NCBI GenBank assembly: GCA_009839485.1
Contig: VXPQ01000025.1
Coordinates: 1-64,000 of the forward strand
DNA: 64,000 bases
Direction: 5' to 3'
Source of the DNA: Bacteroidetes bacterium SB0662_bin_6
GTDB taxonomy: Bacteria > Bacteroidota > Rhodothermia > Rhodothermales > VXPQ01
The notes beneath the pieces are model-generated. The model was not told where the DNA came from and ran no database searches. It was given only the letters and a program-made list of their open reading frames with translations. The position numbers and the translations under genes were made by a program. Below, piece by piece: positions 1 through 64,000 of the stretch. How positions within the stretch are numbered: the first letter of the stretch is position 1; each line of letters begins with the position of its first letter.

Positions 1-193
1 TGTCACCAATGCGTGTAATCGCTTCGTCGTAGGTCGCAATCGCTGACGCGAATTCGCCGAGTTCCCCTTGCGCATCCCCCTTTTGGACTAAAGCCCAAGC
101 AATCGAATCAAGCAACTCTGGTGTATCGCTGTCACCAATGCGTGTAATCGCTTCGTCGTAGGTCGCAATCGCTGACGCGAATTCGCCGAGTTC
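1..193. repeat. 129-bp-period tandem repeat encoding TPR units
   Basis: Bases 1-64 and 130-193 are identical over 64 bp and lie 129 bp apart, equal to 43 codons. They code for the same TPR helix pair in the ATPase gene. DNA-level identity suggests a recent duplication or gene conversion of repeat units. The array probably continues beyond the window start. Confidence 0.9.
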
Positions 194-1603
194 TTCATAC
201 TTTGCTGCCTTGTCGAACACCGTAGTAACCTCTTCCAACAATCGTTCGACATTCTCGTCGTCGATTGCCATGGCCGGCCTGGATACCCGATCAATATTTG
301 GCCGCACCATATTAGGAAACATGCTGCCAATATCCGGTACTTCTTCTATCGCCCGCTCAATGCCCTCCCAAATTATTGGAAATTTCTCCGCCTCTGCCAT
401 CAGCTTAACCGACATCTCGGCCAATTCGGCTTCACTGTAAAACACGGACATAAAATGAATCAAATGTCTCACAACAGCCGCCTCATCGCGTTCGCGACGC
501 AGCTTGTAATAGAGACTATAAAGACGCGCCGTGGCGGTGTAGAACCGCTTCTTGCCAATTTTTTTCCCAGTGACCGCACCCCTTTTGACGAGTCGGCCGA
601 GCAGAGTTGATACAGTTCGAACATCCATGCGAGCTCGCATCGCAATCTCGCCCGTGCTCGACGGCTGCCAAAGATCAATCACCCCGAGATATACACGGCG
701 TTCACTCTTGGCAAACACCTCCAGATGATTGCGAAAATACTCGGTATGGTCGTCGATCAATTGCACCAGATCTTCCATCAACTGATGCAGAGATCGGTGC
801 TGTGCAAAACCGGCGATGATAACAAGGAGGCGTGGGCTACCGCCGGTCAGAATCTCAAGTGGCCTAATCTCCCGTCCGCTCACGTGATCGCCACTAACCA
901 CTTTCCACAAGTGTCGACATTCTTCCGTATCCAGCGGTGCGAGGCTAATGATTCGGAACAACTCGAAAAACGGTTGCTCCACATTGTCGAGCCCCCTGAA
1001 CCGGCTGGTGGCTGTAGCGAGCAGCATGACCTGCGGTTCCGATTGCAGCGTCTCGCGAAGTTGCCAGCCGAAATCCTCTTCCACGTTTGCGCAAAGATCC
1101 TGCATGTTTTCGATCATGAGCACAAGTCTTTTGCCCAGCCGATCCGCAGCGTCCAGAACAGTGGCGCGGACGCGATCCGCGAGCGTCTCTTCGCCCCATC
1201 GCTTAACCAGCTCGGCATGTACCTCGCGCAATTCTCGCGCGAGTTCGGGATCTCGGCTGGCGCTCTCCCGCACGAGGTAAAACAGCGTCTCAAGCCAGAA
1301 ATCCGTGAGATTGAATATCTCGTGACTTTCTTCCATGAACCGAACCGGTAGAAGACACTCCGAGAGTTTATCGTCAGCGTTCAACTCCGCTGCAACCCGA
1401 GCCAGCAGCATAGTCTTGCCCCAGCCTCGGGGCCCAACGACCAAAACATGCTGGCACGATGCCGAATCAATATTCCCCCGGAGGACATCAAGCACAATAC
1501 CGAGCTCGCGTTGCCTGACCACGAACTGTGCAATCACCTCCTCGTCAGACTGGAACGTTCCCGGATTAAACTTGCGGACTAAGCGATTAGAAGATTCGTT
1601 CAT
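1..1603 (-). CDS. STAND-like P-loop ATPase with winged helix and TPR tail (partial; C-terminus outside window)
   Basis: The frame is open without a stop from the ATG at 1603 to the window edge, giving 534 residues. A Walker A motif GPRGWGKT lies at residues 57-64, a Walker B-like stretch LVLMIEN near 160-166, and a sensor-like LATATSRF at 195-202. A winged-helix-like segment sits near 300-355 (STGEIAMRARMDVRTVSTLL). From about 455 to the edge the protein consists of TPR-like helices with a 43-residue period (EFASAIATYDEAITRIGD twice). ATPase, winged helix and superhelical repeats in that order is the layout of STAND signalling NTPases such as MalT. No N-terminal effector domain is visible. 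The ATG overlaps the stop of the upstream ATPase gene as ATGA, so the two are probably translated together. Function unknown; a sensor or immune role is inference from architecture only. Confidence 0.8.
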   Translation of the reverse strand, partial: MNESSNRLVRKFNPGTFQSDEEVIAQFVVRQRELGIVLDVLRGNIDSASCQHVLVVGPRGWGKTMLLARVAAELNADDKLSECLLPVRFMEESHEIFNLTDFWLETLFYLVRESASRDPELARELREVHAELVKRWGEETLADRVRATVLDAADRLGKRLVLMIENMQDLCANVEEDFGWQLRETLQSEPQVMLLATATSRFRGLDNVEQPFFELFRIISLAPLDTEECRHLWKVVSGDHVSGREIRPLEILTGGSPRLLVIIAGFAQHRSLHQLMEDLVQLIDDHTEYFRNHLEVFAKSERRVYLGVIDLWQPSSTGEIAMRARMDVRTVSTLLGRLVKRGAVTGKKIGKKRFYTATARLYSLYYKLRRERDEAAVVRHLIHFMSVFYSEAELAEMSVKLMAEAEKFPIIWEGIERAIEEVPDIGSMFPNMVRPNIDRVSRPAMAIDDENVERLLEEVTTVFDKAAKYEELGEFASAIATYDEAITRIGDSDTPELLDSIAWALVQKGDAQGELGEFASAIATYDEAITRIGD

Positions 1604-2862
1604 CGGAATCCCATGGGCTGTGCGAAGGGACGATTTTCAAGGGCTTTGTGGTGACCTCGGAAGCGCGACGCCCACCAGTCTTTCAGCAAATGCGATGGGA
1701 AACAATAGCCATCTTTACCGGCTGTCAGGTACCCGTCATGCATCAGAATATCAAGTATATCCACGATGAGCCCCGGGGCATCATCAACCATCTGGGAATA
1801 AAGCTGCTCAAGACAATGCTGTGCATCCGACGTGAATACATTTTGAGTGGCTGCTTCGGCAAGAATTACCATGGCAAGTGAGTAACTTCTCTCATCGCCC
1901 AGCGCCTCTTTAAGGCGCGTCTCGTAGTGTACGAGATCATTCTGTCCCGACGGCCCGAGAAGTTCTGTGCGATAGACCTCGTCGACATCTTCCACCGTCA
2001 CCCGATTCCGCCCTTGCATGATGGCGTGATCTTGCAAACGTGCGAAAAAAGATTGTACATGATGGGGGATACCCATGCCGAGCGCATCGTATACGGCAGT
2101 ACCCACGCCTTCTTCGACCTGTAATCCGCAACTTGCCGCGAGCTGGTCAAAACACAGGACGCTCGTATCGCGGCCCCACGGCCCTAGCCGAAAAGGATAA
2201 AGATGGTTGATCCGGTCAGGTATCTTCAGCTGCTTTACGAGAGGCGCGAGTCCAATGCTGCCGGATACGATGAGGACCGGAGAATCGTCTCCGAGATCCT
2301 GAAGCACGCTGCGTAGCCAACTCAAAAACTCGTCGACTCGCTTAAAGCCATCCTCATCGTGCAACATACGCTTGAGAAAGATCGGTAACTCATCGATGAC
2401 GAGAAGAACCGGCTTACCCTGCACGGCACACGCACGGAGTAACTCTTCACCGTGCCGCTGCCAGTTTCCTGCATTCAGGCCTGCCCGAATCCCAACGCGA
2501 AACTGGTATGCACCGACCTCCTGAATGTTGTTCTTGAACCAGCGCCCCATTCCGGCGGTAAGGCGTCCCATTCTGGCGATAAAGCGCGACATGATCGGGC
2601 GAATCGGATACACAGCCTCGGCAATACATGCGATGGCGTCCTCCGCGCAGGTCGCTCCCTCGACATCAGTGAAGAGAAAAACCCAACCCTCGATCTCAAG
2701 TCGGCGTCCAAGTTCCCGGGCAACGCTGGTCTTTCCCATGCGCCGCTGTCCGGTCAGCAATATGTGGTTGCGAGCGCGAATCCGTTCCTCAAGTATCCGC
2801 AACTCCCGGTCACGGTTGAAAAAATTTTCGCCGCTTACCCAGCGGCCGGTTGATGATTGCAT
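1600..2862 (-). CDS. ATPase of the archaeal-type/STAND P-loop class
   Basis: A 420-residue protein when started at the ATG at 2862. A longer frame to 2931 exists, but its extra codons run through three palindromes that look like operators, so the shorter start is preferred. No clear Shine-Dalgarno is visible. The protein opens with FFNRDREL and a Walker A GQRRMGKT at residues 38-45, followed by a strong Walker B PVLLVIDELP at 151-160. This resembles the prokaryotic 'ATPase domain predominantly from Archaea' family. The C-terminal ~100 residues look like a winged-helix region (DILMHDGYL). It overlaps the next gene by four bases (ATGA). Partner or target unknown; it may work with the TPR ATPase downstream. 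Confidence 0.8.
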   Translation of the reverse strand: MQSSTGRWVSGENFFNRDRELRILEERIRARNHILLTGQRRMGKTSVARELGRRLEIEGWVFLFTDVEGATCAEDAIACIAEAVYPIRPIMSRFIARMGRLTAGMGRWFKNNIQEVGAYQFRVGIRAGLNAGNWQRHGEELLRACAVQGKPVLLVIDELPIFLKRMLHDEDGFKRVDEFLSWLRSVLQDLGDDSPVLIVSGSIGLAPLVKQLKIPDRINHLYPFRLGPWGRDTSVLCFDQLAASCGLQVEEGVGTAVYDALGMGIPHHVQSFFARLQDHAIMQGRNRVTVEDVDEVYRTELLGPSGQNDLVHYETRLKEALGDERSYSLAMVILAEAATQNVFTSDAQHCLEQLYSQMVDDAPGLIVDILDILMHDGYLTAGKDGYCFPSHLLKDWWASRFRGHHKALENRPFAQPMGFR

Positions 2863-2878
2863 GGCATTACGTTTTTTG

Positions 2879-2941
2879 TTCAACAAAATCGTTGAAGACA
2901 ATATAATGGTCAACAATCTTGTTGTCAACAAATTCGTTGAA
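2879..2941. promoter_or_regulatory. Three 18-bp operator-like palindromes upstream of the ATPase pair
   Basis: TTCAACAAAATCGTTGAA (2879-2896), GTCAACAATCTTGTTGTC (2909-2926) and GTCAACAAATTCGTTGAA (2924-2941) share the dyad TCAACAA..T.GTTG. Centres are 30 and 15 bp apart and the last two overlap by 3 bp. The cluster ends 17 bp before the preferred ATG of the first ATPase gene, where a repressor or activator of the operon would bind. The factor is unknown. Confidence 0.65.
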
Positions 2942-2965
2942 TAAATTTTCGGCTGGCTTGCTACG

Positions 2966-3140
2966 CTACTCCAGAGACCTACCCCACACCGTCAACCGGT
3001 ACTTCTGATTCTTCGCGGTAGGCGATTCGGGGTGCGTCATTTCCACTAAGCCCGCAGCCATGGCCGGGTGCAGGTAATTTTTATGAAATGTAGGGCGATG
3101 TGACAGTCCTATTATTCCGAAACCCTTCTTCAACAGCTTG
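2966..3140 (-). pseudogene. Remnant of the C-terminal winged helix of an AlbA_2/Fic-type ATP-binding protein
   Basis: The reading frame encodes FGIIGLSHRPTFHKNYLHPA and then GLVEMTHPESPTAKNQKYRL, a segment typical of the C-terminal winged helix of divergent AAA_4/AlbA_2 transcriptional regulators and some Fic-family proteins. Nothing of the rest of such a gene is present: upstream the frame runs into the 3' end of vapC out of phase and has no plausible start. It is best read as a truncated relic left by insertion of, or recombination with, the VapBC module. Family assignment is from memory of the motif. Confidence 0.5.
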
Positions 3141-3570
3141 TAAGTCGGGGCGGGCGGCTCCAGCGCAACCCCTTGAAACGGGCGAAGTCCCGGTCCAGCG
3201 TGATCCATTCGCAGCCGGATTCGATCGCCAGAGCGGCGAACCAGGCATCCGGAATCAGATTGCCCCGCGTTTCCGCATCCCGACAGAGCCGTGTGAAAAT
3301 ATCCCAGTGTCGGAGACCCGGGCTGACCGGAACGCAGTGCGGCTGATTTCTGAGCACTTTCGTGAAGCCCAATGCTTCGTCCGACGAAGCTGGAAGTGTG
3401 AAAATGCGTGGATGGGTAACAATGCGAAGAAAGCCGCTCAGCGCCAAATCGGACATGCCGAAAGCCTCGTCCCCATTCAGTACCGCCTCAAGCCATGATC
3501 GGCAGGAAATATGCTCCGGAGCATCGTCTCGATACGCCGCAACGAGGACGTTCACGTCAGGCAGAATCAC
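3130..3570 (-). CDS. vapC: VapC-type PIN-domain toxin ribonuclease
   Basis: A 146-residue PIN-domain protein. The first acidic residue lies in MILPDVNVLVAAY, and the later cluster IPDAWFAALAIESGCEWITL followed by DRDF carries the other metal-binding acids. Family members are Mg-dependent ribonucleases whose activity is blocked by the cognate antitoxin. The gene overlaps the 3' end of vapB by 14 bp, the usual toxin-after-antitoxin arrangement. All key PIN acids appear intact, so the toxin is probably functional. Confidence 0.88.
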   Translation of the reverse strand: MILPDVNVLVAAYRDDAPEHISCRSWLEAVLNGDEAFGMSDLALSGFLRIVTHPRIFTLPASSDEALGFTKVLRNQPHCVPVSPGLRHWDIFTRLCRDAETRGNLIPDAWFAALAIESGCEWITLDRDFARFKGLRWSRPPRLTSC

Positions 3571-3805
3571 GATCGTCCTCCATCAGATCGAGCAGGGAGG
3601 CCGAATCGCTCAGGTCCACGCCGGGCATGAGTCCCGTACCGTGAAACAGCGGCAGATCGACGGCGAGACGCTCCGGGGCGCGGCGCCGGGACAGCGACTC
3701 CCGGAGTGCCACGTCAATGACCGCGGTCAGGGTGCGCCCGGTGTTTGCAGCAATGCTCTTGAGCTCCGCAAACAGGTGATCGTCGATATGGATTGTTGTA
3801 CGCAT
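3557..3805 (-). CDS. vapB: VapB-type ribbon-helix-helix antitoxin
   Basis: An 82-residue protein starting MRTTIHIDDHLFAELK, the beta strand and first helix of a ribbon-helix-helix DNA-binding fold, followed by an acidic C-terminal tail (DLMEDDRDSA) that would wrap the toxin. The ATG at 3805 is chosen over an in-frame upstream ATG at 3817 because the RHH strand begins right there. It overlaps vapC by 14 bp. Antitoxins of this kind normally repress their own promoter with the toxin as co-repressor, and an AT-rich partly symmetrical region sits just upstream. Confidence 0.85.
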   Translation of the reverse strand: MRTTIHIDDHLFAELKSIAANTGRTLTAVIDVALRESLSRRRAPERLAVDLPLFHGTGLMPGVDLSDSASLLDLMEDDRDSA

Positions 3806-3812
3806 GCATAAA

Positions 3813-3841
3813 AACATATGTATTAAACATATTTATGTCAA
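3813..3841 (-). promoter_or_regulatory. Sigma70-like promoter of vapBC
   Basis: On the minus strand TTGACA (3836-3841) is followed after 17 bp by TATGTT (3813-3818). The expected transcription start would fall almost on the vapB ATG at 3805, so the transcript may be leaderless or nearly so. The spacer contains symmetrical ATATGTTTAATACATAT, a possible RHH operator. Confidence 0.55.
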
Positions 3842-3864
3842 CCCTGAATCTGTCGACAGGATCC
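3825..3864 (-). repeat. 40-bp promoter-region repeat, copy 1 (vapBC)
   Basis: Aligned without gaps to 4515-4554, 29 of 40 bases match, with 18 of the first 20 identical, including TTGACA and ATATGTTT on the minus strand. Both copies lie directly upstream of minus-strand genes. Confidence 0.6.
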
Positions 3865-3986
3865 CCTCTGGCGAAAGAATAAGCCAAGCCAAAAAAACCC
3901 ACCGCCCGCCGCCCGGCCGATCGCTTCGCCGATGCGTTCAACGAGGGAAAGAATGTCCGCTGTGATTGTGAACGGCGGCTTTTCGA

Positions 3987-4475
3987 TCATAAACGATAAA
4001 ACACAATCAGGTCCTGGCTCGGGCCCCGGGCGCCGAGTTGGCGCAACATTGTGGTGACCTGTCCGCGGTGATAGGTGGCATGATTCACCACATGCTGCAC
4101 GGATTGCCAGAAAACGGACTGGTGCGACTGGCCATCGAGCTCGGTATAGCCAAACACATGGTCGAGGCCGGCCGGACCGACTTGATCGACGACTCGCCGC
4201 ACTTCACGCTCCTCCTCGATCCAGCGCGCGCGAATATCCTGCACGGTCCCGAAATCCTTCGGGTCGAAAAACTCCGGCAGCGGCTCCCCCTCCCAGCGCA
4301 AGCGCCATACCCATTCGGAAAACACGATGTGGAGCAACGTGTCCTGAATGGAGGGAAAACTGTTCCCCATATCCTTATGGAAGTGGTCGGGCGCGATCTC
4401 CTCGACCGCATCGAGCAGCCGGTCCCGGGCCCAATAGTGATAGTCGAGCAGGGCAAGAAGGGCTTCCAGCGTCAT
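3987..4475 (-). CDS. DinB/YfiT-family four-helix putative metalloenzyme
   Basis: A 162-residue DinB-family protein. The family is a four-helix bundle with a three-histidine metal site; here the candidates are the His in SIQDTLLHIVFSEW and the pair in VQHVVNHATYHRGQ. The tryptophan-rich N-terminus (YHYWARDRLL) is also typical. Members include thiol-dependent transferases such as BstA-like proteins, but most are uncharacterised. It stands alone, reading away from the TonB-dependent receptor gene. It is preceded by the second copy of the 40-bp promoter-like repeat. Confidence 0.85.
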   Translation of the reverse strand: MTLEALLALLDYHYWARDRLLDAVEEIAPDHFHKDMGNSFPSIQDTLLHIVFSEWVWRLRWEGEPLPEFFDPKDFGTVQDIRARWIEEEREVRRVVDQVGPAGLDHVFGYTELDGQSHQSVFWQSVQHVVNHATYHRGQVTTMLRQLGARGPSQDLIVFYRL

Positions 4476-4514
4476 ATCTATTACATCCTCCGTATCGTAG
4501 CGACCGGTATCCTA

Positions 4515-4554
4515 AAACATATTCCTGTCAACCCCAAACCTGTTCCTGTGATCC
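4515..4554 (-). repeat. 40-bp promoter-region repeat, copy 2 (dinB-like gene)
   Basis: The counterpart of 3825-3864. TTGACA lies at 4526-4531 on the minus strand, followed by GGAATATGTTTTAGGAT. A good -10 hexamer at 16-18 bp spacing is not obvious, so promoter activity is less certain than for the first copy. Confidence 0.5.
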
Positions 4555-4771
4555 GTTCCGACGGAACGACTATCAAAGCTATCGGGGTGCGGCAGCGTCC
4601 CCTCAGAGAACACCTGTTCCGGGGGGCATTCTGCAAGAAAGAACCCCCTGCCATTCACCATCGGATAACATCGATTTCTCCTGATGTGTACAATCGGCGG
4701 CATCGGCCATCGGCAGGATTGCGACAGCATACTTTCGGATATGCTCCGTATTTTTCACCTGTCAAAAATGA
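4555..4771. other. Divergent intergenic region, no gene seen
   Basis: About 220 bp between the divergently transcribed DinB-like gene and the TonB-dependent receptor gene. It contains a short palindrome CGTTCCGACGGAACG near 4555-4570. No riboswitch motif was recognised, and the small frames lack family features. Confidence 0.5.
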
Positions 4772-7504
4772 ATGAACCCGAACACCATGATACGCTTCCG
4801 CTGCCTGACGCTTGCCGCTACGTTGTTCTTCGCAGGTTCGGCATTTGCTCAAACGAATGTCTCCGGCACAGTTACCGACGCCGATACCGGAGAGCCCCTT
4901 CCCGGCGCGAACGTGATCGTCGAAGGAACGGCGATGGGCGCCGCCACAGACGAAAACGGCCGCTACGCGATCGATGATATTCCGTCGGGCACCCATACGC
5001 TGACCGTGTCCTTTGTCGGATACGACGACCTCTCCAGCGTCGTCACCATCCGCTCCCAGGATGTGACCGCCGATTTCCGCCTTGCGTTTTCAAGCGAAGC
5101 GCTCGAAGCGCTGGAAGTATTCGCCTCACGCGCTGTGGACCGCAAGACGCCCGTCGCCTTCACCAATGTGGACAAGGTGCAGATACAGCGGGAGCTCGGA
5201 TCGCGCGACGTACCGCTGGTGCTCAACGTCACGCCGTCCGTGTACGGAACCGCCCAGGGCGGCGGAGCCGGCGACGCCCGCGTGAACGTGCGCGGATTCA
5301 ACCAGCGCAACGTGGCCATCATGATCAACGGCGTCCCGGTCAACGACATGGAGAATGGCTGGCTCTACTGGTCGAACTGGGACGGCCTCAGCGACGCCAC
5401 GTCCTCCATCCAGCTCCAGCGCGGCCTGTCCGTCGTCAATCTGGCCACTCCGTCCATCGGCGGCACCCTGAACATCATCACCGATCCGTCGGAGAACACG
5501 CGCCAGGTCATGGCCAAACAGGAAGTCGGCAACGATGGCTTCCTGAAATCCACCGTTTCCCTTTCGACGGGCCTGATCGACGGCAAATACGCCTTCACGG
5601 TGTCCGGCGTGCGCAAGACCGGAGAAGGCTACTACGACGGCACATGGACCGATGCCTGGGCCTACTACGCCGCCGCGGCCTGGAACGTCAACGACAAGCA
5701 CCGCCTCGACCTCTATGTCGTGGGCGCTCCCCAGCGTCACGGGCAGAACCTCTATCGCCAGAACATCGCCGCATACGATCACGAGTATGCCCGAGAAGTC
5801 TTCGAAAAAGATGGGCTGGACCGCGCAACCATCGACGACATTCTGGAAACCTTCCCGGAAGCGGGCCGGCGCTGGAACGAAAACGTGTCTTCGGTTTCCT
5901 CGCAATACCGCATGGAGCAGCACGACGGATTCGGAACGGTCAAGCGCATCCAGGCGGGCCAGATCAACGAGCGGGAGAATTTCTTCCATAAACCGCAGCT
6001 CAACCTGAACCACTACGCGCAGCTTTCGGACAAGTCGCTCCTGTCCACCGTGGTTTACTATTCCGGCGGAAAAGGCGGCGGGACCGGCACGAAAGGCTCC
6101 ATGGAATGGGACTACAGCGGCCCTTCCCGCGTCGTCGACTACGACGCCACGATCGCAAGCAACCGGGAGCACGGGCAATCCCTCGGCATCCTCCGGAACA
6201 GCCACAACGTCCAGTGGACGATCGGCGCCATTTCGAAATTCAAGCATGAGCCGAACGAAAACGTTACGCTCGAGGCGGGAATCGACTGGCGCACCGCAGA
6301 AATAGAGCACTACCGGACGGTGCGTGACCTGCTCGGCGGAAGCGGCTATCAGCGGTTCGACAGCGATTTCTGGGGAGAGAACGGCAGAATTCTCCAGCCG
6401 GGAGACCGTTTCGACTACAACAACACCAACACCGTCGACTGGGCCGGCGCATTCGCACAGGGCGAATACGCCCGGAACGCCCTGACCGCATACGGCATGT
6501 TCGGGTACTCCATGGTCAAGTACACCTACGAGGACCTCTTCAAAAATGACGGTACGGGCAATACGTTCAAAACGGAGTCGGACCGCATCGGCGGCTACCA
6601 GATCAAGGGCGGCGCCTCCTGGGCTGCAAACGATTACCTGTCGGTTTTCGCGAACGCAGGCGTCGTCTCCAAAGTGCCCATCTTCGACGGAGCCATCGAT
6701 GACGTAACCGGAACGTTGAACCCGGACCCGCGGAACGAACAGTTTGCGGCCTTCGAAGCAGGCGCCGCGTTCCGTTCCCCGGACCGCAAACTGGCCGGGA
6801 AACTCAATGTCTACCACACGACCTGGAACGATCGCACCATCACGCGTTTCGTGACGGAACAGGACGGCGACGATGGCCTGATCAACATCAGGGGCCTCAA
6901 CGCCCTGCACCGAGGCATCGAAGGCGAACTGGCGTACCAGCCGCTGAACATCGTCCGCGCGGACGTAGCCGTTTCGCTGGGCAACTGGAAATACACGGAC
7001 AATGTCTCGGCGGCCTACACGCCGGACCAGTCGGACCCGTCCACCCAGACCCAGGTGGATATCTACGTGAAGGACGTCAAGGTGGGCGATGCGCCCCAAA
7101 CGCAATTCGTCTACGCCGTGACGCTGTTTCCGGTCGAGGGACTGTATGCGAAGTTCACGGGGCGTTCCTACGCGAACTACTACGCGGATTTCGATCCGAC
7201 AAGCCGTACGGATCCCGCCCAGGCCGGAGCGCAGGTCTGGAAGGTGCCCGCATACAACGTGTTCGATCTGAACATGGGGTACGACATCCCGCGTGAACTG
7301 CTCGGCCTGTCGCGTTTCGATATCCGGGTGCTGGCCAACGTGTTCAACGTGTTCGACAGCTTCTACATCCAGGACGCCACGAACAACTCGCGTTTCAACG
7401 CCTACCGCGGAAACGGAAGAGATGCGAACACGGCCGACGACGCGGAAGTCTTCCTCGGCCTGCCCAGAACGTTCAACCTCGGGGTCCGGGTTATTTTCAG
7501 GTAG
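4772..7504 (+). CDS. TonB-dependent outer-membrane receptor with CarboxypepD-regulatory-like domain
   Basis: A 910-residue outer-membrane receptor. The signal peptide ends in AGSAFAQ; an in-frame ATG at 4787 (MIRFRCL) would give a more compact one. Residues ~30-115 form the carboxypeptidase-regulatory-like beta sandwich (VSGTVTDADTGEPLPGANV). Residues ~125-250 form the TonB plug (DARVNVRGFNQRNVAIMING). The rest is a long barrel ending NLGVRVIFR. Such receptors import large or chelated substrates with energy from TonB/ExbBD. No SusD partner or catabolic gene is adjacent, so the substrate cannot be guessed. Confidence 0.93.
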   Translation: MNPNTMIRFRCLTLAATLFFAGSAFAQTNVSGTVTDADTGEPLPGANVIVEGTAMGAATDENGRYAIDDIPSGTHTLTVSFVGYDDLSSVVTIRSQDVTADFRLAFSSEALEALEVFASRAVDRKTPVAFTNVDKVQIQRELGSRDVPLVLNVTPSVYGTAQGGGAGDARVNVRGFNQRNVAIMINGVPVNDMENGWLYWSNWDGLSDATSSIQLQRGLSVVNLATPSIGGTLNIITDPSENTRQVMAKQEVGNDGFLKSTVSLSTGLIDGKYAFTVSGVRKTGEGYYDGTWTDAWAYYAAAAWNVNDKHRLDLYVVGAPQRHGQNLYRQNIAAYDHEYAREVFEKDGLDRATIDDILETFPEAGRRWNENVSSVSSQYRMEQHDGFGTVKRIQAGQINERENFFHKPQLNLNHYAQLSDKSLLSTVVYYSGGKGGGTGTKGSMEWDYSGPSRVVDYDATIASNREHGQSLGILRNSHNVQWTIGAISKFKHEPNENVTLEAGIDWRTAEIEHYRTVRDLLGGSGYQRFDSDFWGENGRILQPGDRFDYNNTNTVDWAGAFAQGEYARNALTAYGMFGYSMVKYTYEDLFKNDGTGNTFKTESDRIGGYQIKGGASWAANDYLSVFANAGVVSKVPIFDGAIDDVTGTLNPDPRNEQFAAFEAGAAFRSPDRKLAGKLNVYHTTWNDRTITRFVTEQDGDDGLINIRGLNALHRGIEGELAYQPLNIVRADVAVSLGNWKYTDNVSAAYTPDQSDPSTQTQVDIYVKDVKVGDAPQTQFVYAVTLFPVEGLYAKFTGRSYANYYADFDPTSRTDPAQAGAQVWKVPAYNVFDLNMGYDIPRELLGLSRFDIRVLANVFNVFDSFYIQDATNNSRFNAYRGNGRDANTADDAEVFLGLPRTFNLGVRVIFR

Positions 7505-7557
7505 GGAAAATCACAGCTTCCCGGACCTGGAACACCCTCTCCGGACCGGCCTGCCAA

Positions 7558-7596
7558 GGCCTGTTAACATTATGCAGCGGCGCTCTGCGGGGCCTA
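7558..7596. repeat. 39-bp intergenic repeat, copy 1 (3' side of katG)
   Basis: This matches 24202-24240 at 36 of 39 positions. It contains GGCC at the left, a GCAG..CTGC dyad in the centre and GGCC near the right, so it can fold. It lies between convergent genes and ends two bases before the katG stop codon. Confidence 0.85.
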
Positions 7597-7598
7597 AC

Positions 7599-9848
<2,250 letters not shown>

Positions 9849-9864
9849 TTATGTTTTCGCCCGA

Positions 9865-9893
9865 AGAATACGTTGCGGACATTTGGCTGTCAA
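9865..9893 (-). promoter_or_regulatory. Sigma70-like promoter of katG
   Basis: On the minus strand TTGACA (9888-9893) and TATTCT (9865-9870) are separated by exactly 17 bp, about 50 bp ahead of the katG ATG. No OxyR or PerR site was confidently recognised. Confidence 0.65.
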
Positions 9894-9981
9894 GACGCGG
9901 GCGGAGGCATTTCACGTACGCGTTGTCCGGCGGTAAAACAACAGCAAATCAGCGCGGAAGATCGACGCGCCATCGCTGCCC

Positions 9982-11082
9982 TCAATAAACGAACGGCAGC
10001 ATCGCATAAGGCACCCGCTGCTTGTATTGTTCCCACAACTCCCCATACTTGGCGCGGCAGCGGCGCTCATCACGTCTCGAACGATGCCACAACAGACCCC
10101 CCAGCCACACGGGCAAAAGATAAGGCGCCCAGGAGGCGAACCCGGTGGTAAGGGCAAACGCCAGGTAGATGCAGATCTCGCCGGTATAGTTCAGATGTCG
10201 TCCAATACCCCAGAATCCGGAAATCAGCAGGCGTCCGTCCAGGGTCCGGGCGGGTTTGCCCCAAATCATGGCGCCAGGATCCCGCTTGAAGCGGTGCTTT
10301 TGCCCATTGGCGCCGCGAAAGAGCCAGAAGCCAAAGACGAACAACAAAACGATCGCGACGGCCGCGAGGGGAGACAGCGGCTCCGGGGCATGCACCAGCC
10401 ACCATCCGGGGAGGCAATAGAAAAACGGCACCAGCACATAGTCCCCCCAAACCAACGCCCATCCGAAGCGCTCACTGATCATGTCCCAGGTGTATATCAT
10501 CCCGCCTTCGAAATGGAAGTAGTTGAGCACGTACGAAAAGGTAAATAGCTGATAGAGCGCCATGGCCAGGGTCAACCCGCCGTAGGTTTCGTACTGCACG
10601 ACCGCAAACGACACGTTGAACAGCGCCAGACCGATCAGGGAAGGGCGGTAACTGAAAAGCTTCAAATCCACTCCGAGAAAAGTCGGATTGAATTCCGATC
10701 CCATCAGGAAACTTCGCCAATTGCCCGGCGATGCATCCCGAGTCCGTGCTCTTCGGAAGTACAGCCAAGCGGAAAAAGCAAATGCGAATGCGTTTGCCGC
10801 CACGAACAGCGCGGCAAAACGGGTATGCAGCACCGAAAGAGAAAACAAGCCGGAGACCTGGGCAAGACATCCCCCGATCACGGTGATCAGGAATAAGGCG
10901 AGGCCGTTGAGCTTGTAGGTGCGCGATCGCCCCTCTATTTCCGGTCCCGTAACCCGATGTCCGGGCAGGAGCTTCGAACCCAGAAATAAAACGCCGACGA
11001 ACGCCAACAGCATTGCGACCGCCTCCAGCACGGTGCGGACCGACAGCGTGGACCACAAGAAGTACGATTCAGGCACCGGCAT
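9982..11082 (-). CDS. Delta14/Delta7 sterol reductase-like integral membrane protein (ERG4/ERG24/DHCR7 family)
   Basis: A 366-residue multi-pass membrane protein. The ATG at 11082 is set by a perfect GGAGG six bases upstream. It carries the diagnostic blocks of NADPH-dependent sterol reductases in the expected order: FNPTFLGVDLKLF, SERFGWALVWGDYV, FRGANGQKHRFKRDPG with IWG, LLISGFWGIGRHLNYTGEI, and the C-terminal RRDERRCRAKYG, WEQYKQRVPYAMLP. Family enzymes reduce the C14 or C7 double bond of sterol intermediates; bacterial homologues are scattered. It is shorter than eukaryotic members but keeps the catalytic C-terminal half. No squalene epoxidase or cyclase is in the window, so the physiological substrate is uncertain. 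Confidence 0.88.
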   Translation of the reverse strand: MPVPESYFLWSTLSVRTVLEAVAMLLAFVGVLFLGSKLLPGHRVTGPEIEGRSRTYKLNGLALFLITVIGGCLAQVSGLFSLSVLHTRFAALFVAANAFAFAFSAWLYFRRARTRDASPGNWRSFLMGSEFNPTFLGVDLKLFSYRPSLIGLALFNVSFAVVQYETYGGLTLAMALYQLFTFSYVLNYFHFEGGMIYTWDMISERFGWALVWGDYVLVPFFYCLPGWWLVHAPEPLSPLAAVAIVLLFVFGFWLFRGANGQKHRFKRDPGAMIWGKPARTLDGRLLISGFWGIGRHLNYTGEICIYLAFALTTGFASWAPYLLPVWLGGLLWHRSRRDERRCRAKYGELWEQYKQRVPYAMLPFVY

Positions 11083-11330
11083 TTTCACCCTCCGTCTCGT
11101 GCGCCAGATACTCCGGCCACGGGCGCACCCTCACTTTTTGAAAAGCCTGCGCCACTGGATTGACCGTGATGAAGAAGCCAATATACCATGCTTACACAAG
11201 TCTTGTCGCATGCTGCGCGAATCCCCCGCCGAGCGCAATCCGGCGCGCAATACTCGCCATCATTGCGCCATCCCCCTCCCGAATTTTCCCGTCCGAGCCG
11301 GGTTACACTTCCCCATCCGGCGTGTCTATA

Positions 11331-11393
11331 GGATAGTCTGATTAAGTCCGCGAAGTTCAGAGGCTGAGCGAAGCGGTTTTGATCAGACTATCC
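11331..11393. mobile_element. 63-bp fold-back element with TA flanks (MITE-like)
   Basis: Perfect 12-bp terminal inverted repeats GGATAGTCTGAT (11331-11342) and ATCAGACTATCC (11382-11393) enclose 39 bp that also contains shorter dyads (CCGC/GCGG and TCAG/CTGA). The dinucleotide TA lies directly outside both ends (11329-11330 and 11394-11395), as expected from IS630/Tc1-type insertion. It could instead be a transcription-terminating hairpin. Confidence 0.55.
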
Positions 11394-11403
11394 TAATACA
11401 AAT

Positions 11404-11856
11404 ATGAGGACACCCGTTTGCATCATTGCCGCCCTGCTGGCGCTTGCCGCCGCCCCACCCGCCGCCGGGCAGATGGTTACCGACACCACGTTCAGTTGGC
11501 GGGGATACCGTAACGTTTCGACCTGCCGCGTGCGCATCTACCGCTCGGCCCCAAAGGCCGCGCGCCCTATGACCGTAGTCCTCGACGAACTCGCCGAGAA
11601 CCGGGGACGCTCCACGCTCGACGATGCGCCGCACCTCGCGGAAATGCTGTCGCGGAGTTTCCCGGTACGGCCGGACTCGGCCTTCTGGATATTCCGTTGG
11701 GGATCGTTCAGCTTCCCCGGGGCAACCCCCGGAAAAAAGGAAATCTACCTCCGCGCCACGTTCCGCCGAAGCAAAAACGGAGCGCTGGGATCGCCTTCCT
11801 GGCGCCTGATCGACCGGGCCGCCGTAAGCGAATACACGGACCGGGCCTATCGATAG
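11404..11856 (+). CDS. Small exported protein of unknown function
   Basis: A 150-residue protein beginning with a signal peptide (MRTPVCIIAALLALAAAPP, cleavage near AAGQ). The mature part starts with SWRGYRNVSTCRVRIYRSAP and contains several Arg- and Trp-rich beta-like strands (FWIFRWGSFSFPG, EIYLRATFRRSK). No family was recognised. A single cysteine remains after processing. The gene stands alone between the fold-back element and a large inverted repeat, convergent with pdxH. The signal peptide makes it likely to be real. Confidence 0.65.
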   Translation: MRTPVCIIAALLALAAAPPAAGQMVTDTTFSWRGYRNVSTCRVRIYRSAPKAARPMTVVLDELAENRGRSTLDDAPHLAEMLSRSFPVRPDSAFWIFRWGSFSFPGATPGKKEIYLRATFRRSKNGALGSPSWRLIDRAAVSEYTDRAYR

Positions 11857-11965
11857 ATCATGAACCGGGCCGGTAACGACAGACAGGGTACCGCACAAAG
11901 ACATGGGGTTTCCGGCACTGCCTCGACAACCGTCGTCCGTACGGGGCAAACGACCACCTTGAACA

Positions 11966-12078
11966 AGGCCCTGTGATCGCACATTTTCACGTAACGTAAA
12001 CGTGCGGCAGGCTACGGGTTCGCAGGCGTTTCTCGGGCCCTACGTTCCCTGAAAATGTGCGACCACAGAGCCTTAAGG
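11966..12078. repeat. Long imperfect inverted repeat between convergent genes
   Basis: CTGTGATCGCACATTTTCA (from 11971) pairs with TGAAAATGTGCGACCACAG (ending 12068). With the adjoining ACGT, 27-base arms (11971-11997 and 12042-12068) show about four mismatches, and pairing extends outward through AAGGCC/AGCCTT. The loop contains a further CACGT...ACGTG dyad. It sits just after the pdxH stop. It could be a bidirectional terminator or a MITE-like relic; there is no U-tract. Confidence 0.65.
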
Positions 12079-12086
12079 TCACCGCC

Positions 12087-12728
12087 TTACGGGCCCAGAC
12101 GCTCCACATGCCACACGCCCGCCTCGTCGAGCCGGTACACCAGGCGGTCATGCAGGCGATTCGGACGGCCCTGCCAGAACTCCAGCGCGTGAGGCCGCAG
12201 AAGATACCCACCCCACTCTTCGGGGCAGAGCACCTCGCGCCCTTCATATTTCTTCCGTGCCGCTTCCACGGCGGCCAGCAGCGTGGCGCGGTCCGCAAGC
12301 GAACAACTCTGCGCGGAAGCCACCGCGGCCAGTTGGCTCTCCCTCGGCCTCGATGCGAAATAGGCCTCCGAAGCAGCCCGATCCGTCCGTTCCGTCCGGC
12401 CCTCGACCCGCACCTGGCGATCCAGTTCGTCCCACCAGAACGTCAACGACGCCCACGGATTCGCCTCCAGATCGCGCGCCTTGCGGCTGCCGTAATTCGT
12501 GTAGAAGACGAAGCCCTGCCGGTCATACCCTTTCAGAAGCACGATGCGCCCGGAAGGACGGCCCTGGGCATCGACCGTGCCGAGCGACATCGCGTTCGGA
12601 TCACGGCTCTTTGCGTGCGCAGCCTGCACCGCCTCCTCGAACCATGCCCCGAACAACGCGATCGGATCGTTACCGGCCGCGTCGAAGCTGTCTCCACGAT
12701 ATTCGCGTCTCAGCCCGCTTACATCCAT
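12087..12728 (-). CDS. pdxH: Pyridoxamine/pyridoxine 5'-phosphate oxidase
   Basis: A 213-residue FMN enzyme that makes pyridoxal 5'-phosphate. The start at 12728 (MDVSGLRREY) gives the usual length; the frame is open far upstream, but those residues have no family features. FMN-binding stretches include GRIVLLKGYDRQGFVFYTNY and SRKARDLEANPWASLTFWW. The C-terminal signature EFWQGRPNRLHDRLVYR is complete, including the RLHDR segment. It is transcribed away from the proline dehydrogenase gene across a 224-bp divergent region. Confidence 0.95.
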   Translation of the reverse strand: MDVSGLRREYRGDSFDAAGNDPIALFGAWFEEAVQAAHAKSRDPNAMSLGTVDAQGRPSGRIVLLKGYDRQGFVFYTNYGSRKARDLEANPWASLTFWWDELDRQVRVEGRTERTDRAASEAYFASRPRESQLAAVASAQSCSLADRATLLAAVEAARKKYEGREVLCPEEWGGYLLRPHALEFWQGRPNRLHDRLVYRLDEAGVWHVERLGP

Positions 12729-12952
12729 TTTTTGAATCTTGTATGGTTGGACGTGTAAACCCGGATCCCTGGCCGCCCCGAAAGGTAAAGGATGCAGCAT
12801 TGAACGACCGGTCGGGAAATAGGAGCCCGAACCGCCGCACAACGTACGATCGCATGCACTCCGCATCGACAAAAAGGGTCCTGCGTTCCGTTTTTTCCGG
12901 TCATTCCGCGCACCGTATCCGCCACGTGCTTCGATAGTGCATACTACGCCCG

Positions 12953-13816
12953 ATGCGTCTTCCCTTTTTGCTGGCACGCCGCTTCGTTGCGGGAGAATCA
13001 TTCCAGGAAGCACTCCCTGTTATTCGCGCCCTGAACCATAAGGGCCTGAGCGTGACCCTCGACCTGCTGGGCGAACACGTCACCAGACAGAAGGTCGCCG
13101 AGACGAGCCGGGACGCCTACATACGTCTCGTCCGCATCATCGCCAAGGAGAGGGCCCGGGGCGCCATGCACGCCGGCATATCCATCAAACTCTCGATGAT
13201 CGGGCAGAAAATCGACGAAGACTACTGCCTGAAAAACCTGCACATGCTGCTTGCAGCGGCAAAAGAGTGCGATGTGTTCGTCCGTCTCGACATGGAAGGC
13301 AGCGACGCCACGGCGTCCACGATATCCCTCTTCGAGGCAACCTTCCCCGAATACCCCGATCATGTGGGGATTGTGCTGCAAGCCTACCTGAAGCGCACGG
13401 AACGCGATGTGGAACGCATGTGCGCGCTGAAGGCCCCGGTCCGGCTGTGCAAAGGCGCCTACAAGGAATCTTCGGAGATCGCTTGGCAGAATATGGACAT
13501 CATCCGCGAGCACTTCATGGCGTGCGCGCAGGAACTCATTGCGCACGGGCGGTATCCCGGCATCGCTACGCACGACGACAAACTGATTTCCGCCACGAAA
13601 ATCTTTGTCGCGAATCGCGGCATAGACCGGGACCGGTTCGAATTTCAGATGCTCTACGGCATACGCCCGCAGACCCAGGAACAGATCGTTAGCGACGGGT
13701 ACGGCATGAGAGTCTACGTACCCTTCGGGACGCAATGGGCGCCGTATTTCACCCGGCGGCTGCGCGAACGAAAAGAAAACGTGTGGTTCGTGCTGCGGAA
13801 TCTCGTCCGTGCATAG
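12953..13816 (+). CDS. Proline dehydrogenase (monofunctional)
   Basis: A 287-residue FAD-dependent proline dehydrogenase that oxidises proline to pyrroline-5-carboxylate and passes electrons to the quinone pool. Conserved elements are the barrel strand with RLCKGAYKE (164-172), the QMLYGIRP segment, RVYVPFGTQWAPY, and the substrate-binding RRLRERKEN near the C-terminus. The length fits the stand-alone enzymes of Gram-positives, Deinococcus and Bacteroidota rather than bifunctional PutA. No P5C dehydrogenase is adjacent. Confidence 0.93.
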   Translation: MRLPFLLARRFVAGESFQEALPVIRALNHKGLSVTLDLLGEHVTRQKVAETSRDAYIRLVRIIAKERARGAMHAGISIKLSMIGQKIDEDYCLKNLHMLLAAAKECDVFVRLDMEGSDATASTISLFEATFPEYPDHVGIVLQAYLKRTERDVERMCALKAPVRLCKGAYKESSEIAWQNMDIIREHFMACAQELIAHGRYPGIATHDDKLISATKIFVANRGIDRDRFEFQMLYGIRPQTQEQIVSDGYGMRVYVPFGTQWAPYFTRRLRERKENVWFVLRNLVRA

Positions 13817-13861
13817 CCATGCGGAACGCCGCGGTGCGCTTACCCGCTTAGCCGGTCCCGA

Positions 13862-14581
13862 TCAGCGGACCCGCAGCCTCTGCCCCGGATCGACCGTGTC
13901 GGACGTCAACCCGTTCAGGGATCTGATCCGGTCGATGCTCACGCCGTACCTCCGGGAAATGGTCCAGAGACTTTCGCCCCGCATCACGGTGTGATACACC
14001 GGTCCTTCCGCGCCGCCGCCCGGCGAGGCAGCCTCTCCGAACGACCCGTTTTCACCGCCGCCCCGTGCATCCCCGGAAAGCCCGGACGCTTCTGCAAGAC
14101 CCGTCGGTTTCTCCTCTGTCGAGGTGAGCTCATTCGAAACGGATATCACACCCGGCACGCGCACCGCCACCGCGGCAGCACGCTCACGCTGCGCCCAGGT
14201 ATCCACATGACCGCGCAGGATCACATGCCCGGCGACCGCCTCTGGACTGAACCGGTGCGCGCGCAGATCGCGCGTATCCACGAGCGCCAGTTGCACCTTC
14301 GCAGCCAGCGATGCATCGCTTATTTTTCCGGAAACCGACCGGTTTTCGTCTGCAAAACGGTCCGCCGAAGACGCTCCCGCAGCGCCCTCGACACTTGCAG
14401 CCATCGTCGTTTCAGGTGTCTCGCCCGCCCCGGCAGCTTCCTCCACATCGGGGGATGGTGCAATCGCCTCTTCCTCCGGCGCCGGATTGCTTGTGCAACC
14501 GGAAGAAAAGAGCAATCCCAAGCACAGTACACTCAGGGTAAACCCTCCCGGCGCTATCCAACGTAATCTTGCCCGGGACAT
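13862..14581 (-). CDS. Lipoprotein with BON and LysM domains
   Basis: A 239-residue envelope lipoprotein. The ATG at 14581 lies one base after the trxB stop, and the lipobox LFSSGC ends at Cys29. An acidic and Ala/Gly-rich linker follows, then a BON domain (about 75-140, with DASLAAKVQLALVDTRDL and GVISVSNELTS), a second Gly-rich linker and a C-terminal LysM domain (YHTVMRGESLWTISRRYGVS to DPGQRLRVR). LysM binds peptidoglycan glycans and BON domains associate with membranes, so the protein probably links envelope layers. The tight junction with trxB suggests co-transcription. Confidence 0.88.
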   Translation of the reverse strand: MSRARLRWIAPGGFTLSVLCLGLLFSSGCTSNPAPEEEAIAPSPDVEEAAGAGETPETTMAASVEGAAGASSADRFADENRSVSGKISDASLAAKVQLALVDTRDLRAHRFSPEAVAGHVILRGHVDTWAQRERAAAVAVRVPGVISVSNELTSTEEKPTGLAEASGLSGDARGGGENGSFGEAASPGGGAEGPVYHTVMRGESLWTISRRYGVSIDRIRSLNGLTSDTVDPGQRLRVR

Positions 14582-14582
14582 C

Positions 14583-15593
14583 TTACGCAGGCTCCCCGTC
14601 TCCGGACGTTTCGGCATGTTCGGCAAACCAGCGTTCCGCATCGATGGCCGCCATACACCCTGTGCCGGCGGCCGTAACCGCCTGCCGGTATACATGATCC
14701 TGCGCATCGCCGCATGCGAACACGCCGGGGATATTCGTATACGTGGATTTTCCTTCCGTCAGGATATATCCCTGGGCATCCATATCGAGCCACCCGTTGA
14801 ACACCTGCGTGTTGGGCGTATGTCCGATGGCGACGAAGAATCCGCCCACCGCCAGTTCGGAAACCGTGTCCGTTTCCCTGTTGCGCAAGACGAGGCCCGT
14901 TACTTCGTCGTCGCCCAGCACATCTTCCACCACCGTGCTCCAGATAAACTCGATCTTTTCGTTTGCGAACGCCCGGTCCTGCATGATCTTCGAGGCGCGG
15001 AGGCTGTCCCGGCGGTGAATGACATACACCTTCGACGCAAAGCGGGTCAGAAACAGGGCTTCCTCCATGGCGGAGTCGCCGCCTCCGGCGACGGCCACCA
15101 CCACATTGCGGAAAAACGCCCCGTCGCAGGTCGCGCAGGACGACACGCCGCGCCCCAGCAGGCGTTTCTCGTTTTCGAGGCCCAGATACCGCGCCGAAGC
15201 CCCCGTAGAGATGATAACCGTTTCCGCCAGTATGGGCGTTTCCCCATCCACGAGCAACCGGAACGGACGCTGCGATAAATCCACTGCGTTCACCGTGCCG
15301 TAGCGAAGATCGGCTCCGAACCGGGTGGCCTGCCCGTCGAAGAGTTGCATCATGTCGGGCCCCAATACGCCCTCGGGGAAACCCGGATAATTCTCCACGT
15401 CCGTCGTAGTCATCAACTGACCGCCGGGTTCGGGCCCCTGAAACACGACCGGTTCGAGATTCGCGCGGGCTGCATACAGCGCAGCAGTCAGGCCGGCAGG
15501 TCCCGTGCCGACAATGACCACGTTCCGGCGTTCCGCCCCGGAGAAATCGATCCCATCGAAAGCGGACATATCCGGTTCGGCGCGCTCGGTCAT
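14583..15593 (-). CDS. trxB: Thioredoxin reductase
   Basis: A 336-residue flavoenzyme that reduces thioredoxin with NADPH. The FAD site is GTGPAG at 29-34, the redox-active CATC at 153-156, the NADPH-binding GGGDSAMEEA follows near 168-177, and the C-terminal FAD segment GVFACGDAQD is present. It reads towards the LysM lipoprotein and lies 50 bp downstream of trxA, forming a likely trxA-trxB-lipoprotein transcription unit. An in-frame ATG eight codons later (MSAFDG) is an alternative start. Confidence 0.97.
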   Translation of the reverse strand: MTERAEPDMSAFDGIDFSGAERRNVVIVGTGPAGLTAALYAARANLEPVVFQGPEPGGQLMTTTDVENYPGFPEGVLGPDMMQLFDGQATRFGADLRYGTVNAVDLSQRPFRLLVDGETPILAETVIISTGASARYLGLENEKRLLGRGVSSCATCDGAFFRNVVVAVAGGGDSAMEEALFLTRFASKVYVIHRRDSLRASKIMQDRAFANEKIEFIWSTVVEDVLGDDEVTGLVLRNRETDTVSELAVGGFFVAIGHTPNTQVFNGWLDMDAQGYILTEGKSTYTNIPGVFACGDAQDHVYRQAVTAAGTGCMAAIDAERWFAEHAETSGDGEPA

Positions 15594-15643
15594 GGGAAAA
15601 AAGTGATCGGGGCGATCAGGAAAAGGAAAAAGGCAGAGAACCG

Positions 15644-15985
15644 TCAGACAGCTTGCGCAACCAGCGCATCAAGCCGGTCAACCAGATCCTTTTTGGGAGA
15701 AACCCCGACCAGTTGATCCGCAACCTGCCCGTCCTTGAAAAACAGCAGGGTCGGAATCGACCGGATCCCGTACTGCATCGGTGTTTCCGTATTGTGATCG
15801 ACATCCATCTTGACCACCTTCGCGCGCCCGGCGAATTCCCCGGCCAGCTCCTCGACCACCGGGGCAATCATACGGCACGGCCCGCACCAGGCGGCCCAGA
15901 AGTCCACAAGCACCGGCACATCGGAGTCGAGTACTTCCTCCTTGAAACTGCCGTCCGTAACCGCCAGCGGAGTATGCGTATTCAT
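15644..15985 (-). CDS. trxA: Thioredoxin
   Basis: A 113-residue thioredoxin with the active site WCGPC at 33-37, the cis-proline loop SIPTLLFF and the usual FWAAWCGPC strand-helix junction. The ATG at 15985 is preferred over a longer frame because GGAG lies seven bases upstream and the length is then normal. It precedes the thioredoxin reductase gene on the same strand. Confidence 0.96.
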
Positions 15986-16107
15986 GTTGTTTCTCCAGAA
16001 TTTGGGGCGAAATAAGGGATTGTTTTTCCTGGATGCAATGCCGGGAGCACGTTGCACAGCATACTACAAAAAAGGAGCGCGTTGGTTTCCCTGCCCCGCC
16101 GCAGCGG

Positions 16108-18387
16108 CTACTGGTTCATATAGCCGGGAATGGCGTGGTCGTACGGACGGCGAAGGTCTTCCGCGGACAGGTCTACAACCGGCTCACCGTCCAGAAGAAT
16201 CGTCAGATTGCCGGGGCGCACCATGCCCAGCCGCGTAAGACGCACAGACATCTCTCCAATGGCGCGTTCTATCTCAATGGCCTGTTCCGCAGACGCGCTG
16301 AATACGATGCGGGACTGCGCCTCGCCGAACAACACCGCGTCCCGCCGCATCCCCGGCGCGGCCAGATCGATCTCCGCACCGGGGGTTTCCGCATAAAGCA
16401 CGCACTCGGCCAGCGCCACGGCCAGCCCCCCGTCTGAGACGTCGTGCGCACTGCGCACCAGACCTGCCTTTATGAGGCGCCGCATCGCCTCCTGCACCGC
16501 CGCTTCTTCTTTCAGGAGCATATACGGAGCGCCGCCGCGCACCAGCCCGTGCCGGCGCACCAGATACTCGGAACCGTTGATGTCCTCCCGGTGCGCCCAG
16601 CCTGCCGGACTGAGCAGATACACCGCATCGCCGGCCTCCCGGAACGGCGCGGTAACGATACCGGTCTCGATATCGTCCACGATGCCCAGCATGCCGATCG
16701 TGGGAGTAGGGTAGACAGCCCCTTCCGGATTTTCGTTGTAGAAGGAGACGTTGCCGCCTGTCACCGGCGTGCCGAATACCCGGCAGGCATCGCCCATGCC
16801 CCCGACCGCCTCCGCAAAGGTCCAGTAGACCTCCGGCTTGTACGGATTGCCGAAATTGAGGCAGTTCGTGATAGCCACCGGCTTACCCCCGGTGCACACC
16901 ACGTTCCGGGCCGCCTCCGCCACGGCGATGCGCCCGCCCTGGCGCGGGTCGAGATACACATACCGTCCGTTGCAATCGGTCTTGACGGCCAATCCCTTGT
17001 CTGTGCCCTTGATGCGCACCACCGCGGCGTCACTCGACCCCGGGCCTGCCAGCGTGTTCGTCCGCACCATCGTATCGTACTGCTCGAACACCCAGCGTTT
17101 CGAGGCGATATTCGGAGAACTGAGCAGGTCGAGCAGTACCGCGCCGGCGTCGGCCGCCGACACATCGGGCACATCGTCGAGGTCCAGCGCAATATCGTCG
17201 AGCCGGGCCGGACGGCGCGTTTCCCGCTGATACACGGGCGCCCCGCCGCCCAATACGAGATGATCGGCTTCCACATCCGCAACCAGCGCGCCGTGCCAGA
17301 AAATCTTTACGCGGGGTTCCTGAACAACTTCTCCTATACATTCCGCATGCAGGTCCCATTTGCGGAAAATGGCCTCGACCTCATCCTCCCGGCCCTGCTC
17401 GCACACGAGCAGCATCCGCTCCTGGCTTTCCGAAAGCATAATCTCGTAGGGGGTCATCCCCACTTCGCGCTGCGGCACCTTGTCCACATGCAAAATCATG
17501 CCGCACCCGCCCTTCGCACTCATTTCGGAGGAGGAACAGGTAAGCCCGGCGGCGCCCATATCCTGAATACCCACGATCGCGCCGCTGGCGATGGCCTCCA
17601 GGGTAGCCTCCAGCAAAAGCTTTTCGGTGAATGGATCGCCCACCTGCACGCTGGGGCGCTTCGCCTCGCTCCCCTCTGCAATTTCCTCGGAAGCGAAGGT
17701 AGCGCCATGAATGCCGTCCCGTCCGGTCGAGGATCCGACGATATACACCGGATTCCCCACCCCCTCGGCAATGGCCGAAGCGGTTTGTCCGATTTTCGCC
17801 ACACCCACGCTCATGGCGTTGACAAGGGGATTCCCCTCATAGGACGGATCGAAATACACCTCGCCGGCTACGGTGGGCACGCCGAAAGAATTGCCGTAAT
17901 CCCCTATTCCGCGCACCACGCCGTCGAAGAGATAGCGCACGCGGGGGTTCTCCAGCGCACCGAACCGGAGCGAATTGAGCGAACAGATGGGCCGGGCGCC
18001 CATCGTGAAGATGTCGCGCTGGATACCGCCCACACCGGTGGCGGCCCCCTGGTAGGGCTCCACTGCCGACGGGTGATTGTGCGATTCGATCTTGAACGCG
18101 ACCGCAAGTCCGTCCCCGATATCGACGAGACCGGCGTTTTCCTCCCCGGCTTCCGCAAGAAGCGCTTCCCCCTCGCGAGGCAGCGTCTTCAGCAGCGCAA
18201 TGGAGTTTTTGTAGGAACAGTGTTCGCTCCACATGACGGAATAAATGCCCAACTCGACGAAGGTCGGCGTGCGACCCAGCTTTTCGAGTATCCACCCGTA
18301 TTCTTCGTCCGTCAATCCATGATCCCGGGCCATCTCTATGGTGACTTCCGGGGTTGCGTCCGGTTGATCCGGCCTTGTTTTCGCCAT
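16108..18387 (-). CDS. purL: Phosphoribosylformylglycinamidine synthase, PurL subunit (small type)
   Basis: A 759-residue ATP-dependent enzyme converting FGAR to FGAM with ammonia supplied by PurQ, the fourth step of purine synthesis. The size is that of the PurL of PurLQS complexes; no glutaminase domain is fused. Conserved blocks include [55 protein letters not shown] and VHDVSDGG-type [14 protein letters not shown]. The start at 18387 (MAKTRPDQ) is preferred over the in-frame 18447. The purQ and purS genes are not in the window. A pair of operator-like sites lies 80-120 bp upstream. Confidence 0.96.
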
Positions 18388-18467
18388 GCCTGCGTGAATA
18401 GCTGATAACGTCTCTGCGGGACCCGTGGAAATATAGGCCGCAGGCAACCGGTTTCATATGGAGAAAT

Positions 18468-18509
18468 CGTTACTTCAACGTAATATGTCGTTACATCAAC
18501 GTAATATGT
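18468..18509. promoter_or_regulatory. Two tandem 21-bp units, each with a TTAC-N6-GTAA dyad
   Basis: Bases 18468-18488 and 18489-18509 differ at one position. Each contains TTAC-N6-GTAA (18470-18483 and 18491-18504), with centres 21 bp or two helical turns apart. They sit in the 216-bp divergent region between purL and the VOC gene, a position suited to one regulator acting on either gene. Confidence 0.6.
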
Positions 18510-18603
18510 ATTATTCGTTTTTCCCCGATTCCGTGGTATACTATATGGATACGGTATCAGGATACCGGAATGCGAACAGGCCCCGAGGCAACCCGGCAAC
18601 CCC

Positions 18604-18990
18604 ATGCTGAAGATTATCCCGAACATCCCGGTGGCAGATCTCGAACGCTCCGTCGAGTTTTACCTGGATGTGCTCGGCTTCGAGATGGTCAACATACGGG
18701 GGCGCGGCGAAATGGCGCGGGCGCACCTGCGCAGAGGCGGGGCGGAAATCATTTTTCGTTCCTGCGACCCGGAGGCGCCGCTTCCGTTTCCCGACCCGTT
18801 CCTGACGAATCAGATCATTCTCCACATTCAGGTGAACGACATCCTCGCCTTGTACGACCGTATCAAGGAGACTCGGGTGGAAGTGGTGCAGGCGCTCGAG
18901 CCCACGCTGTTCGGAGCTGCCCAATTCATGATTCGCGACATCGACGGGCGCATCATTTCCTTCGATCAACCGGGAAGCGTGCAGGGATAG
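18604..18990 (+). CDS. VOC-superfamily (glyoxalase/bleomycin-resistance-like) protein
   Basis: A 128-residue protein with the paired beta-alpha-beta-beta-beta modules of the vicinal-oxygen-chelate fold. It begins IPNIPVADLERSVEFYLDVL, the standard first motif, and ends FMIRDIDGRIISFDQ, where the last metal-ligand position is usually found. The HLRRGGAEIIFR and IILHIQVNDILALYDRI strands are also typical. Members include glyoxalase I, extradiol dioxygenases and antibiotic-binding proteins. The specific activity cannot be told from sequence. It stands alone, divergent from purL. Confidence 0.85.
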   Translation: MLKIIPNIPVADLERSVEFYLDVLGFEMVNIRGRGEMARAHLRRGGAEIIFRSCDPEAPLPFPDPFLTNQIILHIQVNDILALYDRIKETRVEVVQALEPTLFGAAQFMIRDIDGRIISFDQPGSVQG

Positions 18991-19059
18991 GCCCTGCGGA
19001 TACTACGCACCCGCAAAAGACATTGAACGGGCTGATGCGCTATGGCGCAGATTCCTCCG

Positions 19060-19899
19060 TTAGCCGATGTGCATCTGCAGTTCCTCGCGCCGGTGCTTCT
19101 GCCGCAGCTTGCGCAGCGCTTTTTCCTTGATCTGACGAACGCGCTCGCGGGTCAGGTCGAAGCGTTGGCCTATTTCTTCGAGCGTCAGGGGATGCTCGCG
19201 CCCGATCCCGAAATAAAGGCGGGTAATCTCCGCTTCACGTTCCTGCAACAGACCCAGCGCACATTCGATATCGATTTTGATGGATTCTTCCAGAAGGGTT
19301 TCGTCGGGAGAAATGTCTTCGTCGGGAGAAAATATATCCAGTAAACTATTGTCGTCATCCTCATTGAACGGTGCATCCATCGAGAGGTGGCGCCCCGTAT
19401 GCTGCATGGCCTCGCGAACCTTGTGGACGTCGATCTCGAGTTCCTCGGCCAATTCCTCGATGTTGGGCGCTCGCTCGTGCTCCTGCGAAAGTCGGGCGCT
19501 GGTCTTGCGAATCTTCGAGATCGTGCCGATGCGGTTCAGCGGCAATCGCACCACGCGGCTTTGTTCGGCCAGGGCCTGCAGAATGGCCTGGCGAATCCAC
19601 CAGACCGCATAGGAGATAAACTTGAATCCGCGGGTCTCGTCGAACCGCTGGGCCGCCTTGATGAGCCCGTAATTACCTTCGTTGATCAGGTCGGCGAGGG
19701 ACAATCCCTGTCCCTGATATTTTTTGGCCACGGAGACGACGAAGCGCAGATTCGCACGGGTCAGTTTGTGCAATGCTTCCTGATCTCCACCATGGATGCG
19801 CTGGGCCAGATATACCTCTTCATCCGGTTCAAGAAGCGGGATGCGGCCGATCTCCTGGAGATACTGATCCAGCATCCGCTGCTGACGAGGGACATACAT
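19060..19899 (-). CDS. rpoD: Primary RNA polymerase sigma factor (short RpoD/SigA)
   Basis: A 279-residue group 1 sigma factor without region 1.1, the size typical of the Bacteroidota and Rhodothermota housekeeping sigma. Region 1.2 starts at [15 protein letters not shown]. Region 2 contains [20 protein letters not shown] and the -10-reading helix [17 protein letters not shown]. Region 3 is followed by an acidic linker ([20 protein letters not shown]), and region 4 ends with [20 protein letters not shown]. The protein would direct most transcription in the cell. Its presence supports the taxonomic reading of the window. Confidence 0.95.
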
Positions 19900-20136
19900 A
19901 GGTCAGGCTGGGGTTGTAGCGGTAGTGCGGGGGGTGGTTTGCCGTTTACTTGAAAAAAACTGGACGAAGCGCCCTGTGCGCCACAAGGCCGGAAAAGCAT
20001 TGGCCTCCCTGGCGCCCTATCGTATCGAGTCGGTTACAATCCATGCCTGCAAACAAAAAAAGTTCCGGATATTTCCCGATTTCGACGCGAAAGACGCGTT
20101 CGTTACAAGATGCGTACATCATTGAATACGAAAATC

Positions 20137-21747
20137 CTACCGGCGTTCCCCGGCATGGGTTTCCGAGTTGAGCAAAGCAATCACGGCGTCGGCGATTTTT
20201 CGATCCTCGCGCATGCGCGGCACTTTGGTTTGCCCGCTCACCTTCTCCCGCGTTTCCCGGAACCACGCATGAAACGTTCCTGGAGGCAAGGCTATCACAT
20301 CAGGGCGCTCGAACGCCTGCGCCTCGCGACGAATCCGGTAATGCCGGTTGAACTCGTTGAGGTACCCGTCTATTTCCTCCGAAAAACGATCCATGCTGTC
20401 CGGCAGGCGCTCGAACTCCACGAGCCACTGGTGAGACGGGGGACGATCTGCTTCAGGAGGTTTCGGAGCCACATGAAAATCACGCACGTGCGCCCCCGTA
20501 CGCTCGCAGGCCACGCGTAACGCATGGCGCGCTTCCTCGCCGAAAACAGCCTCTCCGTACTTGTCTATCATTTCGCTCGTACGTCCCGCCACAAAGATTT
20601 TATGCGGAGAGGTATCCGTGAAGCGCACGACATCCCCGACGGGGTAGCTCCAGAGCCCGCTGCATGTGGAAACGAAAAGACCGTACCGTACACCGGTTTC
20701 CACCTCGCCGATCGTATATCGACGCGCATTCGGATCGTTGATTTCATCCATCCGGACAAATTCGAAAAACACCCCGTTGTCGAGGTGCAGGAGCATGGCC
20801 GGATCGTTCGCATCGTCCTGAAAGGAGAAAAATCCTTCCGAGGCGCCATACACCTCGAGAAACCGCAGTTTCGGCGAGGCGATCTTCTCCTGGAGCAATT
20901 CCCGGTAGGAACTCAGCGCCACGCCTCCCGCAATGAATACCTGCAGCCGGGGCCATACGTCGGCGACCGTTCTGGCGTTGGAACCGAACCGCTTGCGATG
21001 CTGGCGGATAAGTTCGTCGAAAAAAACCACGGACCATGAAGGGACCATGATCAGACACCGCACATCCTTCCCTACCGTCCTCCGGGCGATCTCGCGCAAC
21101 TTTTCTTCCCAGTTCGGCAGAAAGGCTACCTCGTTCGGCACAGCCTGAAGAATATGCCGGTACAAAAAAGGCGTATGTTCGGCCTGAAGCCCACTGACTT
21201 CCCCGATTTTCATCCCGGGATAGGCCGGGTCTTCTTCAATGCGGCCGGGCAGCACAACGTGTTTGCCCAGCAGGTACCCGACATTGCCCGTCCGGGCCAG
21301 ATACGTTATCCCGACAGAGAGCGTAAAACGGCGATTCGCGGCAAGCATTTCCGCACTCACCGGGATGATCTTTCCGGTGGAGGTCGTCCCGCTCGACACC
21401 GCGAAGTGCCGAAACGCGCCGGGCCATATAACATCCCGCGCGCCGCCCCGGATACGACGTATGTCCTCCTCGAAGTCGCTGTAGGTATGAAGCGGAACGC
21501 GGGCCTGATAGGCCGCAACCACATCCCGGGCGCGGGCTATCTCTTCGAATCCGTACCGGCGGCCCCACTCCGTATCGGCGGCCTGCTGCAAGAGACCTCG
21601 CAACAGGATATGCTGCACATGCACCGGGTCCTTTAAAAACCCTTCCACTTTCGCGAGCGTTCGTGAAGGAAGCCAACCCGCCGATTTTTCAGCGGTATCT
21701 GGAGAACAGTGCGGATCGGCACCGTTTGCGCCGGACAAAGTAAACAT
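20137..21747 (-). CDS. GH3-family acyl-acid amido synthetase-like adenylating enzyme
   Basis: A 536-residue member of the GH3 family (named for plant auxin-responsive proteins) within the adenylate-forming superfamily. Visible elements are the phosphate loop SSGTTSTGKIIP, the adenine-side motif EVYGASEGFFSFQ, the hinge-region segment YGLFVSTCSGLWSYPVGDVV and the C-terminal RFTDTSPHKIFVAGRTSEMI. Plant enzymes conjugate acyl acids to amino acids. Bacterial members are common in Bacteroidota, but their substrates are generally unknown. The start is 36 bp from that of folP, in the opposite direction, so their promoters must overlap the coding regions. Confidence 0.88.
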   Translation of the reverse strand: MFTLSGANGADPHCSPDTAEKSAGWLPSRTLAKVEGFLKDPVHVQHILLRGLLQQAADTEWGRRYGFEEIARARDVVAAYQARVPLHTYSDFEEDIRRIRGGARDVIWPGAFRHFAVSSGTTSTGKIIPVSAEMLAANRRFTLSVGITYLARTGNVGYLLGKHVVLPGRIEEDPAYPGMKIGEVSGLQAEHTPFLYRHILQAVPNEVAFLPNWEEKLREIARRTVGKDVRCLIMVPSWSVVFFDELIRQHRKRFGSNARTVADVWPRLQVFIAGGVALSSYRELLQEKIASPKLRFLEVYGASEGFFSFQDDANDPAMLLHLDNGVFFEFVRMDEINDPNARRYTIGEVETGVRYGLFVSTCSGLWSYPVGDVVRFTDTSPHKIFVAGRTSEMIDKYGEAVFGEEARHALRVACERTGAHVRDFHVAPKPPEADRPPSHQWLVEFERLPDSMDRFSEEIDGYLNEFNRHYRIRREAQAFERPDVIALPPGTFHAWFRETREKVSGQTKVPRMREDRKIADAVIALLNSETHAGERR

Positions 21748-21782
21748 ACTTATACTTAAGACAACGTCCGAGACAGGTCTTT

Positions 21783-22706
21783 ATGTTCGAAACACACCCG
21801 GCAAAAACGATATCCGATCCTGATGCGTTCCTTATGCGCGTACGCGGGCATACGCTGGATTGTACCCCGGGGATAGCCTCCGGAGCGTATGTCATGGGCA
21901 TTCTGAACGTAACCCCGGATTCGTTTTCGGACGGCGGAGCATATACCTCCGTGCCGGCGGCTTTGCGCCGCGTCGGGGAAATGCTCGACGAAGGCGCTTC
22001 ACTCATCGACATAGGCGGGGAATCGTCCCGTCCGAGCGGCACTGTGTATGGCGAAGGGGCCTCCGCCGTTCCGGTCCGCGAAGAAATAAATCGGGTGCTT
22101 CCGGTCGTGGAAGCCGTGGCCCATCGCTTTCCCGAAGCCATTCTGTCCATCGACACCTGGAAGCCGGAGGTGGCGGAGGCAACGCTTGCAGCGGGGGCGC
22201 ACATCGTTAACGACGTCACCGGACTTCGATATACCCGGGAAACGGCAACCGTAGCAGCCGGGTACAATGCCCCGCTCGTCCTCATGCACTCGATCGGCAA
22301 ACCGGGTGCTATGCCGGCCCGGCACGACTATACGGATGTCGTGCGCGAGGTCACGGCTTCGCTGTCCGCCAGCGTGGAACGGGCGGAAGCGGCAGGAGTG
22401 CAGGACATTGTGGTCGATCCCGGTTTCGGTTTCGGAAAACGCCACGAAGAAAACCTGCAACTGCTTGGCGCGCTGGGAGATATATTGGAACTGGGACGCC
22501 CGGTCATGATCGGCGTATCGCGGAAAAGCACCATCGGGGCCATCCTCGGCACCCCTGACAACCCTGCCCCCGTCGGGGACAGGCTTTTCGGATCCCTCGG
22601 AGCCACGGCGATCGGGGTTCTGCGGGGCGCCTCTATCGTACGTACCCATGATATCCGCCCTACTGTAGAATTGCTTAGAAGTATGCGCGCCGCGCTGTAT
22701 GCATAA
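21783..22706 (+). CDS. folP: Dihydropteroate synthase
   Basis: A 307-residue TIM-barrel enzyme that condenses p-aminobenzoate with hydroxymethyl-dihydropterin diphosphate, the sulfonamide target. Both signatures are present: MGILNVTPDSFSDGG and LIDIGGESSRPSG, along with DPGFGFGKRHEENLQLL and GVSRKSTIGAIL. It is followed 24 bp later by the diadenylate cyclase gene, a neighbourhood common in Bacteroidota. With folA and thyA elsewhere in the window it covers three steps of folate and thymidylate metabolism. Confidence 0.96.
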   Translation: MFETHPAKTISDPDAFLMRVRGHTLDCTPGIASGAYVMGILNVTPDSFSDGGAYTSVPAALRRVGEMLDEGASLIDIGGESSRPSGTVYGEGASAVPVREEINRVLPVVEAVAHRFPEAILSIDTWKPEVAEATLAAGAHIVNDVTGLRYTRETATVAAGYNAPLVLMHSIGKPGAMPARHDYTDVVREVTASLSASVERAEAAGVQDIVVDPGFGFGKRHEENLQLLGALGDILELGRPVMIGVSRKSTIGAILGTPDNPAPVGDRLFGSLGATAIGVLRGASIVRTHDIRPTVELLRSMRAALYA

Positions 22707-22730
22707 GCCACACCGGAATGCGATAATATT

Positions 22731-23525
22731 GTGCAGATAGCCGACTGGATCATACCGCTCCGCATCGTCGATTTCGTTGAAATCGCAGCGGTGTCGTACA
22801 TCCTGTATAAGCTCTACCGGTTCATGCGGGGTACGATCGCCTTGCAGATATTGATCGGGCTCATTGCGCTGTACGTCGTACAGGTGATCGTGACGGCGGT
22901 GGATATGACCATGCTTCCGGCTCTTTTTTCGTCGATTGGCGAGGTGGCCGTGCTGGCGGTCATCATTCTGTTTCAGCCGGAAATCCGGCGTGTACTGCTC
23001 TTGCTGGGACGTAATCCGCTGGTAAGACGCTTCGTCCGTTCGCCCACACGGGAAAAAACGATGCTGGAAGTCATCGGCGCCGTGGAAAAAATGAGCGAGG
23101 ACCGCGTGGGCTCCCTGATCGCATTCGAACGGTCCTCGGGCCTGCGGAACTACACCGAAACGGGTATCGGCATCGAGGGCAATGTCTCCCGCGACTTACT
23201 GGTCACGATCTTTCAGGGACAAAACCCTCTGCATGACGGCGCCGTCATCATAAGCGGTCACCGCGTGGAAGCTGCGCGATGTATCCTGCCGGTTTCGAGC
23301 AACATAAAACCGGGCACGCCCATGGGGTTGCGCCACCGTGCAGCCATCGGCCTTTCCGAACAGACGGATGCGTTTGTCATCGTCGTTTCCGAGCAAACGG
23401 GCGCCATTTCCGTATCGGTGGACGGCGAATTGCGGCAAAACCTCTCTGTCGACGACCTGCGTACAAGCCTCGCCAAGGCGTTTACCCAGAGCTTCGACCA
23501 TGACCCAGCCCCTGTCGAGACGTAA
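22731..23525 (+). CDS. cdaA: Membrane-bound diadenylate cyclase (c-di-AMP synthase)
   Basis: A 264-residue protein starting with GTG. Three hydrophobic segments occupy roughly residues 15-85, followed by a DAC domain. The catalytic signatures DGA (169-171, in NPLHDGAVII) and RHR (201-203, in GLRHRAAIG) are intact, so the protein should make c-di-AMP from two ATP. The second messenger controls potassium, osmotic balance and the cell wall in many bacteria. It is followed three bases later by pcm. No CdaR regulator gene is adjacent. Confidence 0.95.
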   Translation: MQIADWIIPLRIVDFVEIAAVSYILYKLYRFMRGTIALQILIGLIALYVVQVIVTAVDMTMLPALFSSIGEVAVLAVIILFQPEIRRVLLLLGRNPLVRRFVRSPTREKTMLEVIGAVEKMSEDRVGSLIAFERSSGLRNYTETGIGIEGNVSRDLLVTIFQGQNPLHDGAVIISGHRVEAARCILPVSSNIKPGTPMGLRHRAAIGLSEQTDAFVIVVSEQTGAISVSVDGELRQNLSVDDLRTSLAKAFTQSFDHDPAPVET

Positions 23526-23527
23526 TC

Positions 23528-24196
23528 ATGCTACGTGACGGCGTATTCGACCGGCGACGGCAGCGGCTCGTAGACAAGATGCGGGAGAATGGCATTACCG
23601 ATGAGCGCGTGCTGGCTGCTATCGGCTCGGTGCATCGGCACCGGTTTGTGGAAGGGGCGTTCAGGCCGCGCGCCTACGAAGACGAAGCGCTGCCGATCGG
23701 CATGAAGCAAACCATATCGCAGCCCTTCACGGTGGCATATCAGACCATGCTGCTGAATCCGCGCCCGGGAGATCGGATTCTGGAAATCGGCACCGGAAGC
23801 GGATATCAGGCGGCCGTACTCTGTGAAATGGGCGCCCGCGTATTTTCTATCGAGCGCCACAGGCCGCTGCTGGCGCGTACGCGCAGTATTCTTGAATCGC
23901 TCGGGTACCGGGTCGTGCTCAGAGCCGGCGACGGCACCCTGGGGTGGGAATCCCAGGCTCCTTTCGATGGCATTGTGGTCACTGCCGGCGCATCGGAAGC
24001 GCCGGAAGCACTCCTCCAGCAACTCCACATCGAAGGAGAAGACGACAAACCGGCCGGTCGCCTGGTAATACCTGTCGGGGACCGCCGCACGCAGACCATG
24101 AATCTGTACAGGCGTCTCGGCAAAGACGATTACGAGCGAACAGCCAGCAGAAATTTCAAGTTCGTCCCGCTGATCGGAAAGCAGGGAGGGCTATAG
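23528..24196 (+). CDS. pcm: Protein-L-isoaspartate O-methyltransferase
   Basis: A 222-residue SAM-dependent methyltransferase that starts repair of isoaspartyl residues in aged proteins. The family markers are ISQPFTVAYQTMLL, the SAM-binding ILEIGTGSGYQAAVL, FSIERHRPLLARTR and the AGDGTLGWESQAPFDGIVVT segment. It begins three bases after cdaA ends, so both are likely co-translated. The C-terminal part ends with GRLVIPVGDRRTQTMNLYRR, which is complete. Confidence 0.95.
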   Translation: MLRDGVFDRRRQRLVDKMRENGITDERVLAAIGSVHRHRFVEGAFRPRAYEDEALPIGMKQTISQPFTVAYQTMLLNPRPGDRILEIGTGSGYQAAVLCEMGARVFSIERHRPLLARTRSILESLGYRVVLRAGDGTLGWESQAPFDGIVVTAGASEAPEALLQQLHIEGEDDKPAGRLVIPVGDRRTQTMNLYRRLGKDDYERTASRNFKFVPLIGKQGGL

Positions 24197-24201
24197 GCCA
24201 G

Positions 24202-24240
24202 GGCCTGTTACCACTATGCAGCGGCGCTCTGCGGGCCCTA
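24202..24240. repeat. 39-bp intergenic repeat, copy 2 (3' side of the GGDEF-like gene)
   Basis: This differs from 7558-7596 at three positions. It lies between the ends of the convergent pcm and GGDEF-like genes, and its last three bases form the stop codon of the minus-strand gene. Confidence 0.85.
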
Positions 24241-25620
24241 CTCGACGATAGTGCACATGCCGGTGTCAAAGGCTTCCCGAAGCGCCTCCGTGGCTTCCCT
24301 GCGAAGCGCTTCCGCGCTGGCATTCCCCTCATGCAGCAAGGCAATACCTATGCTCACTCCATCTTCCAGCAACCCGGAATAACTGAGCATATCCTGCTGG
24401 AACCGGATCGCCCACTGCTCTACGGCTACCCCCTCTTCCTTGAAGAACACGCCGAACATAAGTTCGCCGAACCGCTCGACACGAGCACCCTGGACGGTCT
24501 CTCTCAGCCTCTGCACCAGCAGGCTCTCGGCTTGCATGACCACCCGCTTGCCTCCTTCGTCGGCGACCTCCTCGGCGCGATTCAGGTAAACGAGCGCAAG
24601 CGCAAGGGGCGTGTCCTCGTCACGCGCCTTAAATATCTCTTCGTCGATGATTTCACTACGCGGTCGGACGTCTTCTTTCGATTCCTGCAACAGTTCGTCG
24701 CATATCCCCATCTCGAGGATGTTACCCAGAAGATGGGCAAAATGCGTGGACAGTAACTGTTTTTCCTCAGAATCAAGGATGTGCTCGCGCATCGCATCGG
24801 CAAGCAGCACGTATTGAGCCAGCGACGAAGGAACCGGAACGGGTAAAAGAACCACTTCCTTGACCGCAACCCGTTGCCGGTAATACCCGCACACATTCCC
24901 TGAAAGCTGGTCTTCGGATGCCCGGAGCACATGCAGCCCCGGCTGCCGATGCTCCCATGGCAAAAGAGGTGTTTTCGATACAAAAAGACCGTTTCCGCGG
25001 GCGTTGCCGTTGAGACTGACGATGGCCTCGATATGGTACTGCGACGCTCTTTTCGGCTGCCTCAACAAGCAAACCGTATTGGCCCGGGTAATGGCGCGGT
25101 ACGCCTGTAAATAGGGAAGAAGTACTCCGCGCAGCGATTTGTGCGTCGACTCGCTGACGGATATCCGAACGCTCTGCGGCTGTTCCTGAATAGAAAAATC
25201 CAGGGTGCCCTGTACAGGTACGGTCTTACCGGCGCCGTTCGTCTCTGTGGCGCCGTTCGTCCCGGACGTCTCCGACCCGTTTCCCGAAACGACCTCCGTC
25301 AGAGAGCCTGCTTCCTGCTCTTCGGATCCGTTGCCCGAACCTTTCGGGCGAATATCAAGAATGCCGAGTGCAGCAAGATCCTCCTCTTGCTTGTCTTCCT
25401 CCCCTTCCTCTTCCGAGGCATCGGATGTAATATCGGGCAGGGATTCCGGCCTCACCCTGTACCTGTTACGACGCTGCCGACGACGCACTAAATGAACGAT
25501 CACCATGGCCAGGGCGACACTTAGCGAAGCGCCAGCCGCCACGAACAGTAAAGGTTGTTCAATGACCAATGCCAGCGCGGCAGCCACCACAGCCGCGATG
25601 ACAAAAAGAATGCGGAACAT
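24238..25620 (-). CDS. Membrane protein with GAF-like region and degenerate GGDEF domain
   Basis: A 460-residue protein. Two hydrophobic segments (about 5-20 and 25-45) and an Arg-rich stop are followed by an acidic, Gly/Asn/Thr-rich linker (68-135). Residues ~150-310 resemble a GAF-type sensor domain. Residues ~320-455 fit the GGDEF fold: ALALVYLNRAEE as the first strand and GVSIGIALLHEG as the late strand are recognisable. The active-site loop reads RFGELMFGV (383-391) instead of GGDEF, so cyclase activity is unlikely and a nucleotide-sensing or scaffold role is more plausible. It lies downstream of ftsX on the same strand. The assignment rests on pattern only. Confidence 0.6.
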   Translation of the reverse strand: MFRILFVIAAVVAAALALVIEQPLLFVAAGASLSVALAMVIVHLVRRRQRRNRYRVRPESLPDITSDASEEEGEEDKQEEDLAALGILDIRPKGSGNGSEEQEAGSLTEVVSGNGSETSGTNGATETNGAGKTVPVQGTLDFSIQEQPQSVRISVSESTHKSLRGVLLPYLQAYRAITRANTVCLLRQPKRASQYHIEAIVSLNGNARGNGLFVSKTPLLPWEHRQPGLHVLRASEDQLSGNVCGYYRQRVAVKEVVLLPVPVPSSLAQYVLLADAMREHILDSEEKQLLSTHFAHLLGNILEMGICDELLQESKEDVRPRSEIIDEEIFKARDEDTPLALALVYLNRAEEVADEGGKRVVMQAESLLVQRLRETVQGARVERFGELMFGVFFKEEGVAVEQWAIRFQQDMLSYSGLLEDGVSIGIALLHEGNASAEALRREATEALREAFDTGMCTIVE

Positions 25621-25742
25621 ATCCTCTCATATACCGCCAGTGAACAGGGTAATGAAAACGAGGCAGATCTGGCATTCGTACGTTGGGTGGATACAAAACG
25701 CCGTAAATAAGTTACGAAAAAATACAGGGATTATCAACATTG

Positions 25743-26624
25743 CTAATGCAATGCTATGTTTCCTATCACCTTGCGAAATGCAAAGCGGGAACCAATCCAT
25801 CCAAGCACCATGCCGCATGCCGTTAATCCACCGAACGCGAAAAGAAGAAAGACATTCGAAAACGTACTCGTTTGCGGGAGATAATCCTGAGCCAGCGTAT
25901 GCAACCCCCAGAGCAAGAGCGCCGCAAGAAGCCCGGACACGATCCCCTGCACCATACCTTCCACCACAAACGGCCGGCGGATAAAGCGCTCCGTGGCGCC
26001 GACAAGTTTCATAGTGCGAATAAGCAGACGACGCGCATACATGGTAAGGCGGATCGTGTTGGCGACCAGAAATATGGAAGCCAATACGACAATACCCCCG
26101 ATCACCATGCCGATCATGGCCAGCAGGCGTAGATTTTCCTGCACCTTGGCAAGCAGAACACGATTAAAAATCACTTCGTCCACATGATCCCATGAACTGA
26201 ACTCTTCGGTGAGCGCCGCAAGACTATCCGGATGCACATAGGCGGGCAGCACCCGAACCTTGATGGAGGCCGGAAGAAAAGGCGTATCCAGAAATACATC
26301 GGCCCCTTCTCCGAATTCTTCCCGGAAAATAATCCGGGCATCGCTTTGGGACACAAATTCTGTCTCGGCAACGCCCCGCATACCGTCGACCTGCAGATGT
26401 ACGGCGGCAATCTCCGCATCCTCCGCAGTTTCTTTCAGGAAAATCTCCAACTCACCGACGCGTTGACGCAACCATGTCGATACTTGCTGCACCTCGTAGG
26501 CAAGCAGCCCGAACAATCCGATCATTGTCAGCGCTACCGTCATTGCACTGACTGAAGTAAACGCCGAAACCCTGGCCCGGCGGAATCCGGCCAGTCCCTC
26601 TCGAATGCTGTACGGTATCCGCAT
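25743..26624 (-). CDS. ftsX: Cell division protein FtsX
   Basis: A 293-residue ABC-transporter-like membrane protein. One membrane helix near residues 22-45 is followed by an extracytoplasmic domain (about 55-160, beginning VGELEIFLKE) and three C-terminal helices, the FtsX topology. The segment ANTIRLTMYARRLLIRTMKL with VGATERFIRRPF is highly typical. FtsX with the ATPase FtsE controls peptidoglycan hydrolases at the septum; ftsE is not in the window. The start codon overlaps the stop of pheA by one base (TAATG). Confidence 0.93.
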   Translation of the reverse strand: MRIPYSIREGLAGFRRARVSAFTSVSAMTVALTMIGLFGLLAYEVQQVSTWLRQRVGELEIFLKETAEDAEIAAVHLQVDGMRGVAETEFVSQSDARIIFREEFGEGADVFLDTPFLPASIKVRVLPAYVHPDSLAALTEEFSSWDHVDEVIFNRVLLAKVQENLRLLAMIGMVIGGIVVLASIFLVANTIRLTMYARRLLIRTMKLVGATERFIRRPFVVEGMVQGIVSGLLAALLLWGLHTLAQDYLPQTSTFSNVFLLFAFGGLTACGMVLGWIGSRFAFRKVIGNIALH

Positions 26625-27490
26625 TACTCTTGCGTTTTTCCGCTCCTGTATGACCCCAGTACCTTGAGGTACGACGCAATTTCCCGGAGATGATCCAGCG
26701 CCAGTTCCACGGGTTTGTCCGAGGCAGCGCCGAGCACATCCAGGTAGAAACGATAATTGCCCGGACTCCCTACGAGGGGGCGGCTTTCTATCTTGAACAG
26801 GTCAAGTTCCCGGAGAGCAAATACGGCAAGGCTCTTGAAAAGCGCCCCGGGGACATTGGTCCGCATCGAAAACACGATGGATGTTTTCCAGTCCTTCCGG
26901 ATGTCGGGGACCGGCGGAGGCATTTCCTGTTTTGGCGAAAGCAGCAGGAACCGCGTATAATTCTGATGATTGCTTTCGATGCCGGCTTCGAGAATCTCGA
27001 GCCCATACACAGCCGCTGCACGTTCACTCCCGATAGCGGCCTCGTTCGGACCGCCGCCCTGGGCAAGTTCCCGTACGGCGCCCGCGGTGTCGTATGCGGC
27101 GATCACGTCAGCGGATGACAGATGCATCCGGAGGAAACGCCGGCACTGACCCAACGCTTGCGGATGGGAACGCACCACGCGAATATCCTCAAGGGAAGCG
27201 CCCGAAAAACCGATCAGGTTGTGCCTGATCCGCAGCTTCAACTCGCCGATAATCGACACATCGTGTATGCGCAGCAGGTCGTAGCACTCGTGTACGCTGC
27301 CGAACAGCGAGTTTTCGATGGGAATGACCGCCTGATCGGCTGCTTCGCTTCCGAGCGCCTCGAAAACCTTTTCGAAGGATGGGAAGGGAGCCCCTTCGGC
27401 GCCCGGATGCAAGCACTGCAACGCTTCCTCACTGAAAGCGCCCGTTTCTCCCTGAAAAGCAATCCGTATGGCGGGGGAAGACTGCATCAC
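26624..27490 (-). CDS. pheA: Prephenate dehydratase
   Basis: A 288-residue enzyme converting prephenate to phenylpyruvate for phenylalanine synthesis. The catalytic domain starts IAFQGETGAFSEEA and includes the NYTRF motif with the essential threonine. The C-terminal ACT domain contains GALFKSLAVFALRELDLFKI followed by ESRP, the phenylalanine-binding motif, so feedback inhibition is likely. There is no chorismate mutase domain. The gene overlaps argS (ATGA) and ftsX (TAATG). Confidence 0.96.
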   Translation of the reverse strand: MMQSSPAIRIAFQGETGAFSEEALQCLHPGAEGAPFPSFEKVFEALGSEAADQAVIPIENSLFGSVHECYDLLRIHDVSIIGELKLRIRHNLIGFSGASLEDIRVVRSHPQALGQCRRFLRMHLSSADVIAAYDTAGAVRELAQGGGPNEAAIGSERAAAVYGLEILEAGIESNHQNYTRFLLLSPKQEMPPPVPDIRKDWKTSIVFSMRTNVPGALFKSLAVFALRELDLFKIESRPLVGSPGNYRFYLDVLGAASDKPVELALDHLREIASYLKVLGSYRSGKTQE

Positions 27491-29187
27491 ATACGCTCCG
27501 GGCTGGAGATACCGAGTACGTGCAAACCATTCGCGAGTACGATCCGCGCAGCGCGCGCCAGTTGCATGCGGGCAGCCGCCAGATCATTTTCCTCTCCGAT
27601 AATACGGCAGTGTCCATAGAACTGCGTAAAAGCAACGGCCACTTCGCGTAAAAAATTGGCCACCTGGTGCGGCTCGCGCATTGTTGCGGCATACTCAAGA
27701 ACCTCCGGCAGCCGCAACAGCGCCTTCATCAGCGCAATCTCGGCGGGATGCCCAAGCAACGACAAGTCGGCATCGGCCCCGCCGTGAAAACCCACTTCCT
27801 CCGCCTTGCGAAGAATGGAGCAAATGCGCGCATGCGCATATTGCAGATAAAACACCGGGTTTTTTTCGCTGGCTTCCTTCGCCAGGTCCAGATCGAATTC
27901 GAGATGGGCATTGGGTGACCGCATCAAAAAGAAAAACCGCGTTACATCCTCGCCTACTTCATCCATCAAGTCGTCCAGCGTCACATAGGTCGCCCTGCGG
28001 GTGCTCATCTTTACGGGCGCTCCGCCGCGCACAAGCGTAACAAACTGGTGAACAATGACCTCCACGCGGTCGGCGTCGTAACCCAACGCCCGCAGGCCAT
28101 GCAACACATCGGGGTACGTTGCAATGTGATCCGCGCCGAGAATGTCCACGATCCGCTCGAAGCCCCGCTCGCACTTATCGGCATGGTAGGCGATATCGGG
28201 AAGGCGATAGGTCGGCTCGCCGCTGCTCTTGACCAGCACCGTATCCTGTTCCTTGCCGAATGCCGTGGTTCTGAACCACACGGCTCCGTCCCGATCATAG
28301 CAATGACCCTGCTCCCGTAACCGTTCCAGCGTGCGCCATACGGCATCGTTCTCGTACAGGCTCCGCTCGTTGAAATACGTATCCATGTGGATACCGAGAC
28401 GGGTAAGCGTATGCGCTATGTCGGCGAAGATCGCCTCCTCGGCCGCTTTCTTGAAGGGAGCAACGTCGCCGGCCATATCGGGAGCGTCCTCTGCCCGGGC
28501 ATGAAGGCGCTCTGCAATGTCGGTAATGTAGGCGCCAAGGTAGCCGTCCTCCGGGAACGATGCGGGCACCTCCATGGAAACTCCACCGGCGTCTATTTGC
28601 TTGCGCGGCGTTTCCGGATCCACGATCGCCTGATACCGCGCCTGCACCGACTCGCCCAGCACCCGCATCTGGCGCCCGGCATCGTTAAAATAATACTCGC
28701 GGGTCACGTCGTAGCCATTCCATGCCAGCAGGTTGGCCACCGTATCGCCGAGCACCGCATTCCGTCCGTGGCCGACCGTCAGCGGGCCCGTGGGGTTTGC
28801 ACTCACATACTCAACGAGGGCCCGTTTGCCGCGACCTGTCGTCGAGCGGCCGAACGACTCCCCGGCTTCGAGCAATGCCCGTAACTCGCTGACCAGATAT
28901 TCGGTCGAAAAACGAAAATTGATAAATCCGGAACCTGCCGCCTCCACAGAGGCAATCCGCGTAGCGTCAAGCGGACGGGCAAGCAGACGGTCCGCCAGTT
29001 CTTCGGCAATACTGCGGGGGGCACGGCGCAGATACCGCGCCAGTTGCATAGCCGCATTCGTGGCCAGATCGCCGTGCTCGGGATTTTTGGGTTTTTCGAA
29101 CTCCGGCACGAAATCCTGCGGCACCCCCTCGAAATCCGCCAGCGCCGCAATCAGTTCTCTCGCAAGATACTCTTTCACTGTTTGCAA
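27487..29187 (-). CDS. argS: Arginyl-tRNA synthetase
   Basis: A 566-residue class Ia synthetase. The N-terminal additional domain is followed by SANPTGPLTVGHGRNAVLGD, in which the HIGH-type motif reads TVGH. The KMSKS-type loop is PVKMSTRRATYVTL, and the C-terminal anticodon-binding domain contains LQYAHARICSILRKAEE. The length is normal. It lies between rodA (34 bp away) and pheA (overlapping) on the minus strand. Confidence 0.96.
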   Translation of the reverse strand: MQTVKEYLARELIAALADFEGVPQDFVPEFEKPKNPEHGDLATNAAMQLARYLRRAPRSIAEELADRLLARPLDATRIASVEAAGSGFINFRFSTEYLVSELRALLEAGESFGRSTTGRGKRALVEYVSANPTGPLTVGHGRNAVLGDTVANLLAWNGYDVTREYYFNDAGRQMRVLGESVQARYQAIVDPETPRKQIDAGGVSMEVPASFPEDGYLGAYITDIAERLHARAEDAPDMAGDVAPFKKAAEEAIFADIAHTLTRLGIHMDTYFNERSLYENDAVWRTLERLREQGHCYDRDGAVWFRTTAFGKEQDTVLVKSSGEPTYRLPDIAYHADKCERGFERIVDILGADHIATYPDVLHGLRALGYDADRVEVIVHQFVTLVRGGAPVKMSTRRATYVTLDDLMDEVGEDVTRFFFLMRSPNAHLEFDLDLAKEASEKNPVFYLQYAHARICSILRKAEEVGFHGGADADLSLLGHPAEIALMKALLRLPEVLEYAATMREPHQVANFLREVAVAFTQFYGHCRIIGEENDLAAARMQLARAARIVLANGLHVLGISSPERM

Positions 29188-29221
29188 AAATCTCCGATCC
29201 GTACCAAATGATTTGCGAACG

Positions 29222-30481
29222 TCAATATACGTAGATGGGAAAATCGTCGCGCCGCATGTGCAGATTCAACAGGATCCCCAGCAACACCGTGTTGGCGAGC
29301 ATAGCCGATCCGCCGTATGAAACGAAAGGCAACGGAATACCAATGACCGGCAGCAGGCCCACCACCGTCCCGATATTGACAAAAACATGCACGAGATAGA
29401 TCGCCGCTATTCCTACGGCAGCCATGCTCCCGAAGGGATGTTTGATCTGGATGCCCATCTGGATCACTCGAATGAGCAGAAGCGCAAACATGGCAATCAC
29501 GACCATCGAGCCGATAAATCCCCATTCTTCTCCAATGATACTGAAGACAAAATCCGTCGATTGCTCGGGCACGTAGGCCCCCTGCGTCTGCGTCCCTTCC
29601 ATGAATCCCTTACCGGCCAAACCCCCTGAGCCGATGGCTGCCTTTGACTGCACGAGTTGAAAACCCACGCCCGACCGGAATTCCTCCGCACCGGGATTCG
29701 TAAAAGAAAGGATGCGGGCTACCTGATGAGGACGAAACACCCGGTTCAATGCAAACAGCACGGCGCCAATCGCGCCAAAGGAAAATACCCCGGCCATGAC
29801 GCCGTACACGCGCTCCCGTGTCTGCCATAACACAGCGAGCGTAAACAGCACCGAGAAAACGATCGCCGTTGGAAGATGCACGATCGAAAAATAGCCCGCG
29901 ATGCCCGTAGCGACCATCACGATAAACATGCCTGTGGGCCAGATCGACCAGAACAACGCAATGGGCGCGATGGCGAAAAACACAAGCGCGGTTCCGGCAT
30001 CGTTCTGAAGAAGAATCAACGCCATGGGTATCAGGAAAACGCCAAACAGTAGCATCGCATACTTCGCCCTGCTCGAATTGGGCCGCATGGTGGAAATCAA
30101 CTGGGCCCCCGCCAGCACGGCACCTACCTTGGCCACTTCGGATACCTGCAGGGTCAGCCCTCCTATCTGCAGCCAACTCCTCGCTCCATTGATTTCCCGT
30201 CCGAACAAAAGAGCGAGAACAAGCAATATCAACGTACCGAAGTAGGCAACCCAGGCAATCCGCTGGAAAAAATGCACCGGAAGAAAAAGGCATGTCATAC
30301 CGGCGCCCAGCGATATGACGATCCATGCCGACTGGCGCCAGAAATTCTGACGCACAGACTCGAGAAGATACTCCGCGGAAGGACCATTCGTGGTGCTGTA
30401 GATGGCCACCAGGCCGATCATCACCAGGGCCATCCAGGCAAAGATCGTGAAATAATCCAGATTCCGATACCAGATACGCAT
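29222..30481 (-). CDS. rodA: Peptidoglycan glycosyltransferase RodA
   Basis: A 419-residue SEDS-family protein with about ten membrane helices that polymerises lipid II during cell elongation together with PBP2. Conserved stretches are GARSWLQIGGLTLQVSEVAK, ILLQNDAGTALVF, QGAYVPEQSTDFVFSIIGEE and the C-terminal GIPLPFVSYGGSAMLANT. It follows the PBP2 gene by 68 bp on the same strand, the classical mrdA-rodA pairing. Confidence 0.97.
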   Translation of the reverse strand: MRIWYRNLDYFTIFAWMALVMIGLVAIYSTTNGPSAEYLLESVRQNFWRQSAWIVISLGAGMTCLFLPVHFFQRIAWVAYFGTLILLVLALLFGREINGARSWLQIGGLTLQVSEVAKVGAVLAGAQLISTMRPNSSRAKYAMLLFGVFLIPMALILLQNDAGTALVFFAIAPIALFWSIWPTGMFIVMVATGIAGYFSIVHLPTAIVFSVLFTLAVLWQTRERVYGVMAGVFSFGAIGAVLFALNRVFRPHQVARILSFTNPGAEEFRSGVGFQLVQSKAAIGSGGLAGKGFMEGTQTQGAYVPEQSTDFVFSIIGEEWGFIGSMVVIAMFALLLIRVIQMGIQIKHPFGSMAAVGIAAIYLVHVFVNIGTVVGLLPVIGIPLPFVSYGGSAMLANTVLLGILLNLHMRRDDFPIYVY

Positions 30482-30549
30482 AGGACAAGCCTTACGAAAC
30501 TGCGGACAAGAAGCGGGATGTACGGCACATGCGACCGGAGGGGAGACTG

Positions 30550-32439
30550 TTATGTATCGTCGCCGGATTCTCTTTCTGCCGATTCGGCGTCGGCCGCGGC
30601 GCGCTCGCCATCCTCGTCATCTCCCGTCTCCAGAGGCTCACTCCGCACGGCAAGCACACTCTGAAGTACCCATTGTCTCGCGGGGCTCGGGGAAATGGAG
30701 CCGGTCAGGTATTGTTCCGCCATCAACGACCCGATCGGGCCGGCGGCAACCGCCCCAAAGCCGGCATTCTCCACCTGAACCGCCACAGCGATCTGCGGAT
30801 CGTCATAGGGTGCAAACAGGATAAATACGGAGTCGTCCTCCCGATCATGGGGGGCCTGCGCCGTACCGGTTTTGCCGCCGCTGGGAATACCGGGAATCTG
30901 AATCCACTCCCCGGTCCCGTCCTCCATCACCCGTTTCATGCCGTTGCGCACCACATCGAAATGCGCCTCGTCTATCGGCAGTTTTTGCGGAGCGGTAATC
31001 TTCGGATAGAGCGTTTCTCCCGTCTCCTGGTGCACCATCCGGGTTACGAGATGGGGCGTATATAACATACCCCGGTTGGCCACTGCAGCCGTGTACCTCG
31101 CCAATTGCAAGGGCGTCACGCCCATATCCCCCTGCCCGACGCCGAGATTGATCGTAAAACCGGGCCCCCAGCCGGGAAAGCGCTGATTAAAGTAGGCGGA
31201 ATCAGGAATCAGGCCGGCCCCCTGCTCTCCGATATCCGTGGACACCCGCTGGCCGAAGCCGAACATATGCGCATACCTGCTGAAGACTTCCACGTCCGTG
31301 CGCATCATCAACTCAAAGAAAAACGTATTGCACGACTGTTCGAGCGCCTCTTCCACCGCGATGCTGCCGTGCACGTGCATGTCGCGGAAGACACCCGGTC
31401 CGCCAAGGGGATGATAGCCCGGGCAATGGATGTGCTCCGTCGGAGTGATTTTCCCTTCCTGAAGCGCCATCAGCGCCATGAACGGCTTCCATGTCGAGCC
31501 GGGGGGCAACCGGTTCATGGTTGCCCGGTTGTACAGCGGCTTCTCCGGGCTGGTTATGAGATGGTTCCAGGTCTCGGGATCCATGGCCTCGGTAAAAACG
31601 TCCGGATCGTAGTCCGGCATGCTTACGAGCGCCAGAATCTCCCCGCTGTTCACGTCGAGTGCCACGGCCCCGCCCCGTTTGCCGACAAAGAGAGACTCCG
31701 CCAGCGCCTGCAGACCCGCATCGAGGCCGAGGTGAATGTCATACCCGCTTTTCGGAGCATTATCGAATGCGCCGTCCTGCCAGGACTTGACCTCCAGGCC
31801 ATGTACGTTGACCACTTTGATTTCGGAGCCCAGTTCGCCCCTCAGATTGGGCTCGTATCTGCTTTCGAGGCCGGACTTGCCGATCAGGTCTCCCTGCCGG
31901 TATCCTCTTTCCCCCAAACGAACCAGCTCGTTGTCCGTAATCTCCCGCACGTATCCAAGTACGTGTGCGGCGGTGGCGTCCGTATGGTACCGGCGACGGA
32001 AATCCTGGTCATACCCCACACCCGGCAGCCGATAGAAGTTTTCCGCCACGCGGCTGAAAACATCTTCCGGCACATCCCGGAACGCCTTGCCGGGCTGGAA
32101 GGCGCTGTAGCGGCGAAGTTCCGTGAATCTGGCGGACACGACGCTGTCGGGGACCTCCAGCAGATCGGCCAGGAGAGGGATATTGTCGCGGTCGAAACTG
32201 CGTGGGGTAATGGTAATCGTATAGCTGGGCTCGTTGTTCACCAGGGCCCTGCCCCCCCGATCATAGATCGCGCCGCGCGCCGGCAACACCCTGCGTTCCC
32301 GGACCGCATTGGATTCGGATTCGATGGTATAATCGTCGGTCCGGACCAACTGGAGTTGCGCAAGCCGCAAACTCAGGAGACCCATTGCGACGACGATAAT
32401 GCCGATAAAAACGCGCCCGCGTATTGTGTAATCATACAT
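30550..32439 (-). CDS. mrdA: Penicillin-binding protein 2 (elongation transpeptidase)
   Basis: A 629-residue class B PBP. One N-terminal membrane helix (about 9-28) is followed by the PBP dimerisation domain (RERRVLPARGAIYDRGG) and a transpeptidase domain with SxxK Ser315-Lys318 (GSTWK), SxN at 369-371 (SCN) and KTG at 523-525. It cross-links peptidoglycan in the elongasome with RodA. The C-terminal ~40 residues are an acidic, low-complexity tail (ETGDDEDGERAAADAESAER). The usual upstream mreC and mreD genes are missing; a divergent promoter region is found instead. Confidence 0.96.
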   Translation of the reverse strand: MYDYTIRGRVFIGIIVVAMGLLSLRLAQLQLVRTDDYTIESESNAVRERRVLPARGAIYDRGGRALVNNEPSYTITITPRSFDRDNIPLLADLLEVPDSVVSARFTELRRYSAFQPGKAFRDVPEDVFSRVAENFYRLPGVGYDQDFRRRYHTDATAAHVLGYVREITDNELVRLGERGYRQGDLIGKSGLESRYEPNLRGELGSEIKVVNVHGLEVKSWQDGAFDNAPKSGYDIHLGLDAGLQALAESLFVGKRGGAVALDVNSGEILALVSMPDYDPDVFTEAMDPETWNHLITSPEKPLYNRATMNRLPPGSTWKPFMALMALQEGKITPTEHIHCPGYHPLGGPGVFRDMHVHGSIAVEEALEQSCNTFFFELMMRTDVEVFSRYAHMFGFGQRVSTDIGEQGAGLIPDSAYFNQRFPGWGPGFTINLGVGQGDMGVTPLQLARYTAAVANRGMLYTPHLVTRMVHQETGETLYPKITAPQKLPIDEAHFDVVRNGMKRVMEDGTGEWIQIPGIPSGGKTGTAQAPHDREDDSVFILFAPYDDPQIAVAVQVENAGFGAVAAGPIGSLMAEQYLTGSISPSPARQWVLQSVLAVRSEPLETGDDEDGERAAADAESAERESGDDT

Positions 32440-32725
32440 GGCCTTGCGCCCCGTTCATGCACCACGCAACGGCATACGTGGAATGTGCGACTATTCGGAG
32501 CGGTCCAGGACACTCCGGAATAGTACTCTCAACCCGGTAAACGGCTGAAATATCCCACCATGACGGATTCTTGTACGAATGGGCGAACCGGAAACGTTTA
32601 TGCTCGTAAACAACTTCACGGTGCAGACCGCAATCAATCCTCAGTAAGTATCCCGTAACTACCGTACCGTTTCCAAAGCGCACCCTTCCCGAAACTTCCA
32701 TCCTCCGACCCTATCGGGCCCGCCG
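32440..32725. other. Divergent intergenic region between mrdA and the peptidase gene
   Basis: About 285 bp without a convincing gene. An 89-codon minus-strand frame covers most of it but has no recognisable motif. Promoters for both divergent genes must lie here; none was picked with confidence. Confidence 0.5.
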
Positions 32726-35700
32726 ATGTTTCGAACCGCTTCCCTGCTTGCCTGTCTCTCCATCTTTCTCACATGTGCGGTGCTGACGCCCACGCTGGCC
32801 AGCGCACAGTACTTCGGTCGAAACAAGGTCCAGTACGATCATTTCGACTTCAAGCACTTCGAGACCGAGCATTTCATTATTTACTATTACCCTGAAGAGG
32901 AACAGGCGGTTCGCGACGCCGGACGCATGGCCGAGCGCTGGTACAGCCGGCATTCCCGCACGTACCTCCGGGAATTCAAGGAAAAGAAGCCGCTCATCTT
33001 CTATGCGAACGACGCCGATTTTCACCAGACGAATGTCATCGGGGGACTCATCGGCGAAGGCACGGGGGGCGTCACCGAATCGATCAAGCAGCGGGTCATC
33101 ATGCCGCTTACCGGCAGCTACGCCGAAACGGACCATGTGCTGGGACATGAACTCGTCCACTCCTTCCAGTACGACATAGGTCTCAGCGACCAGGACCCGA
33201 TCCGGTTCAATCTGGCGCTCCTGCCGTTGTGGATGATCGAAGGCACGGCGGAATATCTCTCCGTAGGACGATCCGATCCCCATACGGCCATGTGGCTGCG
33301 GGATGCATTGCTCCGCGACGACCTGCCCACGATCGAGCAATTGACGCGCGACCAGCGCTACTTCCCGTACCGGTTCGGACAGGCATACATGGCCTACATC
33401 GGCGGGAAATACGGCGACGCCGCCGTAGCGAATCTGTTCAAGCTGGCCGGGCGGGCCGGCGTGGATTCTGCTTTCGTGTATACGCTCGGCATTACGACCG
33501 ACTCGCTGTCCACGGAATGGAAACAGGTGATCCGCAAAACCTACGAACCGTTCATGGAGGATAAAGCGCCCCCCGAGGAATCGGGGCAGCGCATTCTGGC
33601 TCCTGAAATCGACGGAGGCGAAGTCAATCTTTCTCCTGCGCTCAGCCCCGACGGAGAATACATTGCGTTCCTTTCGGAAAGAGATCTGTTCTCGATCAAC
33701 CTGTTCGTGGCCAATGCAAAGACGGGCGAGGTCATCTCGAGCCTGAAAAATCCGGCGGCGAATCCCCACATGGACGCGCTGCGATTCATCCAGTCGGCCG
33801 GATCCTGGTCGCCGGACGGAAGGCAGTTGGCCTTCGTTTCGTTTGCGGGCGGGGACAACCGGATATCCATTTTCGACGTCAGGCGGCGCAGGGTACGGCA
33901 AAACATCGCCGTGGAGGGAGTCACCGCGCTGACGAACCTCGCCTGGTCGCCGGACGGATCGTCCATTGCGTTTACCGGCCTCGAAGGCGGCATCAGCGAC
34001 CTGTATGTCCTGAATCTGGAAACGGACGCCGTGCGCCAGTTGACCAACGACCGGTTTGCGGACCTGCAACCGGACTGGTCGCCGGACGGAAGGTACATTG
34101 CCTTTACGACCGATCGAGGGGAAGGCCTCACGGATTTCGATCAACTGGAGTATCAGAAAAAAGGCCTTGCGCTGTTCGATCTGGAGCGCAACGAAATACG
34201 GCCCCTGAGACCCTTCGGTAATGTCCTGCACCACAATCCCCAGTTCTCTCCGGATGGCGACGACCTGTATTTCATCAGCGATCAGAACGGGTTCAAAGAT
34301 GTCTACCGGCTCAACCTGTCCTCCGGGGAAGTGTACCGGCTTACGAATCTGGCGACGGGCGTCAGCGGCATCACTGCACTGTCTCCGGCCATGTCCGTGG
34401 CCGACCGCACCGGCCAGATGTCCTTCTCGGTATTCTCGGACAACGCCTATACGGTATACCTGCGCGAACCCGACGAACTGACAGGCGAGGCCGTGCAGCC
34501 CCAACCTGCCGGCCATGTCGCTACGGCGGGCGTCCTGCCTCCGATCCGGTCGCTCAACGAAGGACTGGTAGGCAACTACCTCAATGATGCGATGACGGGC
34601 CTGCCCAGCCTCGGCCTGCAATGGCCCGGAAAGGAGTACCAGTCGAACCTCCAACTGGATTATGTGGCGCCCCCGACTATCGGGGTAGCGGCGGGCGGAT
34701 TGTACGGAACGCAAGTCGCCGGCGGCATCGGCTTTGCGTTCTCGGACATGCTCGGCGACCGGAACCTGTACCTTGTAGCGCAGGCCCAGGGCACATTCAA
34801 GGACATTGGGGGCCAGGCCTCCTATATCGATCTCGGACGTCGAATAAATCTCGGGGCATCGGCAGGGCACATCCCCCTTCTGTACGGCTATTCCGTAGGC
34901 GGATTCGTAGGTGGCGCGCAAGTGGTCGAGCAACTCCGGCAACGCATCTTCATCGATCAGGTATCGGGGATTGCCCAGTATCCTTTCAGTCAAACCCGCC
35001 GGGCCGAAGCGAATGCGGGTTTCGTGCGGTACGGATTCGATAACGAAGTGGAGCAGTTCGTGGGATCGGGCTTTACATTCGGTCGAAACCGCGTCGACAC
35101 CGACGACTCCATATTTTTCCAGGGCATTACGGAGCAGGAGCCTATCTATTTTTTCCAGGCCGGGCTGGCCTTTGTCGGAGATTACTCCTTCAACGGATTC
35201 ACTTCGCCGATCAGCGGAGGGCGCTACCGCCTCGAAATCGCCCCGAAAATCGGGAGTTCGACGTTTGTGACGGGACTCGTCGATTACCGGCAATACCTGT
35301 ATATACAGCCGGTCACGCTGGCCGTACGCGGGATGCACATCGGGAACTACGGCGCCGAATCGACGGGGGATCTGTTCACGACGCAATACCTCGGATATTC
35401 CTACTACCCCGGATTCGTCCGAGGGTACAATTTCCGCTCGTTCGAGGCGTCGGAATGCCTGGCTGACGCAAACATCCCCGGTCGGGGAGCCGTGTGCTCC
35501 TCGATGGATCGCTTGCAGGGTACCCACGTTGCCCTGTCGAGCGTGGAGGTGCGCGTCCCGTTCCTCGGCACCGAACAGCTGGGACTCATTCCGTTTCCTT
35601 ATCTCCCGACCGAACTGGCGGCGTTCGTGGACGGCGGCGTGGCATGGACCGAAGAAGATCTGCCTGTACTTAAATTCGATCGGACGACAAATGAGCGCGT

Positions 35701-35836
35701 GCCCGTATTCAGTGTCGGCATGTCTGCGCGCGTCAATATTTTGGGGTACATTGTGCTGGAAACGTACTACGCATTTCCTTTCCAGCGACCGGACGCCGGC
35801 TGGCAGTTGGGATTCCGGGTGACGCCCGGCTGGTAA
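32726..35836 (+). CDS. Outer-membrane protein combining a HEXXH metallopeptidase, TolB-like propeller and beta-barrel domain
   Basis: A 1036-residue protein with a signal peptide ending ASAQ. Residues ~35-280 form a gluzincin-like peptidase domain: HELVH at 141-145 and a downstream WMIEGTAEYLS whose glutamate (172) would be the third zinc ligand. Residues ~295-590 contain repeated PD40/TolB blades (LSPDGEYIAF, WSPDGRQLAFVSF, WSPDGSSIAFTG, WSPDGRYIAFTT, FSPDGDDLYFIS). The last ~400 residues resemble a BamA/surface-antigen-type barrel, ending GWQLGFRVTPGW. Zinc ligands appear intact. It may be an envelope protease anchored in the outer membrane; its substrate is unknown. It lies 16 bp ahead of pyrD. 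Confidence 0.85.
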   Translation: MFRTASLLACLSIFLTCAVLTPTLASAQYFGRNKVQYDHFDFKHFETEHFIIYYYPEEEQAVRDAGRMAERWYSRHSRTYLREFKEKKPLIFYANDADFHQTNVIGGLIGEGTGGVTESIKQRVIMPLTGSYAETDHVLGHELVHSFQYDIGLSDQDPIRFNLALLPLWMIEGTAEYLSVGRSDPHTAMWLRDALLRDDLPTIEQLTRDQRYFPYRFGQAYMAYIGGKYGDAAVANLFKLAGRAGVDSAFVYTLGITTDSLSTEWKQVIRKTYEPFMEDKAPPEESGQRILAPEIDGGEVNLSPALSPDGEYIAFLSERDLFSINLFVANAKTGEVISSLKNPAANPHMDALRFIQSAGSWSPDGRQLAFVSFAGGDNRISIFDVRRRRVRQNIAVEGVTALTNLAWSPDGSSIAFTGLEGGISDLYVLNLETDAVRQLTNDRFADLQPDWSPDGRYIAFTTDRGEGLTDFDQLEYQKKGLALFDLERNEIRPLRPFGNVLHHNPQFSPDGDDLYFISDQNGFKDVYRLNLSSGEVYRLTNLATGVSGITALSPAMSVADRTGQMSFSVFSDNAYTVYLREPDELTGEAVQPQPAGHVATAGVLPPIRSLNEGLVGNYLNDAMTGLPSLGLQWPGKEYQSNLQLDYVAPPTIGVAAGGLYGTQVAGGIGFAFSDMLGDRNLYLVAQAQGTFKDIGGQASYIDLGRRINLGASAGHIPLLYGYSVGGFVGGAQVVEQLRQRIFIDQVSGIAQYPFSQTRRAEANAGFVRYGFDNEVEQFVGSGFTFGRNRVDTDDSIFFQGITEQEPIYFFQAGLAFVGDYSFNGFTSPISGGRYRLEIAPKIGSSTFVTGLVDYRQYLYIQPVTLAVRGMHIGNYGAESTGDLFTTQYLGYSYYPGFVRGYNFRSFEASECLADANIPGRGAVCSSMDRLQGTHVALSSVEVRVPFLGTEQLGLIPFPYLPTELAAFVDGGVAWTEEDLPVLKFDRTTNERVPVFSVGMSARVNILGYIVLETYYAFPFQRPDAGWQLGFRVTPGW

Positions 35837-35852
35837 GGCTTTTTCGCCCCAG

Positions 35853-36959
35853 ATGTACGACATTCTTCGATCCGCGCTGTTCAGGATAGCACCTGAGCAG
35901 GCCCATTACGCAGCTGCTTGTGCAGCCCGAACCGCGCAATTGGTGCGGGCAGGAGGAGCGCTGGAAAAAATGTTCGGGTTCGAGGACACGCGCCTCGAAC
36001 AGGCCCTGTGGGGCAATACCTTTTCCTCTCCGATCGGTCTTGCCGCCGGTTTCGACAAGAACGCCTCTTTGGTGCCATTCTGGCCCACGCTGGGATTCGG
36101 CTTTGCGGAAGTCGGCTCGGTCACAGCCTACTCCTCCCGGGGGAATCCAAAGCCGCGCGCTTTTCGCCTGATCGAAGACGAGGCGCTCATCAACCGGATG
36201 GGACTCAACAACAAAGGGGTGCGCAGCATTTCCCGGCAGCTTCGACGAACCGCACCCCGAAGCCGGATTCCGATAGGAATCAACATTGCCAGCACACACG
36301 GCCGCGAGATCACGGGTAACTCCGCGGTGGAAGATTTCCGCATGAGTTTCAAGACCATTGCGGATCAGGCAGCCTATATCGCACTGAATATTTCCTGTCC
36401 GAATACGCGCGACGGCAAAACCTTCGAGGATCCTGAATCCCTGGAAGTTCTGCTGAAGGCCATCATGGAGCAACGAAAAAAATCGGCGCCCGACGTACCC
36501 GTGCTGCTAAAAATGCCGCCCCCCGTTTCCGACCGGATCGTGTTCGACAGTACCCTTCGGGAAACCGTGCGCCTTGCCCTGGAATACGGAATCGCGGGAT
36601 TCGTGGCCACCAACACGGCAACCGATCGCGAGGGGCTCACCACACCCCCGGCGCGGTTGCGCGCCATCGGGAGAGGCGGACTCAGCGGACGGCCGCTCGA
36701 AGCCCGAGCCACGCATCTTGTGCGGCGCCTGTACCGCCTCACGGAAGGGGCTTTGCCCATCATCGGCGTGGGAGGCGTATTTTCCGCAGAAGACGCCTAT
36801 CGGAAACTCCGCGCCGGAGCCTCGCTCGTACAGATTTACACGGCACTTGTTTACCGCGGCCCGGGGGTGGTGCGCGACATCAAGACAGGATTGGTTCAAT
36901 TGCTTGAAAACGACGGGTTCGATTCGATCACGGATGTGGTGGGTATCGACGCCGCGTAA
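35853..36959 (+). CDS. pyrD: Dihydroorotate dehydrogenase (quinone), class 2
   Basis: A 368-residue flavoenzyme of pyrimidine synthesis that oxidises dihydroorotate and reduces quinone. The N-terminal helical extension for membrane contact (MYDILRSALFRIAPEQAHYA) marks class 2. Other features are GLAAGFDKNA, EVGSVTAYSSRGNPKPR, NRMGLNNKG, the catalytic-serine segment ALNISCPNTRDGK and the FMN phosphate site GVGGVFSAEDAYRKLRAGAS. It is followed 25 bp later by the second TonB-dependent receptor. Confidence 0.96.
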   Translation: MYDILRSALFRIAPEQAHYAAACAARTAQLVRAGGALEKMFGFEDTRLEQALWGNTFSSPIGLAAGFDKNASLVPFWPTLGFGFAEVGSVTAYSSRGNPKPRAFRLIEDEALINRMGLNNKGVRSISRQLRRTAPRSRIPIGINIASTHGREITGNSAVEDFRMSFKTIADQAAYIALNISCPNTRDGKTFEDPESLEVLLKAIMEQRKKSAPDVPVLLKMPPPVSDRIVFDSTLRETVRLALEYGIAGFVATNTATDREGLTTPPARLRAIGRGGLSGRPLEARATHLVRRLYRLTEGALPIIGVGGVFSAEDAYRKLRAGASLVQIYTALVYRGPGVVRDIKTGLVQLLENDGFDSITDVVGIDAA

Positions 36960-36984
36960 TTTGTTCATTCACTCGTCAGTATCC

Positions 36985-39900
36985 GTGTCCACTCCCCGAA
37001 TTTCCGTTCTCGCCTGTGCCCCGACATTTGTTCTCGCCGTGGTCCTGCTCATTGGCGCGGCGCCGGCGCATGCGCAGTCCGCGGCAACCACCGGCATCAT
37101 ACGAGGAACGGTGTATAACGCCTCGGGCGAGCCGGTACCCGACGCTTCGGTGATCATTCACCACCTCGAAACCGGTCTGCGCACCGTGGCTGAAACCACT
37201 TCCTCCGGCACCTTCGCGCGGGCGCTGCTTCCACGGGGGACCTACACGATCCGGGTGGTCTCCGAAGTCAACCTCGGGGAAATCCGCCGCGAGAATCTGG
37301 TGCTGCATGTGGGTGAAACGCTCGACGTGGATCTCGCTTTTCAGGCCATCGAAATAGAAGAAATCACCGTGACCGCCGAACAGACGCCTTTGCTCGACCC
37401 CGAAGACGCGACCCGGTCGCAACGCCTGTCCGAGGAGATCGTGGACGCTCTGCCCAACAATGGCCGCAATCTTATCGACCTCACGCTACTGACTCCCGGC
37501 GTGGCCATCAGCCAGGGGCCCGACGGCGAAGTGCTCAACATCGGCGGGCAGCGGGGCATCTTCAATAACTTCATGGTGGATGGGGCCGATTTCAACAACC
37601 CCTTCTTCGGCGAACAACGGGGCGGACAGCGACCGGCGTTCACCTTCAACCAGGATGCCGTGGAAGAGATGGTCGTCGTAAGCCAGGGGGCCCCTGCCGA
37701 GTTCGGTCGTTCTTCGGGCGGCTTCATCAATGTCGTGACGCGTTCCGGGACCAATGAATTCCGGGGATCGGCGCATTATTTCGGACAGTGGGACGCCATC
37801 TCCTCCGAATACCGCCCGCACCGGGGCGGCGGCAAGCCGGAGTTCGGACGAAACCAGTTCGGGTTTACGTTCGGCGGCCCGATCGTCAGGGATCGCGCGT
37901 TCTTTTTCGTGGCCTACGATCAGCAAATCGCGTCAGAGACCAAGCAAACCTCGCGGGCTGTCCGCAGCCCGGCGGAACTCGGCAAACTGGATATTTTTCT
38001 GCGCACCCGATGGCCCCAACTCTTCGACGCCGAATTCGGGCCCATTTCCCGCAGCGACGACGCCCGCGCCGTCACCGCCAAACTGGACTTCCACCTGAAT
38101 ACCCTGAACCAGATTTCGGTGAAGTACAACTATGCCTGGTCCGAACAGGTAAACGGCACCTTTGACGTGGACTCGTGGGGACTCTCGGCAAACGGCGTCG
38201 AGCAGGACCACTCACACGCTGTCAATGTCGGCCTGCGCTCGTTGCTGGGAAACACAGCGTTCAACGAATTCCGGGCCCAGTGGGCCATAGAGCGCCGCCC
38301 CCGGCACTATCAGGGGCCCATTTTGCCCGGCGCCGTTCCCCCGCCCACCCCCCAGTTCGACGCCATAGGCGGACGTCCCTTCCCCGACATCGCCATGGAT
38401 TTCGCCGACGGATTCCGGATAGGCTTGCCGTTCTTCCTGCCGATCGACCCCGGCGAAGATACCCGGCTGCAACTCATCGACAATGTTTCTTTCCTGACGG
38501 GCGATCACCTTTTCAAGGCCGGGATAGAGTACAACCGGACAAAGGTAGAACAGCAATTCATCGGTTTTGCCAACGGGCGCTATATATTCGACTCGGTGGA
38601 CGGCTTTATGGGATTCGTCGAGCAGGGAAACCGGTACGTTACCTGTTCGGACGGGTCGAGCAGTCCGGAGGGAATCTGTCCGGAAGGCGCTTCGATCACC
38701 GGGCCGGTGCTTCTGTACCTGCAGTCGGCCACGGTGCCCGGGACGTCCCCCGAAGACCTGGGACGGCAGGCTTTCTACACCAACGAACTGGCGCTGTTTA
38801 TCCAGGACACCTGGAAGATCGGGACCCGTCTGGTCCTGAATCTCGGGCTGCGCTGGGAAGGGGTCTGGCATCCGGATGTGTTCGTAGAACCCGAGGAAAC
38901 GTTCTATGCACCTTACCTGAACGACCCGCGTTTCCCGTCGGACGGGACGATTCCCGACGACCTCAACAATTTCCAGCCCCGGCTCGGGTTGACCTGGAAT
39001 GTCGGGGGCAAGGACGCCACCGTCGTACGCGCCAATGCCGGCTCGTATTATGCGCGCATACCGGGGCTGGTCTTCGCGCAACACCGCTCCACCAACGGCG
39101 CATTTCAGCAGATACTGTTCCGAAGCAGCGCCGATGCCCCCGTGCTCGGTCCCGTGCCGCCGATCGACGAACTGATCGACGGGGCAAGCACCACGCCCTT
39201 CCTGCCCGAAATTCATGTAAGTGACCGGGAACTGCAACTGCCGCGCACGTGGTCGTTCAGCGCCGGGGTGGACCATGCCTTCGGAAACGGTCTGGCAGCG
39301 AGTATCTCCTGGCAGCACGCGCGCACCGATAATCTTTTTCGCTTCGTAGACCGCAACGCCGCCGTGCTCGGATCCCCCTTTGGGCCGGGTACGCATCCCG
39401 GAGGCGGCGGCATCACTTCCCTGTACACCCTGGAAAGCTCGGCGCGCTCGCGGTACCACGGCATCACGGTCGGCGCGCGCGGACGCGACGCATTCGACGG
39501 ACTGCTGGATTTCGAAACCAGCTACACGCTCGCCTTCGACCGCTCGGACGATGACAACGAGCGCGACCCGTTCACCTTCACCTACGCGGACGCCCGCAAT
39601 CTGGCGCCTGAGTACGGCTGGTCCGACCGTGACCGCCGCCACCAGTTCACCGGCTATTTCGTTTTCTCGCTTCCGGGCAAGGTGTCGTTCAGCAACATCT
39701 TCCGGTATCTGTCGGCCTCGCCGGTGTCAGAGAGCTGCGCCCTGCGGGGGGAGCGCGCCGCGGTGCCGTCGGACCGTATCTGTGCAGACGGGACGATCCT
39801 CCAGCGCAACACACTGCGGCGGGACAACGAGTTCTTCACCTGGGATGTGCGGCTGTCGCGTACATTCGGGGTGCAGCAGCGGGTGGAAATCATCGTGGAC

Positions 39901-40035
39901 CTCTTCAACATCACCAACGCCGACAATTTCCTCGACACCGCCCTTGGATCACTCCTTTTCAATTTCGACGGCGCGATCCGAAGCGGGCTTGGGGACACAC
40001 GCCGGGCTCAGGTAGGAGTCAAGGTGCGCTTCTGA
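36985..40035 (+). CDS. TonB-dependent receptor, Oar-like, with CarboxypepD-regulatory-like domain
   Basis: The frame is open from inside pyrD, but a GTG at 36985 gives a clean signal peptide (STPRISVLACAPTFVLAVVL, cleavage near AHAQS) and a 1016-residue protein; a TTG at 36961 is an alternative. Domains: a regulatory-like beta sandwich (about 35-120, GIIRGTVYNASGEPVPDASV), a plug (about 125-250, with IGGQRGIFNNFMVDG and VVTRSGTNEFRG) and a long barrel ending RAQVGVKVRF with the C-terminal Phe. The repeated FGRSSGGFINVVTRSGTNEF region resembles Oar-type adhesion or transport receptors. Substrate unknown. The start choice is uncertain. Confidence 0.88.
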   Translation: MSTPRISVLACAPTFVLAVVLLIGAAPAHAQSAATTGIIRGTVYNASGEPVPDASVIIHHLETGLRTVAETTSSGTFARALLPRGTYTIRVVSEVNLGEIRRENLVLHVGETLDVDLAFQAIEIEEITVTAEQTPLLDPEDATRSQRLSEEIVDALPNNGRNLIDLTLLTPGVAISQGPDGEVLNIGGQRGIFNNFMVDGADFNNPFFGEQRGGQRPAFTFNQDAVEEMVVVSQGAPAEFGRSSGGFINVVTRSGTNEFRGSAHYFGQWDAISSEYRPHRGGGKPEFGRNQFGFTFGGPIVRDRAFFFVAYDQQIASETKQTSRAVRSPAELGKLDIFLRTRWPQLFDAEFGPISRSDDARAVTAKLDFHLNTLNQISVKYNYAWSEQVNGTFDVDSWGLSANGVEQDHSHAVNVGLRSLLGNTAFNEFRAQWAIERRPRHYQGPILPGAVPPPTPQFDAIGGRPFPDIAMDFADGFRIGLPFFLPIDPGEDTRLQLIDNVSFLTGDHLFKAGIEYNRTKVEQQFIGFANGRYIFDSVDGFMGFVEQGNRYVTCSDGSSSPEGICPEGASITGPVLLYLQSATVPGTSPEDLGRQAFYTNELALFIQDTWKIGTRLVLNLGLRWEGVWHPDVFVEPEETFYAPYLNDPRFPSDGTIPDDLNNFQPRLGLTWNVGGKDATVVRANAGSYYARIPGLVFAQHRSTNGAFQQILFRSSADAPVLGPVPPIDELIDGASTTPFLPEIHVSDRELQLPRTWSFSAGVDHAFGNGLAASISWQHARTDNLFRFVDRNAAVLGSPFGPGTHPGGGGITSLYTLESSARSRYHGITVGARGRDAFDGLLDFETSYTLAFDRSDDDNERDPFTFTYADARNLAPEYGWSDRDRRHQFTGYFVFSLPGKVSFSNIFRYLSASPVSESCALRGERAAVPSDRICADGTILQRNTLRRDNEFFTWDVRLSRTFGVQQRVEIIVDLFNITNADNFLDTALGSLLFNFDGAIRSGLGDTRRAQVGVKVRF

Positions 40036-40135
40036 GCGTGCACGAGAAGCGGGGCGGTGAAACCCGGCAGGGGAGTGCGCGTTCGACTTTGCCTTTTGTC
40101 TGCTTTCGGATTTTTTGGAAGCGGATCCGGCTTTT

Positions 40136-40212
<77 letters not shown>

Positions 40213-40325
40213 TTTCATACTTCCGGTGATTTCGCTGTCCTCTGCATCAGCGAAGGTGGCGCGCGCAAGTATCCGCGCTACTCGCCGGCCGGTCACAACG
40301 GCGTCCTGATCTGCGCCAGGATCGG

Positions 40326-41018
40326 CTACTCGATGTAGCTTACGTTCCGCTTGCGGCCAACGAGAACCGTGCTCGGGGTTTGGCGCCAGACGCACTCGGC
40401 CTCGAACCGCGCCTCACGCATCGCCCGAAGCTCCCTGTCAAGGGGAAAGTAGGTGTCCTCGTCCGACCACTCGTCAAAGTGCCGATAGGCCTGCGCCTCA
40501 TCGATGCCGCAGGCCACCAGATGCGCCGCCCAGGCAGCGTAGTCCGCTGCGCGGTCGGGGTCCGCCCCCGGCATGGTCACGTCGGCATTGACGAAAACGC
40601 CCCCTGCACGTAGCGCCTGCGCGATGCGGCCGTATAACGCAGTCTTGGCGCCCATGTCGGCCACATGATGCAAGGAGAGGGAGGCGGCAACCGCATCGCA
40701 GCCCGGCAACGGATCGTTGAATGACTGCCTGCGCAAACGGACCCGCTCCCCGAAGCGCCGTAACCTCGACCCGGCACGACTTAACATTTCCCCGTCCACG
40801 TCCACCAACTCCACGACGCCTGCCTGCCACCTTTTCAGGATCACCTCCGCCAGCGCGCCCGTCCCGGCGCCAAGATCGAGGATCCGTTCCGGCTTGACCC
40901 GGGCGATTTCCTCCGCGGCCCGTTCAAGCATCGCCTCGTAGCCGGGAATGAAGCTGCGAATCGACGCGTCGTAGGCTTCGATGTCGACTTGCAGGTGCTG
41001 GCGAACGGAATGGCTCAT
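40326..41018 (-). CDS. Class I SAM-dependent methyltransferase
   Basis: A 230-residue protein with a Rossmann-type methyltransferase core: motif I ILDLGAGTGALAEV near 46-59, motif II VELVDVDGEML, and the later SLSLHHVADMGAKTALYGRI and GGVFVNADVTMPGAD. The substrate is not evident. The family includes small-molecule and tRNA/ubiquinone methyltransferases. It is divergent from the metal efflux operon, across a 124-bp region that contains a repeat also seen beyond the operon. Confidence 0.85.
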   Translation of the reverse strand: MSHSVRQHLQVDIEAYDASIRSFIPGYEAMLERAAEEIARVKPERILDLGAGTGALAEVILKRWQAGVVELVDVDGEMLSRAGSRLRRFGERVRLRRQSFNDPLPGCDAVAASLSLHHVADMGAKTALYGRIAQALRAGGVFVNADVTMPGADPDRAADYAAWAAHLVACGIDEAQAYRHFDEWSDEDTYFPLDRELRAMREARFEAECVWRQTPSTVLVGRKRNVSYIE

Positions 41019-41041
41019 GAGCGTTAGTATGGTTGGCGACC

Positions 41042-41068
41042 TTGTCCGGTTTCACGAAACCATTTCCG
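41042..41068 (+). repeat. 27-bp direct repeat flanking the metal efflux operon, copy 1
   Basis: TTGTCCGGTTT-N7-CCATTTCCG, present also at 47826-47852 with the outer 20 bases identical. This copy contains a perfect dyad GGTTTC-AC-GAAACC that the other copy lacks. It lies in the promoter region of the His-rich protein gene. Confidence 0.65.
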
Positions 41069-41142
41069 GGTTTGTCCTTTTACGAACAATAGCAACCCGG
41101 ATAATGCGTGCCGCTGATCGTTCCTTTTGGAAATTATAAAGA

Positions 41143-41613
41143 ATGCTCCGTGCGCTGAGAATATACAGACTTCTTTCCACGCTGCTCGGTCTGAGTTTGC
41201 TGTTCGGCGTGGCGTCGCCTCTGGTGCAAACGACCTGCGCCATGGGGCAAAACGACCTGCATGGAGCCCACGACTGCCACCACGAAAACACGCATTCCCA
41301 TGCGTCTGCCGATGCGCCAGTTCCTCCCTGCCCGCACGAACACGAAGGGGAATCGACGCATGAAGGTGTACCATCTTCTTTGGATACCCGGCCATGCTGC
41401 GCATTCGAATCGGCTTCGATCGGCGAGGCCGTAGCGCTTCTTTCCAGGACCCCATCGCGGGATGCAAGCAATTTTTCCCTTGCTCCCCTTCTTTGTACCG
41501 GATACGAAGCACCGGATAAGGTATCTATATCCCCACGCATCTCCGCTCCCCCACCCTTTACCGAGTTTCCCCTCGTCGACAGACAGGCCCTTCTCGCTAC
41601 GTTCCTGATCTGA
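41143..41613 (+). CDS. Exported His/Cys-rich protein heading the metal efflux operon
   Basis: A 156-residue protein with a signal peptide (RLLSTLLGLSLLFGVASPL). The mature N-terminus is rich in metal ligands: HGAHDCHHENTHSHASAD (about 40-57) followed by PPCPHEHEGESTHEG and a CC pair in RPCCAFES. The remaining ~70 residues are ordinary and not recognised. Position immediately before the TolC-like, CusB-like and CusA-like genes suggests a periplasmic metal-binding, buffering or delivery role. This is inferred from composition and context; no family was identified. Confidence 0.7.
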   Translation: MLRALRIYRLLSTLLGLSLLFGVASPLVQTTCAMGQNDLHGAHDCHHENTHSHASADAPVPPCPHEHEGESTHEGVPSSLDTRPCCAFESASIGEAVALLSRTPSRDASNFSLAPLLCTGYEAPDKVSISPRISAPPPFTEFPLVDRQALLATFLI

Positions 41614-41703
41614 GAGACTTGTTGCTTCCCCCTACTCCTTGAGGTCCGGGTCGACCGTACCTCTCGTGTTTGCAACAGGAAGTCTTAACAGGTCAGGAAT
41701 TCC

Positions 41704-43017
41704 ATGAAGCTGATTCAACCCATTGGCGCAGCCCGCGCCATACTCATCGCCGTGCTTCTGCTCCCGGCGATGGCCCATGCAAAGCATCGACCGCTTGCGC
41801 CCGTCGACACGCTCCTGAGTCTCGACCATCTTCTGACAGAGATACAGGCCAACAACCCGTCTCTGCGAGTGTCCCGACTGGAGACAGAGGTATTGGCCAC
41901 CCGAAGCCGCCAGGTGTCCGCCTTCCCGGATCCTTCCGTGACGGTCGGTTATCAACCGTACCCGCTGCTAACGGCGCGGGGCACGCAGCGCAGCCAATGG
42001 CGCATCGAGCAACCGGTGCCGTACCCCGGCAAGCTCAGTCTCCAGGGCGCCATCGCCGACCTGAACGCCGTAGTCGCAGGCTTTGAAGCAGATACCTTTG
42101 AAGAGGACCTGCTCTTCGAGGCCAAGCAGGCGTACTACGAACTCTATCGGATCCAGCAGCAGGAGCAGCTCATCCTCGATTTTCAGGACAGGTTGGAGAG
42201 CTTTGAAGGGGCCGCCGCCGCGCAATACGAAGTGGGTAGCGGCGTGCAACAAGCCATCCTGAAAGCGCAACTGGAGAAGAACACGCTCGCGCGCGTGCAA
42301 CTTGAACTTGCAGAGCATCGCCGCACGGCCGCCGAAACCCTGACACGCCTGCTCAACCGGCCCACATCCGACGCCTTTACAGCCGGCATCCGGATCGAGG
42401 CGCCGCCCATTCCCCGCCTCGATGAAGCCGCGCTGTTAGAGATCGCCCTGAGAGAACGGCCCGAAGCCGATGCCCTCGACGCGGCAGCACGGTACGCCGA
42501 TGCCCGGATCGCCCTGGCCCGCAAGCAGTTCATGCCCGATTTCGGCCTGAACATTACGTATTTCGACATAGGCAGCGCCGACGTGCCCCCGACGGCCACG
42601 GGACGCGATGCCGTCGCGGTTGGCGCCACCATCAAAGTGCCGCTCCAACGCGGGAGCCGGCGGGCCCGCCTGGAGGAAACCCACGTACGCCGCATCCAGG
42701 TCGAGGCACGCCAGGAAGCGCTTGAAACCTCGTTCCGGACGCAGATCGCCGATCTCGTAAGCCGGTTGCGGGGGGAGGCTCAGCAGCTTGCCCTGTATCA
42801 GGAAGCCCTTATTCCCCAGGCCGAGACCACGCTCCAGGCTACGCTCAGCGCCTACACCACCGGCCGCACCGATTTCCTTGACCTGCTTGACGCCGAGCGC
42901 ATGCTCTTCTCGTTGGGGACGGGCTACGAAGACACATTCGCGCGCTACCTGAAGATGACCGCCGCCCTCGAACGAGCGCTGGGCATCCGCTCGCTTGCAG
43001 ACCTCGACACACGTTAA
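41704..43017 (+). CDS. TolC/CusC-type outer-membrane efflux channel
   Basis: A 437-residue outer-membrane efflux protein with a signal peptide (AILIAVLLLPAMAHA). The two repeated helical halves typical of the family are visible, beginning LDHLLTEIQANNPSLRVSRL and, in the second half, LLEIALRERPEADALDAAAR. Such channels carry substrate across the outer membrane for RND pumps. It lies 36 bp ahead of the adaptor gene. The symbol cusC would be reasonable by context, but the metal is not known. Confidence 0.9.
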   Translation: MKLIQPIGAARAILIAVLLLPAMAHAKHRPLAPVDTLLSLDHLLTEIQANNPSLRVSRLETEVLATRSRQVSAFPDPSVTVGYQPYPLLTARGTQRSQWRIEQPVPYPGKLSLQGAIADLNAVVAGFEADTFEEDLLFEAKQAYYELYRIQQQEQLILDFQDRLESFEGAAAAQYEVGSGVQQAILKAQLEKNTLARVQLELAEHRRTAAETLTRLLNRPTSDAFTAGIRIEAPPIPRLDEAALLEIALRERPEADALDAAARYADARIALARKQFMPDFGLNITYFDIGSADVPPTATGRDAVAVGATIKVPLQRGSRRARLEETHVRRIQVEARQEALETSFRTQIADLVSRLRGEAQQLALYQEALIPQAETTLQATLSAYTTGRTDFLDLLDAERMLFSLGTGYEDTFARYLKMTAALERALGIRSLADLDTR

Positions 43018-43053
43018 GATGCCAACCCGGCATCCAGCCAGACCCTGAATACC

Positions 43054-44445
43054 ATGAACACACAACAATTCACCAAATGGCTCGGAATCCCGCTGCTGCT
43101 TGCGGCGCTTGCGGCCGGGGGGTTTCTCCTCGGGCGCATCACCACGGACGGAACGGCCACCGTAGCCCGGAATGAGGCATCTGCCGACGAAGGGGAACGC
43201 AACGTCCTCTACTGGCAGGCGCCCATGAACCCGGAGGAAATCTACGACCAGCCCGGCAAGTCGGCCATGGGCATGGATCTGATCCCTGTCTACGCGGACG
43301 AAGGCGAAGCGGAATCGGGCAGTACGGTGTCCATCGATCCCGCGACGGTACAGAACATGGGCGTACGCACCGATCACGTCCGGCGAATGGATTTTTCCCG
43401 CATGATCCGTACCGTCGGCGAGGTCCGGTACGACGAAGAGCGTCTTTATCTGGTCAACGCCAAGATATCCGGCTGGATCGAAAGGCTTTACGTCAACTTT
43501 ATCGGCGATCAGGTCCGGCAGGGAGACCCGTTGATGGAAATCTACTCCCCGGAACTGGTCGCCACCCAGCAGGAATATCTGCTGGCGCTCGAAAACTACC
43601 GGATGCTGGCCGAGAGCAGCGTCGCTTCGGTCCGGGAAGACGCCGAAAAATTGCTGGCCTCGGCCCGCACCCGCCTTGAATACTGGGACATCCCCTCCTC
43701 GGAGATCGAGCGCCTGGAGCAAACCGGCGAGGTGAAAAAGACCACCCTGCTCGAAGCCCCGGCTACCGGCATCGTCGTGAAAAGAGACGCCATAGAAGGC
43801 GCCCATATCGAGGCCGGCATGGACCTCTTCGAAATCGCCGACCTGCGGACGGTGTGGGTGCATGCCAGCTTCTACGACAACGAGGCGCCGTGGATCAGCG
43901 AGGGGCAACCGGTCGAGATGGAACTATCCTACTTGCCGGGGAAAACCTACACGGGGCAGGTCTCCTACATCTACCCCTATCTGCGCGAGAAAGCCCGCGA
44001 TGTGCATGTGCGCCTGGTCTTTTCCAATCCGGATCTGGACCTCAAACCGGGGATGTACGCCAATATCCGGCTCCAGGGCAAGGTCATACCCGATGCGTTG
44101 GTCGTGCCTTCCGAGGCCGTGATTCGCTCCGGGGCCCGCGCACTCGTCTTCGTGGCCCACGGTGAAGGTCGATTCGAGCCGCGCGAAATCCGGATCGGCG
44201 AAGAAGGCGGGCCGGGCAACAGCCTGGTGCGAGTGCTCACCGGCCTGTCGGGCGACGAAGAAGTCGTCACGTCCGCCCAGTTCATGCTGGACAGCGAAAG
44301 CCGCTTGCAGGAAGCCATCCGAAAAATGTTGCAGGAGCAGACGCAATCGGGCGCACAGCCTGCCGGCGAAGCATCGGAGACCATGCCGGAAATGGTATCC
44401 ACCACGCCTGAAGAATCCGACGCACAAATGCATCATCAGCATTGA
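43054..44445 (+). CDS. CusB-type periplasmic adaptor of a heavy-metal RND pump
   Basis: A 463-residue membrane-fusion protein with one N-terminal hydrophobic segment. Residues ~50-78 (APMNPEEIYDQPGKSAMGMD) match the heavy-metal-binding domain found at the front of many CusB proteins, but its Cys and His residues are replaced while the methionines remain. The lipoyl-like halves (YVNFIGDQVRQGDPLMEIYS and EAPATGIVVKRDAIEGAHIE) and the adaptor core follow. The C-terminus ends QMHHQH, another possible metal-binding patch. It lies 66 bp ahead of the pump gene. Confidence 0.93.
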   Translation: MNTQQFTKWLGIPLLLAALAAGGFLLGRITTDGTATVARNEASADEGERNVLYWQAPMNPEEIYDQPGKSAMGMDLIPVYADEGEAESGSTVSIDPATVQNMGVRTDHVRRMDFSRMIRTVGEVRYDEERLYLVNAKISGWIERLYVNFIGDQVRQGDPLMEIYSPELVATQQEYLLALENYRMLAESSVASVREDAEKLLASARTRLEYWDIPSSEIERLEQTGEVKKTTLLEAPATGIVVKRDAIEGAHIEAGMDLFEIADLRTVWVHASFYDNEAPWISEGQPVEMELSYLPGKTYTGQVSYIYPYLREKARDVHVRLVFSNPDLDLKPGMYANIRLQGKVIPDALVVPSEAVIRSGARALVFVAHGEGRFEPREIRIGEEGGPGNSLVRVLTGLSGDEEVVTSAQFMLDSESRLQEAIRKMLQEQTQSGAQPAGEASETMPEMVSTTPEESDAQMHHQH

Positions 44446-44511
44446 GCCTGGGGCCCATCCCTGATTCCTGATTCGCCTTAGGGCATTCCCCGACCGTTTA
44501 CAGAGAAAATC

Positions 44512-47500
44512 ATGTTGGAAAAGATCATAGAGGCCTCGGTCAATAACCGCCTGCTGGTGATCATCTTCACCCTCCTGATCGGACTGGCCGGCGCCTGGGC
44601 GATGTTCCGCACGCCCGTAGACGCCATCCCCGACCTGAGCGATGTGCAGGTGATCGTCTTCACCGAATATCCGGGACAGGCTCCGCAGGTCGTCGAAGAC
44701 CAGGTAACGTATCCGCTCACGACAGCCATGTTGGGGGTACCCTTTGCGAAAGCCGTGCGCGGTTATTCGTTCTTCGGCTACTCGTTCGTCTACATCATCT
44801 TCGAAGACGGCACCGACATGTACTGGGCCCGCAGCCGGGTCCTGGAGTATCTCAACTATGTCGCCAATCGGCTTCCCGGCGGCGTGACGCCCACGCTGGG
44901 GCCGGACGCCACGGGCGTCGGCTGGGCCTTCGAATATGTGCTCGACGGCGGAGACCGGTACGACCTTCAGCAACTGCGCTCGATACAGGACTGGTTTCTG
45001 CGCTACGAACTGATGAGCGTGCCGGGGGTGGCCGAAGTGGCTTCCATCGGCGGCTACGTCAAGCAGTATCAGGTCGAGGTCGATCCCAACAAACTGCTGG
45101 CTTACAACATCCCCCTGTCGAAAGTGCGCACGGCCCTGCAACGCAGTAACAACGATGTGGGCGGCAGACTGGTCGAGATGGGCGAGACCGAGTTTATGGT
45201 ACGGGGGCTAGGCTATATCCAATCCGTCGAGGACATAGAGAACACACCCGTCGGGGTGGACGAGAATGGCACGCCCATTCTGATCCGGAACATCGCCCAT
45301 GTGCATCTGGGGCCCGAGTTGCGCCGCGGCCTGGTGGATCTGGATGGAGAAGGCGAAACCGTCGGCGGGATCGTCGTGATGCGCTATGGCGAAAACGCCC
45401 TCAAGACGATCGACGCCGTCAAGGCGAAACTGGAGGAACTGAAGACGGGACTGCCGGAAGGAATAACCATTCAGACCGTCTATGACCGCAGCAGCCTCAT
45501 CGAGCGCGCTATCGACAATCTGAAAGGGAAGCTTCTCGAAGAGAGCCTCATCGTGGCGCTGGTGACCATCCTGTTCCTGCTGCATTTCCGCAGCGCCTTC
45601 GTAGCGATCTTCACCCTTCCGATGGGAATTCTGATCGCGTTTCTGGTAATGTATTACCAGGGTCTCAATGCCAACATCATGTCGCTCAGCGGTATCGCCA
45701 TCGCCATCGGCGCGATGGTCGACGCGGCGATCGTGATGATCGAGAACGCCCATAAACACATGGAGCGCGACCTCGGGAAAAAAGACCGCTGGCGCATCAT
45801 AATCGATGCGTCCAAAGAGGTCGGGCCGGCGTTGTTTTATTCGCTGCTGATTATCACGCTCTCCTTTCTGCCCGTATTCACGCTCCAGGCGCAGGAAGGC
45901 AGGCTCTTCAAGCCGCTGGCTTTCACGAAAACCTACGCCATGGCGGCCTCGGCGCTTCTGGCCATTACGGTGGTGCCGGTGCTGATGGGCTACTTCATAC
46001 GCGGCAATATCCTGCCGGAGAAAAAGAACCCTGTCAATCGCTTTCTGATCGCCATATACCGCCCGGTGATTCACGCCGTGCTCCGGTTCAAATGGATCAC
46101 CATTGCGGCGGCGCTGGTGGTGCTGGGAGCCACGGCCTATCCCCTCGGCAAACTGGGTTCCGAATTCATGCCGCCTTTGAACGAGGGGGATCTGCTCTAC
46201 ATGCCCACCACCGATCCGGGTATCAGCATTACCAAGGCCAGGGAACTGCTTCAGCAAACGGACAAGATCATCAAGAGCTTCCCCGAGGTAGACCATGCGT
46301 TCGGCAAGGTGGGCCGCGCCGAAACGGCGACGGACCCGGCGCCATTGTCCATGATAGAAACCACGATCACCCTGAAGCCGGAGGATGAATGGCGAGAAGA
46401 CATGACGATGGACCAACTCGTCCGGGAACTCGATGCCGCTATCGACTTTCCGGGCCTCACCAACGCCTGGACCATGCCCATCAAAACGCGCATCGATATG
46501 CTCTCGACGGGCATCAAGACGCCGGTGGGCATCAAACTGATGGGGCCTGACCTGAATATCCTTTCCGACCTGGGACAACGCGTTGCAGCCATTGTGCAGA
46601 CGGTGCCCGGCACGTTGAGCGCCTTCCCGGACAAGGCGGTCGGCGGCAACTTTATCGACTATCGGATAAACCGCGAAGAAGCTGCCCGGTACGGCCTGAC
46701 CGTGGGCGATGTGCAGGATGTGATCATGTCGGCCATCGGCGGAATGAATGTCACCCGGACGGTCGAGGGGCTTGAGCGCTATCCGGTCAACGTCCGATAC
46801 AGCCGCGAACTGCGCGATAACCTGCCGGCGCTCAGGCGGGTGCTGATCCCTACCCCTACGGAGGCGCAGATTCCGCTGAGTTATGTGGCCGATTTCAGTA
46901 TCGTCAACGGGCCGCCGGTCATCAAGAGCGAAAATGCGCGCACGACCTCCTGGGTTTATGTGGACATCCGCGACATCGATGTAGGCACCTACGTAAAGAA
47001 CGCCCGTGCTGCCGTGCATGAGCAGGTAGACCTGCCGGAGGGATACAGCATGGTCTGGAGCGGGCAGTACGAATACATGGAACGGGCCCGGCAGCGCCTG
47101 CAGATCGTTATTCCGCTGACGCTAATCATCATCTTCCTGCTGCTCTATCTGAACTTCAAGAACATTACCGAGAGCCTTATCGTGATGTTGTCGCTGCCGT
47201 TTTCGCTCGTCGGCGGGATCTGGCTATTGTATCTGTTCGACTACAACCTCAGCGTAGCCGTTGGGGTCGGCTTCATTGCCCTGGCCGGCGTCGCCGCGGA
47301 AACAGGCGTGATCATGCTGATCTATCTCGATCAGGCATATAAGGACAGACTTTCGCGGGGACAAATGACCTCGCTGAAGGATCTGTACGAAGCGATCATT
47401 GTGGGCGCCGTTGATCGCGTGCGGCCCAAAATGATGACCGTCATGGCCATCATGGCCGGCCTGTTGCCCATTTTATGGGGGCACGGTACGGGCTCCCAGG

Positions 47501-47628
47501 TAATGAAACGCATCGCGGCGCCGATGGTCGGGGGAATGGTTTCGTCGACGATCCTGACGCTGGTCGTCATCCCGGTTATTTACTATCTATGGAAAAGCCG
47601 GGCATTGAAAAGGCAGGCGAATCGCTGA
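44512..47628 (+). CDS. CusA/CzcA-type heavy-metal RND efflux pump
   Basis: A 1038-residue inner-membrane proton antiporter of the HME subgroup of RND pumps. The typical start (ASVNNRLLVIIFTLLIGLAG), the porter-domain stretch FTEYPGQAPQVVEDQVTYPL, the central membrane segment GIAIAIGAMVDAAIVMIENA with its proton-relay acids, and the second repeat (IVMLSLPFSLVGGIWLLYLF) are all present. Members export Cu/Ag or Co/Zn/Cd. Methionine-rich ligands cannot be placed confidently, so the metal remains open. A strong hairpin follows the stop codon. Confidence 0.96.
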   Translation: MLEKIIEASVNNRLLVIIFTLLIGLAGAWAMFRTPVDAIPDLSDVQVIVFTEYPGQAPQVVEDQVTYPLTTAMLGVPFAKAVRGYSFFGYSFVYIIFEDGTDMYWARSRVLEYLNYVANRLPGGVTPTLGPDATGVGWAFEYVLDGGDRYDLQQLRSIQDWFLRYELMSVPGVAEVASIGGYVKQYQVEVDPNKLLAYNIPLSKVRTALQRSNNDVGGRLVEMGETEFMVRGLGYIQSVEDIENTPVGVDENGTPILIRNIAHVHLGPELRRGLVDLDGEGETVGGIVVMRYGENALKTIDAVKAKLEELKTGLPEGITIQTVYDRSSLIERAIDNLKGKLLEESLIVALVTILFLLHFRSAFVAIFTLPMGILIAFLVMYYQGLNANIMSLSGIAIAIGAMVDAAIVMIENAHKHMERDLGKKDRWRIIIDASKEVGPALFYSLLIITLSFLPVFTLQAQEGRLFKPLAFTKTYAMAASALLAITVVPVLMGYFIRGNILPEKKNPVNRFLIAIYRPVIHAVLRFKWITIAAALVVLGATAYPLGKLGSEFMPPLNEGDLLYMPTTDPGISITKARELLQQTDKIIKSFPEVDHAFGKVGRAETATDPAPLSMIETTITLKPEDEWREDMTMDQLVRELDAAIDFPGLTNAWTMPIKTRIDMLSTGIKTPVGIKLMGPDLNILSDLGQRVAAIVQTVPGTLSAFPDKAVGGNFIDYRINREEAARYGLTVGDVQDVIMSAIGGMNVTRTVEGLERYPVNVRYSRELRDNLPALRRVLIPTPTEAQIPLSYVADFSIVNGPPVIKSENARTTSWVYVDIRDIDVGTYVKNARAAVHEQVDLPEGYSMVWSGQYEYMERARQRLQIVIPLTLIIIFLLLYLNFKNITESLIVMLSLPFSLVGGIWLLYLFDYNLSVAVGVGFIALAGVAAETGVIMLIYLDQAYKDRLSRGQMTSLKDLYEAIIVGAVDRVRPKMMTVMAIMAGLLPILWGHGTGSQVMKRIAAPMVGGMVSSTILTLVVIPVIYYLWKSRALKRQANR

Positions 47629-47638
47629 GGCGACGGGA

Positions 47639-47664
47639 CTGGTCGGGGCATCGCCCCCGACCAG
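47639..47664 (+). terminator. Hairpin terminator candidate after the efflux operon
   Basis: A perfect 10-bp stem CTGGTCGGGG/CCCCGACCAG with a six-base loop begins 11 bp after the pump stop codon. No U-run follows, so termination would depend on the strong stem or on Rho. Confidence 0.65.
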
Positions 47665-47825
47665 CCCCAGCGGGTATTCCGCTCCTGCCCAATTCTATAC
47701 TCATTGGGGAGAGAATCTTTTGCTGCCCTAATTCACTACCCGCCGGGTAGCGAATCTCCGGAATGCGTTGTTCACCGTCCGGGCTTCATAGCGCATGAAC
47801 CAAACGCAGCGGTACACGTAAGGGA

Positions 47826-47852
47826 TTGTCCGGTTTTTTCAGACCATTTCCG
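47826..47852 (+). repeat. 27-bp direct repeat flanking the metal efflux operon, copy 2
   Basis: The same orientation and outer sequence as 41042-41068. It ends nine bases before the GTG of the small membrane protein gene. Confidence 0.6.
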
Positions 47853-47860
47853 TAACCTCT

Positions 47861-48196
47861 GTGGAAGCATTCGTCGATTGGTTTATGGGGCTTGGGGAGC
47901 GCTACAACGTGAATCCGATCATCTTCGGATCGATTTACGTGGGCGCCATTCCCTTCTTTACGGTCTCCATCGCCTGGCTCGTTCGGAACCTGCGCCGCCG
48001 CCGGTCGATCGTGGCCCCCGTATTGTCCGCCTCGTTCTTCTTCGTATCGGCCTACCTGTATCTGGTCGTCGTCGGACGCGACATCCCCATCTGGGTGTAC
48101 TTCTTCGTCGCCGGTATGGTCATCTTCGGAGTGTTCTCCACCCTGAAGAAAATCCGGGGGCAGTTGAAGGAGGGGGAAGATGAGGAGAGCGCCTGA
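47861..48196 (+). CDS. Small multi-pass membrane protein
   Basis: A 111-residue protein, GTG start, with three predicted membrane helices (about 19-38, 50-70, 76-94) and a charged, acidic C-terminus (KKIRGQLKEGEDEESA). An Arg-rich loop (RNLRRRRS) after the first helix indicates orientation. No family was recognised. It follows the efflux operon after a hairpin, so it may be separately transcribed. Confidence 0.7.
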   Translation: MEAFVDWFMGLGERYNVNPIIFGSIYVGAIPFFTVSIAWLVRNLRRRRSIVAPVLSASFFFVSAYLYLVVVGRDIPIWVYFFVAGMVIFGVFSTLKKIRGQLKEGEDEESA

Positions 48197-48203
48197 GCGG
48201 CAA

Positions 48204-48219
48204 GGAGGTCAATACCTCC
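48204..48219. terminator. Short hairpin between convergent genes
   Basis: GGAGGT-CAAT-ACCTCC, a six-base perfect stem eight bases after the small membrane protein stop and seven before the end of the oxidoreductase gene. It may end both transcripts; there is no U-run. Confidence 0.4.
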
Positions 48220-48225
48220 CAACCC

Positions 48226-48981
48226 CTACCTGTGCTCCGGGTTCGCATGGTCGAACCGGCACCCGGCATCCCAGGCGGCGCGCTGATTTCCATGCGCCGG
48301 AACGCCGCCGGCGTCCTTGAGCATCCGGGCGAAATGTATCAGATTCCACGTCATGAACGTGGTGTTGCGCTGGGTGAACTCGTTTTCCGGGCCGCCGGAC
48401 CCCTCGTCAAGGTAGGATGGCCCCGGCCCCGCCTCTCCAATCCATCCTGCATCGGCCTGCGGCGGAATCGTATAGCCCACGTGCTGCAAGGCGTACAGAA
48501 TGCTCATGGAACAGTGCTTCACGCCATCCTCGTTTCCTGTAATGAGGCAGCCTCCCGTCTTGCCATAGTAGGCATACTGGCCCGCATCGTTAAGCAGCGC
48601 CGAGCAGGAATAGAGCCGCTCGATGACCTGCGTGCATACGGATGATTTTTCGCCCAGCCAGATGGGCGAGCCGATCACGAGGATGTCCGCTGCGCGCACC
48701 TTCTCGTACAACATGGGCCAGTCGTCCCGGTCCGCCCCGTGCTCGGTCATGTCGGGATAGACTCCGAACGCAAGATGATAATCCACCGGGCGCAGCGACT
48801 CCACCGCGATCCCGTTCTTCTCCATGATGGCGATAGACACATCCATCAGTCCCTGCGTGTGGGACCGTTCGGGAGACGGCTTCAACGTGCAATTCAGAAA
48901 GAGTGCGCGAAGGTCCGAAACATCCCCGTCGTACGAGGCGCAAAGCGCTTCCTGCGTGGGGGATAGCGTGTGATCGGGCAT
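48226..48981 (-). CDS. NADPH-dependent FMN reductase / flavodoxin-fold oxidoreductase
   Basis: A 251-residue flavodoxin-fold protein. The first strand and phosphate loop appear as [20 protein letters not shown], and the FMN-contacting loop as [21 protein letters not shown] later [15 protein letters not shown] stretch is the usual third strand. Members are NAD(P)H:quinone or FMN reductases and some related reductases. The acceptor is unknown. The C-terminal 40 residues are unusual in being Asn/His/Arg-rich ([20 protein letters not shown]). It is divergent from ilvD. Confidence 0.85.
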
Positions 48982-49078
48982 GGCGGTACGGGAATGTCGA
49001 GTGGATCCGTCCCGGTCGTCAACCGTTTACCGAAACGCCGCGTTCCATACCCTGTCCCACAACTCTGCACTCCCGACC

Positions 49079-50782
49079 ATGCCCGATCCATCATCCCGCG
49101 AAATGAATCGATACAGCCGCCTGATCACACAGCCTCTTACACGAGGGATCTCGCAGGCCATGCTGTACGCGACCGGGCTTACGGAAGAGGACATGAACAA
49201 GCCGCAGGTCGGCATCGTGTCCAACTGGTGGGAGGGCAATCCCTGCAACATGCACCTCGACAAGCTGGCTGCGCAGGTGCGCGAGGCAGTCGCTGCATCC
49301 GGTCTGGTGGGCCTGCGGTTCAACACGATCGGGGTCTCCGACGGCATCAGCATGGGCACCGATGGCATGAGCTTCTCGCTCCAGTCCCGCGACCTCATCG
49401 CCGATTCGATCGAGACCGTGGTGCGGGCCCAGTGGTACGACGCCGTCGTGGCCATTCCGGGTTGCGACAAAAACATGCCCGGCTGCATCATGGCGCTGGG
49501 CCGGCTGAACCGGCCGGGCATTGTAGTCTACGGCGGCACGATCCTGCCCGGGCGCACGTATCTGCGGGGCGGAGAGCAAAAGCGGGACATCATCTCCGCC
49601 GCGCAGTCCTACGGCGAATACCTTGCCGGCGCCATCACCGACGAGGAACGCAAAACCATCGTCCGGCACTCGTGCCCCGGCGCGGGCGCGTGCGGGGGCA
49701 TGTACACGGCGAACACGATGGGCTGCGCCATCGAGGCGCTGGGGATGTCGCTTCCCTATTCTTCCTCCACGCCCGCCGTATACGACGAGAAAATGGACGA
49801 ATGCCGCCGGGCGGGCGAGGCCGTGGGCGAGTTGCTCCGGCAGAATCTCAAACCCCGCGACATCATGACGCGGCAGGCTTTCGAGAACGCCATGGTGGTC
49901 GTGATGGCACTGGGCGGCTCGACGAATGCCGTGCTGCATCTCATTGCGATGGCCCGGGCTTCGGAGGTTGACTTGTCCATGGACGATTTTCAGCGGGTCA
50001 GCGACCGCGTGCCGTATCTCGCGGACCTGAAGCCGAGTGGCCAGTACGTGATGGCGGACCTGCATGAGATCGGGGGGACGCCCGCCGTCATGAAGTACCT
50101 GCTCAAGGAAGGCTATCTCGACGGCTCCTGCATGACGGTGACCGGCAAAACGCTTGCGGAGAACCTCGAACCCCTGCCGGGCCTCGCCGAGGGACAGGAT
50201 ATCGTGCATTCCCTCGAAAAACCCCTGAAGAAAACCGGACACCTGACGATTCTCTACGGAAATCTGGCGCCGGAAGGAGCCGTAGCCAAGATAACCGGCA
50301 AGGAAGGCACGTATTTCAAGGGCCCGGCCCGGGTGTTCGATGCTGAGGAGGACATGCTGGATGGGCTGAAGGCGGGCCGGATCCAAAAGGGTGACATCGT
50401 CATCATCCGGTACGAAGGGCCCAAAGGCGGCCCCGGCATGCCGGAAATGCTCACCCCCACGTCCGCCATCATGGGCGCCGGCCTCGGCAAGGATGTGGCG
50501 CTGATGACCGACGGGCGTTTCAGCGGAGGATCGCACGGATTCATCATCGGGCATGTATGCCCCGAAGCCCAGGAAGGCGGCCCCATCGCCTTCGTGCAGG
50601 ACGGCGACATCGTGACCATCGACGCCGAGCAGCGCACCATCGACATGGATGTCAGCAAGGAAGAACTGACGCGCAGGAAAGAAAACTGGTCCGCGCCCGC
50701 TTTCAAGGCTGCGCGCGGCACCCTCTACAAGTACATCAAGTGTGTTCAGCCCGCCAGCCTCGGCTGCGTGACGGACGAGTAA
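49079..50782 (+). CDS. ilvD: Dihydroxy-acid dehydratase
   Basis: A 567-residue Fe-S enzyme of branched-chain amino acid synthesis, converting dihydroxy acids to 2-oxo acids. The cluster cysteines lie in [11 protein letters not shown] and in [19 protein letters not shown], and the C-terminal [20 protein letters not shown] and [10 protein letters not shown] are intact. The start at 49079 ([13 protein letters not shown]) is preferred to the in-frame 48980. It ends immediately before the stop of the convergent esterase gene, with no spacer. Confidence 0.97.
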
Positions 50783-51697
50783 TCACTCTCCGAGTAACCC
50801 CTGGACCCGCATCCAGTCCTCAAGACGATCGGGCCAGGTAGAAAGCACCGGATCGTCGGGTGCCAGGCCTACGCCGTGGGGACCGGATCGATAGATGTGC
50901 AATTCCGCAGGAACGCCCACCGCGCGCAGTGCAAGGTAATACGCCACGCTGTTGTCCGCGGGGACCGGTCCGTCGTCATCCGTATGGAACAGAAAAGCCG
51001 GCGGCGTATCGGCGGTTACCTGTTTCTCGTTCGAAAGCCGGTCCGCCAAGTCGGAATCGTAATCTTCCCCCAGCAGATGAAGGCGGGACCCCTGGTGCGT
51101 GTGGGGATCCGTCATGGTAATGACCGGATACGCAAGGATCGAAAAGTCCGGCCGGGAGGAATGGCGTTCGAGGGGATCCGCCGCATCGGATACGCCCGGC
51201 GTAATATGCGTGGAGGTCGTAGCCGCGAGATGCCCGCCCGCAGAGAAACCCCAGATGCCTATGCGCGACGGATCAACGCCGAGTTCGCCGGCGTGCGCCC
51301 GGACGTACCGAATCGCCCGCTGCGCATCCATGAGCGGAGACGGATGACCGTAGCGCGGCCCGAGGCGGTACTTCAGGACAAAGGCCGCGACGCCGCGTTC
51401 GTTGAGCCATTCGGCAACCTGCCTGCCTTCATGATCCATCGCGAGATGGGCGTATCCGCCGCCGGGGCATACGACCACCGCCGCCCCGTTCGCAGCGGAC
51501 GTTTCGGGAAGGTAGATCGTAAGCGTGGGGATGTCTTCCGCTTCTTCACCCACAGCCCCGGGTGCTCCCTCAGGCCACAACGGTATGGCGTCCTGCGCCA
51601 TGCCGGACTGCCTTGCCCATGAGCCGGTCAGCAGGACAAGAAGCAGCGCACAGAACATGCGGAGCGCACAGAAAAGCGTTCGCCGATAACCATGCAT
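50783..51697 (-). CDS. Exported alpha/beta hydrolase (acetyl-esterase-like)
   Basis: A 304-residue hydrolase with an N-terminal signal peptide (ALRMFCALLLVLLTGSWA). The oxyanion region is VVCPGGGYAHLAMDHEG, the nucleophile elbow IWGFSAGGHLAA, the acid falls in the DDDGPVPADN segment, and the His in SGPHGVGLA. It resembles BD-FAE/acetylxylan-esterase-type enzymes found with polysaccharide degradation. No glycoside hydrolase is adjacent. Its catalytic residues appear complete. Confidence 0.88.
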   Translation of the reverse strand: MHGYRRTLFCALRMFCALLLVLLTGSWARQSGMAQDAIPLWPEGAPGAVGEEAEDIPTLTIYLPETSAANGAAVVVCPGGGYAHLAMDHEGRQVAEWLNERGVAAFVLKYRLGPRYGHPSPLMDAQRAIRYVRAHAGELGVDPSRIGIWGFSAGGHLAATTSTHITPGVSDAADPLERHSSRPDFSILAYPVITMTDPHTHQGSRLHLLGEDYDSDLADRLSNEKQVTADTPPAFLFHTDDDGPVPADNSVAYYLALRAVGVPAELHIYRSGPHGVGLAPDDPVLSTWPDRLEDWMRVQGLLGE

Positions 51698-51773
51698 TGC
51701 GATATACCCTGATTATGAAAGAAAATCGTGCCCCGGCGCCCGCAAACGCGGCGCTTATGCCAGGGATAGTTCT

Positions 51774-52307
51774 CTAAAACCGATCCGTAGCGCCTATCCG
51801 TTCACAGGTCACGAAACGAAACCCGTCGCGGCGATCTTCCCCGGTCTTCCTGAACACGGTTCCGATCAGGTGTTCGTATCGTGGGAAATAAGTGTCTCCC
51901 TGATAATTCCCTTCCACGATGGTTAATTCCCACCGATCCGCACGTTCGAGAAAGTGTTCGTAGATGGTCGCGCCACCGCCGATGAAGACGCACGGCGCTT
52001 CCTGCGCAGCGGTCAGGGCAGCCTCGGGATCGGGGAAGGTCTCAATGTCGGGATATCCCTTGAGCTTGCCTTGGGATGTGACGATCAGCAAACGTCGGTT
52101 GGGCAGCGGCCCGCCGAACTCGTTTACAAGCGACTCGAACGTGCGCCGGCCCATGATCATGGGATGGCCCGATGTCAACCGTTTGAACCGTTTCAGATCT
52201 TCGGAAAGATGCCAGGGTAGCCGGTTCTCCCGACCGATGACCCGGTTCGTCTCCGCCACGGCGGCAATGAGTACGATCTCTGCTCCGGCGCGGCGCTTAT
52301 CGGTCAT
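51774..52307 (-). CDS. folA: Dihydrofolate reductase
   Basis: A 177-residue NADPH enzyme that regenerates tetrahydrofolate. The N-terminal IAAVAETNRVIGRENRLPWH, the helix with SEDLKRFKRLTSGHPMIMGR, and FIGGGATIYEHFL are diagnostic. The acidic residue that protonates the pterin lies in SEDLKRF. Here folA is separated from thyA, its usual neighbour, by the hydrolase, IS remnant, SulP and CbiX-like genes. Confidence 0.96.
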   Translation of the reverse strand: MTDKRRAGAEIVLIAAVAETNRVIGRENRLPWHLSEDLKRFKRLTSGHPMIMGRRTFESLVNEFGGPLPNRRLLIVTSQGKLKGYPDIETFPDPEAALTAAQEAPCVFIGGGATIYEHFLERADRWELTIVEGNYQGDTYFPRYEHLIGTVFRKTGEDRRDGFRFVTCERIGATDRF

Positions 52308-52374
52308 GATTGCGGAGAGGGATGAGGTCGCGGTTCTTTGGGAGAAGCAAGCCGGGCTGATCCATTCGGTCAGC

Positions 52375-53244
52375 CTATTCGGTCAGATCGCGGTGCAGCG
52401 TGGCGATCCAGCGCTCGGTGGAGATAAAACCGTCGCCCCACGAAGCCCATTCGTCGCCCGTGCCCGCCGCCTGCAACTCCTCAAGGCTGTGACCCGCTTC
52501 GATCCCCGCAGCGACAGCGGCCCGGGTTTCCTCGATCATGCGCAGATAGGTTTCGAGGTCGGACGGCGAGGCGACAGGGCCATGGCCCGGAATGATCCGG
52601 GTCTCGTCGTCGGCGTGCGCCAATACCGCGCGGCCCGCCGCAATGACCCCTTCGACGGCACCGCCGCTGTCGATATCGACGAAGGGAAAGCGCTGGTTGA
52701 AGAAGGTGTCCCCCATGTGGACGACATTGGAACCCGTGAAGAAAATGAGCGCGTCCCCGTCGGTGTGGGCATGGGGAATGTGCAGCACCTTGACTTCCTC
52801 GCCGTTGAAGTGGATGGAGATCGCATCGTCGAAGGTGATCACCGGCCAGGCCGCGGGCGGCGCCGGTGGAGTGACCCGATCGCCGCGGCGCTGCTCGGTC
52901 ATCAGCCGGGTACGGACATTGTGGTGGGCGATGATCGGGGTTTCGACGCCGAACACCTCGTTGCCGCCGGTGTGGTCCCCGTGAAAATGGGTGTTGAGGA
53001 GAAATTTGAGTTCGCCCTCGCCCAGACCCTCGAGTCGGGCGCGAATCTGGTCGGCCAGCGGGGCGAATTTGTCGTCGACCATCAGGAAGCCGTCCGCCCC
53101 GACGGAGACGCCGATATTGCCGCCCTGACCATTGATCATGTGGATCGATCCGGCGACCGGAGAAACTGCAAGGTCCTGGGCGGCGACGGGCAGCATGACG
53201 GGTAGGGCCGAAAACAACATCGCAAAGATCAGTGATCGGGTCAT
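52375..53244 (-). CDS. Exported metallo-beta-lactamase-fold hydrolase
   Basis: A 289-residue protein with a signal peptide (SLIFAMLFSALPVMLPVAAQ). The metal-binding motif THFHGDHTGG, the downstream His and Asp in HIPHAHTDGDALIFF, and IPGHGPVAS match the MBL fold. Related periplasmic proteins act on quinoprotein pathways or unknown small molecules; some are lactamases, but this cannot be inferred. The C-terminal HRDLTE is followed in the DNA by a short direct repeat (ATTCGGTCAG at 52364 and 52377) that spans the stop. Confidence 0.86.
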   Translation of the reverse strand: MTRSLIFAMLFSALPVMLPVAAQDLAVSPVAGSIHMINGQGGNIGVSVGADGFLMVDDKFAPLADQIRARLEGLGEGELKFLLNTHFHGDHTGGNEVFGVETPIIAHHNVRTRLMTEQRRGDRVTPPAPPAAWPVITFDDAISIHFNGEEVKVLHIPHAHTDGDALIFFTGSNVVHMGDTFFNQRFPFVDIDSGGAVEGVIAAGRAVLAHADDETRIIPGHGPVASPSDLETYLRMIEETRAAVAAGIEAGHSLEELQAAGTGDEWASWGDGFISTERWIATLHRDLTE

Positions 53245-53359
53245 GGCAGGTCCTCATGCGGTGGGCAATGCAGTGGGGGAAAGGCCCTCACGACCTCGGT
53301 GAAAAGAGCCTTTGGGTGGCTACGGGAGAACAGGAGGAGGGGTTCCGGGGACATTGGGA

Positions 53360-53571
53360 ACGGAAAATTCGGCGAGCGCCTCCGGCACAGCCTCAAGCAG
53401 GAAGAAGTCTACCGACGCGCCCATAAGACGGTGGCCAAAGCCCGGAAGGAAATCGCCGACTACCTGGGCTGCTTCGACGAAGAACGCCCGCACCAAGGCC
53501 TTGACAACCGAACACCGGATGAAGTTTATTACGGTTTGGATGGGAAATTACCGAAAAAGGAGGCAGCTTGA
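53360..53571 (+). pseudogene. 3' remnant of an IS3-family transposase
   Basis: The frame encodes GERLRHSLKQEEVYRRA followed by DYLGCFDEERPHQGLDNRTP and DEVYYG, the C-terminal end of the IS3-family integrase-type transposase. The catalytic DDE core upstream is missing, and the preceding sequence is not transposase-like. The inverted repeat at the right end is not recognisable because the frame runs straight into sulP. The AAAAAGGAGG just before the fragment's end serves sulP. Confidence 0.8.
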
Positions 53572-55247
53572 AATTGTTCGGAAAAAAAGAGGGAAATCTC
53601 TCTTTTGCGTCGGTTGGGTCCACTTTTACAGGGGACGTATTCGGCAGTGTCACCTCCGCGATTGTGATGCTTCCGATGGCCTTGGCCTTTGGTGTTGCCT
53701 CGGGGCTGGGGCCGGTTGCTGGAATCTACGGCGCCGTCGCAGTGGGATTCTTTGCCGCCGTGTTCGGCGGCACGCCTTCGCAAATCTCCGGCCCCACCGG
53801 CCCGATGACTGTTGCTATGGCGGCGGTTGTCACCCTGTATGCGGACGATCTGGCAATTGCCTTCACCATAGTCATGCTGGCCGGCCTGCTACAGATCTCC
53901 CTCGGTTTCCTCCGGATCGGCAGCTTTGTGAGTTACACTCCCTACTCCGTGATTTCCGGCTTCATGACCGGGATCGGTGCAATCATCATAGTCCTGCAGG
54001 TTCTGACCATCCTCGGCGCCGAGCCGGTTCCGGGAGGGCCGCTTGCCCAGATTGCGGCCTGGCCGGATGCCATCGCCAAACCCAATCCGCACGATCTTGC
54101 TGTCGGGTTGACCGCCTTGGCTACTTGCGTCTTCTGGCCCCGCCGGATACGACGCTTCCTGCCTCCCGCCTTGGCCGCCTTGATACTCGGCACTTGCGTC
54201 GCGTTTTTCTGGCTCACCGAGGCGCGAACCATCGGCGTGATTCCTGCGGGCCTGCCCGCATTCCAGATGCCGCAGTTGGAGTGGGGCTTGATCGGGGGCT
54301 TCGTGGAACCGGCGCTGATCCTTGCGCTTCTCGGTTCCATCGACAGCCTGCTGACCTCGTTGGTAGCGGATTCGCAAACCCGCACCCGCCACAACCCCAA
54401 CCGTGAACTCGTGGGACAAGGCCTCGGTAATCTGGCGGCCGGTATTCTGGGCGCGTTGCCGGGGGCGGGCGCCACTATGGGCACCGTCACCAACATCCGG
54501 GCCGGGGGGCGCAGCCCGCTGGCAGGCGCCCTGGCCGCACTCCTCCTGCTCGGCCTGCTGCTCGGCTTCGGCTGGATTGCCGAACCGATTCCGCTTGCCG
54601 TTCTGGCCGGCATTCTTATAAAAATCGGCTGGGACATTATTGATTGGCGTTTCATCATCCGCCTGCGGGCGATCCGGCCCGAGTACGTTCTTGTAATGCT
54701 CCTTACCTTCCTTGTTACCGTGTTCGTCGATCTGGTTACCGCCGTGGCGCTCGGGTTGATCGTGGCGGGCGTGGTGCGCTCGAGAGACTTGGCGCAGAGC
54801 GAACTGGAAAGCGTGGTTTCGGTGCCACTTCTGGACCTCGATTTTTTTCCGTCTCCGGAAGATATCGATCCCTATAATCTACCGGTCGGTCTCATCAGGT
54901 TGAGGGGAAGTTTCTCGATCGCTTCCGCACACGAACTGACCAGAGCGATTGCTGCGGACATCGAGGATCACGATATCATCATCCTTGATTTTTCCGGGAC
55001 CACCGGCGTAGACGATAGCGCTGCGCTCGCGATCGAGGAACTCGTCCAAAACGCCATCGACGACGACACCGCCTGCGTTGTGTTGGGCTTGTCTGGCGAC
55101 GTGGCCAGGACGCTGCGATCTCTCAAGGTTTTTCGCCGTGTCCCCGCCGGATATTTCGTGGATAGCCTTGATGAAGCGAAGCGGTTGTCCAAGCATCTCC
55201 TCCACGAGTGCGGCGCCGATGGAACGAAGCCCATCGAGCAAAGATGA
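53568..55247 (+). CDS. SulP-family anion transporter with C-terminal STAS domain
   Basis: A 559-residue transporter. The TTG start at 53568 overlaps the transposase-remnant stop (TTGA) and has AAAAAGGAGG immediately upstream. Membrane segments span about 25-430, with FGGTPSQISGPTGPM as the characteristic anion-binding region and ALLGSIDSLLTSLVADSQTR further on. A STAS domain (about 435-545, LRGSFSIASAHELTRAIAAD and IIILDFSGTTGVDDSAALAI) ends the protein. Members carry sulfate, bicarbonate or similar anions; the ion here is unknown. Confidence 0.93.
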   Translation: MKLFGKKEGNLSFASVGSTFTGDVFGSVTSAIVMLPMALAFGVASGLGPVAGIYGAVAVGFFAAVFGGTPSQISGPTGPMTVAMAAVVTLYADDLAIAFTIVMLAGLLQISLGFLRIGSFVSYTPYSVISGFMTGIGAIIIVLQVLTILGAEPVPGGPLAQIAAWPDAIAKPNPHDLAVGLTALATCVFWPRRIRRFLPPALAALILGTCVAFFWLTEARTIGVIPAGLPAFQMPQLEWGLIGGFVEPALILALLGSIDSLLTSLVADSQTRTRHNPNRELVGQGLGNLAAGILGALPGAGATMGTVTNIRAGGRSPLAGALAALLLLGLLLGFGWIAEPIPLAVLAGILIKIGWDIIDWRFIIRLRAIRPEYVLVMLLTFLVTVFVDLVTAVALGLIVAGVVRSRDLAQSELESVVSVPLLDLDFFPSPEDIDPYNLPVGLIRLRGSFSIASAHELTRAIAADIEDHDIIILDFSGTTGVDDSAALAIEELVQNAIDDDTACVVLGLSGDVARTLRSLKVFRRVPAGYFVDSLDEAKRLSKHLLHECGADGTKPIEQR

Positions 55248-55388
55248 ACGGCGCCGTGCAGATTAGTTGGCGTATATGTTCATGCACCTCCATGTCTTAA
55301 CAACACATTCACATTTCAGGGCAGACCTGTACACGTCATATATTTATATTTAGACTCAATTTAAATAAGCAACCTGCCAACAATATTT
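55248..55388. other. AT-rich intergenic region upstream of the CbiX-like gene
   Basis: 141 bp with long AT stretches (TATATTTATATTTAGACTCA). It probably contains the promoter of the CbiX-like gene. No clear hexamers, riboswitch or hairpin were identified. Confidence 0.4.
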
Positions 55389-56333
55389 ATGATGCGGAAA
55401 TCAGAACGTGCCTGGACTGTATGCACCGCCATCGCCATACTCTGGATGGTTAGCGGCTGGACACAAACAACACCTCTCTCTCACGAACAGGCGGCGGAGC
55501 CGACCGGGGATAGTCTCGGGGTGCTGATCATGGCGCACGGCGGCGGCGCGGACTGGAACAAACAGGTGGACGCGTCCATCGCCGGACTCCGCGACCGCTT
55601 GCCTGTATCCCTGGCGTTCGGCATGGCGAATCCTGAAACGCTGCAAGCCTCGCTGGACTCGCTCCGTAATCACGGCGCAAGTACGGTAGCGGTGGTGCGG
55701 CTGTTTATTTCGGGTGATTCCTTCCTGCATCAGACCGAATTTCTGTTCGGGCTGCGGTCCGATCCGCCGGAACAGGCGATCATGGGGCACCACCTGATGG
55801 ACGGCTCCCATCTCAAACCTCTCAAGACGGACAGTCGCATCCTGCTGGATCGCCAGGGGATGATGGGCTCCAGCGAAGCGTCCCGTATCCTGCTGGCCCG
55901 GGCAAACGAGAACACATCCAGCCCGGAAGACACCGGGGTAATGCTCATCGCACACGGCATGGGGTCCGAAGACGATAATAACCGGGTGCTCGGTGCCATG
56001 CAGGATGCGGCGGAGGCGCTCCGGTCCGCAGGCTACGGGGAAGTGCATGTGGCGGCCCTCAGAGAAGACTGGGCTGAACCGAGAGCCGAAGCGGAACGGC
56101 ACATCAGGGCCACGGTGGCGGAAATGGCGGAACGCCGGGACCATGTCGTAGTGATCCCGTACCGCATATCCGGATTCGGCCCCTACGGCGATGTGCTTGA
56201 CGGGCTGGAGTACGTACCTGCCGACGGGCTGCTCCCGCACCATCTGGTCACGGAATGGATCGCCTCCCGCGCCACGGCCAATTTCTGCTCGGCCGGTCTG
56301 GCGTCGCCGCTCGGATCGTGCGCGATGCCATAG
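55389..56333 (+). CDS. Exported CbiX/SirB-like protein with two chelatase-type halves
   Basis: A 314-residue protein with an N-terminal hydrophobic signal (VCTAIAILWMVSGWTQTTPL). Two similar halves follow: GVLIMAHGGGADWNKQVDAS (about 45-64) and GVMLIAHGMGSEDDNNRVLG (about 183-202). Each begins with the strand-His-Gly motif of CbiX/SirB chelatases, where the His binds metal. Cytoplasmic CbiX inserts cobalt or iron into sirohydrochlorin; an exported form would not meet that substrate, so metal binding or delivery is a possible role. No cobalamin gene is nearby. Confidence 0.75.
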   Translation: MMRKSERAWTVCTAIAILWMVSGWTQTTPLSHEQAAEPTGDSLGVLIMAHGGGADWNKQVDASIAGLRDRLPVSLAFGMANPETLQASLDSLRNHGASTVAVVRLFISGDSFLHQTEFLFGLRSDPPEQAIMGHHLMDGSHLKPLKTDSRILLDRQGMMGSSEASRILLARANENTSSPEDTGVMLIAHGMGSEDDNNRVLGAMQDAAEALRSAGYGEVHVAALREDWAEPRAEAERHIRATVAEMAERRDHVVVIPYRISGFGPYGDVLDGLEYVPADGLLPHHLVTEWIASRATANFCSAGLASPLGSCAMP

Positions 56334-56418
56334 CGGGGTGGGGTTTCGTTTTCTCCCGGGCCAAGCTCGAATTGCATAAGGATGCAAGGGGATTAAGTGC
56401 ATCCGCAATCCACCGTTC

Positions 56419-56457
56419 TGAGTAAAAACTACTCCAAAAAGGAGTAGAAATTACTCA
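56419..56457. terminator. Symmetrical double-stem hairpin between convergent genes
   Basis: TGAGTAA (56419-56425), AAA, CTACTCC (56429-56435), AAAAA loop, GGAGTAG (56441-56447), AAA, TTACTCA (56451-56457). Both stems are perfect and separated by equal AAA bulges. It lies about 85 bp after the CbiX-like gene and 130 bp before the end of thyA. It could be a terminator or a regulatory site. Confidence 0.5.
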
Positions 56458-56587
56458 AAAGGGGCAAAAACGGATTATGGGGGCCCGGCCAACGACCAAG
56501 ATGAGGCAGCCCCGACGTCCGCAGGGAATATTAAGGAAACACGACACCTGTCAGCGGTGTGGCGTGTGGTTTGTATTCATACCCCCC

Positions 56588-57382
56588 TCACACCGCAATC
56601 GGGGCGCGGATGTGCGCATGGGGATAGTAATCCACGATCTCGAAATCCTCGTATTCGTACTCGTAGATGGAAGGCGGTTTGCGGCGGATGACGAGACGCG
56701 GCAGCGCCCCCGGTTCGCGCTGGAGCTGCTCCTGCACCTGATTCAGGTGGTTCAGGTAAATGTGGCAATCCCCGCCGGTCCATATAAATTCCCCCGGCCT
56801 CAGATCGCACTGTTCCGCGAACATGTGCGTCAGGATCGCATAGGACGCGATGTTGAACGGCAAACCCAGAAAACTGTCCACGCTCCGCTGGTAGAGTTGG
56901 CAGGATAACCGCCCCTGCGCCACGTAGAACTGGAAAAGCGCGTGACAGGGCGGCAGGGCCATCTGCTTCAGTTCGTCCACCTTCCAGGCGCTGACGATGT
57001 GGCGGCGGGAATCGGGATTCTCGCGCAGGCCGCGCAGCACTGTGTCAATCTGGTCGTGGATGCTTCCGTTGTCCCCTTCCCAGCGGCGCCACTGTTTCCC
57101 GTACACGGGACCGAGGTCCCCGTCCTCGTCAGCCCACTCGTCCCAGATCGTAACGCCGTGCTCGTTCAGGTAACGGATGTTCGTATCCCCGTTCAGAAAC
57201 CAGAACAACTCGTGAAAAATACTGCGGAGGTGCAGTTTTTTGGTAGTCAGCAGGGGAAATCCTTCCGCCAGATCGAAGCGCATCTGGTACCCGAAAGTGC
57301 TGATCGTGCCCGTGCCCGTACGATCGTCCTTTCGAACGCCGTGATCCAGAATGTGCTGGAGATAATCGAGGTACTGGCGCAT
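56588..57382 (-). CDS. thyA: Thymidylate synthase
   Basis: A 264-residue enzyme, identical in length to E. coli ThyA, that makes dTMP from dUMP with methylene-tetrahydrofolate. It begins [20 protein letters not shown]. The catalytic cysteine lies in [13 protein letters not shown], and the dUMP-binding [17 protein letters not shown] and the C-terminal PIAV closing the active site are present. The ATG at 57382 is chosen from length. The convergent intergenic DNA upstream of its 3' end holds the double-stem hairpin. Confidence 0.97.
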
Positions 57383-57742
57383 CGGGGAAGGATGGACCAG
57401 GTTGAAGGCTGGCTTTTGTATGCCGGGTGGGGTGCGGAATCCGGGCAACGAAAATCCGCAAGACATTCTCGTTTGCAGGCCCGATAACCCACCTGGTATC
57501 GCCCCGCGACACGGCATGAGCCCGGTCTGCAAGCCGTATTGAGAGGATATCGGGATCTGGTGTGGAAGTTATGAAATCCACCGCGCATTGGCGGCAATAT
57601 TTATCCACAATCGTTCGATTTTTGTAGAATGCATACTCTTAAAAACAGCCATCGGAAACGACTGAGCAGGCATACCGGGGAACCGGTAACGAAGGCAGGT
57701 ATTGACAAGGGAACCCTGAAAATCGCCTTGACGGAGAACGCC
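57383..57742. other. Intergenic region with a single DnaA-box match
   Basis: 360 bp upstream of both thyA (minus) and the small unknown gene (plus). A perfect DnaA consensus TTATCCACA lies at 57601-57609, with a weaker TGTGGAAGT at about 57561. One box does not make an origin, and no AT-rich unwinding array or dnaA gene is present. An in-frame upstream ATG at 57629 could extend the next gene. Confidence 0.5.
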
Positions 57743-58003
57743 ATGGATCCCAACCTGCATCAGAAACAGGCCATTAATCACCTGAACAAGGTGCTGGATT
57801 ACGCCCCGTTCGTCGCCGAGGGAGATCAGGCGACGGTGCATCTGACCCCGGAAGACTGGCATGTGGTCGCCGATGCGCTGTTCAGGATGGATACGCCTGC
57901 GGAGATGATCCCGGACAGGATCAAAAAATACCGCATTACGAACGAGTACCGCACTATCCAGCTCGACACGGAGGATTATCTGATTGACGTGGAGATGATC
58001 TGA
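57743..58003 (+). CDS. Small protein of unknown function
   Basis: An 86-residue protein when started at the ATG at 57743, which has GGAG six bases upstream; an earlier in-frame ATG at 57629 would give 124. It contains HLNKVLDYAPFVAEGDQATV, then LTPEDWHVVADALFRMDTPA and ends EYRTIQLDTEDYLIDVEMI. No family, signal or membrane segment was seen. A short hairpin (ATCGGGA/TCCCGAT, 58003-58029) follows the stop codon. Confidence 0.6.
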   Translation: MDPNLHQKQAINHLNKVLDYAPFVAEGDQATVHLTPEDWHVVADALFRMDTPAEMIPDRIKKYRITNEYRTIQLDTEDYLIDVEMI

Positions 58004-58554
58004 TCGGGAACTTCACCGAAAATCCCGATACCGGTTCAACCCCTTTTTCCGTGTGGGCGCACATCGCCGAAATTGTTTGTGCAATAACGGATTTTAAAAT
58101 TCCCCTAAAAACACTTCCGGCACAGCTTCCCGCACAAAGTTCGATCCACAGGCACTGCACCGGCTTCGGAAAACGGATATCCTCTCCAAAGAGGTCAGGA
58201 AACATTGCGGTAACATTTTTTTCCGAAAGAATCGACTTTATCCGTTTCCCGGCGTACCTTTTATATCAAGCCGCTTCCGAACCCGTACCGCATAGCGGCT
58301 ATACGTTATTGCCCGAACAGCCCCGCAACGCCGCCAAGCACTGGCCCCGGTCTGCTTTTTGACGGTTTTGGTCCGTCGCATTGAACCTGCCGCCTCCTCC
58401 GGCGTTGCACGTTTTTTATGCTGTCTGATCCGCAACCGCAACTGGCCTTCCCCGAGCTGACGCTATCCTGGAGCGCGTCCATCGACTCGATTCGATCCCG
58501 CCCGTAATCAGGTTGCACCCTCCCCCGGAAATCCCTCGCAAAGACGCCTGCACC
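58004..58554. other. Intergenic region upstream of korAB
   Basis: About 550 bp with no convincing gene. It starts with the ATCGGGA/TCCCGAT hairpin (stem 7, loop 13) and is relatively AT-rich in the middle (around 58200-58265), where a korAB promoter may lie. Frames of around 100 codons here have no recognisable features. Confidence 0.5.
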
Positions 58555-60432
58555 ATGGGAGTCAAGACGCAGGAAAAAACTGTCCAGGAAATCCCTGAAG
58601 CCACTATTCTTTTCGCGGGCGACTCCGGCGATGGAATGCAGCTGACCGGCGGTCAGTTTACGCTGGCCAGTGCGTACGCCCGAAATGATCTGGCGACGCT
58701 GCCGGATTTCCCTGCGGAGATTCGCGCCCCGGCGGGCACGACCTACGGGGTCAGCGGTTTCCAACTGCACTTCGGGTCCGTAAACGTGCGTACGCCGGGC
58801 GACGAGGTGGATGTGCTGGTGGCTATGAACCCGGCGGCGCTCAAGGTGAGCGTGGACCGCGTACGCAAGGGCGGTACGCTGATCGTCAATGTGGACTCCT
58901 TCGGAAAGAGGGACCTCGATCTGGCGGGATACAGTCAGAATCCACTGGAGGACGACTCGCTGAAGGCGTTCCATGTGGTCCGGATTCCGCTGACGACCCT
59001 GACACACGAAACGCTGAGCGATACCGGCCTCGACAAAAAGACGATGGACCGGTGCAAGAATATGTTTGCGCTCGGCCTCGCCCTGTGGATGTATTCCATG
59101 CCGATCAAGCCGGCGCTCGAATGGCTGAACAAAAAATTCGCCCGCAAGCCAGAGATTCTGGAGGCAAACCAGCGGGTGCTGAAAAAAGGGAGCCACTACG
59201 GGGAAACGGTAGAGGAATTCGCGGTTCGCTATGAAGTGCGTCCGGCCAGACTCAAGTCAGGCAAGTACCGGGCGATCATCGGTACGGAAGCGCTGGCTTT
59301 GGGACTGATCGCGGCAAGCCGCAAGTGCGGTCTGCCCATTTTCTACGGATCGTATCCGATCACGCCCGCATCGGAAATTCTGCACGAACTGAGCCGCCAC
59401 AAGAACTTCGGAGTGAAGACGTTCCAGGCCGAGGACGAAATTGCCGCGGCGGGCGCCGCGCTCGGCGCGAGTTTCGGAGGCAACCTCGGCATTACGGCGA
59501 CGAGCGGGCCGGGTCTGGCGCTCAAGAGCGAAACGATCGCCTTGGCCGTCATGGCGGAATTGCCGCTGGTCATCGTGAACATGCAGCGGGGCGGCCCCTC
59601 CACCGGCCTCCCTACGAAAACCGAACAGGCCGATCTGTTGCAGGCCATCTTCGGACGCAACGGCGAAGCGCCCTTGCCGATCATCGCTCCGGGAACGCCG
59701 GGCGACTGTTTCTATGCCGCGTTCGAGGCATGCCGCATTGCCGTCAAATACATGACCCCGGTCATCCTTCTCTCGGACGGCTATCTGGGCACGGGCTCTG
59801 AACCCTGGCTTATTCCGAACGTGGACGATCTGGAGAATTTCGAGCCGTCTTTCGCCTCGGCGCCGAATAGGACCGTGGACGGCGAAGACGTTTTCCTGCC
59901 CTATGTGCGCGACAAGAAGACCCTGGCGCGCCCTTGGGCCAAACCGGGAACGGCGGGGCTCGAACACCGCCTCGGCGGGCTGGAAAAAGAGCATGAAACG
60001 GGCAATGTCTCGTACGAACCGGAGAACCACGAATTCATGGTGAAACTGCGCGCCGAAAAGGTGCAGCGCGTCGCGCAGGACATTCCACCGCTGGAGGTGT
60101 TCGGCGAACAGGAAGGGGATCTGCTGGTCGTCGGCTGGGGATCGACGCAGGGCGCGATCGAGACCGCCGTGGACGCCTGCGTAGCGCGCGGCCTCCGGGT
60201 CGGCGCAACGCATCTTCGGCACATTGTGCCGCTGCCGAACGATCTGGGCAAAATACTCAGCCGGTACGAGCATGTGCTGGCGCCTGAACTGAACAACGGC
60301 CAGTTGATCCGGCTGTTGCGCGATCAGTTCCTGCTGCCCATCGCCCCGCTCAAGAAAATCCAGGGGATGCCTTTCAAGGCGCGCGAGATCGAAGAAAAGA
60401 TCTGCGACATCCTCGGACTATCCGCCGCATAA
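58555..60432 (+). CDS. korA: 2-oxoacid:ferredoxin oxidoreductase, alpha subunit with fused gamma domain (KorA-like)
   Basis: A 625-residue subunit of a 2-oxoglutarate-type ferredoxin oxidoreductase. The N-terminal gamma domain begins ATILFAGDSGDGMQLTGGQF and includes EIRAPAGTTYGVSGFQLHFG. The alpha domain follows from about residue 225 with LPIFYGSYPITPASEILHEL and VIVNMQRGGPSTGLPTKTEQ, motifs near the thiamine site. The enzyme oxidatively decarboxylates 2-oxoacids and reduces ferredoxin, or runs in reverse. The ATG at 58555 is chosen since the preceding in-frame codons lack conservation features. Confidence 0.93.
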   Translation: MGVKTQEKTVQEIPEATILFAGDSGDGMQLTGGQFTLASAYARNDLATLPDFPAEIRAPAGTTYGVSGFQLHFGSVNVRTPGDEVDVLVAMNPAALKVSVDRVRKGGTLIVNVDSFGKRDLDLAGYSQNPLEDDSLKAFHVVRIPLTTLTHETLSDTGLDKKTMDRCKNMFALGLALWMYSMPIKPALEWLNKKFARKPEILEANQRVLKKGSHYGETVEEFAVRYEVRPARLKSGKYRAIIGTEALALGLIAASRKCGLPIFYGSYPITPASEILHELSRHKNFGVKTFQAEDEIAAAGAALGASFGGNLGITATSGPGLALKSETIALAVMAELPLVIVNMQRGGPSTGLPTKTEQADLLQAIFGRNGEAPLPIIAPGTPGDCFYAAFEACRIAVKYMTPVILLSDGYLGTGSEPWLIPNVDDLENFEPSFASAPNRTVDGEDVFLPYVRDKKTLARPWAKPGTAGLEHRLGGLEKEHETGNVSYEPENHEFMVKLRAEKVQRVAQDIPPLEVFGEQEGDLLVVGWGSTQGAIETAVDACVARGLRVGATHLRHIVPLPNDLGKILSRYEHVLAPELNNGQLIRLLRDQFLLPIAPLKKIQGMPFKAREIEEKICDILGLSAA

Positions 60433-60481
60433 GACCGCACTACCGCAATCCGTACGGGAGCAGTGCTGCTCCCTGTCCGTC

Positions 60482-61759
60482 ATGAACGACACCAACGGAA
60501 AATCCGACCACGTTCCTCCTGCCGGGAAAAAGCCAACGCGCGCGCCGTCAGGAAAGAAGCCGGCCATGCCCGCCAAAGGCAAGAAGCCCACGCTCCCGGC
60601 AACGGGCAAAAAACCGTCGCTTCCCCCGGGAGGAAAGAAGCCGACCATGCCTCCCGGCGGAATGAAACCTGCGGGCGCTCCCGGCCGCAAGCCTACCGGC
60701 CCTCCGGCAGGGAAAAAAGCGGCTCTTCCGGCAGGCGCAGGGGGTGACGGAGCACCCATCACCCTGACCAGGAAGGATTTTGCAACCGATCAGGATGTGC
60801 GTTGGTGCCCGGGATGCGGAGATTACGCGATCCTCGCCACCATGCAGCGGCTCATGCCCGAATTGGGCGTGCCAAAGGAAAAAACGGTCTTCGTCAGCGG
60901 AATCGGTTGTTCAAGCCGCTTTCCGTACTACATGAACACCTACGGGCTGCATTCCATTCACGGACGCGCCCCGGCCATCGCCACGGGGCTCAAGGCGAGC
61001 CGCCCCGACCTGGACGTGTGGATCGTCACAGGAGACGGCGACGCGCTCTCCATAGGAGGAAACCATCTGATCCACCTGCTGCGCCGCAACGTAAACGTGC
61101 AAATCCTGCTGTTCAATAACCAGATATACGGCCTGACGAAGGGGCAATACAGCCCCACCTCGGAGCAGGGCAAGGTTACGAAGAGCACGCCGTACGGCTC
61201 CGTCGACCATCCGTTCTATCCCGTGCCGCTTGCCCTCGGCGCGGACGCGACGTTCGTCGCCCGCACGATGGACCGCGATCCGAAGCACATGCAGGCGATA
61301 ATGCGCCGGGCCCATAGCCACGGAGGCGCCGCGTTCCTCGAAATCTACCAGAACTGCAACATCTTCAACGACGGAGCCTTCTTCGAATTCACGGAAAGGA
61401 GCACCAAGGCGCACAGCACGATCTTTCTGGAGCACGGCAAGCCGCTCGTATACGATAACGAGCAGCGGGGCTTGCGTCTCAACGGCTTCGAACTCGAATC
61501 GATCGATCTGTCCAGGGGGAAATGGTCCGTGGACGACTGCCTTGTATACAACGAAGGCAGCATCGAACTGGCGAACATCGTCTCGCGGATGTCCTGGCAG
61601 GAAGACCTGCCCCGTCCGTTCGGGGTGTTCTTCCGGGAAGATCGCCCTTCCTACGAGGAACTCCTGGAAGAACAAATCGAGGAAATCACCGGCAAGCGCG
61701 GCCAGGGAGACCTCAGCGCCTTGCTGAATGCGGGAGATACGTGGATGATCGGGGACTAA
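60482..61759 (+). CDS. korB: 2-oxoacid:ferredoxin oxidoreductase, beta subunit (KorB-like), with GKKP-repeat N-terminal extension
   Basis: A 425-residue protein. From about residue 98 it is an ordinary beta subunit: RWCPGCGDYAILATMQRL, GIGCSSRFPYYMNTYGLHS, and the thiamine diphosphate motif TGDGDALSIGGNHLIHLLRR with NNQIYGLTKGQYSPTS. Before it lies an approximately 85-residue extension made of eight 8-9-residue units of the type GKKPxxPxx, rich in Lys, Pro and Gly. Typical beta subunits of about 280-340 residues lack such an extension. The extension is disordered and strongly basic and may aid binding to acidic partners such as ferredoxin. It lies 49 bp after korA. Confidence 0.92.
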   Translation: MNDTNGKSDHVPPAGKKPTRAPSGKKPAMPAKGKKPTLPATGKKPSLPPGGKKPTMPPGGMKPAGAPGRKPTGPPAGKKAALPAGAGGDGAPITLTRKDFATDQDVRWCPGCGDYAILATMQRLMPELGVPKEKTVFVSGIGCSSRFPYYMNTYGLHSIHGRAPAIATGLKASRPDLDVWIVTGDGDALSIGGNHLIHLLRRNVNVQILLFNNQIYGLTKGQYSPTSEQGKVTKSTPYGSVDHPFYPVPLALGADATFVARTMDRDPKHMQAIMRRAHSHGGAAFLEIYQNCNIFNDGAFFEFTERSTKAHSTIFLEHGKPLVYDNEQRGLRLNGFELESIDLSRGKWSVDDCLVYNEGSIELANIVSRMSWQEDLPRPFGVFFREDRPSYEELLEEQIEEITGKRGQGDLSALLNAGDTWMIGD

Positions 61760-61772
61760 ACCTCCGACGCTT

Positions 61773-63014
61773 CTACGGCCTCCACGTCCCCTGCGCCACG
61801 GCAGGCACGAAATCTTCCAGCCCCTCCGGTTTCCAGAGTAGGGTACGCTCCAGTTCGGCGCTCATGTACGCCGTCATGAGGAGTTCCACCACTTCGAGGC
61901 CGGCATGGAAATCCACGTCGGACTGCTTCCCGTCCAGAAACTGCTGGACGAAGTAGCGATTCTCGTTCTCGTAGCCGTACTCGGAGGCCTCGTTGCCGAC
62001 CACCGGCATCAACCCTTGTTCGGCGTTTTGCTTTTCGACCAGATCTTCGCCCTGAGCGCCGGACACTTCCCGGCTGAAGAACAGCTTCGTGCCGGCGTCG
62101 AGCGTGTTGTGGTACATGGAGTACTCGGGGCCCAGCAGTTCCGAACTGAGGCGCAACCCCGCCCCGACGAAACTCCATGAGGTGGTCACTTCCGCAATCA
62201 ACGGGCGCCCCTTGTCATCCTCGTATTCTATCGTGGCGCGCGCAAAGTCCTCGGACGGGCGATTCGCATAATCCACTTCCGAGCCGAACCGTTTTTTCAG
62301 GTCCTCCACATAATGCGGGCGCGACCACTTCAGGCTGGCGATATGGGCCGAGACTTTCTTCAGGCGAATGCTGCCGCGCGGAGCGCCCGGAGCCGTGAGC
62401 AGATACCGCCCCACCTCCACGCTGTGACACATCATGTCGTTCAGTACCCCGCCGCCCTGCATTTCTCCCTGCCAGAACCAGGGGGCATGCGGCCCGCTGT
62501 GCTCCTCGGCGGCGCGGGCCAGATAGGGACGGCCCGTGATCGCCGCCGCCCGGCGCCAGATGATTTCATGGCCGCGGACGAGGCCGGGCTCGAACAATTG
62601 ATCTTCGAGGTAGCCGTGCAGCACGCCCGCTTCCTCGACCAACTCGACGACGCGCTTCGCCTCCCGCACGTTACGGCCCAGCGGTTTCTCGCAGGCGATA
62701 CCCACCAGTTCCCCCTTCCCGGACTTGATCGCCGCCACGATCTCCTCCATGTTCTCGATGCGCTTGTGGTTCGGCCCGCATATCCACAGCGCATCGATAG
62801 CCGGATCCGCCACCATGTCGGTGATCGAGTCGTAGGCCTTCGCCTCGCCTACGCGGAGCTCCCGTGCATAGGCCGCCGCGCTTTCCGCACGGCCGCGGTT
62901 CGGACTCCAGATGCCCAGTACGTCCGCATCGCGGACCGCCTGCCAGGACAATAAATGAAACCGGGTGATGAAACCGCTGCCAATGAAACCTACCCCAAGT
63001 CGCCGTCCAGCCAT
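61773..63014 (-). CDS. Gfo/Idh/MocA-family NAD(P)-dependent oxidoreductase
   Basis: A 413-residue dehydrogenase. The N-terminal Rossmann fold begins LGVGFIGSGFITRFHLLSWQ, and the family motif is CEKPLGRNVREAKR. The C-terminal alpha/beta domain has GGGVLNDMMCHSVEVGRYLL, with the catalytic-type Asp/His region. Family members act on sugars, inositols and related polyols. The ATG at 63014 was chosen at the Rossmann start; the open frame extends further without features. It diverges from a TRAP-type binding-protein gene, so uptake and oxidation of an acid sugar is one possibility. Confidence 0.9.
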   Translation of the reverse strand: MAGRRLGVGFIGSGFITRFHLLSWQAVRDADVLGIWSPNRGRAESAAAYARELRVGEAKAYDSITDMVADPAIDALWICGPNHKRIENMEEIVAAIKSGKGELVGIACEKPLGRNVREAKRVVELVEEAGVLHGYLEDQLFEPGLVRGHEIIWRRAAAITGRPYLARAAEEHSGPHAPWFWQGEMQGGGVLNDMMCHSVEVGRYLLTAPGAPRGSIRLKKVSAHIASLKWSRPHYVEDLKKRFGSEVDYANRPSEDFARATIEYEDDKGRPLIAEVTTSWSFVGAGLRLSSELLGPEYSMYHNTLDAGTKLFFSREVSGAQGEDLVEKQNAEQGLMPVVGNEASEYGYENENRYFVQQFLDGKQSDVDFHAGLEVVELLMTAYMSAELERTLLWKPEGLEDFVPAVAQGTWRP

Positions 63015-63177
63015 GTCGTAAAATCGGGTTTTTGTGTAAATGGTGCGCGTGCGGCCAACAAAGTAGGCATTCCAAGCGTTCCCGTGCGTATAATTCAGCA
63101 AAGAAATTTGTCGGCGCGCCGCATGCATACGCGGAACGGCCCCTGACGTTGCGCTGACCGAGTTCGATTCGAATCCG

Positions 63178-64000
63178 ATGAAACGCCGCACTTTTCTCAA
63201 AACGACGGCTGCCGGAATAGCCGGGAGCAGCCTCCTCGCCGGATGCGGCGGAGGGACCGGAGAAACCGGCAATGCGCCGGGCGTGCAAACCCGGCCGCAG
63301 GTTCGCTGGCGCCTCATATCGAGCTATCCCCGATCCCTCGACACGATTTTCGGGGCGGCGGAGGAGGTTGCCCGGCGGGTGGCCGAGATTACCAGTGGGC
63401 GGTTCCGGATTCAAACGTTCCCGCCGGGGGAACTGGCGCCGGCGACCGAGGTGCTTGGAGCCGTGCAGAAAGGCGCCGTGGAGATGGGCCATTCCGCCAG
63501 TTATTACTACACGGGACATAATCCGGCGCTCGTTTTCGACACGGGCGCCCCGTTCGGGCTCACCCCGCGCCAGCAAACGGCCTGGCTCCGCTACGGCGGC
63601 GGCATGGAACTGATGCGTTCGATCTACGCGGATTTCAATGTGATCAATTTCCTGGGGGGCAATACGGGCGTGCAGATGGGCGGCTGGTTCCGCCGAGAGA
63701 TCAATAGCCTCGAAGACCTCCAGGGAATCAAGATGCGCATTCCGGGGCTCGGAGGCGAAGTGATGCACGAACTGGGCGTCACTGTGCAACTCATGGCGGG
63801 CGGCGAACTCTACCAGGCGCTCGAGCGCGGTACGATCGACGCTACCGAGTGGGTCGGACCGTACGACGATATGCGCCTCGGCCTCCACGAAATCGCTCCG
63901 TATTATTACTACCCGGGATGGTGGGAGCCCGGACCCGGCATATCCTTCATGGTCAATCGGGACGCCTGGAACGCACTACCGTCGGTCTATCAGGAAGCCC
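63178..64000 (+). CDS. TRAP transporter substrate-binding protein, DctP family (partial, C-terminus beyond window)
   Basis: 274 codons are present up to the window edge. The N-terminus MKRRTFLKTTAAG has a twin-arginine-type signal, and SSLLAGC is a lipobox, so the protein is probably exported and lipidated. The mature part (VRWRLISSYPRSLDTIFGAA, then FPPGELAPATEVLGAVQKGA and GGNTGVQMGGWFRREINSLE) fits DctP-type binding proteins, including the conserved arginine in IKMRIPG and the later ERGTIDATEWVGPYDD. Substrates of close relatives are carboxylic or keto acids. Membrane subunits are not visible in the window. Confidence 0.9.
   Translation, partial: MKRRTFLKTTAAGIAGSSLLAGCGGGTGETGNAPGVQTRPQVRWRLISSYPRSLDTIFGAAEEVARRVAEITSGRFRIQTFPPGELAPATEVLGAVQKGAVEMGHSASYYYTGHNPALVFDTGAPFGLTPRQQTAWLRYGGGMELMRSIYADFNVINFLGGNTGVQMGGWFRREINSLEDLQGIKMRIPGLGGEVMHELGVTVQLMAGGELYQALERGTIDATEWVGPYDDMRLGLHEIAPYYYYPGWWEPGPGISFMVNRDAWNALPSVYQEA

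Follow-up and report, generated by a model that had tools for sequence, protein, structure and literature searches.

The window, the whole 64,000-nucleotide stretch analyzed from the genome of Bacteroidetes bacterium SB0662_bin_6 (G000), carries an intact ERG24-type sterol reductase gene whose start overlaps the 3′ remnant of a second gene, sdmA (Table 1). The reductase gene lies exactly where the sequence-only reading had placed it. It probably begins with the ATG at 11082 and ends with a TGA at 9982-9984; read from an upstream GTG at 11088, the same ORF spans 9982-11088(−) and 368 codons.

Table 1. Features of the reductase locus, in window positions
Feature	Positions	Strand	Basis and remarks
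ERG24-type sterol reductase gene, intact	9982-11082	minus	ATG start, 366 aa; profile, structure and dN/dS evidence
sdmA 3′-end remnant, in the sdmA frame	11069-11170	minus	tblastn similarity and overlap geometry
GGAGG, putative ribosome-binding site	11089-11093	minus	sequence; 6 nt before the ATG, within the sdmA remnant
Segment missing in the closed genome G003	9907-11281		reductase, stub and about 110 bp; gap between the presumed katG and the 11423 region

Family, fold, and active site of the reductase

The window protein matches the PF01222 (ERG4_ERG24) profile at E = 1.5e-72 and 245 bits (Pfam; cut-off 27 bits), covering profile positions 72-432 of 432; NCBIfam assigned no family. Its best solved relative by phmmer is 4quv, a Delta14-sterol reductase (E = 2.5e-69), followed by 9l5r, whose chain is named Delta14-sterol reductase (E = 1.1e-38). 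An AlphaFold2 model (mean pLDDT 85, pTM 0.86) aligns with 4quv at E = 1.4e-21 and TM 0.81 over 353 columns (Foldseek), with steroid 5-alpha-reductases far weaker (E about 0.5-1). The PF01222 match and the 4quv fold bear out the membership in the sterol reductase family that had been proposed from sequence alone. The competing assignment, to DUF1295 or isoprenylcysteine-methyltransferase-like proteins, had been named as the outcome that would overturn that proposal. It draws on a weak DUF1295 match (E = 1.7e-9, 37.9 bits; Pfam), of a strength expected from distant kinship, and no isoprenylcysteine methyltransferase family appeared among the Pfam matches to the protein. Because ERG4_ERG24 scores far above DUF1295 and the model fits 4quv, the comparison came out negative for this assignment; the nearest relatives, moreover, lie between SdmA and CYP51 in operons, and we regard its probability as negligible.

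On profile and model grounds, the gene is predicted to encode a membrane sterol reductase of the ERG24/MaSR1 type that depends on NADPH. With MaSR1 (4quv, from Methylotuvimicrobium (Methylomicrobium) alcaliphilum) the window protein shares 37-38% identity, a TM of 0.81-0.82, and nearly all tested residues, but it lacks roughly the first 50 MaSR1 residues and differs at two positions described below. Reduction of the Delta14 bond of C-14-demethylated sterols is suggested by the CYP51 neighbor in relatives' operons.

MaSR1 residues were mapped to the window protein via the phmmer alignment. Y241, D257, K319, N359, R395, and D399, of which K319 and D399 were picked as presumed functional positions, are kept as window Y186, D202, K264, N300, R336, and D340. 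Conservation was read from an alignment of 85 rows, comprising 80 genome_contigs loci (the best 80 of 137 relatives) minus three copies, plus eight genes that include the window's and two paralogues. The Y186 column holds Tyr in 85/85 rows, the N300 column Asn in 82/85, and the R336 column Arg in 83/85, the remainder being gaps or the two paralogues. In MaSR1, N359 and R395 sit in the NADPH pocket, according to the accessible part of PMC4951196, and Y241 and D363 are predicted catalytic residues (PMC12489058, in part). The two differences concern R323, which becomes Lys268 in a column with Lys in 79 rows and Arg in 5, and D363, which becomes Glu304, with Glu in all 84 rows that have a letter there.

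The two sequence blocks on which the family call had originally leaned, RHLNYTGE and RRDERRC...YKQRVPY, are both in the translation, but NYTGE is not the canonical ending: The motif closes on Asp in the two solved Delta14 reductases (NYFGD, NYLGD). RHLNYTGE is best read from the alignment as a clade-specific form of RHxNYxGD, and the Asp-to-Glu replacement at the predicted catalytic position as a conservative change. This clade-wide Glu poses a testable question about reductase specificity.

A sterol operon in related genomes and its remains in the window

The remnant upstream of the reductase is recognizable by similarity to SdmA of G002, a genome of the window's own genus, at 11078-11170(−), where residues 335-365 of 367 align at 65% identity (tblastn E = 1.2e-6 in a search space of the window plus two stretches of G004, a second genome of the genus). 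Its frame is open for 40 codons, and what is left of the sdmA 3′ end amounts to about 30 codons. The remnant's stop codon at 11069-11071 gives a 14-nt overlap with the reductase start that is identical in the window, G002, and G004, and of the 64 operon loci where both genes are measurable, 63 have an SdmA stop that overlaps the nominal start of the reductase. The reductase's putative ribosome-binding site inside the stub may be a reason for the stub's retention. G004 has a stub of its own (locus L024; E = 3e-13), 40 residues in length and seven longer than the window's. Before it comes a fragment of SdmB (E = 2e-4 and 1.6e-5 in two comparisons), the layout expected if a single deletion had run from about SdmB codon 57 to SdmA codon 328.

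The intact arrangement is found in sister genomes. Among 60 genomes profile-searched for PF01222, G000 included, seven had a match above cut-off. Six of the matches were near full length: G000, G001, G002, and G004, all of one genus, and G044 and G056 from another family; the seventh genome, G046, had a short C-terminal match. Across the phylum, PF01222 matched at E ≤ 0.001 in 60 of 394 genomes, mostly as short C-terminal matches, and only 6/394 reached 350 or more profile positions. In G001 and G002 the order is SdmB-like, SdmA-like, reductase, P450, and a squalene-epoxidase/oxidosqualene-cyclase (SE/OSC) fusion in one long frame (1202 aa and 1164 aa, respectively), followed on the opposite strand by ERG2 and SMT. 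Protein families were assigned on the proteins of G002; the P450 matches solved P450 51 chains at E = 1e-107 and is a CYP51. G056 repeats this arrangement as far as the fusion protein, and contig ends interrupt the series in G044. G044 and G056 also carry second, divergent PF01222 copies (L028 3030-4181 and L029 7979-9115, respectively), which are 32% identical to the window protein and have GYxGE in place of NYxGE; the G044 copy adjoins a Pyr_redox_2 protein.

Published work has already described operons of this kind in bacteria that live in sponges. Kelly et al. 2022 describe clusters of steroid genes (CSGs; ERG24-CYP51-LSS operons) from Ircinia sponge symbionts in ten phyla, with Rhodothermia among the classes, horizontal transfer, an omega of 0.13 for ERG24, and genes sometimes scattered or in doublets (PMC9531527, in part). 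The reductase type and gene order of G001 and G002 match these clusters. ERG24-CYP51-LSS stand side by side in G001, G002, and G056 and, split by contig ends, in G044; the window has only the reductase and the sdmA stub, an orphan erosion that the available portion of PMC9531527 does not describe. Brown et al. 2023 report functional sponge-symbiont SMTs, sdmAB clusters, fused SMO/OSC proteins, and a chlamydial SMT without de novo synthesis; these clusters are related to the operon of the window genus, but the focus of that paper, as far as its accessible text goes, is SMT and not orphan ERG24 in Rhodothermales or Acidobacteriota (PMC10070321). Because that paper already reports "fused SMO/OSC homologs", we make no claim of novelty for the fused SE/OSC. 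No published account of operon erosion to an orphan ERG24 was found in the open-license PubMed Central literature.

The operon's absence extends to the genome as a whole. G000 (2.92 Mb, 69 contigs, about 96% complete) has one PF01222 gene. Neither a PF13243 cyclase nor a PF08491 epoxidase turned up in a genome-wide profile search, and a joined-query genome search gave no SdmA, ERG2, or CYP51 match, the sole P450 match being 24% identical; this joined-query search missed the window's 31-residue SdmA stub, which direct comparison found. The sequence-only reading, which saw no sterol pathway around the gene, thus holds for the genome. It was right to doubt a full pathway, yet it had not noticed that remains of an operon adjoin the gene, and same-genus relatives carry that operon whole. 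The closed, single-contig G004 likewise has no match to cyclase, epoxidase, or CYP51, and SdmA only as its 40-residue stub. We therefore rejected de novo sterol synthesis by G000, which the searches make very unlikely. That the full pathway exists in the organism and is merely missing from the assembly, as the 69 contigs and incomplete recovery might allow, is highly improbable: The assembly covers the operon's site, where there is nothing but the stub, and G004 is in the same state on one contig.

Two other lipid-related genes persist. A squalene-synthase-like PF00494 gene is kept in G000, in G004, and in G003, a genome of the genus that has no reductase; its retention is for that reason uninformative on sterols. 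An SMT-family gene 41% identical to the operon SMT lies on another G000 contig (Sterol_MT_C E = 9.9e-15), but G004, with no SMT match at E 1e-25, keeps its reductase, so pairing of reductase and SMT is not general. These genes bear on whether the enzyme has been repurposed to reduce another polycyclic or isoprenoid lipid of its own cell (for example squalene-, carotenoid-, or quinone-derived). Such a role would fit a squalene-synthase-like gene kept though no cyclase was found, and the uniform Glu at the position of MaSR1 D363. The former, however, is also present in the reductase-less G003; the Glu state is shared by operon-borne members and is therefore not tied to orphaning; and no lipid gene noticed nearby points to a new substrate. 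We judge repurposing improbable.

One genus thus spans an intact operon in G001 and G002, the orphan plus stub in G000 and G004, and an empty site in G003, a series that offers a concrete system for studying pathway loss. As G003 does without the gene, the reductase is dispensable in the genus. G003, G004, and G005 (the last a fragmented assembly of 670 contigs) are 84-93% identical in DNA to the window region over long matches, G001 and G002 76-84%; cyclase and epoxidase are absent from G000, G003, G004, and G005 (0/4) and present in G001 and G002. The simplest history is one early operon loss, with later removal of the reductase in G003. The deletion endpoints of the window and G004 lie about 7 codons apart, and, given this difference, independent losses in G000 and G004 are possible.

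A short palindromic element at window 11320-11405 (TAGGATAGTCTGAT ... ATCAGACTATCCTA) has a core that matches dozens of sites in G003, G004, and G005, which makes it an interspersed MITE- or REP-like repeat beside the eroded locus; it could have aided rearrangement. Another palindromic repeat (window 11966-12076, about 110 bp) recurs in G001-G005, and a short repeat at 7550-7600 is 91% identical to 24197-24240, with similar pieces recurring in G005. Downstream of the reductase and on the same strand lies a catalase-peroxidase-like gene (window 7599-9824(−)), which we take to be katG; it is present in G003, G004, and G005 at 92-93%, with no match listed in G001 or G002. Next to the reductase in G004, a frame of 443 aa (L024 10167-11498) corresponds to a longer window gene (4772-7504, 910 aa), both presumably TonB-receptor-like; this shorter gene, together with the differing local gene order, indicates that the region has been rearranged.

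Descent and selection on the orphan gene

A quick IQ-TREE phylogeny of 83 reductases, with SH-aLRT supports only, places the window, G004, G001, and G002 genes in one clade (support 98), apart from other Rhodothermales genes and nested inside a clade of operon-borne reductases. The window protein is as similar to a Nitrospira protein as to that of G002 (78% each). Horizontal reacquisition from another phylum was nevertheless rejected, as the same-genus genes group together, and vertical descent within the genus is the preferred reading of the tree. Summed from the common node, branch lengths come to 0.175 and 0.174 in the two orphans, against about 0.27 and 0.32 in the operonic pair; orphan branches being no longer than operonic ones, orphaning came without a rate increase.

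The orphan reductase is under purifying selection. Between the window and G004 its dN/dS is 0.21 (dN 0.052, dS 0.249; Nei-Gojobori, as for all pairs here), a value that mixes time before and after the loss, because the endpoints differ and a single shared loss is unproven. The corresponding ratios are 0.22 for window-G002 and 0.14 for G001-G002, and 0.13 for the presumed katG between the window and G004. The stub differs between the window and G004 by 7 nonsynonymous and 5 synonymous changes; faster stub decay as a sign of relaxation found no support on comparison with the reductase (Fisher p 0.35).

The main rival to continued function is a relic in decay: recent, independent operon losses in G000 and G004 would have left the reductase as the last unbroken gene, without present use. 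The stub beside the gene, the differing deletion endpoints, and the empty site in G003 are what such decay would produce, and the dN/dS could reflect constraint from before the loss. Set against this, two species whose proteins differ by 10% both retain an intact start codon and ribosome-binding site, the full gene length, and the active-site residues; the distribution of cyclase and epoxidase, in none of the four close genomes and in both sisters, makes one old loss simpler; the orphan branches show no acceleration; and the acidobacterial genes described below are orphans kept for long. Decay without use is accordingly the less probable outcome, and we hold it to be rather unlikely.

Orphan reductases in the wider clade and a tailoring role

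A scan of genome_contigs returned 137 relatives of the window reductase, of which the best 80 were retained. By their record titles, these 80 come from Nitrospirota, Alpha- and Gammaproteobacteria, Binatota, Acidobacteriota, Gemmatimonadetes, Opitutales (Verrucomicrobiota), Chloroflexota, Dadabacteria, and Rhodothermales. The record title of one locus (L069) names a sponge, and many of the others are, we presume, sponge metagenome bins. Within flanks of up to 10 kb, some ended by contig ends, the best 80 of the 137 loci have as neighbors SdmA (66), P450 (66), SdmB (62), SE (61), OSC (60), SMT (45), and ERG2 (9); SE and OSC share one frame at 60/60 loci, with no intervening stop in 57.

Eleven acidobacterial reductases form one clade of the tree (support 100) and have no operon genes in their flanks (up to 10 kb). 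All 11 genomes were searched, and 10 gave no match to a sterol-type cyclase, CYP51, or SdmA. Their cyclase matches are strong and of squalene-hopene type (about 350-384 bits), plus some partial ones; the only exception, G072, also has matches of about 180-190 bits, the range of the operon cyclases, with CYP51 and SdmA elsewhere in the genome. The squalene-hopene and oxidosqualene labels given to these cyclases are provisional, being based on score and frame length. SMT homologues occur in 11/11 genomes (43-49% identity), and the reductases have an omega of 0.07-0.15 (median 0.11, 55 pairs). The clade indicates that a sterol reductase can persist under strong selection without sterol-type cyclization genes, usually with an SMT homologue, and shows an orphan state independent of and parallel to that of the window genus.

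Among the remaining loci without a cluster, genomes vary in what accompanies the reductase: That of locus L090 has reductase and SMT (73%) with no cyclase match; that of L106 has CYP51, a partial SdmA, and an SMT homologue, also with no cyclase match; and that of L073 has cluster genes elsewhere. Three genomes (G019, G029, G050) carry SMT-family genes 41-42% identical to the operon SMT (L031 10505-11536, L034 9228-10262, and G029:C107) with no cyclase, epoxidase, or reductase match; Sterol_MT_C was seen for the G019 gene.

Sterol reductases without a de novo pathway have been described in intracellular bacteria—Legionella drancourtii, Protochlamydia, Coxiella, and sponge Chlamydiae—and for Legionella the authors speculate on parasitism of host cholesterol (PMC2667531, PMC9666466, in part). 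As the accessible text presents them, these are Delta7 or Delta24 types gained by transfer, from eukaryotes in the case of Legionella, whereas the window orphan would descend from a bacterial operon by loss. The 8,14-Bsr of Methylococcus works at this same post-CYP51 step but is an unrelated NTF2-superfamily protein that yields 8(14)-sterols (PMC13277303, in part).

For the window gene, we lean modestly toward its being the last intact gene of a deleted de novo sterol operon, its enzyme now tailoring sterols from the host or neighbors. The ancestral operon would have been sdmB-sdmA-reductase-CYP51-SE/OSC fusion, with ERG2 and SMT adjoining, and the ancestral substrate presumably the CYP51 product. 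G000 does not make that product for a Delta14 reductase, so the substrate would have to come from outside. The enzyme probably still works, protonating a ring double bond—Delta14 or another nuclear double bond—and reducing it with NADPH, as proposed for ERG24 in the available part of PMC12489058. Substrate sterols would arrive from the sponge host or sterol-making neighbors, making this a tailoring-only species, and the SMT-family gene elsewhere in G000 could work beside the reductase. Life in a sponge is itself suggested for the source organism by its relatives. The sequence-only reading had left it between an organism that makes sterols, one that modifies them, and an enzyme acting on another lipid: The first is very unlikely for want of cyclase and epoxidase, modification of outside sterols is the best supported, and the third is the repurposing weighed above.

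More broadly and more tentatively, some sponge symbionts may have moved from making sterols to tailoring those of others, deleting the cyclization and demethylation genes and keeping a Glu-variant ERG24-type reductase under strong selection, often with an SMT-family methyltransferase. Such a shift would have arisen at least twice, through the operon erosion visible in the Rhodothermales genus and again in the acidobacterial clade, giving a community division of labor with exchange of sterols or intermediates. Sponge sterols are used as molecular fossils for tracing the earliest animals, and how much bacteria contribute to them is debated (PMC10070321, in part). If the proposal is true, sterol pathways would be split between partners, and one sterol enzyme in a bacterium would not amount to the capacity to make the whole molecule.
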